Virus record (IMG/VR): IMGVR_UViG_3300022749_000038
Coordinates: 1 to 21,010 of that record
DNA: 21,010 nucleotides
Direction: 5' to 3' (one strand)
Source: a virus
In this document: one piece after another, positions 1 to 21,010 of the stretch
Numbering within the stretch: position 1 is the stretch's first letter
Layout of the letters: each line of letters begins with the position of its first letter
Notes under the pieces: model-generated
Database searches by the model: none
What the model was told of the DNA's origin: nothing
The model's input: only the letters and a program-made list of their open reading frames with translations
Position numbers and translations under genes: made by a program

Positions 1-126
1 CGCCGCAACGTATAGAGTTGCACGGGGCCTGCGATGTATATCTTTGAATTGCCCGTCTAAAATTGGCAGATCGGTTTGGAAGTTGGAAAATCGCCCAGCT
101 TTTTGAAGCGCTCGATCAAAAGTTGC
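1..126. other. AT-richer non-coding stretch past the terminator
   Basis: I find no supportable gene here. The stretch is noticeably richer in A+T than the rest of the window and lies beyond the leftward terminator, so it probably separates this transcription unit from whatever lies to the left. I could not identify a promoter with credible -35 and -10 boxes at normal spacing on either strand. Confidence 0.5.
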
Positions 127-160
127 AAAAAAGGGGCGACCCCAGGAGAGAGGCCGCCCC
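127..160 (-). terminator. Rho-independent terminator of the ligase operon
   Basis: Read on the minus strand, GGGGCGGCC (160-152) pairs with GGTCGCCCC (141-133) across a 10-nt loop, giving a 9-bp stem with one G-U pair. Six T residues (132-127) follow directly. This is a textbook intrinsic terminator. It lies about 90 nt beyond the ligase stop codon and would end the leftward transcript of the replication module. Confidence 0.9.
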
Positions 161-222
161 GCACACACACAGAAAGGAAACCCGAACACGTCGGTCCCAC
201 CCGACCGTTCTAAGTCCCCGTC

Positions 223-250
223 ATCGGTAAGTCAACGCTGACTTACCGAT
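223..250. promoter_or_regulatory. Perfect copy of the dispersed operator-like palindrome (site 1)
   Basis: Two 12-bp arms, ATCGGTAAGTCA (223-234) and TGACTTACCGAT (239-250), are exact reverse complements around a 4-nt spacer. The last base overlaps the ligase stop codon. There is no T-tract, so an intrinsic terminator is unlikely. The core TAAGTCA-N4-TGACTTA recurs, less perfectly, at six other places. Unlike those, this copy has no recognised gene start just downstream; it lies between the ligase and the terminator. It may be a repressor-binding site that stops transcription. Confidence 0.7.
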
Positions 251-1662
251 CAGGCTGCGACCCGAAGGGTCTCATCCTTGTCGTCGCGCCACCTGACGAA
301 GCGCGGGTGCCGGAGCGAGCCGTCCGGCGTGACCTCGTGATACTCGACTTCCATCAGCCGACCCGTCGTGCCGAACTTCCGGCAGACCTTGCCGCCGGCG
401 ACATAGGCGGGACCGGCCGGCACGTCGCGCACGGTCGCGTCGATCTCCTCGAGCATGGCGTGCTTGTAGCCGCCGCCGACCCGGACCTCTACGCCCTTGT
501 GGTCGACGATGTAGCCCGCGAACTTGCCCGCGAGCCTGGTGCCGGCCTCGCCCTCGAACCAGCCGATGACGCGCAGGTCCGCCGTCTCCTCGGCCTTGAT
601 CTTCATCCAGAGGTGGCCCTTCTTCTTCACGTAGTGACCGTCCCAGGGCTTCACCATCGCGCCCTCGAGGCCGTTGGCCCGGTGCTCGGCGTAGATGGCC
701 TGGATCTCCTCGTGCGAGTTGGCCTCGCGCAGGTCGGTCATCACGATCGGCGCGCCCTCGGGCGCACAGCGCACCACGAAGGACAGCACCCGGCGCCGGA
801 TCTTGAGGGGCACCTTCCACTCGATCTCGCCCGTGTTGCGCATGAAGGCGTAGGGCACGATGTCGAACACGTTCAGGATCGTGTCGGTGGCCTCCTCATC
901 CTTGCGCCGCAGGTCGCCCGAGGTGGTCTTGTAGGAACCAGACACCGCCTCGCCGTCGATCGCCGCCGATGCACCGGCGTCGCCGCCCAGGACGTCCCAG
1001 ATGAACCGGCGCACCTTCTCACTCATCCCCGGGCAGCTCTCGGCGTTCTGCACCTTGGCCCGGGCGTTCTCGACCATCTGCACCAGATAGGGGCCGGCCC
1101 AGTCGAGCTGCGGGAAGTGGTTGCCCACGCGCGAGAACGCCTTCGAGACCCCGGCCGAGACCAGGCTCATGCCGCGGAACCCGTCGAGCTTGGGCTCGAC
1201 CGCGACCGGGAACGCCTTGATGCGCTTCTCCTCGTAGGCCTTGGAGAGCATCAGGTCGAAGGTCGGCACGGTGTTGGGCAGCACCAGGTTGATCGTCTTC
1301 TCGGAGATGCCGCAGCGCAGGTCCTTGGCCAGGATCCGGCGTAGCAGCTCGGAGGAGGACGGCTCCAGGTCGCCCAGCATGCGCTCGACCGCGGTCTTGG
1401 CGGCGTTGCCGGTCAGCTCGCGCTTGGAGAGCTGGTGCAGCATCACCCAGGGCTGCGGGCTGGTGTGATCGAAGCTGAGCCGGCCGGCGCCCTTCACCTG
1501 GGGCGGCGTGATGCCGAAGGTGATGAACGGGTCATAGGCGAGCTTCACGACGCGATGCACGGTCGGGTCCTCGATCTTGGACCGGAGCAGGTCCTCCTTC
1601 GCGTTGCGCGAGGAGGTGGCGCCGATCTCCTGGAGGAGGCGGTAGACGTCGATCGAGTTCAC
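250..1662 (-). CDS. ATP-dependent DNA ligase
   Basis: This 470-residue enzyme seals nicks in double-stranded DNA using ATP, for example between Okazaki fragments or after repair. The nucleotidyltransferase motifs are visible in order: motif I EPKLDGFRG at about 156-164 with the AMP-accepting lysine near 158, an IDGEAV motif III, a NVFDIV segment (IIIa-like), LEGAMVKPWDG (motif IV) and LWMKIK (motif V). An OB-fold-like C-terminal region with GKFAGYIV and EVRVGGG follows. The N-terminal segment around DLRCGIS and KTINLV is typical of phage-type ligases. The start is GTG at 1662-1660, overlapping the stop of the upstream gene as GTGA, with AAGGA a suitable distance upstream. It is the last gene before the terminator. 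Confidence 0.95.
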   Translation of the reverse strand: MNSIDVYRLLQEIGATSSRNAKEDLLRSKIEDPTVHRVVKLAYDPFITFGITPPQVKGAGRLSFDHTSPQPWVMLHQLSKRELTGNAAKTAVERMLGDLEPSSSELLRRILAKDLRCGISEKTINLVLPNTVPTFDLMLSKAYEEKRIKAFPVAVEPKLDGFRGMSLVSAGVSKAFSRVGNHFPQLDWAGPYLVQMVENARAKVQNAESCPGMSEKVRRFIWDVLGGDAGASAAIDGEAVSGSYKTTSGDLRRKDEEATDTILNVFDIVPYAFMRNTGEIEWKVPLKIRRRVLSFVVRCAPEGAPIVMTDLREANSHEEIQAIYAEHRANGLEGAMVKPWDGHYVKKKGHLWMKIKAEETADLRVIGWFEGEAGTRLAGKFAGYIVDHKGVEVRVGGGYKHAMLEEIDATVRDVPAGPAYVAGGKVCRKFGTTGRLMEVEYHEVTPDGSLRHPRFVRWRDDKDETLRVAA

Positions 1663-2375
1663 GCGGCCTGGTCCTTCTGCTGTGCTGCGGCCCGGGCCCG
1701 GGCCATCTCGAGGAGCGACATGCCCTTGCCGGCCGGGGCCGGTGCCGGTGCGGGCTTCGGTTGGGCAGGGGCGGCCGCAGGCGGCTTCGGAGCCGGTGCG
1801 ACGGCCTTGGGCGCGGGTGCGGGAGCCGGCGTCTCCCGGGGCTTCTCGCTGGCCTTGGCGACAGCGCGCGTGACGGCGGCCGACAGGTCGCCCGACATCG
1901 CGGCCGCCTTCAGCCCATCGTCCTCGGCCGGCGCCGGGTCCTCGCGCTTCACCGCGGCGAGCTTCACGCCCGAGGCCTTCTTGCCCGCGCTGCGCGGCTT
2001 GCCGGCGCTGGCCGCGTCGTTCGCCGCCCGGATCGCCTCGAGCTCGGGACCCTCGACGGCGTAGCGGTTGACCGCGTCGTCGCGCACGATGATCGGGCGG
2101 ATCTGCTCCAGGATCTCGCCCTTGAGCGGGATCACCTTCGGCTCAGCCGAATGGTAGACGTCCTCACCCGTGCGCTGGACCGCCTTGTTGATCCAGTAGG
2201 TCGGGCACTTGGACGACATCATGCAGGCCTGGCAGCCGCGCCGCTCCTCGGGCTTGCGACCCTTGGCGACCTGCTGTTCGAGCTCCAGGCAGTCGGCGAG
2301 CCGGGTCTCTGCTCCGAAGATCGGGCAGACGATCAGGGCCTCGTTCTTCGGCGAATAGGTCTTGATGAGCGTCAT
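1659..2375 (-). CDS. Cysteine-rich protein with Pro/Ala-rich tail, unknown function
   Basis: I do not recognise this 238-residue protein. The N-terminal 60 residues carry five cysteines (17, 29, 48, 51, 57), the last three in CQACMMSSKC. That spacing could bind zinc or an iron-sulfur cluster, but no named family is matched by eye. From about residue 170 the chain is a low-complexity linker of Pro, Ala and Lys, ending in a short helix (SLLEMARARAAAQQ). Such a tail could tether the N-terminal domain to a partner or to nucleic acid. The ATG abuts the upstream WGR gene with no gap (strong GGGGGAG ribosome site), and the stop overlaps the ligase start. A ligase-linked DNA role is inferred from position only. 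Confidence 0.75.
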   Translation of the reverse strand: MTLIKTYSPKNEALIVCPIFGAETRLADCLELEQQVAKGRKPEERRGCQACMMSSKCPTYWINKAVQRTGEDVYHSAEPKVIPLKGEILEQIRPIIVRDDAVNRYAVEGPELEAIRAANDAASAGKPRSAGKKASGVKLAAVKREDPAPAEDDGLKAAAMSGDLSAAVTRAVAKASEKPRETPAPAPAPKAVAPAPKPPAAAPAQPKPAPAPAPAGKGMSLLEMARARAAAQQKDQAA

Positions 2376-2897
2376 CTACCAGCTCCCCCAGTTCTCGTTG
2401 TGGGCGACCTCGTCGGCGACAGACGGACCGGCCGGCTCGACGAAGTCGGTGAACTTGTGCCGGGGCTGGTAGCCCTTGCGGACGATCTTCCCGTCGCGGT
2501 CGAACTCGGGCTTCGGGTCGGGCGCGCGCACACCTGTGGTGTCGGCGCCGGGCGCGATGTGTTCGAGGTTGTCGGGGCCGAGCTTGGACAGGTAGAGAAC
2601 GCCGAGCTTCTTGCGGAACTCGGCCTCGTCCTCGCACTGCACGATGGTGTCGCGGGCCGGATCGTGGTCGTAGCCGTTCCGCTTCTTGTCGCGGTCCTTG
2701 CTCTCGAACTCGGCGACGGCGTCCCCGGAGTTGTGGAACGCATCGACCCGCATCTGGCCTTCGGCGTTCTTCTTGCCCCAGCGCTGGATGACGATCGCGC
2801 GGCCCTCACCGTTCACGATGAGGACTTGGTGATATTCCTTGGTGCCCTGTCGATGCAGCATCGACTTCTTGCGCAGGGCGATCGGGTAGACCGGCAT
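2376..2897 (-). CDS. WGR-domain-like protein
   Basis: This 173-residue protein resembles the WGR domain over about residues 18-77. The region starts at KEYHQVLIVNGEGRAIVIQ, continues through RWGKKNAEGQ (family consensus WGRxGxxGQ) and an acidic helix DAVAEFESKDRDKK, and ends in NGYD. The central triplet is WGK, a conservative change from WGR. WGR domains occur in poly(ADP-ribose) polymerases and in bacterial proteins, and contact DNA ends or breaks. The C-terminal 90 residues are charged and unrecognised, ending in NENWGSW. The gene starts with ATG behind AGAGAGGAG and heads a three-gene unit with the cysteine-rich protein and DNA ligase, which suggests a role in end binding or repair (inference). 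Confidence 0.65.
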   Translation of the reverse strand: MPVYPIALRKKSMLHRQGTKEYHQVLIVNGEGRAIVIQRWGKKNAEGQMRVDAFHNSGDAVAEFESKDRDKKRNGYDHDPARDTIVQCEDEAEFRKKLGVLYLSKLGPDNLEHIAPGADTTGVRAPDPKPEFDRDGKIVRKGYQPRHKFTDFVEPAGPSVADEVAHNENWGSW

Positions 2898-2940
2898 GGC
2901 TCCTCTCTGCGTGTGCGTGTGTCTGTCTCTCGCTCGCTGA

Positions 2941-2961
2941 CTATAGCGAGCGCTCGTCGGG
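2941..2961 (-). promoter_or_regulatory. Promoter-like element CCGAC-N10-TATAG (P1)
   Basis: On the minus strand CCGAC is followed after 10 nt (GAGCGCTCGC) by TATAGT. The end of TATAG is 43 nt upstream of the WGR gene start. The same arrangement occurs at 6286-6306 and 7089-7109. No sigma-70-like -35 box lies 16-18 nt upstream, so the spacing belongs to the element itself. It probably drives the WGR, cysteine-rich and ligase genes. Confidence 0.55.
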
Positions 2962-2965
2962 TTTG

Positions 2966-2983
2966 CGTGTCACCGCTGACTTA
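2966..2983. promoter_or_regulatory. Degenerate operator-like palindrome (site 2)
   Basis: The right arm TGACTTA (2977-2983) is intact. The left arm CGTGTCA (2966-2972) matches TAAGTCA at four of seven positions. The site lies just downstream of the primase stop codon and directly upstream of promoter-like element P1, where a bound protein could control the ligase unit. Confidence 0.5.
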
Positions 2984-2988
2984 TTGCG

Positions 2989-4122
2989 TCAGGCAGTCTG
3001 AGGCGCCTTCGCCCGGCGCTGGAGCGCGTAGGGGTTGCGCAGGCGCCACTCGACGGCGAGGCGCGGCGTGTATTCGAGCGCCTGCCAGAGCGCCTTGCGC
3101 ACGACCTCGGACTTGGCCTCGTTCGGGTCCTGGTCGAGCGGCAGCAGGGCGATGCGTGCCTTCAACCCGATCTTGCGGATCGACTCGGCCGCCTTCACGG
3201 CCGCGGCGAGCGCGTCAGGCGTCCCGTCCCAGCAGATGATGACCTCCTGGAGCCCGTAGCTCTTGAGCGTCAGGAGCTGGCCGAGCTGGTCGCGGCCCTC
3301 GAGGTCGCCGGTCGAGAGGTGCTTGCCGAAGGAGCCGACCGGCACGATGTCGCGCAGCTCGCTCTCGCCGTCGATCGCGGCCTTGAGCGAGAACACGTCG
3401 AAGGCGCCCTCCCCCATCGCGATGCGCCTGGCGCGCACGGCGTTGTGGCCGTTGTAGAGGAAGCGCCCGGTGCCCGGCAGCGCGGGCGGGAACAGATACT
3501 TGGCCTCGGCCGTCCCGATGATGTCGCGGCCCTGGAAGGTCACGAGCTTGCCGTCGAGGTCGTAGACCGGGATCAGCAGGCGCTGCTCCCACTTCTGGCC
3601 GCCCCGGGACCCGTCCTCCTTCGTCCAGTTCCACCAGCCGCTGTCGCAGTAGCGCAGCCGGAAATAGGCCGCGAGCTCCACGCCGATGCCGCGCTGCTCG
3701 AGGTATTTCAGGTTCTGGCCGTCGGGCGTTGGCAGCGCGAAGCTGTCGGGGAGCTTGATCTCGTCGGGCACCTCGACGGCGGCCGTGACCGTGCGCTTGG
3801 GGCGCCAGCCCTGCTCGACGCAGGCCGCCTTGACGTGCTTGAGGGTCTCGCCCCAGCGCTTGGCGTCCTTGTCCCCGTGCAGGTAGGCGTTGACGAAGGA
3901 CAGCTTGTTGAAGCGGGTCTCGCAGACGAAGCAGTTGCCGATGCCGGTCTCGGCGTTGAGGTAGACCCGGTAGCGGCCGTCCCGGCAGTGGTCCTGCGGG
4001 CAGTCCTTCACGTTGATCTGCATGCCCGAGGAGCCGCGCGTGGGGCCCTTGTAGGCCAGGCCCTCGCGGTCGAACCACTGCTCCAGGTCGAGCTCGTCGG
4101 ACAGCTCCTGGAAGTCGCTCAT
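2989..4122 (-). CDS. DNA primase (zinc-binding and TOPRIM type)
   Basis: The primase makes RNA primers for lagging-strand synthesis. The N-terminus has a zinc-ribbon-like set of cysteines: CPQDHC at about 41-46 and CFVC at about 64-67, as in DnaG and T7 gp4-type primases. A TOPRIM fold follows, with the catalytic glutamate in AMGEGAFDVFS (about 235-244), the acidic WDGTPDA (about 298-304), and the LLPLDQDPNEA segment typical of primases. At 377 residues it lacks a fused helicase; the helicase is a separate gene three genes upstream. ATG 4122-4120 overlaps the preceding stop as ATGA, and AGAGGGA lies in the right position. It closes the helicase-primase unit. Confidence 0.92.
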   Translation of the reverse strand: MSDFQELSDELDLEQWFDREGLAYKGPTRGSSGMQINVKDCPQDHCRDGRYRVYLNAETGIGNCFVCETRFNKLSFVNAYLHGDKDAKRWGETLKHVKAACVEQGWRPKRTVTAAVEVPDEIKLPDSFALPTPDGQNLKYLEQRGIGVELAAYFRLRYCDSGWWNWTKEDGSRGGQKWEQRLLIPVYDLDGKLVTFQGRDIIGTAEAKYLFPPALPGTGRFLYNGHNAVRARRIAMGEGAFDVFSLKAAIDGESELRDIVPVGSFGKHLSTGDLEGRDQLGQLLTLKSYGLQEVIICWDGTPDALAAAVKAAESIRKIGLKARIALLPLDQDPNEAKSEVVRKALWQALEYTPRLAVEWRLRNPYALQRRAKAPQTA

Positions 4123-4313
4123 GCGGTCCCTCTGATCTCGCCGCGGGTGGCCGCCTGGATCGCGTGCGCGTCGCTGCCCGAGGCCGGGATCCAGGCCCGG
4201 ATGAAGGAGGTGGCGTAGACGTCGGCCGGGTAGCGCACCTCGACCTCGAGCACCTGGATCGGCGGCAGCCAGAACCGGCGCCGCTCGACGAACCTGAAAC
4301 GACCCGTCCTCAT
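4119..4313 (-). CDS. Small conserved-position protein, unknown function
   Basis: A 64-residue basic protein (MRTGRFRFVERRRFWL...) lies between a 104-aa gene and the primase, overlapping both by 4 nt (ATGA). A strong GAGAGGAGAG ribosome site precedes its ATG. The frame stays open further upstream, but that extension is GC-driven antisense-like composition across the neighbouring gene, so I use the ATG at 4313-4311. No motif is recognised. Translational coupling within the helicase-primase unit suggests a replication-related or accessory role, which is inference only. Confidence 0.7.
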   Translation of the reverse strand: MRTGRFRFVERRRFWLPPIQVLEVEVRYPADVYATSFIRAWIPASGSDAHAIQAATRGEIRGTA

Positions 4314-4624
4314 GCCGCTCTCCTCTCGTCCTCGTCGTTGAGTTCGATCGCCACGCAGCGCGGCTCCATCACCACCTCGACGGCGTAGCGGCCGGCAATC
4401 CGGGCCGGCGCCAGGATCTCGACCACGTAGTCGAAGGCCGACCAGCTCTCCGGGTCGTGCTCGACGTTGGCCTCGATCAGCATCTCGGCGACGTCGGACC
4501 CGCGCACGAAGTCGGGCAGGTCGACCTCGGCCGTGCTCTCGTAGGGCTCGGGCGGCTGGTAGGCGGGGTTCATCTTGATCTTCTGGCGCGGGCATTCGCG
4601 CCAGAGCACGGTAATCTTGGCCAT
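4310..4624 (-). CDS. Hypothetical protein in the replication operon
   Basis: A 104-residue acidic protein beginning MAKITVLWRECPRQK and ending in NDEDERRAA. Its ATG (4624-4622) shares one base with the helicase stop codon (TGATG), and GGGAGTGAG provides a ribosome site. The frame is open far upstream through the helicase gene, but that part is an antisense-like shadow with arginine- and glycine-rich composition. The segment AFDYVVEILAPARIAGRYAVEVVM looks like paired beta strands. No family is recognised. Confidence 0.75.
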   Translation of the reverse strand: MAKITVLWRECPRQKIKMNPAYQPPEPYESTAEVDLPDFVRGSDVAEMLIEANVEHDPESWSAFDYVVEILAPARIAGRYAVEVVMEPRCVAIELNDEDERRAA

Positions 4625-5982
4625 CAGCGGCTCACTCCCAGAACCTTCGAGAGGAACTTCATGCGTGCCCGGTCCTGCTGGATGCGGATCACGACGCCCT
4701 CTTCGCCGTTGCGGTGCGCCACGAACTCGATGCGCGCTTCCGAGACCGCCTTCTCCTCCGAGGTCGCCGAGATCGCGATCACCACGTCGGCGATGCGGAT
4801 CTTGTTGAAGTCCTCGGCGACGTCGGTCGCCTTCACGCTCGTCGCTTTGGCGCCGTCGCGGTTGGTCTGGGTCGCGGTGAGCACGGCCGCGTTCTGCTCG
4901 AACGCGATGGCGCGCAGATCGACCCAGATCGACTTGCTCTCCTGGATCGCGTTGTCGTTGCGATACTCCGCGGCCATGATGTCCGCGTAGTCCACGATGA
5001 TGAGATCGAAGACGATCCCGCGAGCGCGGTATTTCTCGATCAGCCGCCGGAGCTGGCTGCCCTTCATCGTTCCCGTCGGGAACTCGTGGATGTAGAACTT
5101 GCCGGCCTTCTTGGCGGCGAGCTCGACGGCCTCCTGGACCTTGAACGGGTTGTCGTTCAGGCCCTTCATCAGGACGTCGGACACGTTCGCGTCGAGGCGA
5201 TCGGCGATGATCCGGCCGGCGACCTCGAGGGAGACGTAGAGGACGTTGTAGCCCGCAAAGCTCGCGAACTTGCCGAAGTCGGCCAAGCCCATCGACTTGC
5301 CGCCCTTGGCCGGCGCCATCAGCGCCGAGAGCTCCTTGCGACCCCAACCCTTGTGGTAGAGGAGGTCGTCGATCTCCTTGATGCCGGTGGTGATGCCGTC
5401 GGGCTTGTAGAGCCCGGCCGCGATCATCTTGCGCCGCTCGGTGCGGTCCTGGATGTGGGCGTAGTAGTCGATGCCGCCCGAGTCCTCGGCCACGCCGACG
5501 AGCTTCGCCTGCTCGATGCGGGCGAAGGCCTTGGCGTAGTCGCCCCGGTCCATGTCCGAGACGCTCGCGAGGATCGCCTCCTCGAGCGCCCGGTGCTTGG
5601 CGAAGGTCGAGACCTCGTCGATCACGAAGTCCCGGTCCGAGATGTCGGTGGACAGGATCTCCTTGATCTTATCGCGCACGTCCGAGACCATATCCTTGCG
5701 GATGGTCTTGTTCGCGATGGCGTTCTTGGTGAGCGCGACAAGCGTGACCTTGTCGGGCAGCATCTTATACTTGGCGAAGTATTCCGTGGTCAGCTTGACC
5801 AGGACGGCTTCGGCCTCGTTGACGAAGTAGAGCGGCTGCACCAGCCCGTCGCAGCGCTGCGCGAAGACCGGGTCGCGCACCTGGAGCGCGGCGACCTTGG
5901 TCTGGAAGTCGGCGTCGAACTGGAAGGCGACCGGGTTCGCCGGGACTGCGTCGTCCTCCTCGACCGTGACGTGCGCGGTCAT
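4624..5982 (-). CDS. DnaB-like replicative DNA helicase
   Basis: This 452-residue protein is a RecA-fold hexameric helicase of the DnaB/T7 gp4 type that would unwind the fork for the primase. The N-terminal ~180 residues are helical, like the DnaB N-terminal and linker regions. The ATPase domain follows: GITTGIKEIDDLL entry at about 196-208, Walker A APAKGGKS at about 224-231, LYVSLEVAGRIIADRL (motif H1a-like), Walker B LIIVDYADI at about 327-335, and ATQTNRDG near 370-377, the DnaB 'SQLNR' position. ATG 5982-5980 has GAGGA upstream, overlapping the end of the Hfq-like gene 3 nt away. An operator-like palindrome lies 44-61 nt upstream. Confidence 0.9.
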   Translation of the reverse strand: MTAHVTVEEDDAVPANPVAFQFDADFQTKVAALQVRDPVFAQRCDGLVQPLYFVNEAEAVLVKLTTEYFAKYKMLPDKVTLVALTKNAIANKTIRKDMVSDVRDKIKEILSTDISDRDFVIDEVSTFAKHRALEEAILASVSDMDRGDYAKAFARIEQAKLVGVAEDSGGIDYYAHIQDRTERRKMIAAGLYKPDGITTGIKEIDDLLYHKGWGRKELSALMAPAKGGKSMGLADFGKFASFAGYNVLYVSLEVAGRIIADRLDANVSDVLMKGLNDNPFKVQEAVELAAKKAGKFYIHEFPTGTMKGSQLRRLIEKYRARGIVFDLIIVDYADIMAAEYRNDNAIQESKSIWVDLRAIAFEQNAAVLTATQTNRDGAKATSVKATDVAEDFNKIRIADVVIAISATSEEKAVSEARIEFVAHRNGEEGVVIRIQQDRARMKFLSKVLGVSR

Positions 5983-5985
5983 GGA

Positions 5986-6246
5986 TCAGTCCTCGATGCG
6001 ATAGCCGAGCAGATTGCCCTTAAAATAAGTCAGTGCTGACTGACCTTGAAGCGCAGCCTTGATGGTGAACTGGTCGGCTGCGACCAGCTTCGCGCGCCGG
6101 GTCGTGCCGTCCATGAAGAACAGGGTGACGTCCCGGCCGGCGCCGGCCTTCAGCTCGTCCTGGTGGTTCCAGGCGCGCGGCTTCATCGGCTGCCGGGGCG
6201 CGCCCGGGCCGCGACGCTCGATCACGGGGCGGGTGTGGGGCTTCAT
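5986..6246 (-). CDS. Hfq/Sm-like protein
   Basis: An 86-residue protein. Residues of about 31-84 line up by eye with bacterial Hfq: a helix-like DELKAGAGR, strand DVTLFFMDGT (Hfq VSIYLVNGI), RRAKLVAADQFTIKAAL (Hfq LQGQIESFDQFVILLKN), and ALTYFKGNLLGYRI (Hfq MVYKHAISTVVP). The DQF triplet and the spacing of strands are kept. The Hfq YKH motif is replaced by YFKG and the beta-2 glycine is absent. Hfq is a ring-shaped RNA chaperone; RNA binding here is inference. The first 30 residues are basic and proline-rich. It is the first gene after promoter-like element P2 and lies 3 nt before the helicase. Confidence 0.55.
   Translation of the reverse strand: MKPHTRPVIERRGPGAPRQPMKPRAWNHQDELKAGAGRDVTLFFMDGTTRRAKLVAADQFTIKAALQGQSALTYFKGNLLGYRIED
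6026..6043. promoter_or_regulatory. Operator-like palindrome inside the end of the Hfq-like gene (site 6026)
   Basis: TAAGTCA (6026-6032), GTGC, TGACTGA (6037-6043). A 19-nt stretch, 6026-6044, is identical to 14154-14172. Here the element is translated as part of GQSALTYF in the Hfq-like protein, and it lies 44-61 nt upstream of the helicase ATG. Confidence 0.65.
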
Positions 6247-6285
6247 CTCGCGTTCTCTCGCTCGTGTTGTGTTGCGTCACGCTCT

Positions 6286-6306
6286 CTATAGCGAGCGCAG
6301 GTCGGG
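6286..6306 (-). promoter_or_regulatory. Promoter-like element CCGAC-N10-TATAG (P2)
   Basis: Minus strand: CCGAC, then CTGCGCTCGC, then TATAGA. TATAG ends 39 nt before the ATG of the Hfq-like gene. It shares GCGCTCGCTATAG exactly with P1 (2941-2961). It probably starts the Hfq-like/helicase/primase unit. Confidence 0.55.
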
Positions 6307-6311
6307 GTTTC

Positions 6312-7034
6312 TCAGCGGACGTCGTCGATCCTGCTCATCACCACATCGCCCCAGCGTGCCCGGGCCTTCTCCTCCGGGAGCACCTGCTCGTCGTAGATCA
6401 GGCCCTTGAGGGCGTAGACGATGTTGGACCGGGTCGAGACCTGTTCCAGCAGCCACTCGTGGTGCGCGTCCTGGATCGGCGAGCCCTGGTAGCGCTCGTT
6501 CTTGAAGCGCTCGTCCTTGGCCACGTAGAGGATGCCGCTCTGGCGATCCTTCCAGGTGTCGGAAACCGCGGTCAGCAGGTCGAAGTTGTAGAGGTGGGTC
6601 GGTCGCGGCAGGTATTCCTTGCGGCACTTGCGCAGGGACCAGGTCATCGCGATGCCGATGTAGAGGTCGTAGGGCATGCACAGCCCGTCGGCCATCTGGC
6701 GCGCCTTCCACAGGCCGGCCCGGTCGGTGTTGCGCTTGGCGAGGTCGAAGGGATCCTCGGCCTTGATCCCCTTCACGTAGTCGGCGCGCGTCCGATCGAA
6801 CGTCGAGGCATACATCTGCCGGTAGACCCGGCGGTAGGCGTCCGTGAAGAGGTAGGTCGCATGGACCGGGTGCATGAAGCGGTAGTCGAACCACTTCGAG
6901 GCCATCAGCCAGCGCTCTGGCTCCGTCCACTCGTCGGGGAGGGCGTGCATGATGTCGTGGCAGGCCTCGAGGGGGAGGTCCGTCCCGAAGACGATCTGCT
7001 CCCCCTCCCCTGTCGTGTTGTCAGCCGGTGTCAT
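6312..7034 (-). CDS. Hypothetical protein between PhoH and the Hfq-like gene
   Basis: A 240-residue soluble, mostly helical-looking protein rich in Trp, Tyr and Arg (for example SKWFDYRFMHPVHATYLF and MTWSLRKCRKEYL). I recognise no domain, catalytic motif or membrane segment. ATG 7034-7032 is preceded by AAGG; promoter-like element P3 lies 54 nt upstream, and P2 lies at its far end, so it appears to be its own transcription unit inside the replication module. A helper of replication such as a loader would fit the position, but nothing in the sequence shows it. Confidence 0.8.
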   Translation of the reverse strand: MTPADNTTGEGEQIVFGTDLPLEACHDIMHALPDEWTEPERWLMASKWFDYRFMHPVHATYLFTDAYRRVYRQMYASTFDRTRADYVKGIKAEDPFDLAKRNTDRAGLWKARQMADGLCMPYDLYIGIAMTWSLRKCRKEYLPRPTHLYNFDLLTAVSDTWKDRQSGILYVAKDERFKNERYQGSPIQDAHHEWLLEQVSTRSNIVYALKGLIYDEQVLPEEKARARWGDVVMSRIDDVR

Positions 7035-7088
7035 CGTCGACCTTGCGTGAGCTTGCCCGAAGCCGGGCGCGTTGCTGTGCTGCTCACG

Positions 7089-7109
7089 CTATAGTCGCAG
7101 CGCGTCGGA
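7089..7109 (-). promoter_or_regulatory. Promoter-like element CCGAC-N10-TATAG (P3)
   Basis: Minus strand: CCGAC, GCGCTGCGAC, TATAGC. The 10-nt interval differs from P1 and P2 more than they differ from each other, but the spacing is the same. TATAG ends 54 nt before the 240-aa gene, in the 90-nt gap after the PhoH-like gene. Confidence 0.5.
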
Positions 7110-7124
7110 TCTTCTGACCTAGAT

Positions 7125-7970
7125 CTATGCGCCAATGAAGCGCCGCAGGCCGGCAAGATCGGCCTCCGGAGCGTCGTCGTTGACCGGCTCGGCCGCGGGC
7201 TCCTCGTAGGCCTCGAGCACGTCCTGGCAGAAGCCCGAGCGCACGACGTCGGCGCGCGTGAAGCGCATCACGGCCACCGAGCGCACGTTGGCGCGGCACA
7301 GGCGGTCGACGGCGTCCAAGAGCCCCGACGGGCCCGGGATGTCCTTCTGGGCCGCGTCGCCGTTCACGATCACCCGGCAGCCCTCGCCGATGCGGGTGAG
7401 GAACATCTTCATCTGGCCGGGCGTGGTGTTCTGGGCCTCGTCGAGGATGACGTCGGCGTGCTTGAGCGTGGCGCCGCGCAGGAGCGCCAGCGGCCGGGCC
7501 TCGATCGTGCCGTTCTTGATGTGCCACTCGACCGCGCCGGCGCCGAGCACCTCCTCCAGGGCCTCGCGGACCGGCCGGAAGTAGGGCTCATACTTCTCGT
7601 CCAGCTCGCCGGGCAGGAAGCCGAGGCTCTCGCCGGCCTCGACCGCGGGCCGGGTGATGACGATGCGCTCGATCTCGCCGTCGCGTAGGCGCTCGGCGGC
7701 GCGGGCGGCCGCGAACCAGGTCTTGCCGGTGCCGGCCGGGCCCAGGGCGAACGTGAGGGTGTTGGCGCTCATCAGCGCGTCGAAGCGGCGCTGCGCTTCG
7801 TTGAGCGGGGCCACCGCGATCATGCGGGGCTTGCGGGGCGGCTCGGGCCGGCGGTTCTCGGCGACGAGCTGGAGGAGCGGACCGTGCTGAGTGCCCTTCC
7901 CCTGACGCTTGGCGTCGCGGCGCTGCTTACGGCGGATCGCCTTCTCGGCGGTGTTGGTCGCGGTGCTCAT
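7125..7970 (-). CDS. PhoH-like P-loop ATPase
   Basis: A 281-residue PhoH family protein. Walker A GPAGTGKT lies at about 77-84, the PhoH signature ITRPAVEAGESLGFLPGEL at about 105-123, and Walker B DVILDEAQN at about 173-181, followed by IVNGDAAQKDIPG, which includes the sensor-like GD. The first 45 residues are basic. PhoH-like ATPases are common in phages and are tied to RNA metabolism and nucleotide stress; the exact role is unsettled. The frame stays open to a GTG at 8021, but that codon lies inside an operator-like palindrome without a ribosome site, while ATG 7970-7968 has CCGGAG upstream. It begins the leftmost module. Confidence 0.93.
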   Translation of the reverse strand: MSTATNTAEKAIRRKQRRDAKRQGKGTQHGPLLQLVAENRRPEPPRKPRMIAVAPLNEAQRRFDALMSANTLTFALGPAGTGKTWFAAARAAERLRDGEIERIVITRPAVEAGESLGFLPGELDEKYEPYFRPVREALEEVLGAGAVEWHIKNGTIEARPLALLRGATLKHADVILDEAQNTTPGQMKMFLTRIGEGCRVIVNGDAAQKDIPGPSGLLDAVDRLCRANVRSVAVMRFTRADVVRSGFCQDVLEAYEEPAAEPVNDDAPEADLAGLRRFIGA

Positions 7971-8011
7971 GTCGACTCCGGGGTCGGTGGGGAAAGAGAG
8001 CGAGCGCACAT

Positions 8012-8031
8012 AAGTAAGCACTGACTTACTT
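8012..8031. promoter_or_regulatory. Operator-like palindrome, variant spacing (site 8012)
   Basis: AAGTAAG (8012-8018) and CTTACTT (8025-8031) are reverse complements around a 6-nt spacer. The half-site CACTGACTTAC matches the other copies, so this looks like a family member whose left half is shifted by 4 bp. It lies 42-61 nt upstream of the PhoH-like ATG. Between them the minus strand reads GCGCTCGCT, as in P1 and P2 but without TATAG. Confidence 0.6.
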
Positions 8032-8045
8032 CTGGACGCAAGCGG

Positions 8046-8246
8046 TCATTCGGCCAGGAGCGCGATCTCCTGCGTGGCCGTGAGCGCGATGGTCTGCCCG
8101 GGCAGGACCCGCAACTCGCCGTCGAAGCCGTGGATGATGAGCAGGCCGCTCTGGGTGCTCCGAGCGTAGTTCCGAAACACCAGCCAGGCCGGCCATTCCG
8201 AAGAGGGCTGCCCCGCGTAGCGGTAGCTGTCGATGATCCGGCGCAT
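8046..8246 (-). CDS. Small protein downstream of the tail-fibre cluster
   Basis: A 66-residue protein (MRRIIDSYRYAGQPSSEWPAW...). Hydrophobic segments such as SGLLIIHGF and LRVLPGQTIAL suggest a small beta-rich fold. The ATG shares one base with the upstream stop codon (TGATG), so it is translationally coupled to the 195-aa gene. No family is recognised. By position it may be a small tail-fibre accessory protein. Confidence 0.65.
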   Translation of the reverse strand: MRRIIDSYRYAGQPSSEWPAWLVFRNYARSTQSGLLIIHGFDGELRVLPGQTIALTATQEIALLAE

Positions 8247-8833
8247 CAGATCTTCGCCGCGTCGTCGAACAGGGACTGGAGCTGGACGTCATCCATCCCG
8301 AGCTCGAGGGCGATCGCCTGGACGTAGGGGTTTCCGATCTCCCAGTCGTTGGCCCGCTGGAAGAAGATCTTGACCGGCGGATAGGGGTGAGTGAGCGCGA
8401 TGCTCTCGACCATCGGCAGCAGCCCGCGGTTGAACAGCGCTGTCACAGCCTGGGCGGCCGAGACCTTCGTCACGGCCGGCTTGGGCGGATCGGTGAACTC
8501 GCCGGTCGCCAGGTTGCAGAGCTTGCCCTTGAGCAGGCTGTGAGGGTCGGCCTCGTCCGGGTCGATGCCCAGGATCTCAATCAGGCGCCCGTTGGCCGGG
8601 AACAGCATGTGCTCGTCGCGCACGAGCGACATGGCGACGTCGCCGATCGCGCTCTGAAGCAGGGTCGCCTTCACCGAGCCCTCGGCCCAGCTCCCCGGGT
8701 TGCGAGCGAAATCATACCAGTCGACGCCGTCGGAAACGCGCCGGGTGAACATCGCCCCGGGTGGGGCAAGTTCGGGCAACTTCTCCGGCGTGTAGACCTG
8801 CCACAGCCCGTGGTCGATAATCGTGTAAGACAT
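8246..8833 (-). CDS. Protein downstream of tail fibre, possible fibre-associated protein
   Basis: A 195-residue protein directly after the tail fibre (15 nt between stop and start). The N-terminal half (LWQVYTPEKLPELAPPGAMF, VDWYDFARNPGSWAEGSVKA) is aromatic and beta-looking; the C-terminal half (SAAQAVTALFNRGLLPMVES, NPYVQAIALELGMDDVQLQS) is helical. Genes in this position often encode tail-fibre assembly chaperones or fibre-tip proteins, but I see no diagnostic motif, so the role is positional inference. ATG 8833-8831 has only a weak GAGA upstream. Confidence 0.7.
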   Translation of the reverse strand: MSYTIIDHGLWQVYTPEKLPELAPPGAMFTRRVSDGVDWYDFARNPGSWAEGSVKATLLQSAIGDVAMSLVRDEHMLFPANGRLIEILGIDPDEADPHSLLKGKLCNLATGEFTDPPKPAVTKVSAAQAVTALFNRGLLPMVESIALTHPYPPVKIFFQRANDWEIGNPYVQAIALELGMDDVQLQSLFDDAAKI

Positions 8834-8848
8834 TGGTTTCTCTCGGGA

Positions 8849-11161
8849 TTATGCGTAGGAGACCGTATACCAGTTGCCGTCCACGTCCGTGACCTGGAGG
8901 TAGCGCCAGCGCGCCGCCCAGAAGAGTTTCCAGGTCGGATCGGGCCCGAGACCCGTGACCACCGCACCGGGGAAATCCTCGTAGACGGCCTGGACGTTGT
9001 TGTGCCTGGTAAGCTGATCCTGAGCCGACTGGTCGCCGGCATTGACCAGACGAACGGTCTTTCTGGCGTTGTAGGTGCGAGCCCACGCCTCCGCCCGATC
9101 CTCGATGCGCTGGTTCAGGCCACCCGACGACGGGCCGGCGCCGAACTGCTTCGAGCCGAAGTCGCCACCCTGCCCGATCCAGAAGATGATCGAGTCGTCG
9201 GCCACACTCCGCCAGTAGAGGTAGCCGTCGGCCTCGAGGCGCCAGTAACCCTGGAAACCGGCCGTGTAGGCGAAGGTCATCCGCGGGTTCACCTTCGCCA
9301 GCGTGACATCGCCGCTGAGCGTGCCGCCGATCTTGTCGAACTTGCCCGAGATGTCCGGGCCGGCGTTGCGCAGCGCGGTGGCGAAGTCGCCGATCGCCGA
9401 CGACCAGACCGAGCCGTCCTTGCCCACGCGGAACACGTCGGCGCCCATGAAGAGGCCGAACACGTTGGCGCTCTGGTAGAGGGTCGCGGGCGTGCCGCCG
9501 GTCCGGTCGTCGATCTGGACCGCGTTGCCGGCGCCCGTGGCGTGCAGGATGTTGGCATTCACGTTCGCCGGGACCGTGAAGGAGCCGTCGGCGCCGAAGA
9601 CCGAGTAGCGGTAGGCGTTGGCCGCACCCGTGCGCACGACCAGGTTCTCGGTGTTGGCGTCCGTGTAGAGGTAGGTCTGCCGGCCCGAGAACTGGATGGT
9701 GGCGAAGTTGACCGCGCCGCCGATCGAGGCCTTCCCGTTCGGGTCGAAGTTCCCGCTGTCCCAGGGCGTGAGACCGGCCCAGCTCGGGCGCGCGGAGACG
9801 GACAGCGAGGCGAAGCTCGCCGCTCCGTTGAGGGTGGCCTTGGTGCTCGGGTCGAAGTTCCCGGCGTGCCACACGGCCTTGCCGCCCACGGCCAGCGACG
9901 CGAAGCCGGCGTCACCGCCGAGTGTCGCCTTGGTCGAGGGGTCGAAGTTGCCGCTGTCCCACGGGGTCAGTCCGCCCCAGCTCGGGCGGTTCGTGACCGA
10001 GAGCGAGGTCAGGTTGGCCGTGCCGGCGACGCTGAGCGACGGCGCGCTGACGGCCCCGGTGAACGCCGCGCCGCCGAGGTTAGCCTTCGAGGTCGGGTCG
10101 AAGTTACCCGCGTGCCAGACCGCGCTCGTGCCGACCTTCAGGGCCGCGAACGTGCCGGTGCCGGAGGCCGAGAGGTCGGCGACCGAGGTCGCGCCCGAGA
10201 CGGTGAGCGCCGAGAAGCTGACGCTGGAGTTCAGGCTCGCCTTGGTGGACGGGTCGAAGTTGCCCGCGTGCCAGACCGCCTTGTTGGCGACGGTGAGCGC
10301 GTCGAAGGCGCCGGAGGCCGAGGAGACCGACGGCGCGCTGATCGCGCCCTGGAAGGCGGCCCCAGAGAGCCCAGCCTTCGAGGTCGGGTCGAAGTTGCCG
10401 GCATCCCAGACGGCCTTGCCGTTGACGGTCGGGCGCTTGGCGAAGTCGGTGTCGCCCGCGATCGCGCCGCCGGTCTTGTCGAACTTGGCAGCCAGCGCCG
10501 TGGCCATGTCGGAGCGGATCGCGGTGTCGGCCGCGGCGAAGTCCGTGCGCACGCTGTCGAGCGCGGCCTGAAGCCCGGACACGTCCGAGATCGCGATGGC
10601 GAGCGCCGTCTTCAGGGCCGCAGCCGTGATCGCGCCCTTGAGCCCGGCCACCGAGAGCACGGCGTCGGTCGGCGTCAGCAGCTCCTTCCAGTTGGCGAGC
10701 GTGGTCGCCGGCTCGACCTTCAGGACGAAGCACTTGTTGAGGTCGGAGCGGATCGCGATGTCGCCGCGCTCGGCGGTGAGCGCGAGCATCTCGGCCTCAG
10801 ACGCCACCGGGAACGTGTCGGTGATCGCGACGGCCGGGATGATCGAGGCGTCGAGCTTGGAGTTGGCGTCCAGCACCGGCACCTGACCGGCGCCCGTGCC
10901 CGCGGCGAGCTTGGCGGCCGTGCCGAGTTCCGCCTCGATGGCAGCCTTGGCCGCGGCCGTGTCGCCGGCAGCGGTGTCGGAGATCGCCTGGAGCTTGCTG
11001 GCCAGGTCGGTGATGTCGGCCGCGACCAGGACCGTGCGCAGGTAGGTCAGGATCTGGCCCACGCTGATCTGCACGTCCCGGCCGCTCTGGACCGCGGCCC
11101 AGAAGTCCGCCGAGCCCAGGGCAGTTGCCTGCGGCTCCTCACTCGCCTTGCGGTTTGCCAC
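8849..11161 (-). CDS. Tail fibre protein with six GNFDP repeats
   Basis: A 770-residue fibre that would mediate host binding. Residues of about 95-168 (LDANSKLDASIIPAVAITD through RGDIAIRSDLNKCFVLKVE to NWKELLTPTDAVLS) resemble a shared module of phage tail fibres. A shaft follows with six AGNFDP or SGNFDP repeats at about 254, 299, 351, 403, 433 and 469, mostly preceded by VWHAG or PWDSG. KFDKTGG..GD at about 226 and KFDKIGG..GD at about 607 flank this region. The last ~160 residues are aromatic and non-repetitive, probably the receptor-facing tip. The start is GTG 11161-11159 behind GAGGA. The repeats also create DNA repeats of GGGTCGAAGTT at about 9738-10400. Confidence 0.88.
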   Translation of the reverse strand: MANRKASEEPQATALGSADFWAAVQSGRDVQISVGQILTYLRTVLVAADITDLASKLQAISDTAAGDTAAAKAAIEAELGTAAKLAAGTGAGQVPVLDANSKLDASIIPAVAITDTFPVASEAEMLALTAERGDIAIRSDLNKCFVLKVEPATTLANWKELLTPTDAVLSVAGLKGAITAAALKTALAIAISDVSGLQAALDSVRTDFAAADTAIRSDMATALAAKFDKTGGAIAGDTDFAKRPTVNGKAVWDAGNFDPTSKAGLSGAAFQGAISAPSVSSASGAFDALTVANKAVWHAGNFDPSTKASLNSSVSFSALTVSGATSVADLSASGTGTFAALKVGTSAVWHAGNFDPTSKANLGGAAFTGAVSAPSLSVAGTANLTSLSVTNRPSWGGLTPWDSGNFDPSTKATLGGDAGFASLAVGGKAVWHAGNFDPSTKATLNGAASFASLSVSARPSWAGLTPWDSGNFDPNGKASIGGAVNFATIQFSGRQTYLYTDANTENLVVRTGAANAYRYSVFGADGSFTVPANVNANILHATGAGNAVQIDDRTGGTPATLYQSANVFGLFMGADVFRVGKDGSVWSSAIGDFATALRNAGPDISGKFDKIGGTLSGDVTLAKVNPRMTFAYTAGFQGYWRLEADGYLYWRSVADDSIIFWIGQGGDFGSKQFGAGPSSGGLNQRIEDRAEAWARTYNARKTVRLVNAGDQSAQDQLTRHNNVQAVYEDFPGAVVTGLGPDPTWKLFWAARWRYLQVTDVDGNWYTVSYA

Positions 11162-11183
11162 CGTTCGATCCTCTGCCTGGAGC

Positions 11184-12065
11184 TCAGTTGCTGTCGTCGT
11201 TCTCGACCTGCTGAAGGTCGCCGGCCTCGGTCAGGCGGATCACGCCGTCCTCGGTGAGCCGGTAGGTCGCCAGGGAGCCGAGCACGCCGGTTACGGTCGA
11301 AAGACCGGAGGCCTTGCCCTTGAGCGCCTTGGCGATGATCTCGTGGCCCGTCAGGCTGCCCGCGCCCGCGGGGTGGCCGCCCAGAACCTTCGCCACCCGC
11401 AGCGCGCCAGCGGGGCTCGCAGAGCCGTGCGTCGCGCCCGCGAGGGGCTTGCCCACTGCCAGGGCGCCCACGGCCGTGCTGGAGCCGCTGAGCGCGCCAC
11501 TGAGCGCCCTGTCGGTCCGGATCTCGCCCGAGGCCGAGCCGGTGCCGATGATCGTGCCGGCGAGCAGCTTCTTCACGAGGAGTTGGCCCGACGCGGAGCC
11601 GGTGCCCCGGGCCGTGTCGCCCGCGAGCTGGCGCCCGATGCGCGGGGTGCCGGCAGCCTGGCTCTTGCCGGCGGCCGTCGCGCTGAGCGGCTTGCCGATC
11701 TGGAGAGTCCCCTCCCCGCTCGCCCGGGCCGAGACCCAGCCGACCAGGCGCTTGCCGACGACCAGCGACCCGGTGACGCTCGCGCGCCCGGTGGCCTGGG
11801 CGTGCATGTCGTCGCTGAGCGAGGACCGGAGGCGGCCGGTGATCGTGCTGCGGCCCGAGGCGGTCCCGTGCAGCGGCGCGATGGTCGAGAGGCTCGCCCG
11901 GACGCTGCTACGGCCAGCCGCGACACCCGCGAGGTTGTCGGCCCGGCTGGTGATCGAGAGGCGGCCTGTGAGGCTCGCACGACCCAGCGCGGACCCGGAC
12001 AGCGCAAAGCGGTCGCCACCGTAGTAGCGACGGCCTGCGACAGCCGTGAAGGCGCTGGGGAGCAC
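11184..12065 (-). CDS. Repeat protein of about twelve 20-residue units, probable tail structural protein
   Basis: A 293-residue protein almost wholly made of tandem units of the form L-x-G-x-x-x-G-x-(A/G)-S-x-x-G-x-L-x-V-x-K. The leading glycine or alanine recurs at about residues 24, 47, 67, 89, 109, 129, 149, 170, 190, 210, 230 and 250, a 20-residue period with few deviations. Gly, Ser, Thr and Ala alternating with Leu, Ile and Val suggest a beta-solenoid. The C-terminus ends in paired RLTEDG/RLTEAG, seen in other phage tail proteins. The start GTG 12065 has AAGG upstream, overlapping the stop of the previous gene. It lies between a small tail protein and the fibre, so a shaft or fibre partner role is likely. 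Confidence 0.65.
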   Translation of the reverse strand: MLPSAFTAVAGRRYYGGDRFALSGSALGRASLTGRLSITSRADNLAGVAAGRSSVRASLSTIAPLHGTASGRSTITGRLRSSLSDDMHAQATGRASVTGSLVVGKRLVGWVSARASGEGTLQIGKPLSATAAGKSQAAGTPRIGRQLAGDTARGTGSASGQLLVKKLLAGTIIGTGSASGEIRTDRALSGALSGSSTAVGALAVGKPLAGATHGSASPAGALRVAKVLGGHPAGAGSLTGHEIIAKALKGKASGLSTVTGVLGSLATYRLTEDGVIRLTEAGDLQQVENDDSN

Positions 12066-12077
12066 GGGCCGGAGACC

Positions 12078-12473
12078 TTAGTCTTCGGTGATGGCGAGGG
12101 CGCCGACCGGGAAGCTCACCGGGTTGCCGGGGTTGATCGTCTGCTTGCCGCCGGTCAGCGGGGCCGACTCCAGCATGGTGCCGCCGGCAGCCGCGGAGAA
12201 CACGGCGAAGTGGGTCACGTCGGTGCCGCCCGCGGCGTTGCCGAAGTCCACGATGGCCGAGTTGGAGATCGTCTTGTTGGCCGGCTCGCCGAAGGTCGCC
12301 TGCACGCGCCCGTCGGGGCGAACCGCAGTCGTGACCTCCTGGCCGCCGGTGCCGGCGTCGGTCGGGTCGCCGTTGTAGAGGGCGATGAACAGGCCAGCGG
12401 GCGGGGCCGGGAAGGCGGTGCCGCGCAGCCAGTTGAGAAGGGCAGTTTCGAGGTAGGCGCTCTTGCCGGCCAT
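12078..12473 (-). CDS. Small phage tail/fibre-type protein
   Basis: A 131-residue protein of a recognisable phage type: helix YLETALLNWLRGTAF, then beta-rich AGLFIALYNGDPTDAGTGGQEV, TISNSAIVDFGNA, and VTHFAVFSAAAGGTML, ending in a LAITED-type strand. Similar small structural proteins are encoded beside tail fibres in many phages; I infer a virion tail component. ATG 12473-12471 has CAGGAG upstream. An operator-like palindrome lies 36-53 nt upstream, and the minus strand reads TTATGAT just before it, a possible -10 box. Confidence 0.7.
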   Translation of the reverse strand: MAGKSAYLETALLNWLRGTAFPAPPAGLFIALYNGDPTDAGTGGQEVTTAVRPDGRVQATFGEPANKTISNSAIVDFGNAAGGTDVTHFAVFSAAAGGTMLESAPLTGGKQTINPGNPVSFPVGALAITED

Positions 12474-12508
12474 TCGGGGCTCCTGTGGCCGGGCAGCGCC
12501 GGCATCGG

Positions 12509-12526
12509 TAAGTCAGTGGTGACTTA
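12509..12526. promoter_or_regulatory. Operator-like palindrome upstream of the fibre module (site 12509)
   Basis: TAAGTCA (12509-12515), GTGG, TGACTTA (12520-12526): both 7-bp arms are perfect. The flank ATCGG before the left arm matches site 1, so ATCGGTAAGTCA occurs at both 223 and 12504. On the minus strand TATGAT immediately precedes it, so a bound protein would cover a likely transcription start. Confidence 0.7.
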
Positions 12527-12591
12527 TCATAACCCGGGAGGAGCCGGCGATCCAGAGGGCCGGAGCGTGTTAGATACCCCGGATGCCCAAC

Positions 12592-12656
12592 GCCATCGCC
12601 CTGTATGTAGAATAACAGTATTAGATATATCTATTATCTACATACAGGCCGATGGC
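12592..12656. repeat. AT-rich inverted repeat with 20-bp arms
   Basis: Arms 12592-12611 and 12637-12656 match at 19 of 20 positions as reverse complements (arm core CCTGTATGTAGA). The 25-nt centre is almost pure A+T and holds a perfect 12-bp palindrome, TAGATATATCTA (12622-12633), on a slightly shifted axis. It begins 15 nt beyond the o-spanin stop. No T-tract follows on either strand, so it is not a standard intrinsic terminator. It could be an mRNA-end or pause hairpin, a protein-binding or recombination site, or a mobile-element remnant. Confidence 0.85.
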
Positions 12657-12671
12657 ACCGGGAAGTCTTGG

Positions 12672-12980
12672 CTACCGGGCGTAATCCCGGCGCACGGCGT
12701 TGATCCAGTCCACGGCGCGCTGACCGCAAGCGGTCTTTGCCCGGTCGAGGACCTTCGCCTCCCCGATGATCCGCACCACGTCGGCCTTGGACAGCGCCCG
12801 GTCCGGGATGTTGGGGAAGGCCCGCGCGAGACAGCCCTGGACCCCGTCAGGGGCCGCAGGCAGCGTCACGCGGATGCTGGTCCCGGTGAGCGGGGCCGGC
12901 GTGTTAGAGCTTACGCAGGCGCCCTGCGAGATCCCGATCAAGGCAAGTATCGCCAGCGCCCTTGTCCTTGGCCACCGCAT
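12672..12980 (-). CDS. Probable o-spanin (Rz1-like lipoprotein)
   Basis: A 102-residue protein with a signal sequence (basic MRWPRTR, hydrophobic ALAILALIGIS) ending at Cys22 in SQGACVSS. The lipobox is imperfect, with Gln at -3. The mature part has short proline-containing stretches and two more cysteines. Its first 77 nt overlap the end of the i-spanin gene in another frame, the classical Rz/Rz1 arrangement, and AAGGAG lies upstream of the ATG inside the i-spanin gene. Outer-membrane anchoring and a role in the last lysis step are inferred from this architecture. At about 80 mature residues it is longer than lambda Rz1. Confidence 0.65.
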   Translation of the reverse strand: MRWPRTRALAILALIGISQGACVSSNTPAPLTGTSIRVTLPAAPDGVQGCLARAFPNIPDRALSKADVVRIIGEAKVLDRAKTACGQRAVDWINAVRRDYAR

Positions 12981-13344
12981 CGTTGAGCTCCTTCAGTTTT
13001 GCGACATCCGCCTTCGCGGCCGCGAGGTCCTTGGCAGCCTGGGCCGCCTGCTGCTTCTGCTGAGCCTCCGCGATGTCGGCCCGCTTGGTCTCAGCGGCCT
13101 GGGCGCGGGCGGCTTCCTGCGCGAAGGCATCGTGGGCGCCCCGGGCCTCGCCGGCCTGGTAGAGCGCGCCGCCGACGATCAGGCAGATCCCGGCGGTGAT
13201 GAGCGGCTGCTTGATGAAGCTCGGCAGAAACGAGGTGCCGAACACGGCCAGCGCGATCAGGGCGATGCCCAGGGCGCCGGCCAGCGTCGCGGCGATCGAG
13301 AACGACGCCCAGCCGTGCGCGAGGGTGAGGAGAAGGCTGCTCAC
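12904..13344 (-). CDS. Probable i-spanin (Rz-like), two membrane segments plus coiled coil
   Basis: I start this at GTG 13344-13342, which overlaps the endolysin stop as GTGA and has GGAGGGG at proper spacing; an in-frame GTG at 13362 is less well placed. The 146-residue product has hydrophobic segments FSIAATLAGALGIALIALAVF and PLITAGICLIVGGALY, then a long Ala/Gln/Lys/Glu coiled coil (about residues 75-130), ending in DTCLDRDLAGRLRKL. Rz-type i-spanins normally have one N-terminal membrane helix; two here implies an N-out topology, or that the first segment adds a holin-like function. Position after the endolysin and overlap with the Rz1-like gene support the call. Confidence 0.7.
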   Translation of the reverse strand: MSSLLLTLAHGWASFSIAATLAGALGIALIALAVFGTSFLPSFIKQPLITAGICLIVGGALYQAGEARGAHDAFAQEAARAQAAETKRADIAEAQQKQQAAQAAKDLAAAKADVAKLKELNDAVAKDKGAGDTCLDRDLAGRLRKL

Positions 13345-13832
13345 TTCAGCCCCTCCAAGCACAGCGCCTCTTCACGCTTGCGCCGACCGTCGAGCCCCGG
13401 GATGACCCGGCCGCCCGCGCGGTTGAACTTGCGCATCGCGTGGCACGCACCGGCCTTGTCGCCGGCGTTGTAGAGACGGACCGTGGTCGACTTGCAGAAG
13501 CCGCCCCAGCCGATGTTGTAGGCGAGCGACGTGAACGCGACCTCGGTCTTGTCCGACATCGGCGCCTTGACGCAGCTCTCGACGTGGTTGGCGAACTCGT
13601 CGAGGCGCTTGAGCAGCAAGGCGTCGCACTGCGCCTTGGTGTAGGTCTGACCCATCTTGGCGCCCTGGGTCTCGCCGTAGCAGTAGGTCGAGACGCCAAC
13701 GATGTCCTTGTAGGTCTTGAGGCGCAGCCCCTCGTCGCCGCCGACCTTCTGGACGGCGAGAGAGCCCGCAAGGGTGGCGGCCAGGACGAGTGCCCCGGCC
13801 GCGCCGCGCTTCTTGGTGACGAGGCGGCTCAC
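13341..13832 (-). CDS. Endolysin, GH24 lysozyme with signal-anchor-like N-terminus
   Basis: A 163-residue muramidase that cleaves the glycan strands of peptidoglycan. The T4-lysozyme triad is in place: Glu34 in GDEGLRLKTYKD, Asp43, and Thr49 in VGVSTYCYGET, with exact E-x8-D-x5-T spacing. The helical core includes AFTSLAYNIGWGGFCKST and a C-terminal RVIPGLDGRRKREEALCL. Residues 10-28 (GAAGALVLAATLAGSLAVQ) after basic VTKKR form a weakly hydrophobic Ala/Gly-rich segment like SAR endolysins, which reach the periplasm by the Sec system and are released when the membrane depolarises. There is no cysteine in the anchor, unlike P1 Lyz. The start is GTG 13832-13830, overlapping the holin stop as GTGA. 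Confidence 0.93.
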   Translation of the reverse strand: MSRLVTKKRGAAGALVLAATLAGSLAVQKVGGDEGLRLKTYKDIVGVSTYCYGETQGAKMGQTYTKAQCDALLLKRLDEFANHVESCVKAPMSDKTEVAFTSLAYNIGWGGFCKSTTVRLYNAGDKAGACHAMRKFNRAGGRVIPGLDGRRKREEALCLEGLK

Positions 13833-14134
13833 TGCTCACCGCCCGACACGGACGACGGGGTGATGCCGTCCTGCGTCACGAGGCGCGAGTAGCCGGCAGC
13901 GGCGCTCACGAGGATGTAGAGGGCCACGAAGACCTTGTTGTCGATCGGCGGGTTCTCGAGGAGGGCCTGCATGCCGAGCTGGACCGAGCCCAGCAGCGCG
14001 GCGAGCAGCGAGAACCGCACGCTCCAGGTCTTCTTGATGAGGTTCACCCAGTCGTCCCGGAGCTGGACGGCGAGCGGGACCTTGGCGAACTGGGCCTTGA
14101 GCCAGGACCAGACGGCAGACGGGGACAGGGACAT
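13829..14134 (-). CDS. Holin-like membrane protein
   Basis: A 101-residue protein with two predicted membrane helices, RFSLLAALLGSVQLGMQALL (about 41-60) and VFVALYILVSAAAGYSRLV (about 68-86), joined by a short ENPPIDNK turn and preceded by an amphipathic basic N-terminus. This form, and the position directly before the endolysin with a GTGA overlap, fit a class II-like or pinholin-type holin that times lysis. With a SAR endolysin, a pinholin would suffice; this is inference. ATG 14134-14132 is preceded by AGAGAGGAAG, and an operator-like palindrome lies 20-37 nt upstream, so the lysis genes appear to have their own control. Confidence 0.75.
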   Translation of the reverse strand: MSLSPSAVWSWLKAQFAKVPLAVQLRDDWVNLIKKTWSVRFSLLAALLGSVQLGMQALLENPPIDNKVFVALYILVSAAAGYSRLVTQDGITPSSVSGGEQ

Positions 14135-14153
14135 GACTTCCTCTCTCTTGTGT

Positions 14154-14171
14154 TAAGTCAGTGCTGACTGA
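14154..14171. promoter_or_regulatory. Operator-like palindrome upstream of the holin (site 14154)
   Basis: TAAGTCA (14154-14160), GTGC, TGACTGA (14165-14171), identical to the copy at 6026-6043. It lies 20-37 nt upstream of the holin ATG and between the two membrane-protein genes. A bound regulator here would control the lysis cassette. Confidence 0.7.
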
Positions 14172-14180
14172 CTTTCCGGG

Positions 14181-14528
14181 TCAATGGACCCAGGCCTTCA
14201 CCGCGCCCGTGACACCCGTGACGGTGGCGAGCAGCCAACCGATGAGCCCACCTAGACCCAGGATCGCGGCGGCGCCGGCGCGGTAGTTCGAGATCATCTT
14301 CTTGAGGGCCTCGATTTCGACCTTCGCCGTGGTCAGCTCGGTCTTGGTCGAGGCCAGCTCGTTCTTGGTCTGCTGAAGCTCGAAGGAGGTCGCCTGGAGC
14401 TGCTCCTTGACCTTGGTCAGCTCCCTGCTGGTCTCCTTCAGCTCGTCTCGGGCCTCCGTCACCTTCTCGGTGAGGACTTCCATCTTGGCGATGAGAACGG
14501 CCAGCCCGCTATCGGGGATGTCAGGCAT
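14181..14528 (-). CDS. Coiled-coil protein with C-terminal membrane helix (XhlA-like architecture)
   Basis: A 115-residue protein. Residues of about 10-80 form a long heptad-repeat coiled coil (KMEVLTEKVTEARDELKETS, then LQQTKNELASTKTELTTAK). Residues of about 83-108 form one membrane segment (GAAAILGLGGLIGWLLATVTG). The layout, extramembrane coiled coil then membrane helix, resembles XhlA-type lysis accessory proteins, and it lies just before the holin. I see no diagnostic motif, so function is inferred from architecture and position. ATG 14528-14526 has GGGAGAT upstream and an operator-like element 21-38 nt upstream, with CATAAT just before it on the minus strand. Confidence 0.7.
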   Translation of the reverse strand: MPDIPDSGLAVLIAKMEVLTEKVTEARDELKETSRELTKVKEQLQATSFELQQTKNELASTKTELTTAKVEIEALKKMISNYRAGAAAILGLGGLIGWLLATVTGVTGAVKAWVH

Positions 14529-14548
14529 TGCGAGATCTCCCGAAGGGG

Positions 14549-14566
14549 TGAGTAAGCGCTGACTTA
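14549..14566. promoter_or_regulatory. Degenerate operator-like palindrome (site 14549)
   Basis: The left arm TGAGTAA matches TAAGTCA at five of seven positions; the spacer is GCGC; the right arm TGACTTA is perfect (14560-14566). On the minus strand CATAAT precedes it, a possible -10 box, so it would overlap the start of the transcript for the coiled-coil lysis protein. Confidence 0.55.
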
Positions 14567-14606
14567 TTATGCCCGAAACCCCCTCCCCTGAACACCCCCG
14601 CGCGCG

Positions 14607-14966
14607 CTATGCGGCGAAGGCCATTCCGTGGCTGGCGAGCAGCCGAACGATGGCAGCGTGGCTTTCGCACTGCTCGATCTCGACGTTGAGGGCGATCCGC
14701 TGGAGCTCCAGAGCATCACCGGCGCTGTTGGCGCGGTCGAGGATGACCTCGGCGAGCGTGCGCGGGTCGATGCGTCGCATCCGGGCTTCTCCCTCGATCA
14801 GCGACGAGGACCCGCCCTCGACGACCAGGCGCGCCTGCTCAGCCTTGCGAACGTAGACGGCACGCCGGCCTGCCGGCACGTCCTGATGTGCCAGACGCTC
14901 GTAGTGGTCGGCGACGATGGCCTTGGCGCGCTCGCGCGCGTCCGGGAGGGCGGGTCCGTGGATCAT
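14607..14966 (-). CDS. Small helical protein of the tail-tip cluster
   Basis: A 119-residue, almost wholly helical protein. The N-terminal half (RERAKAIVADHYERLAHQD, RRAVYVRKAEQARLV) and the C-terminal half (RTLAEVILDRANSAGDALEL, NVEIEQCESHAAIVRLLASH) resemble the helical C-terminal part often fused to or encoded after phage tail-fibre accessory proteins, in which an (A/V)-E-x-I-L-x-(K/R)-A helix is followed by a residue-counting helix. I make that comparison from memory of the pattern only. ATG is 3 nt after the stop of the 155-aa gene, with CGGAG upstream, so the two are co-translated. Confidence 0.65.
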   Translation of the reverse strand: MIHGPALPDARERAKAIVADHYERLAHQDVPAGRRAVYVRKAEQARLVVEGGSSSLIEGEARMRRIDPRTLAEVILDRANSAGDALELQRIALNVEIEQCESHAAIVRLLASHGMAFAA

Positions 14967-14969
14967 GGC

Positions 14970-15437
14970 TTACTCCGTGACGTCCAGGAAGCGAACGAAC
15001 GGCTGGATCGGGAACGTGTTGCTGACGATCACCGCGTAGCGACCCACGACGCGCGCGTTGAGGACGTAATCGCCGCCCGCGAACGCGCTGCCGTAGTCGA
15101 AGTCGGAGTAGTCGGCGGTGCGGAAAGTGGCAAAGCCGGGCGGCACATTGCGCAGGGTGGCCGCCTCACCGCGTTTAACGGTCAGGGGCTCGAACTCGCC
15201 ATCGTAGGTCGGACGATCGACAAGGACGGGTTCCGGCCCAGAAAGGTCGACCATCTGAGAAGGCTCGGCGTTCGGGAGATAGCCCGAAACAGGGATGCGC
15301 TTGACCGTTCCGATCGCGATGAGTTTGCCGCTCGCAAGCTCTGCATCGAAGGTGGAGCGGAGCATAATCCCGGTTGTCCCGATCTTTCCATTCGTATCGT
15401 AATAGTAATAATTCACACTATCGTTGGGGCTGGTCAT
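14970..15437 (-). CDS. Tail-tip accessory protein, paralogue 2
   Basis: A 155-residue beta-rich protein related to its upstream neighbour at 15504-15950. Shared segments are MVDLSGPEPVLVDRPTYDGE (neighbour: YVDLSGAEPVIRERPEFEGR), a PPG/PGVP turn, and a C-terminal GRYAVIVSNTFPIQPFVRFLDVTE (neighbour: GTYTILFEAFPVLPAAITLTVTD), which looks like an Ig- or Fn-type strand pair. The N-terminus is Tyr/Asp-rich (VNYYYYDTNGK) and differs. The 5' end of the gene (about 15340-15437) is clearly lower in G+C than the neighbours. ATG 15437-15435 has AAAGGA upstream. Such proteins follow J-like tail proteins in many phages and probably decorate the tail tip. Confidence 0.7.
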   Translation of the reverse strand: MTSPNDSVNYYYYDTNGKIGTTGIMLRSTFDAELASGKLIAIGTVKRIPVSGYLPNAEPSQMVDLSGPEPVLVDRPTYDGEFEPLTVKRGEAATLRNVPPGFATFRTADYSDFDYGSAFAGGDYVLNARVVGRYAVIVSNTFPIQPFVRFLDVTE

Positions 15438-15503
15438 TTCGGAAGTCCTTTGCTTCTCGGTTACATCGTCCGCAGTGGACGACGTCTTGATGCCGCCGCG
15501 GAT

Positions 15504-15950
15504 CTAGTCCGTGACGGTGAGGGTGATGGCGGCCGGCAGCACCGGGAACGCCTCGAACAGGATCGTGTAGGTGCCGGGCACGGTGAACCCGATCTCCAGG
15601 TCGCCGCCCCCGTGCTCGTGCGTGCCCGAGACCGGGCCGGCGAACGTGACCGTGCAGGCCGGCACACCCGGGAGGATCGCCTCCTTGCCGGCCGGCAGGA
15701 TCGGGCGGTCGAAGCGGCCCTCGAACTCCGGGCGCTCCCGGATCACCGGCTCGGCGCCTGAGAGATCCACGTAGCGGCTGACCCGGAACTCGGCGTCGCC
15801 CCAGTCGCCCTCGACGATCAGCAGTCGGGCACCGCCCGCAATCTCCTGCTCGGTGAAGGCGATGCCCTGGGTCTTGTGGCCGACGATCCGGCCGTCCTCG
15901 TCGTAGAGGGCCGCCGACACGAGGGTGTGGTAGTCGGGCTTCTCACTCAT
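15504..15950 (-). CDS. Tail-tip accessory protein, paralogue 1
   Basis: A 148-residue protein immediately after the J-like gene, overlapping its stop by 4 nt (ATGA), with CGGAG upstream. The N-terminal ~50 residues (SAALYDEDGRIVGHKTQG, GGARLLIVEGDWGDAEFRV) form a beta hairpin-rich domain typical of small tail-fibre accessory proteins. The YVDLSGAEPVIRERPEFEGR linker follows, then a C-terminal Ig-like part ending in GTYTILFEAFPVLPAAITLTV. It is paralogous to 14970-15437. It probably attaches to the J-like baseplate hub or helps in receptor recognition; this rests on position and architecture. Confidence 0.72.
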   Translation of the reverse strand: MSEKPDYHTLVSAALYDEDGRIVGHKTQGIAFTEQEIAGGARLLIVEGDWGDAEFRVSRYVDLSGAEPVIRERPEFEGRFDRPILPAGKEAILPGVPACTVTFAGPVSGTHEHGGGDLEIGFTVPGTYTILFEAFPVLPAAITLTVTD

Positions 15951-18900
15951 CGCGCCAGCTCCGTGACAGACAGGTAGACCCCGACCGTCCCCGCGCCGTT
16001 GTCGTCACGGACGCGAAGCTGGATCGGGCGCGCGGGACCGGGTTCCCAGGTGCGGACGTAGACAGTCGCGCCCATGTAAACCCAACTGCCGCGCTGGTTT
16101 GGATCCCACTCAAAGAAGTAAGCGTTGACCAGGCCGAAGAGACCAAGCTGCCAAGTCGCGCCATTGTCGTAGGAGACATCAATCCAGAGGGCGCCAGGAT
16201 TGGTGCCGTTCACATGCCGCGTCGGGACATCTCCCTTGCGATACGCGAGGATCTGGACAGCGCTGGTGTCACTCTTCGGCATGAAGTTGACCACGACCTG
16301 CGTGCCGCTGTCGTTCGACGCGGCGACGGTCTGCGAGACCGCCTTGCCGGCGATCTTGATCGTGTCGACCTGGAGATCACCGATCTTGGCGTTGGTGATC
16401 GCCGCATCCCCGATCTGGGCCGCCTGGATCGAGGCGTCCTTGATCGAGGCGCCGTCGATGGTCGCCTTGCGGATGTAGCTGCCGTCCAGCGAGGTCTCGT
16501 CGTTGGTGATCTTCAGGACGGCCTGGCCGTTCTTGTCCCGGACCTCCATGCCGTAGATCTCGGTCTTGCCGTCGCCCTCGAAGACGCCGACGTTGCCGAT
16601 CGAGACCTGCTCCACCCCGTTGTTGGCCACGATCCGCATGAGGCGGTTGCGGGCGTCGAGCTGGAAATTGGCCGAGCCGAGGAAGATCAGATCCGCGGTG
16701 ATGGTGCCGGCGCCGAGCTTGTCGGCCGTCACCTCGCCCGCGGCGATCTTCTCAGCCGTGATGGCCCCGGCCGCGATGTTGGCAGCCTGGATGGCACCCG
16801 CCTTGATCTGGTCGGCCGTGATCGTCCCGGTGTTGATCCGGGAGCCGTCGATGATCGTGCCGCCGTAGACCGCGTTGAGGCCGGCGAACCCATCATAGGA
16901 GCACAGGAGCACGGCATCCGGGTCTCCCAGGATGGCCGATGCGCTGTCGAGCGCGACCTGGACCACGCCCTGCTGGGCGCGGCTCCACCAGGCGAAGGCA
17001 TGCTTGCCGCCCGTCTGGACGCTGCCCGGCGCCACAGCGGCAGCCACGGCCTTGCCGTCGTCACCCGTGAACAGGATCGTGCCGGCGCTCCAGGAGAGCG
17101 TGGCCTCCTCCTTGTCGGCCGAGAAGTCGAGCCCGACCGTCTGGAGCCCGCGCGCGCCGATCTTGAGGGTGTTGGCCGCGATGGAGTTCGCTGCGATGTG
17201 GCCGCCGTCGATCTGCGTCGCGTCCGGGCCGCCGAGCCACGAGGAGAGTGTGACCTCGCCGCCGATGCGGATCCGGTCGGCCTGGATCGAGCCGGCCTTG
17301 ATGTTGTCGCCCGTGATGGTGCCCGCGGCGATCTTGTCGCCGGTGATCGTGCCGGCCTTCACCTGGTCCGCGGTGATGGAGCCGGCGACGATGCGGTCGG
17401 CCGAGAGCGAGTTGGTGGCGATCGTGCCGCCGTCGATCACGGTCGAGGCGTTGGCGACCCACGGGGCGAACGCGGTCTGGTTCGCCAGCGCCTTCGCCAG
17501 ATAGAGGCCCGTCCAGGCGACCTGCGGGGCGGCCTCGCCCGTCCAGATCGCGCGCTTCACCGGCACCACGAAGGCGGCGCCGGCCGGCGCTGTCCCGAAC
17601 ACGCCCACGCGCGCCATCGTCTCCAGAGGCCCGACACCCGGGGCGGCCGCATGCACGTCGCCCGAGGCGGCGGCGAGCGGCTGGCGCGTGGCGTCGAGGA
17701 ACAGGAGGATGACCTGCGCCTGGGCGCGGGTGATCGAGGCGTAGGCCGACAGCTCGTAGCGCTGGCCCGGGGCGACCGGGTAGGCTTCATCCCAGCCGGC
17801 CGGGAGCCGGCGCTCCAGCACGCAGTCCGCGTAGGCGCCAGAAGCCGGCGTGTCGGCGCGCGCGACCAGCACCGCGCCCATTCCGGGCGGGGCGAACGCG
17901 GTCGAGGCGCTGATCGCCGGGGCGACGCCGTCGGAGGCACCGTGCAGCGCGAAGCCCGAGACGCCGCCCAGAAAGTCCGAGTTGAACAGCAGGTTGCCCG
18001 AGGACAGGCCGACGGCGATCTTGTCCGCGGTGATCGCGCCGGCAGCGATGGCCTCGGCCTTGATGGCGCCGGCCGCGATCAGCCCGGCCGTGATCGAGTT
18101 CGCGACCAGGCGGTCGGCGTCGATCGAGTTGGCGGCCATCTTCTCGGTGGAGATGGCGCCGTCCTCGATCTGCGTGCCCTTGATCTGCCCGACGATGCCG
18201 CCCGCGGTGGTGTTGCCGACGACCGGCGCCCAAGCGCCGTCCTCGATCTGGTAGAGCTTGCCGTCCGTCTTGAGCAGCAGCACGAGCGGGCCGTCGTAGC
18301 CGGCGAGCTCCGGCAGCGTGTCGACCACGCCGATCGCGGTGAGCCCGTCGGCGAACGAGGTCTGGTCCAGGATCTGGCCGGCGATCTGCTCCTTGGTGAT
18401 GACCGGCGAGACCGCCTGCACCGGGCCGGCGAACACCTCGCTCTGCGTGCCGGACGTGTTGACCGTGCGCGCCCAGTAGAAGCGCGTCTGGGCGGCCTGC
18501 AGCGTCTTGTCGATGAAGGTCTGCGCGCCCGCGACGGCGCGCCCCAGCGACGCCCTCTGCGCATCCTGCGTGGGTGCAGCGAACAGCTCGACATACGCGA
18601 GATCGGCCTGGGCCGGGTCGACCCAGCTCAGCACGGCCGTCTCGAAGGCGGCGACGACCGCGAGACCTGTGACCGGGTCCGGGGCGGTCTCGTTGACCGC
18701 GGCGACGATCGAGACCGGCGCCGACCAGGTGCCGACGGTGTCCGAGCCGTTGTAGGCCCGCACGCGCACCGCGTAGGTCAGCCCGGGCGCCAGGCCGTGC
18801 CGCTCCCAGGCCGGGTCCGAGACGCGCTCGCGCACCCAGGTGCCGCCCTCGACCGAGACCTCGACCTCGTAGCCCGCGAGGTTCTCGGCCGGGCTCTTGT

Positions 18901-21010
18901 CCCAGCTCGCGCGCACCACGGCCGTCAGGGTGCCGTCGATCGCGGTCTCGGCCGCGGTCTCGAGCTTCAGGCCGGTCGGCGCCGCGGGCACGTCGGTGTC
19001 GATGATCCGGTTCGACACCCACACCTTCTGCTCGGGGCCGATGTTGAGGCCCTGCTTGCCGAACTGGTCGTAGGCGGCGACCCGCACGTAGTAGAAGGTC
19101 TCGGGCGTCACCTTGAACGAGACGAGGGTGGAGTTGCCGTCGTAGGCCGGCTTCGTCGCCAGCGGGTCGAAGCCCGCGGCCTGCGACAGCCACACGAGCA
19201 CGCCCGCGAAGTCCGGGTCGGCCGGGCGGTCGAAGGAGACGAACAGGCTCTCGGTCGTCGTGGTGATCGAGGGCGAGATGACGTCCGGAGCGGCGTTCTC
19301 GCACACGAGCGTCGCCGGCGCGCTCTCGCGGCCGAGCACGTCCCGGGCCCGGACCTGGACCCAGAACTTGCGGCGCGGGCCGCCGTCGGCCGTGTTGGCG
19401 TCGAGGCCGTAGGTGAAGGTGGCGCCGGGTGCGACCCAGTCGGACACGAGCTCCTGCGTGTCGACGTCGAGGATGCGCACCACGAAGTCGATCGCGTAGG
19501 GGATCACGGCGTCCGGCCAGGTGACGTCCCAGTCGAGCACCAGGTCCTTGCCGGCGAACGCGCCGTCGCCGGCGTCCTGCCCGCGCACGCGCAGGTTGGC
19601 GACCGACGGCCCGGGCTGACCCTCCCAGCCCGCGACCGTGAAGGCGAGCGAGGCCGGGGCCGAGCGCTTCCCCTGGCCCTGGCCGGTCACGTAGGCCGTC
19701 CAGTCGCCGGCCTTGAGGTCGGGAAGCGTGATCGACGGGTTCTGGGTGACGCCCATGTCGACGTCGCCGTCCGGCCCGGACAGGAGCACCGCGTAGGAGC
19801 TCGACATCCAGTCGGAGGCCGGCGTCCAGGACAGCAGCACCTCGATGTGCGGCAGGCCGTCCTGGAAGGTCTGGGTCTCGGTGGCCTTCAGGTTCACCGG
19901 CGGCTGGATCTTGGTCGAGGGCCGCACGTAGCTCGGCGGCGCCAGGAACACGTCCTGCTCGATGCGGGCATACTTCGTCGGGTCGTGGAACAGGGCCGCG
20001 ACCTTGAAGGTGTTCTTCTTGGGCTCCGTGACCGAGAGCACGCGATACTGGCGCGGGGCGACGTCGGTGCCCGAGATCGCCCACATGGCGCCCGGCGCGA
20101 TCTCGCCCTCGAGCTCGGCGTCGAGGACCGCGGTGACGTTGCCCTGCTCCCAGCCGATGACGCCCCGGGTCTCGATGACGCCGGCCTTGTTCACCACCGA
20201 GATCTTGTAGGTGGCGCTCGCCGTCGGCTCGAAAGCCTTGTCGAGGTTGAGCCGCGAGGGCGAGTGCGAGATCACCCGGCCGCCGATGCGGGTCTGCGCC
20301 TTGCGCGGGTCGGCGATAGCGATGATGTGCCCGGGCCGCAGCGGGTCGGCCGCGAGCGCGTCGAGACCCATCTCGAACTCGACGCTCTCGGTGGCCGTGT
20401 AGTCGGTGTCGAGCGTCCAGGCGCCGATCCGGTGCGCGAGCCCGCGCGAGGTGCAGCCGACCGCCTGGATGTCGGTCTGGCGCCAGCCGAACTTGTCCAG
20501 GCCCTCGTCGTGCTGCACGACCTCGATGGCGTTCCGGTAGAAGTCCTCCGGGTCGTTCCACGAGACCATCGCGACCGTGTTGCGGGTCTTCTTGGCCGTG
20601 CGGGAATACTTGAAGCTGCCGCCGATCACGTTGGCCGGCGCGAGCAACTTCACCGGGTCGGCCGGCTTGTCGGCGACCGCGAACACCTGCCCGACCGACC
20701 AGAAGGCCATGCCGCGGAAAGCCGCGGTGATCTGCTGGAGGACCTTGTAGGCCTCGTCGCGCGAGTTGAGCACGCCGTTGAAGGTGTAGCGCGGCTCCTT
20801 CCCGCCCTTCCCGTCATTGACTAGCTCGTCGCAATACTGGGCGATCTCGTAGAGGCCGAACTTGTCGATCTTGGTCTCGTCGATGAACTCGCCGAGGCCG
20901 TAGCGATCGTTGGTCAGCAGGTCGTAGAAGATCCACGCCGGGTTGTTGGTCCAGGCGCGCTTGAACGTGCCGTCCCAGAAGCCCGCGTAGGTCCGGGCCT
21001 CGGGGTCGTA
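15947..21010 (-). CDS. Lambda J-like central tail/host-specificity protein (5' end outside window)
   Basis: The frame runs open to the right edge (1687 codons visible plus stop), so the N-terminus is missing. The visible start YDPEARTYAGFWDGTFKRAW, then NNPAWIFYDLLTNDRYGLGE, then VLNSRDEAYKVLQQITAAFR, is strongly lambda J-like. The codon at 20773 is an internal GTG, not the start. Fibronectin type III-like domains follow (about 19900-19640, 18990-18710 and 18690-18400). Runs of ITADKI/AGTIT/AGAI repeats lie at about 18160-18000, 17420-17160, 16830-16690 and 16470-16340. The last ~130 residues (about 16330-15950) are non-repetitive and aromatic, the likely receptor-binding tip. The protein forms the tail-tip spike that contacts the host in long-tailed, non-contractile phages. 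Confidence 0.93.
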   Translation of the reverse strand, partial: YDPEARTYAGFWDGTFKRAWTNNPAWIFYDLLTNDRYGLGEFIDETKIDKFGLYEIAQYCDELVNDGKGGKEPRYTFNGVLNSRDEAYKVLQQITAAFRGMAFWSVGQVFAVADKPADPVKLLAPANVIGGSFKYSRTAKKTRNTVAMVSWNDPEDFYRNAIEVVQHDEGLDKFGWRQTDIQAVGCTSRGLAHRIGAWTLDTDYTATESVEFEMGLDALAADPLRPGHIIAIADPRKAQTRIGGRVISHSPSRLNLDKAFEPTASATYKISVVNKAGVIETRGVIGWEQGNVTAVLDAELEGEIAPGAMWAISGTDVAPRQYRVLSVTEPKKNTFKVAALFHDPTKYARIEQDVFLAPPSYVRPSTKIQPPVNLKATETQTFQDGLPHIEVLLSWTPASDWMSSSYAVLLSGPDGDVDMGVTQNPSITLPDLKAGDWTAYVTGQGQGKRSAPASLAFTVAGWEGQPGPSVANLRVRGQDAGDGAFAGKDLVLDWDVTWPDAVIPYAIDFVVRILDVDTQELVSDWVAPGATFTYGLDANTADGGPRRKFWVQVRARDVLGRESAPATLVCENAAPDVISPSITTTTESLFVSFDRPADPDFAGVLVWLSQAAGFDPLATKPAYDGNSTLVSFKVTPETFYYVRVAAYDQFGKQGLNIGPEQKVWVSNRIIDTDVPAAPTGLKLETAAETAIDGTLTAVVRASWDKSPAENLAGYEVEVSVEGGTWVRERVSDPAWERHGLAPGLTYAVRVRAYNGSDTVGTWSAPVSIVAAVNETAPDPVTGLAVVAAFETAVLSWVDPAQADLAYVELFAAPTQDAQRASLGRAVAGAQTFIDKTLQAAQTRFYWARTVNTSGTQSEVFAGPVQAVSPVITKEQIAGQILDQTSFADGLTAIGVVDTLPELAGYDGPLVLLLKTDGKLYQIEDGAWAPVVGNTTAGGIVGQIKGTQIEDGAISTEKMAANSIDADRLVANSITAGLIAAGAIKAEAIAAGAITADKIAVGLSSGNLLFNSDFLGGVSGFALHGASDGVAPAISASTAFAPPGMGAVLVARADTPASGAYADCVLERRLPAGWDEAYPVAPGQRYELSAYASITRAQAQVILLFLDATRQPLAAASGDVHAAAPGVGPLETMARVGVFGTAPAGAAFVVPVKRAIWTGEAAPQVAWTGLYLAKALANQTAFAPWVANASTVIDGGTIATNSLSADRIVAGSITADQVKAGTITGDKIAAGTITGDNIKAGSIQADRIRIGGEVTLSSWLGGPDATQIDGGHIAANSIAANTLKIGARGLQTVGLDFSADKEEATLSWSAGTILFTGDDGKAVAAAVAPGSVQTGGKHAFAWWSRAQQGVVQVALDSASAILGDPDAVLLCSYDGFAGLNAVYGGTIIDGSRINTGTITADQIKAGAIQAANIAAGAITAEKIAAGEVTADKLGAGTITADLIFLGSANFQLDARNRLMRIVANNGVEQVSIGNVGVFEGDGKTEIYGMEVRDKNGQAVLKITNDETSLDGSYIRKATIDGASIKDASIQAAQIGDAAITNAKIGDLQVDTIKIAGKAVSQTVAASNDSGTQVVVNFMPKSDTSAVQILAYRKGDVPTRHVNGTNPGALWIDVSYDNGATWQLGLFGLVNAYFFEWDPNQRGSWVYMGATVYVRTWEPGPARPIQLRVRDDNGAGTVGVYLSVTELAR

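Follow-up and report, generated by a model that had tools for sequence, protein, structure and literature searches.

The AT-rich inverted repeat at 12592..12656 of the window (i.e., the whole 21-kb virus record that was analysed, a fragment with neither TerL nor repC) is best explained, at a probability of roughly 0.55, as the 3'-terminal hairpin of the lysis-operon transcript and as one member of a family of ~60-105-nt, AT-tipped hairpins that lie between transcription units in the SSU5 supergroup. Its position after a stop codon, the modest preference of the family for the transcript strand, and pairing that has been kept argue together for an RNA fold where the upstream transcript ends, which would set that transcript apart from the next operator-controlled unit. 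Family members are placed directly after a stop codon, and upstream of an operator where one was found nearby. The portions of the literature available to a search conducted mostly without subscription papers (covering PMC9928086, PMC5537653, PMC4503421, PMC9600943 and PMC10783043) contain no description of these hairpins.

Judged by its matches, the window represents part of a Methylobacterium phage-plasmid belonging to the SSU5 supergroup; the available text of PMC9600943 counts 268 members among SSU5-type phage-plasmids. By megablast, NZ_CP090351, a Methylobacterium oryzae plasmid that is complete and circular (116,758 bp), matches 95% of the window at 89.9%, and the circular pAMS5a (117,697 bp) matches 22% of it at 75.8%. 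Because both plasmids carry repC, terminase and tail genes, and because the TerL proteins of NZ_CP090351 and Salmonella phage SSU5 share 58.6% identity, we place the carrier among the SSU5-supergroup phage-plasmids. At 9163-9444 of plasmid NZ_CP006993, PLSDB predicts an OprJ efflux resistance gene where the annotation has a 93-aa hypothetical phage-plasmid gene adjoining a helicase; this call is probably a false prediction.

The core of the element consists of two 20-nt arms (12592-12611 and 12637-12656, minus strand) that are complementary at 19 of 20 positions (95%) across an AT-rich spacing of 25 nt. The 65-bp repeat with 19/20 arms and an A+T centre described in the sequence-only reading was confirmed by repeat search, AT scan and shuffling: the 25-, 40- and 50-nt stretches richest in AT over the whole 21 kb all fall at this element, and its inverted-repeat score of 17 was reached in none of 60 dinucleotide shuffles (maximum 15, mean 11.1), which rules out a chance palindrome. 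Because the neighbouring genes read minus, minus is the transcript strand, whose RNA fold has an energy of -47.9 kcal/mol (z -6.8), compared with -40.8 kcal/mol (z -7.2) for the opposite strand. On the transcript strand, three consecutive G-U pairs lengthen the stem at its foot, such that the full hairpin, supported by RNA folding and alignments, spans 12586..12662 (minus strand). Rfam gave no matches at the gathering threshold, and sub-threshold matches were to generic microRNA-hairpin types only. A second palindrome reported in the centre is indeed present (TAGATATATCTA, 12622-12633, read off the sequence), but the centre varies between copies and between syntenic relatives, and the inner palindrome is therefore not a conserved feature. 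An AAGT..ACTT motif occurs at the centre in some hairpin tips and is missing from most.

A long palindrome with an AT-rich centre could also be the site of a protelomerase or a site-specific recombinase, as had been proposed from the letters, but this explanation is highly improbable and already largely refuted. Protelomerase family PF16684 had no match in four relatives or in two complete plasmids, and neither PF00589 nor PF00239, searched as integrase and resolvase families, matched in the four relatives; moreover, both complete plasmid relatives are circular, and conservation is lowest in the centre of the hairpin, the place at which a protelomerase would have to act. An integron attC site is likewise not supported: the same four relatives lacked PF00589, and R-box pairing was inspected by eye only.

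The full hairpin starts ~9 nt past the stop codon of the upstream gene (12672..12980, minus strand), a 102-aa o-spanin-like ORF in Rz1 position without a PHROG match, which agrees with the placement after an o-spanin gene given in the sequence-only reading; the SSU5 lysis cassette has Rz1 annotations at the equivalent place. The second fibre module said to come next is not what follows: downstream of the hairpin lie a perfect operator-like palindrome, TAAGTCA-N4-TGACTTA (12509..12526, unstranded, from the sequence and a pattern scan), and then a phrog_240 gene (12078..12473, minus strand, annotated head protein, PHROG match). A -10-like TATGAT recognised by eye (12526-12531, minus strand) overlaps this palindrome, near which the promoter scan returned no sigma-70 match. 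The repeat search located the operator-like palindrome again at 223..250 of the window (unstranded), and a repetitive fibre-like region at ~9700-10430 has several partial cross-matches to relative L003.

With up to two mismatches, TAAGTCA-N4-TGACTTA occurs 43 times in G003 (117.5 kb), 23 times in G001 (82 kb) and 15 times in G004 (45 kb), compared with 1, 2 and 2 occurrences of a reversed control pattern in the same genomes, and it occurs 31 and 42 times in plasmids NZ_CP090351 and NZ_CP006993. It has the appearance of a network of repressor operators spanning the genome, comparable to the P1 C1 operators and the stoperators of mycobacteriophages. Among 12 tabulated Methylobacterium hairpin copies, such a palindrome lies 73-75 nt past the core of the hairpin in five, and six have none within 100 nt at this mismatch limit.

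Far from being isolated, as the repeat had been called, the window copy has two to four counterparts in each larger relative (four in M. oryzae, three in pAMS5a, and two each in L3, L8 and L9). In all six Methylobacterium elements (the window, L3, M. oryzae, L8, L9 and pAMS5a), a hairpin follows the stop codon of the o-spanin gene. The lower stem in M. oryzae-like genomes is GCCATCGGCCTG with small changes, and in the lysis-site hairpin of pAMS5a it has been swapped for an unrelated, still complementary sequence, with CCTGTA/TACAGG largely kept. Arm letters are nearly invariant in five Methylobacterium lysis copies, whose pairing percentage was reached by 109 of 500 shuffles; because these arms barely vary, a covariation count is uninformative here. 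MAFFT misaligned the AMS5 copy (alignment A2), and A2 was left out of the counts, as was A5, which did align. The fourth copy (~42800-43000 in NZ_CP090351, ~60500-60800 in NZ_CP006993 and ~100300 in G003) lies in a non-coding stretch that is rich in CCATGG-type short repeats and includes a shared GGCCGTTCCTAA segment. Searches with the element among annotated phages yielded short chance matches only, and a search of plasmids with the L8 copy gave nothing relevant. CCTGTAT- or TGTATGTAGA-type palindromes or matches in L002, L086, L088, L089 and L091 were set aside, their relatedness being unsupported.

Dispersed copies whose lower stem is shared inside each genome but differs from one genome to the next are what a mobile repeat (MITE- or REP-like) spreading through phage-plasmids would leave, and the sequence-only reading had listed a mobile-element remnant among its options. 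We consider this improbable: the hairpin occupies the same place in the window and in all five relatives, so that no empty site was seen, its sites are kept in divergent genomes, and its structure has been maintained through sequence turnover. Nor did the genome contig collection contain true copies by the lower-stem pattern. A host repeat was likewise rejected, since a strict scan of that collection for this pattern gave no matches, and a looser scan gave 15 chance-like hits, GC-rich or unrelated, whose interiors look like ordinary or unrelated sequence.

The most widespread copy of the family is the one that precedes the terminase. In plasmids of M. oryzae, Shinella and Rhizobium beringeri, in pAMS5a and in Sinorhizobium pLM21S1, a hairpin of this type sits just ahead of the gene for the small terminase subunit. 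A five-sequence TerL alignment used as query retrieved 80 viral contigs, 67 of which remained after dereplication and 63 of which had 1,000 nt upstream; hits were AT-rich inverted repeats 50 nt or longer within a zone that ran from 590 to 1,000 nt upstream of the TerL match. Of the 63 loci, 28 had such a hairpin; by comparison, it was seen in 12 of 800 control windows and in none of 315 block-shuffled zones. Part of the reason for this low count is that some hairpins sit farther upstream (L164, the L189 group, L197 and L198) and that the hairpin of L172 was detected by folding only. Refolding revealed no such hairpin at most of the remaining loci that lacked a hit in the zone, a result that counts against the RNA reading. 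Most out-of-zone hits, ~3.8-4.0 kb downstream of TerL, look like operator palindrome pairs.

In several Rhizobiaceae loci (L168, L173, L175, L186 and L187), an arm comes directly after the stop codon, and at many Rhizobiaceae pre-terminase loci an operator-like sequence comes after the hairpin. A terminating ribosome would cover arms that touch or overlap stop codons, a further point against the RNA reading. Pairing is kept: an alignment of five pre-terminase hairpins from Rhizobiaceae has 95.8% of its stem cells paired and six stem pairs changed on both sides, a number that none of 500 shuffles reached. Three similar copies occur in SSU5; CTTTTT comes after two of these, and TTTTTT follows the hairpin in the low-GC relative L198. 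At L169, L181 and L189, the stretch from the operator to TerS contains a GC-rich hairpin with a run of ~eight T, an arrangement like that of leader attenuators.

Of 44 family hairpins, 31 are more stable when folded from the transcript strand (Wilcoxon p 0.0013), compared with 47% of 479 control segments, though this p-value is optimistic because the 44 were chosen for being hairpins and are mutually related, and the L198 entry among them is not that locus's true hairpin, which sits outside the zone. G-U and A-C mismatches across the 44 family regions stand at 42:27 (p 0.09, not significant). A run of T4 or longer occurs in the first 10 nt downstream of only two of the 44 members, and this scarcity of T-runs (42 of 44 members without) speaks against ordinary intrinsic termination. 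Likewise, the T-tract said to be lacking at the window copy is truly absent: the terminator scan found no terminator-like hairpin with a T-run in 11900-13000. A strict scan for hairpins followed by T5 returned 1, 0 and 1 sites in three Methylobacterium elements of ~117 kb, indicating that these elements hardly use that kind of terminator.

The position of the pre-terminase copy invites another explanation, that it is or overlaps a cos site cut by terminase, with the other copies being cosN-like and without a binding site. In many siphophages cos lies just upstream of TerS, the linear SSU5 record starts ~10 nt beyond the dyad of its pre-terminase hairpin and 133 nt before TerS, and contig L145 begins inside the hairpin foot sequence. 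However, genomes contain several similar copies, the 11 metagenome contigs from the TerL search that reach 100 kb all run through the region without ending there, and a bias in folding toward the transcript strand is not expected of a packaging signal, so that we regard this explanation as unlikely. The start of the Cyrano record, one base from that of SSU5, was rejected as independent evidence for a DNA end: it coincides with the point at which its BLAST alignment to SSU5 begins (JQ965645, OV696614), so that record starts in the SSU5 group should not be read as physical ends. The available part of the Cyrano paper makes no mention of mapped ends.

Stem letters are common to the copies within one genome, which an RNA fold alone would not need and which counts against the RNA reading. 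Such homogenised copies, together with the near-invariant arms of the five Methylobacterium lysis copies and a recurrent TTCC/GGAA foot, would suit a site for a sequence-specific DNA-binding protein (of partition, replication or nucleoid type), the palindromy reflecting binding by a dimer. This is again rather unlikely, given arms that reach 45 nt and pair over long AT-rich stems, wholesale replacement of the lower stem in pAMS5a and the Rhizobiaceae, and the bias toward the transcript strand. Among the options raised by the sequence-only reading, an mRNA hairpin is the best supported, as evident from its position after the stop codon, the strand bias in folding, and the compensatory changes in relatives.

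If the element is an RNA hairpin, the nascent transcript would fold and thereby end, or be processed to end, downstream of the lysis genes. This might occur by non-canonical termination without a U-tract or by RNase III-type processing that leaves a protected 3' end; alternatively, the hairpin may only protect a 3' end made otherwise. The next module would then depend on its own repressible promoter, and the variable AT-rich tip could be free spacer, with foot and lower stem carrying the function. A more elaborate scheme, which we hold to be doubtful, is that the hairpins form a class of structured cis elements specific to phage-plasmids and recognised by shape plus foot sequence through an element-encoded factor, such that module boundaries would be closed to read-through in the plasmid state and open in the lytic cycle, and the pre-terminase copy would mark the start of packaging. 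SSU5-type phage-plasmids must silence terminase, capsid and lysis genes during plasmid replication, and a fold that both follows the lysis genes and just precedes the terminase offers a concrete candidate mechanism for insulating these modules. A conserved fold would also offer a letter-independent landmark for annotating SSU5-type elements, and it bears on whether high-GC phages end transcripts via AT-tipped hairpins without a T-run.

Among known systems, the promoter-early stem-loops (PeSLs) of T4-like phages are, in the available text of their description, promoter-terminator motifs linked to module shuffling (PMC4503421). Like PeSLs, the hairpins described here are intergenic stem-loops, may lie beside a promoter, and are repeated between genes of one phage genome; unlike PeSLs, they are ~60-105 nt long with an AT-rich tip, lack a T-run in alphaproteobacterial members, and have a neighbouring operator at only some copies, with no consensus promoter found near the window copy. 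They share with Rho-independent terminators a stable hairpin just past a stop codon and, in three copies (SSU5 and L198), T5-T6 after the stem, but the window copy and 42 of 44 members are without a T-run, and stem letters recur among copies. RNase III processes hairpins in the early mRNAs of T7-type phages, which resemble the present family, by description only, as long double-stranded RNA between transcription modules. Finally, in lambda and HK97, cos sites lie upstream of terS, the position of the pre-terminase copy within which the SSU5 record starts; unlike these cos sites, the hairpin is present in multiple copies per genome.
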